From the NCBI GenBank assembly GCA_020833085.1, contig JAJHQY010000031.1:1-6469 (forward strand): a stretch of 6,469 bases of DNA. Reading direction: 5' to 3'. The position numbers and the translations under genes were made by a program. Below the pieces are notes generated by a model that saw only the letters and a program-made list of their open reading frames with translations, had not been told where the DNA came from and ran no database searches. This stretch comes from Desulfurococcaceae archaeon. Its GTDB lineage: Archaea > Thermoproteota > Thermoprotei_A > Sulfolobales > Desulfurococcaceae. Below, in pieces: positions 1 through 6,469 of this stretch. Every line of letters starts with the position of its first letter. Within the stretch, counting starts at the first letter, position 1.

Positions 1-307
1 CTAGCTCGGCTAGTATGTCTTTGCGCTCTACACTCACGACTTTCAAGCTGACTAGGTTTAGCGTCTTAATGTCTACTACTCCGAGGTAGCTATTCGCCTG
101 CATTAGAGACTCGAAGTTCTGGAAGTACGTTACAGGGTCTACGTCGAAGACTACATAGCCCCCCTCCTCGTCAATTAGCGAGGGGCTTGTCCTCGAGACG
201 TAGCCAACAATCTCGCCGATACTACTAGCTAGCTCAATAGCTCTCCTTGCTTTCTCCTCGAGAACTTTTAATACAGAGTCATTGCTAGTAGCACTCGTCA
301 AGGACAT
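1..307 (-). CDS. herA: HerA-like DNA translocase/ATPase, N-terminal part only (cut by window edge)
   Basis: Only the first 102 or so codons are in the window. Reading starts at ATG (307-305) and stays open to base 1. The N-terminal ~25 residues are Ser/Thr-rich and then helical; from about residue 30 the segment IGEIVGYVSRTSPS followed by alternating beta-like stretches resembles the HAS-barrel that precedes the RecA-like motor in HerA. The Walker A and B motifs would lie beyond the edge, so the ATPase itself is not seen. The assignment rests largely on position: it follows a NurA-domain gene on the same strand with a 21-base gap, and herA and nurA are classic operon partners whose hexameric translocase and nuclease act together on DNA ends with Mre11-Rad50. 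A GTGAGGAG ribosome binding site sits just before the ATG. A paralogous DUF87/HerA-like ATPase rather than canonical HerA is possible. Confidence 0.6.
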   Translation of the reverse strand, partial: MSLTSATSNDSVLKVLEEKARRAIELASSIGEIVGYVSRTSPSLIDEEGGYVVFDVDPVTYFQNFESLMQANSYLGVVDIKTLNLVSLKVVSVERKDILAEL

Positions 308-326
308 ACTCCTCACTAGTCCTATA

Positions 327-349
327 CACTATAAAACACTTATATAGTG
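327..349 (-). promoter_or_regulatory. Possible internal promoter with short inverted repeat ahead of the HerA-like gene
   Basis: The last nurA codons contain, on the minus strand, CTATATAAG (347-339), a good match to an archaeal TATA box. Its centre is about 36 bases before the HerA-like ATG, which would give a start point near 317 and a leader of about 10 bases carrying the GTGAGGAG site. The same stretch forms a 7-bp inverted repeat (327-333 with 343-349) spanning the nurA stop. The elements are seen; promoter use is inference, and read-through from nurA remains the simpler way to express the gene. Confidence 0.3.
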
Positions 350-1495
350 CTCGGTGGCCTCGCTCGAGAGCCCAGTTAAGTAGAGCAGGTATGTTGTGAG
401 TGAACTACTGATCTTCTTCACCCTCTTATCGACTACGAGTAGTGTAAGGGGGAGAAATGAGCCTATCTGCACGCTGTCCTGGGCTACTAGCTCTAGGACA
501 GGCTCTTCGAGGTGCTCTTCTAGGACTTCAACACGGTAGAAGACGTAGTTCCCAAAACCCCCTATTTCTGGGTGTAGTCGCCTGGGGACAATTATGTACC
601 ACATAGCCCTGTTCACGTGCAGCTCGTCACGGTGTCTTACTATTAGAGGCCCTATAGCTACTGGCCTCTCAGAGGGGATTTTTCCGGCTATTAAAGCAGT
701 AGTTAAGTATGCGTCGTCGCTAGTACTACTCACTCCGAGGTCTAGTGGGTCTATTGCTGAGAGGTAGTAGCTTCTGTGTAAGCGCTTTACAGTGTTAATT
801 ACTAGCACATTCTTCGCTGAGAGCTTCTTGATGAGTTGAACTCTACGCGAATTGAGAGCTCTAATACTGCTAGTGTAAACCTCTAGTTTACTGGTCGAAG
901 TAGTCTCGGCGACCCTCTCGGGGTATACTGTGGGGCCGTCTATGAAGAGGACTGCTCCCTCTCTAACTGCACTAGAAAAATTTTCGAGGAGGCAGTTCTC
1001 TATACAGGCCCTCAGCTCGGCTAGTATTACGCTCTTGTTGTACTCGCTAGTATAGGGAATATTATTAGGATTGCTGAGAATAACGCTCTTCGAGTCTTTT
1101 AGTAGGTCTACTAGTCTCTGTGAGTATTCAACCTCGGGCACTAGGACGATGTGTTTGCAGAGAGGCTCCTCTAGACCGAGTATAGAAGTTAAACTGGGGA
1201 CATCTATTGCAAAGCCGGTGAACCTATTAAATACGCTACCAGCTCCTATAGAGATGAACACGTAGGGGGTCTCTACGGCCCTGGAGCTACTATCTAGAGC
1301 GTAGATGTCTCTTCTCAGCTCAGTTAGTCTCTGTAGTGGTAGCTCGTGCACTTTATCGCTGTAAAGCTCGACTCTGACGCTAAGAGGCTCCTCCACGAAC
1401 TCTAGGAGTTTACGCGAAGTCTCAACTCTACTGATCTTTATGCCCTCGATAATCCCCTGCCTAAGTAGCTTCACGACCTCGACTAAGTGCTTCAA
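329..1495 (-). CDS. nurA: NurA-domain nuclease
   Basis: A 388-residue protein, close to the usual length of archaeal NurA (about 330-450). NurA is an RNase H-fold, Mn-dependent single/double-strand nuclease that docks on the HerA translocase and resects DNA ends. The visible family landmarks are the N-terminal acidic motif IYALDSSSR (D68, matching the DGSS-type motif), the second acidic motif AVLFIDGPTVYP (D186), a following basic position in INTVKRLH (K237), and a C-terminal FLPLTLLVVDKRVKK segment (about 347-361). In NurA proteins I know, a catalytic His lies in that last region; here no His is visible there and Asp356 may occupy the place, so activity could differ. Translation begins at TTG (1495-1493), the first start before the conserved N-terminus; a TATA-like element 27-36 bases upstream suggests an almost leaderless mRNA. 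It is the first gene of the leftward unit and is followed by the HerA-like gene. Confidence 0.8.
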   Translation of the reverse strand: MKHLVEVVKLLRQGIIEGIKISRVETSRKLLEFVEEPLSVRVELYSDKVHELPLQRLTELRRDIYALDSSSRAVETPYVFISIGAGSVFNRFTGFAIDVPSLTSILGLEEPLCKHIVLVPEVEYSQRLVDLLKDSKSVILSNPNNIPYTSEYNKSVILAELRACIENCLLENFSSAVREGAVLFIDGPTVYPERVAETTSTSKLEVYTSSIRALNSRRVQLIKKLSAKNVLVINTVKRLHRSYYLSAIDPLDLGVSSTSDDAYLTTALIAGKIPSERPVAIGPLIVRHRDELHVNRAMWYIIVPRRLHPEIGGFGNYVFYRVEVLEEHLEEPVLELVAQDSVQIGSFLPLTLLVVDKRVKKISSSLTTYLLYLTGLSSEATEHYISVL

Positions 1496-1565
1496 GATTT
1501 AAACCCACATTTACCTAATGGGATATTAACACCACGTGCTCATTTAGTGTTTAGGTGCTTATAAA
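1496..1565. promoter_or_regulatory. Divergent promoter region between nurA and the DHH gene
   Basis: This 70-base AT-rich gap separates two divergent units. One element, GATATTAAC at 1522-1530, reads as a TATA-like box in both directions. Leftward its centre is about 31 bases before the nurA TTG, which would give a nearly leaderless transcript. Rightward it is about 40 bases before the DHH GTG, giving a leader of about 15 bases that contains an AGGTG ribosome binding site (1553-1557). A shared box would couple the two units. No clear BRE purine motif or operator repeat was identified. Spacing is seen; promoter function is inferred. Confidence 0.5.
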
Positions 1566-2588
1566 GTGACCTCAAGGGACATTAGAGTACTCGTACTTGG
1601 AGACTGGGATGCTGATGGCGTCGTGGCGTCGGCTCTTCTACTCTACGCTCAGAAGTACTTAAAGAAGTACCCCGTTGAGGGCGATGTGGAGGTCGATAAG
1701 ACCCCAGTAGATCCTAATAAACTGAAATACGTGCTCTCGTCAACTATAAGTGACAAGCACAAAGTAGTTGTACTACTAGATATTCCGTATAGTGAAGTGC
1801 TCGCGAACATAATTAGACTACTCAAGACTCACTTTGACGTGTCGAGAGTGATCTTTATAGACCACCACATAGCGAGTATTCAGAGAGCGAGCGAGATTAG
1901 TAGTGTTGTAGACGAAGTCGTAGTTGACTACAGAAAGCCCACCTCTCTACTCCTCTACGAGGAGCTCACTAAGCGGGGTATTAAAGTACACGAGAAATTG
2001 GCAAAGTTCGTAGAAGTCGTGAAGTACATGGACTCGGGGAGGAGAGTTCCAGCGAAGCTAATAAAGCTGTTTGAAATAGCAAAAGCGTTTTCAAAAGCTC
2101 TCACAGTCATGAGGAGTGAGGAGTTGTGGAGTAAAATAGTAGAGTGGCTTGCTAATCCAGAGCCCCAGCCAATGCCTCTAGACGACACTACGTGGAAGAG
2201 GGTGAGAGAGATCATTGAGCAGCGCGATCGCGAAGTGGCGGACGTGGCTAGAGACTTAGCTGTCACGGCGATTAAAGTCGGTGACTTGAGGTTTATAGAC
2301 GCTCGGAGCCGCTGGAAGAGGAGAGGGGCCACTGCACTCGCCTCGAGACTCTCAGCTATACTCAAAGCCCCCGTGGCGGTACTCGTGAACACTAACAGGG
2401 GCTTTCCACTACTAATAATAAAGGCCCCTGGTGGCAGGGCGTACAGAATAGCTAAGTTCCTACTGGCAGAGGGAGTAGCACTAGATATAGCCGGGCACCC
2501 GAATCTCGCCATTGTTAGGATCTCTGAGGACGTGGACAAGAACAGACTAGTGGAGGTGCTACACACAGCGCTCTACTACACTTCCTAG
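1566..2588 (+). CDS. DHH-family phosphoesterase (RecJ/GAN-like nuclease or related phosphodiesterase)
   Basis: A 340-residue, cysteine-free protein with the complete set of DHH-family metal motifs: motif I GDWDADG (D13, D15, D17), motif II LLDIPY (D72), motif III IDHH (D99-H100-H101) and motif IV YMDSG (D156). These residues bind the two Mn ions that hydrolyse phosphodiester bonds, so unlike Cdc45-type relatives it should be active. The C-terminal part (about 235-335) resembles a DHHA1 substrate-binding domain with a degenerate GGGH motif, DIAGHPN (308-313). Possible roles are a RecJ-like single-strand exonuclease, the archaeal HAN-type nuclease, or a nano-RNA/cyclic-nucleotide phosphodiesterase; the sequence does not decide. 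The neighbouring NurA and Cas4-like genes favour nucleic acid processing. GTG at 1566 is the only start after an in-frame stop at 1545-1547 and has AGGTG upstream. It is the first gene of an operon with the deacetylase and CYTH genes. Confidence 0.82.
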   Translation: MTSRDIRVLVLGDWDADGVVASALLLYAQKYLKKYPVEGDVEVDKTPVDPNKLKYVLSSTISDKHKVVVLLDIPYSEVLANIIRLLKTHFDVSRVIFIDHHIASIQRASEISSVVDEVVVDYRKPTSLLLYEELTKRGIKVHEKLAKFVEVVKYMDSGRRVPAKLIKLFEIAKAFSKALTVMRSEELWSKIVEWLANPEPQPMPLDDTTWKRVREIIEQRDREVADVARDLAVTAIKVGDLRFIDARSRWKRRGATALASRLSAILKAPVAVLVNTNRGFPLLIIKAPGGRAYRIAKFLLAEGVALDIAGHPNLAIVRISEDVDKNRLVEVLHTALYYTS

Positions 2589-2593
2589 AGGTG
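2588..2593 (+). promoter_or_regulatory. Ribosome binding site that decides the deacetylase start
   Basis: GAGGTG here is a full match to the core complementary to the 3' end of archaeal 16S rRNA. It overlaps the last base of the DHH stop codon and the candidate GTG at 2591, and lies 6 bases before the in-frame GTG at 2600. The usual spacing therefore favours 2600 over the longer reading from 2591, a difference of three residues. Confidence 0.6.
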
Positions 2594-2599
2594 TCTGCT

Positions 2600-3646
2600 G
2601 TGAGCGTGAGAGTACTAGTGATCTCGGAGTCCAGGCTCCTCCACAGGCCTCCATTCGAGCACCCCGAAAACCCTAGTAGAGTAGAGAGAGTAGTAGGCGC
2701 ACTGTCAGCTAGGGGTATTCCCTACGAGGAGGTCAGTACTAGGAACGTGAGCGCTAGTGAGAGAGAGCAGTTAGAATTAGCGAGTAGAATTCACGCTAGG
2801 GGCTACGTGGAGTACCTAGTTAGGCTCTCAAAGTCAGCTCCAGCAGTAATAGACGAGGACACCTACGTGTCTGAAGGCTCTCTCGAATTAGCCCTCGCGA
2901 CACTAGCAGAGAGCTATCTCCAGGCTCTAAACACTAAGAATGTGGTGTTCCTAGTCTCGAGGCCACCTGGACACCACGCTGGTAGAGGGGGCAAGGCTAT
3001 GGGCGCTTCCACGCAGGGTTTTTGCATACTCAACAACGCGGCGGCAGCTGTTCTCGGCTTCGCGGAGAGGGGCTTTAAGAGGCTAGCTGTTCTGGACTTT
3101 GACGCTCACCACGGGAACGGTACAATGGAGATCTTCTACAGAGAGCGAGTACTCCAAGTGGACTTACACCAAGACCCTGACACGCTGTACCCCCACACAG
3201 GCTACCCCGAGGAGATGGGTGAGGGCGAGGGCTTTGGGTACAAAGTAAACCTCGTCCTCCCGATGGGTAGCGGTGACGACTTGTACTTAGATCTCGCTAA
3301 GAGAGTAGAGGAGCTCCTCGAGAAGTACACCCCCGAAGCACTAGTAGTCTCAGCTGGTTTCGACGCGTTTTTAAATGACGGATTAGCGGATTTAGCGGCA
3401 ACAGAGATCTCTTATTACAGGCTCGGAGAGGTGATTAGGTCTCTCAGAGTACCAGCAGTAATTGTACTAGAAGGAGGGTACAGCGTGGGGCTTGAGAGGG
3501 GGGTGGTTAGCTTTATTGAGGGATTGCTACTAGCGCCTAAGAACTACACGGTGAAGACTTCAACGCCTAGAGCGCTGTTCAGCAAGGCTGTTAGTACAGC
3601 TGAGAGAGTTCTCGAGAAGGCCTCAAAGAGGGTGTTGGGTGCTTGA
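2600..3646 (+). CDS. Histone deacetylase family (HDAC/AcuC/acetylpolyamine amidohydrolase) Zn hydrolase
   Basis: A 348-residue single-domain protein of the arginase-deacetylase fold, removing acetyl groups from amines in the cytoplasm. All active-site motifs are present (numbering from GTG 2600): HPENPSRVERV near residues 21-31, RPPGHHA with the catalytic His pair H125-H126, GFCILNNAAAAV (from 140), LDFDAHHGNGT with zinc ligands D168 and H170, VSAGFDAFLND with the third ligand D260, and VLEGGY with the catalytic Tyr294. It should thus be active. The ~30 C-terminal residues after AGLLLAP-like core end are basic and helical. The substrate is unknown: acetylated chromatin protein such as Alba, an archaeal histone if the host has one, acetylpolyamines, or acetyl-CoA synthetase as for AcuC. 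It follows the DHH gene with an 11-base gap (2 bases if GTG 2591 is used) and overlaps the CYTH gene by 4 bases, so all three are probably translated from one mRNA. Confidence 0.88.
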   Translation: MSVRVLVISESRLLHRPPFEHPENPSRVERVVGALSARGIPYEEVSTRNVSASEREQLELASRIHARGYVEYLVRLSKSAPAVIDEDTYVSEGSLELALATLAESYLQALNTKNVVFLVSRPPGHHAGRGGKAMGASTQGFCILNNAAAAVLGFAERGFKRLAVLDFDAHHGNGTMEIFYRERVLQVDLHQDPDTLYPHTGYPEEMGEGEGFGYKVNLVLPMGSGDDLYLDLAKRVEELLEKYTPEALVVSAGFDAFLNDGLADLAATEISYYRLGEVIRSLRVPAVIVLEGGYSVGLERGVVSFIEGLLLAPKNYTVKTSTPRALFSKAVSTAERVLEKASKRVLGA

Positions 3647-4191
3647 GAAGAGAAAGAGAGATCAAGTTGCAAGTAGACAGCTACGAGGAGGCCGAGAGGA
3701 CGCTACTCGAGCACGGCTTTAAGTACGTGGATACGTGCTCTGAAGATGACTACTACTACTCACACCCCTGTGTAGACTTCTCAGCGACAGACGAGGCGCT
3801 TCGAGCTAGGAGGAGGAGGTGTGGCGGCTCAGAGTACTACACTATTACTTACAAGGGCCCCAGAGTAGTCGAGGAGTCGGGTATTAAAGCGCGAAGCGAG
3901 CTAGAAGTAGAACTTACGAGTAGCCAGTGGAGCGCTCTCAGAGACATCATTGAGAAGCTGGGCTTTAAGAGTATAGCTAGAATTTCGAAGACACGCAGGC
4001 TTTACAGAGCGGAGTGCGTAGACGCGTCTCTCGACGAGCTTCACGGCGTTGGCTACTACCTCGAGCTGGAGTTAAAGTGTGATAGTGGAGAGAGTCTTGT
4101 CAGGGAAGTAGTGAGTAGGCTGAGTGGTTCAGCTCGAATTGTCCACGAGACGTATCTTGAGATATGCCTGGCGACTCGGAGGTGTGTTTAA
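3643..4191 (+). CDS. CYTH-domain protein (class IV adenylate cyclase / triphosphatase family)
   Basis: A 182-residue protein with the signature of the triphosphate tunnel fold: EREIK at residues 4-8 (the ExExK motif), EALRARRRR (51-59), YTITYKGP (66-73), KARSELEVEL (82-91), KTRRLYR (116-122) and GYYLELELK (137-145). Such enzymes bind the triphosphate of ATP, thiamine triphosphate or inorganic polyphosphate with tunnel Arg/Lys residues and metal-bound Glu. The length and the LTYKGP-type motif are closest to CyaB-like class IV cyclases, but cyclase versus triphosphatase cannot be told by eye. It carries seven cysteines (32, 43, 60, 125, 146, 175, 181), far more than the two genes before it. The start is TTG at 3643, within the TTGA overlap with the deacetylase stop; GAGGGTG at 3628-3634 is the likely ribosome site. 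It is the last gene of the three-gene operon. Confidence 0.83.
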   Translation: MRREREIKLQVDSYEEAERTLLEHGFKYVDTCSEDDYYYSHPCVDFSATDEALRARRRRCGGSEYYTITYKGPRVVEESGIKARSELEVELTSSQWSALRDIIEKLGFKSIARISKTRRLYRAECVDASLDELHGVGYYLELELKCDSGESLVREVVSRLSGSARIVHETYLEICLATRRCV

Positions 4192-4242
4192 ACGCGCACT
4201 CCCCTAAGTAGCCTGTATTGGAGTTAAAAGAGGGGTGTTTCT
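4186..4242 (+). promoter_or_regulatory. Possible promoter and ribosome site of the Cas4-like gene
   Basis: The 51-base gap after the CYTH stop, with the palindrome GTTTAAAC (4186-4193) overlapping that stop, could hold a promoter: the palindrome lies about 53 bases before the Cas4-like start, giving a predicted start near 4216 and a leader of about 27 bases. GGGGTG at 4232-4237 lies 5 bases before the TTG and is a good ribosome binding site. A second AT stretch, GTTAAAAG (4223-4230), is too close to the start to be a TATA box. Read-through from the upstream operon is equally possible. Confidence 0.3.
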
Positions 4243-4869
4243 TTGAGTTCTAAACACGAATTCTACGTTACTAGGGTTCTCTACGAGAAGATTATTGGCG
4301 AGCAGATTAATAGGCTGAGCGAGCTGCAAGATCCGCGCATAGTTTACGTTACAGACCTCGTCTCCTGTACACACAAGTTCCACTTAAAGAAGGCATACCC
4401 CTGGCTCTCACTCGCGTTTGAACCAGCGGCAATACTGGGGACAATTGCCCACTTGGGTATCGGTCAGCTGTTGAGAGAGAGGGGTGTCGAGGTAGAAGTG
4501 GAGGTAGCGCGCGAAGTCATACTAGACGGTACGAGCTACCTCGTAAAAGGCCGCCTCGACGCTGTTGATAAGAGCAGTGGCATTGTAATTGAAGTTAAAA
4601 CGGCGAGGAGCGCTGTTAACGCGCCGCTTCAACACCACGTCAAGCAACTAAATATCTACCTCAATATGCTCAACTACGAGAGGGGCGTCCTAGTCTACAT
4701 AACACCGAGTAGAATAGTGGAGTTCGTAGTTACTAGAGAGCCTGTGAGCCTTGAGAGCGAGGTGAGAGACCTAGTTGAAGACAAGTACCACCCGAGATAT
4801 GAGTGGGAGTGTAAGTACTGCCAGTTCTCAAAGCTCTGTCCGTACTCCACATCGGCTCTCTCGAAGTAG
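4243..4869 (+). CDS. Cas4/RecB-like PD-(D/E)XK exonuclease with four-cysteine Fe-S cluster
   Basis: A 208-residue protein, the usual Cas4 size. It has all the family elements in order: first cluster cysteine in VSCTHKF (C42), the motif histidine GTIAHLG (H70), VKGRLDAVD (D106), IEVKTAR (E117, K119), QLNIY (Q135, Y139) and the C-terminal WECKYCQFSKLCPY cluster (C190, C193, C199). One N-terminal plus three C-terminal cysteines with CxxC-x5-C spacing is the layout of Cas4, AddB and Dna2 clusters; the characterised Sulfolobus Cas4 SSO0001 has nearly the same spacing. Known members are 5'-3' ssDNA exonucleases, and CRISPR-linked ones trim prespacers. No cas1, cas2 or repeat array is present here, so this is a stand-alone member that may serve DNA repair. 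Translation starts at TTG with GGGGTG 5 bases upstream. The gene ends at the sRNA-bearing gap. Confidence 0.87.
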   Translation: MSSKHEFYVTRVLYEKIIGEQINRLSELQDPRIVYVTDLVSCTHKFHLKKAYPWLSLAFEPAAILGTIAHLGIGQLLRERGVEVEVEVAREVILDGTSYLVKGRLDAVDKSSGIVIEVKTARSAVNAPLQHHVKQLNIYLNMLNYERGVLVYITPSRIVEFVVTREPVSLESEVRDLVEDKYHPRYEWECKYCQFSKLCPYSTSALSK

Positions 4870-4872
4870 GGA

Positions 4873-4880
4873 GTTTTAAG
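4873..4880 (+). promoter_or_regulatory. TATA-like element for the C/D sRNA
   Basis: GTTTTAAG lies just after the Cas4-like stop. Its centre is about 26 bases before 4903, the expected 5' end of the sRNA, a few bases ahead of the C box at 4909. This is the normal TATA-to-start distance in archaea. The motif is weak by itself; the spacing gives it value. Confidence 0.4.
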
Positions 4881-4884
4881 ACGC

Positions 4885-4889
4885 TTTTT
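4885..4889 (+). terminator. Oligo-T tract after the Cas4-like gene
   Basis: A run of five T 16 bases after the Cas4-like stop is the only T-run in the gap and could act as an archaeal T-tract terminator for the rightward genes. It is short and has no hairpin before it, so the assignment is tentative. Confidence 0.3.
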
Positions 4890-4903
4890 CACATATGCAT
4901 AGT

Positions 4904-4965
4904 GAGGCGTGATGAGCGCTCGGGTTGGCTGTAGGGAGTGATGAGGGTCTTGAGTTCTGAGTGGG
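4904..4965 (+). ncRNA. Box C/D guide sRNA, predicted to guide Cm34 of tRNA-Leu(CAA)
   Basis: In this intergenic stretch lie C box GTGATGA (4909-4915), a 13-base guide, degenerate D' box CTGT (4929-4932), a 5-base spacer, C' box GTGATGA (4938-4944), a 12-base guide and D box CTGA (4957-4960). Both C boxes fit RUGAUGA exactly. The 52-base C-to-D span and guide lengths of 12-13 are those of archaeal C/D sRNAs, which bind L7Ae, Nop5 and fibrillarin to direct ribose methylation. The D guide (gggtcttgagtt) is complementary to AACUCAAGACCC, which contains the leucine CAA anticodon loop CUCAAGA. The base paired five positions upstream of box D is C34. The D' guide (gcgctcgggttgg) would target CCAACCCGAGCGC; I could not name that RNA. 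The weak points are the CTGT D' box and a terminal stem of only about two pairs. Ends are approximate. A TATA-like element lies at 4873-4880. Confidence 0.72.
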
Positions 4966-4985
4966 GGGAGTAGAAGAGCTGCCTG

Positions 4986-5015
4986 TAGACTCCGCTCAGA
5001 GATTAGTGGAGTCTG
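4986..5015. repeat. Perfect-arm inverted repeat/hairpin between convergent genes
   Basis: AGACTCC (4987-4993) and GGAGTCT (5008-5014) are exact reverse complements. With a G-T wobble, two more inner pairs and an outer T-G wobble, the stem reaches 11 pairs around an 8-base loop (4997-5004). It starts 3 bases beyond the stop of the leftward FAD gene and about 25 bases after the sRNA D box. No T-run follows on either strand, so it is not a classical intrinsic terminator. It may mark or protect RNA 3' ends from either side, or belong to a longer form of the sRNA transcript. Confidence 0.5.
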
Positions 5016-5018
5016 ATA

Positions 5019-6161
5019 CTAGCCGACAATTGCTATTTCTCTTACTAGTTTACCGGTTTTGAATCTCTCTATCGTCAAGTTCTCGGCTACTGGTATACTG
5101 GGTCTCCCGCTGAGAATCCAGTCGGCTATTAGTAAGCCCGTGACGGGCCCCATCATTAAGCCGTGTCCACTAAAGCCGGCTGCTACGTAGAGATTTTCGT
5201 AGGGGGGGACAGGGCCGTACACGGGGTGGTGGTCCGGGGTCGTCTCGTAGTAGCCTATCCAGTAGCGTAGTATATTCACGTGTCGCAGTACCGGTATTAG
5301 CTCTACGAGAGGCTTAATAGTCGCGCTTATAGCGTCAACGCGGTGCGAGGTCAAGGGGGCTTCGTGAATATCGCTAATATTCCTCGCGAATATTAGACCT
5401 CCGTGTTCTACTTGTGTGACGTAAGGAGCGCCGGGAGTATCCCAGTCGATTATTAGTGCCGGTCTAATTATCTCTGCGTAGGGCTCTGTTATAACTGGGT
5501 GTCTCGTCTCGTCTACTACGGGGAACTCGACGTTCGCGGAGGCGAGGAGCTCGCGCGTTCCTCTACCACCAGCAGCGATCACGAAGACGTCGCCTTCGAC
5601 TTCACCTCTACTAGTAATAGCGCTCTTGACTCTGTAGCCGCTCACAGTAAGCCTGTTTACTCTAGTGTAGAAGTGGAAGACCACACCTAAAGATTTCAGC
5701 TTTAAGTAGAGCTTTACAATGTTCTCGAGGACGGGCATTCTACCAGCTGTTGGGTCGAAGAGAGCGCCCGCTACAATGCCCTTGTTTAATCCCGGCTGAA
5801 TTCTAGCCGCCTCGTCCCGGTCGAGTACTCTAGTGGGAACTCCGTACTCGTTGTGAAACGCGGCGAGTTTCTTAAAGACGTCGAGAGTCTCCCGCCTCCT
5901 AGCGATCCACAAGTAGCCAGTCTGCTTTAACTGCAATCCCAGTTCTTCCCTGTAAGCGAGCCAAAGTTCAATGCTCTTCTTCATTAGTATGACGTGTTCA
6001 GGTGACGTGAACGAGGAGCGGAAACACCCAATATTCCTCGTAGAGCCCCCAGACCCCAGATACCTCTCCTCTAAGACAACTACGTCTCTAATACCGCGCT
6101 TTAATAGCTCGTATGCCGTGAAGAGCCCACTAATACCCCCACCCACGATCACGACTCTCAC
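5019..6161 (-). CDS. FAD-dependent DAO-family dehydrogenase, beta subunit-like (proline/sarcosine type)
   Basis: A 380-residue flavoprotein of the D-amino-acid-oxidase superfamily that oxidises a secondary or primary amine of a small amino acid. Seen are the Rossmann dinucleotide motif VIVGGGISGL (4-13) with ribose-binding acid E31/E32, GSGGSTRNIGCFR (36-48) typical of sarcosine oxidase and proline dehydrogenase beta subunits, HPVITEP (221-227), VIAAGGRG (194-201), WIGYYETTPDHHPVYG (301-316) and the C-terminal FAD motif YVAAGFSGHGLMMGP (325-339). No signal peptide is evident. The start is GTG (6161-6159), overlapping the preceding [2Fe-2S] gene by 4 bases with GGTGGTGAG just upstream, so translation is coupled. 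Together they resemble the heteromultimeric dye-linked L-proline dehydrogenase of Thermococcales. Sarcosine, dimethylglycine, D-proline or hydroxyproline are alternative substrates. Confidence 0.83.
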   Translation of the reverse strand: MRVVIVGGGISGLFTAYELLKRGIRDVVVLEERYLGSGGSTRNIGCFRSSFTSPEHVILMKKSIELWLAYREELGLQLKQTGYLWIARRRETLDVFKKLAAFHNEYGVPTRVLDRDEAARIQPGLNKGIVAGALFDPTAGRMPVLENIVKLYLKLKSLGVVFHFYTRVNRLTVSGYRVKSAITSRGEVEGDVFVIAAGGRGTRELLASANVEFPVVDETRHPVITEPYAEIIRPALIIDWDTPGAPYVTQVEHGGLIFARNISDIHEAPLTSHRVDAISATIKPLVELIPVLRHVNILRYWIGYYETTPDHHPVYGPVPPYENLYVAAGFSGHGLMMGPVTGLLIADWILSGRPSIPVAENLTIERFKTGKLVREIAIVG

Positions 6162-6448
6162 TGCTCACCACCAGCGAGGAGCACTCTAGCTGGAACTGGG
6201 ACTATGGGGGGCCTGACTCTGTACTCTGAGAGGACCTCCTCGATTCTCCTATTAGTCAGCCTCGCGAATATTCTCGCGGCTACTAGTAGGCAACTCCTGC
6301 CCTGACAGGGGCCAAAGCCTATTCTCAAGTACTTCCTCAAGACCTCGAAGTCGTCGACGCCGGCTCTAATAGCGCTGACTACATCGTCTAGTGTTATGTC
6401 ATTGCAGCGACAAATAATAGTAGTGGCTCTCCTCACCTCTTCACCCAT
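6158..6448 (-). CDS. BFD-like [2Fe-2S]-binding protein, small subunit of amine/proline dehydrogenase
   Basis: A 96-residue protein with the BFD-like [2Fe-2S] pattern: CRCN (C13, C15), a helical segment TLDDVVSAIRAGVDDFEVLRK, then GPCQGRSC (C48, C53). This CxC-x32-CxxxxC arrangement occurs in the C-terminal part of sarcosine oxidase alpha, HcnB and opine or octopine oxidase subunits, and as small separate subunits in archaeal amino acid dehydrogenases. It would pass electrons between the flavin subunits. The C-terminal 40 residues extend beyond the core and end with a Pro/Val-rich tail. The ATG at 6448 is preceded by GAGGTGA (6462-6456) at a 7-base spacing. The gene overlaps the FAD gene by 4 bases. 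A TGA at 6463-6461 could be the stop of an upstream gene, plausibly the large NAD(P)/FAD subunit, outside this window. Confidence 0.82.
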   Translation of the reverse strand: MGEEVRRATTIICRCNDITLDDVVSAIRAGVDDFEVLRKYLRIGFGPCQGRSCLLVAARIFARLTNRRIEEVLSEYRVRPPIVPVPARVLLAGGEQ

Positions 6449-6455
6449 ATAGCTC

Positions 6456-6462
6456 TCACCTC
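6456..6462 (-). promoter_or_regulatory. Strong ribosome binding site of the [2Fe-2S] subunit gene
   Basis: GAGGTGA on the minus strand, 7 bases before the ATG at 6448, is the strongest match to the anti-Shine-Dalgarno sequence in the window and confirms this start. Its use fits an internal position in a longer leftward operon. No TATA-like element is visible in the few bases to the edge. Confidence 0.6.
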
Positions 6463-6469
6463 AAGCCCC

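Follow-up and report, generated by a model that had tools for sequence, protein, structure and literature searches.

A conserved box C/D guide sRNA gene in a Desulfurococcaceae archaeon, with a predicted target at the wobble nucleotide of leucine tRNAs

The window, meaning the whole stretch of 6,469 nucleotides analysed here, contains between positions 329 and 6448 a NurA-like gene (-), then DHH-like, histone-deacetylase family, CYTH and Cas4-like genes (+), and finally genes for an FAD oxidoreductase and a SoxA3/BFD protein (-); the NurA and DHH matches are marginal. Two of these genes converge on a non-coding gap of 149 nt. Upstream lies the open reading frame of the Cas4-like PD-(D/E)XK nuclease (4243..4869, +), and downstream that of the FAD-dependent oxidoreductase of the DAO family (5019..6161, -). 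Inside this gap, where the initial annotation had placed a box C/D sRNA, we find a short element whose C box begins 39 nt after the Cas4-like stop codon, in the same sense. The Cas4-like gene is used here as a syntenic anchor and is not part of the sRNA. A comparison of positions 4243-5100 with plasmids gave no match.

The core of the element, from C box to D box, occupies 4909..4960 on the + strand, and all its parts are on that strand. The C box GTGATGA (4909..4915) is followed by a guide of 13 nt, GCGCTCGGGTTGG (4916..4928), a degenerate D' box CTGT (4929..4932), a spacer of 5 nt (4933-4937), the C' box GTGATGA (4938..4944), a second guide of 12 nt, GGGTCTTGAGTT (4945..4956), and the D box CTGA (4957..4960). 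With a few flanking bases the likely mature RNA would span 4904..4965, as judged from the box positions. Read directly from the sequence, the boxes, the CTGT, the guide lengths and the spacer are all at the coordinates first given for them. The element thus has the characters of an archaeal box C/D sRNA: RUGAUGA boxes C and C', a CUGA D box and a CUGA-like D' box in the right order, two guides of about the expected 10-13 nt, a short D'-C' spacer, and boxes that are conserved in relatives. Searched with a strict C-D'-C'-D pattern, the window gives a single hit, and 1000 dinucleotide shuffles of it give none.

A TATA-like element had also been proposed upstream. Such a motif, TTTTAAGA, is indeed present at 4874..4881 (+), beginning 35 nt before the C box, but it is borderline and the promoter claim is weak: when the motif was scored jointly at nine loci, 54 of 1000 shuffles were equally good.

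Relatives were reached through the Cas4-like neighbour, which gave 80 loci of species genomes, the best 80 of 86. Directly behind this gene the element is found in seven of them (L001-L006 and L013), whose titles read Desulfurococcaceae archaeon, Thermosphaera sp. or Thermoproteota archaeon. When the window and the seven orthologues are aligned, the TGATGA of the C box, the D' guide core GCTCGGGTTG (4918-4927), the CTG of the D' box, the entire C' box, the D guide core GGTCTTGAGT and the CTGA of the D box are invariant in all eight rows, while the flanks diverge. L013 also keeps the convergent gap; here the identity with the window is 49 of 57 columns within the element and 46 of 146 beyond it. 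G124 contains one more close copy, the eighth, which was detected by a model only. A lack of conserved boxes or guides in close relatives had been named in the initial annotation as something that would speak against the sRNA, and the invariance across the eight rows is the opposite of that. Together with the shuffles it supports the box C/D reading, and from the sequence evidence we conclude that positions 4909-4960 (+) are a real, conserved box C/D guide sRNA gene.

Scoring with covariance models, one of the checks proposed for this element, gave matches below the cut-off. The Rfam models snoPyro_CD (RF00095) and sR3 (RF01133) share box order and size with the element and both align over all of it, but neither reaches the required score (20.2 bits against a gathering score of 45, E 1.1, and 14.7 against 41, E 2.9). 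The window and 20 relatives have no hit at or above the gathering score of any Rfam family, a result that concerns the families described in Rfam rather than the whole class. According to PMC7994747, C/D sRNAs are underrepresented in archaeal annotations. RNA-seq has given 128 C/D genes in Ignicoccus hospitalis and 61 in Sulfolobus acidocaldarius, which PMC4644070 lists as Desulfurococcales and Sulfolobales, respectively. Both sets may include orthologues of the present gene.

The D guide extends far beyond the close relatives. Of 214 genomes belonging to the order, 147 contain guide and D box together (GGTYTTGAGYNCTGA), and 2 contain the reversed pattern. With a model built from the eight elements, 47 genomes in a draw of 197 from the order have matches. 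In a draw from the phylum, 81 of 398 genomes contain the D-guide pattern. Of the 398, 327 were not among the genomes seen in the order, and of these 18 match, with 8 of 327 for the reversed pattern; a regular expression for the C' box finds none in these 18, and by eye two (L418, L419) are C/D-like. The exact form of the D guide thus appears to be mostly confined to the order. The matches gave 114 distinct flanks; the loci of 27 had been detected with the model and those of the other 87 with the pattern. A simple regular expression places a C-like box at most 10 nt upstream of the D guide in 82 of the 114 and a second one further up in 77. By eye, at least five flank rows (the second match of L337, L340 and L381-L383) resemble chance or coding matches.

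Next, we consider what the D guide may pair with. Target tRNAs and rRNAs were taken from relatives, mainly from G005, where 37 of 39 tRNA genes were scored with spliced anticodon arms (L158 and L163 gave no arm). The best match of the window's D guide is tRNA-Leu(CAA), with 12 of 12 pairs, 10 of them Watson-Crick, and C34 at the N+5 position, opposite G4952. All 12 pairs are also formed with Leu(CAG), Leu(UAA) and Ser(CGA), with 9 Watson-Crick pairs each, and with Leu(UAG), with 8. Every one of these tRNAs is in register for N+5 at nucleotide 34, so that the complementarity expected of a guide is present for tRNA-Leu in the G005 set. Gln(UUG), Leu(GAG), Pro(CGG) and Pro(UGG) follow with 11 of 12 pairs; in Leu(GAG) the sole failing pair is a G-G clash at the N+5 base itself. 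By predicted pairing, then, the four pyrimidine-34 leucine tRNAs all fit the D guide, and Leu(CAA) is the best of them. The guide is not exclusive to leucine, since Ser(CGA) fits fully and the glutamine and proline tRNAs nearly so.

Duplex energies against the G005 rRNAs and tRNAs point to leucine tRNAs: none of 200 shuffled window guides is as good as the real one, whose best site is in Leu(CAG). For the D guide of G005 itself, 3 of 200 shuffles are as good. For the D guide we rejected a target in rRNA, since its duplexes with tRNA-Leu are better. A tRNA-Leu(CAA) gene with an identical mature anticodon arm is present in all nine near relatives, and tRNA-Leu(CAG) in eight of the nine, G006 being the one in which it was not found. 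In seven of the nine (L228, L220, L221, L224, L225, L231 and L227) a 13-19 nt intron interrupts the tRNA-Leu(CAA) gene behind nucleotide 37, while the genes of G001 and G008 (L222, L230) have none. Both Thermogladius tRNA-Leu(CAA) genes are called tRNA-Ser(CGA) by ARAGORN.

From these results we consider it very likely that a C/D sRNP guided by this sRNA 2'-O-methylates the wobble nucleotide of leucine tRNAs. As in other members of the family, the C/D and C'/D' motifs would form kink-turns bound by L7Ae, after which Nop5 and fibrillarin would join the transcribed sRNA. The D guide would then pair with nucleotides 30-41, which make up the anticodon loop and its neighbouring stem bases, and by the N+5 rule, as given in PMC4644070, the methyl group would be placed on nucleotide 34. 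The most likely sites are C34 of tRNA-Leu(CAA) and of tRNA-Leu(CAG); further possible sites are U34 of the UAA and UAG isoacceptors and C34 of tRNA-Ser(CGA). The D guide has U or G wherever these tRNAs differ, and a single guide could therefore read them all. For U34, however, the pair at N+5 would be G-U, whereas the N+5 rule is worded for Watson-Crick pairs, and this counts against the UAA and UAG targets. A 2'-O-methyl group has been reported at U34 of tRNA-Leu(UAG) in S. acidocaldarius (PMC7668247), and the sRNA is a candidate cause of it. In Pyrococcus furiosus the same paper lists C34 of tRNA-Leu(CAA) as predicted; Cm34 is reported there in "some tRNAs", among which Leu(CAA) is not specified.

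Guides of this kind have precedents. According to the review PMC7994747, which cites D'Orval et al. 2001, Pyrococcus has C/D sRNAs directed at nucleotide 34, the first of the anticodon, in tRNA-Leu(CAA) and tRNA-Leu(UAA); the present element resembles them in its predicted guide to that nucleotide of leucine tRNAs. The arrangement differs: going by its description in that review, Pyrococcus uses four sRNAs for four tRNAs, while here one guide fits CAA, CAG, UAA and UAG as well as Ser(CGA). A second precedent, from the same review, is sR50, the C/D guide in the intron of tRNA-Trp that directs Cm34 and Um39. The two would share C/D-guided methylation of a tRNA nucleotide 34, predicted in our case, but sR50 sits in the intron of its own target, while the gene described here stands alone between genes. 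The accessible parts of PMC6313347, PMC3695527 and PMC12247713 mention no sRNA directed at the wobble nucleotide of a leucine tRNA. A search for the guide letters in open-licence main texts without supplements gave no archaeal title among the matches listed, and the guide may already have been published.

What we add here is the spread of the D guide through the order, its fit to Ser(CGA) as well as to all four leucine tRNAs with a pyrimidine at 34, and the recurring CTCGG half. For an archaeal order, the gene offers a concrete candidate for the guide behind wobble methylation of leucine tRNAs. If one guide does serve several isoacceptors, much of leucine decoding would hang on one small gene.

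The D' guide is less easily interpreted. It has no significant target: shuffled guides reach equally good ones in 41 of 200 cases for G005 and in 51 of 200 for the window. Part of it is widely kept. The pentamer CTCGG (4919..4923, positions 10-6 from D') precedes the D guide in 68 of the 114 flanks, namely in 20 of the 27 found by the model, a biased set, and in 48 of the 87 found by the D-guide pattern; three scrambled 5-mers are found in 1-2 of 114. A C box was recognised in 108 of 117 rows, and in 60 of these 108 CTCGG stands two bases after it. A D'-like box, loosely defined, follows five bases after CTCGG in 58 of the 68 flanks, and the five bases between them vary. By eye, some members (L320, L321, L327, L328, L335 and similar rows) have CCGAG as their D' box, an exact complement to CTCGG in the guide. 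The D'-C' linkers in some of these rows are long and hairpin-like.

One explanation of the D' guide reverses the roles of the two guides: the main job of the sRNA would be rRNA methylation, at UAACCYGGGC in 23S (E. coli ~1350) or at UCAACCYGGG in 16S, and the D guide would be secondary. At either site the pairing extends over 10-11 positions and puts N+5 on a C, and the two sites are homologous in G005 and G002. Averaged over the CTCGG set, some rRNA sites also have a small advantage over tRNA-Leu (-14.42 for one 23S site, -13.69 for tRNA-Leu). These pairings are, however, no better than those many shuffled D' guides achieve, as seen above. Further, the D'-proximal half of the guide varies freely across the order and no single site pairs throughout; for 53 distinct CTCGG guides no common site was found in the rRNAs of G005 and G002 and 40 tRNA sequences. 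We regard a main role in rRNA methylation as a rather unlikely alternative. As an aside on these rRNAs, the 16S and 23S regions of G002 (L091 187-2757 and 2955-6379) measure 2571 and 3425 nt, compared with 1808 and 3098 nt in G005, which suggests rRNA introns in G002.

A different role for the D' guide would leave nucleotide 34 as the target of the D guide and let both halves act on the same tRNA. CTCGG complements CCGAG in the D arm of tRNA-Leu and tRNA-Ser, and the D' half could thus pair with nucleotides 11-15 of these class II tRNAs. The enrichment of CTCGG fits this, including that in the flanks found by the D guide alone, as does its regular distance to a D'-like box. In addition, GCGGGGGTGCCCGAGC is present in all 25 tRNA-Leu(CAA) genes listed (9 + 16), and when 56 CTCGG guides are scored against 21 tRNAs, the top six are all Leu or Ser; the tRNAs that pair fully with the D guide are Leu or Ser as well. 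On the other hand, CCGAG is just 5 nt long, and some rRNA sites score slightly higher on average. Position 5 of the guide is G, C, A or T while nucleotide C10 of the tRNA is constant, and there is therefore no covariation between the two, although it was looked for. The 34 D' guides without CTCGG (a group from which L337, L340 and L381-L383 were excluded) also rank Leu and Ser high, at places 1, 3, 4, 5, 7 and 9 of 21, and since these tRNAs are longer too, such ranks are weak evidence. All in all we think it improbable that the two guides share one tRNA.

The most far-reaching version would be that one order-wide sRNA uses a single wobble-tolerant guide to methylate nucleotide 34 in the four leucine tRNAs that have a pyrimidine there, and in Ser(CGA), while the second guide docks by CTCGG on the shared class II D arm, with both halves of the RNP on the same tRNA. 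This is a speculative proposal that we hold to be clearly improbable in full. The half-conserved D' guide does provide a way to ask whether a C/D RNP reads one tRNA at two places.

The proximity of the element to the Cas4-like gene raises the question of whether it acts in the 3' UTR of that mRNA, as a regulatory L7Ae kink-turn and not as a free guide RNA. The short distance from the stop codon, the shared sense and the position kept in seven relatives would all agree with this. However, the D-guide pattern is present in 11 of the 80 Cas4 loci (the best 80 of 86), and only seven of these have it directly behind the gene in the usual arrangement. Three belong to Thermogladius; the related element there follows the Cas4-like gene but on the opposite strand, and its D' guide is changed (L009 10632-10686, L012 3522-3576 and L014 5204-5260), and in L008 the element is about 1.1 kb away. 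The guide is also conserved, which calls for a target in trans. A 3' UTR function is for these reasons very unlikely. That the element is a chance set of boxes or part of a protein-coding sequence is hardly conceivable: the motifs are short, the gap measures 149 nt and some D-guide matches elsewhere do look like chance, but the shuffles, the conserved boxes, the invariance of eight rows amid diverging flanks and the recurrence in most genomes of the order all contradict it.

Other C/D-like elements were seen in the course of the comparison. Several Cas4-relative loci contain such elements with different guides (L028 8659-8706, L031 5436-5484, L022 11656-11710, L040, L043, L045 and L051); their titles are Ignisphaera, Desulfurococcaceae, Pyrodictium and Archaeoglobaceae. 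In G106 and G027 there is a second C/D-like element (L257 1501-1549 and L264 1501-1550) with D' guide GGGCTCGATTGG and D guide GGTTTTGGGTG. Both genomes have the leucine guide too (L390 and L389), and the second element resembles a paralogue with an altered D guide. Finally, in L272 and L273 (G099 and G127) the GGTCTTGAGTG guide is seemingly in the first position, between C and D', and the second guide, behind C', contains AGCGGG, as if the order of the guides were swapped.
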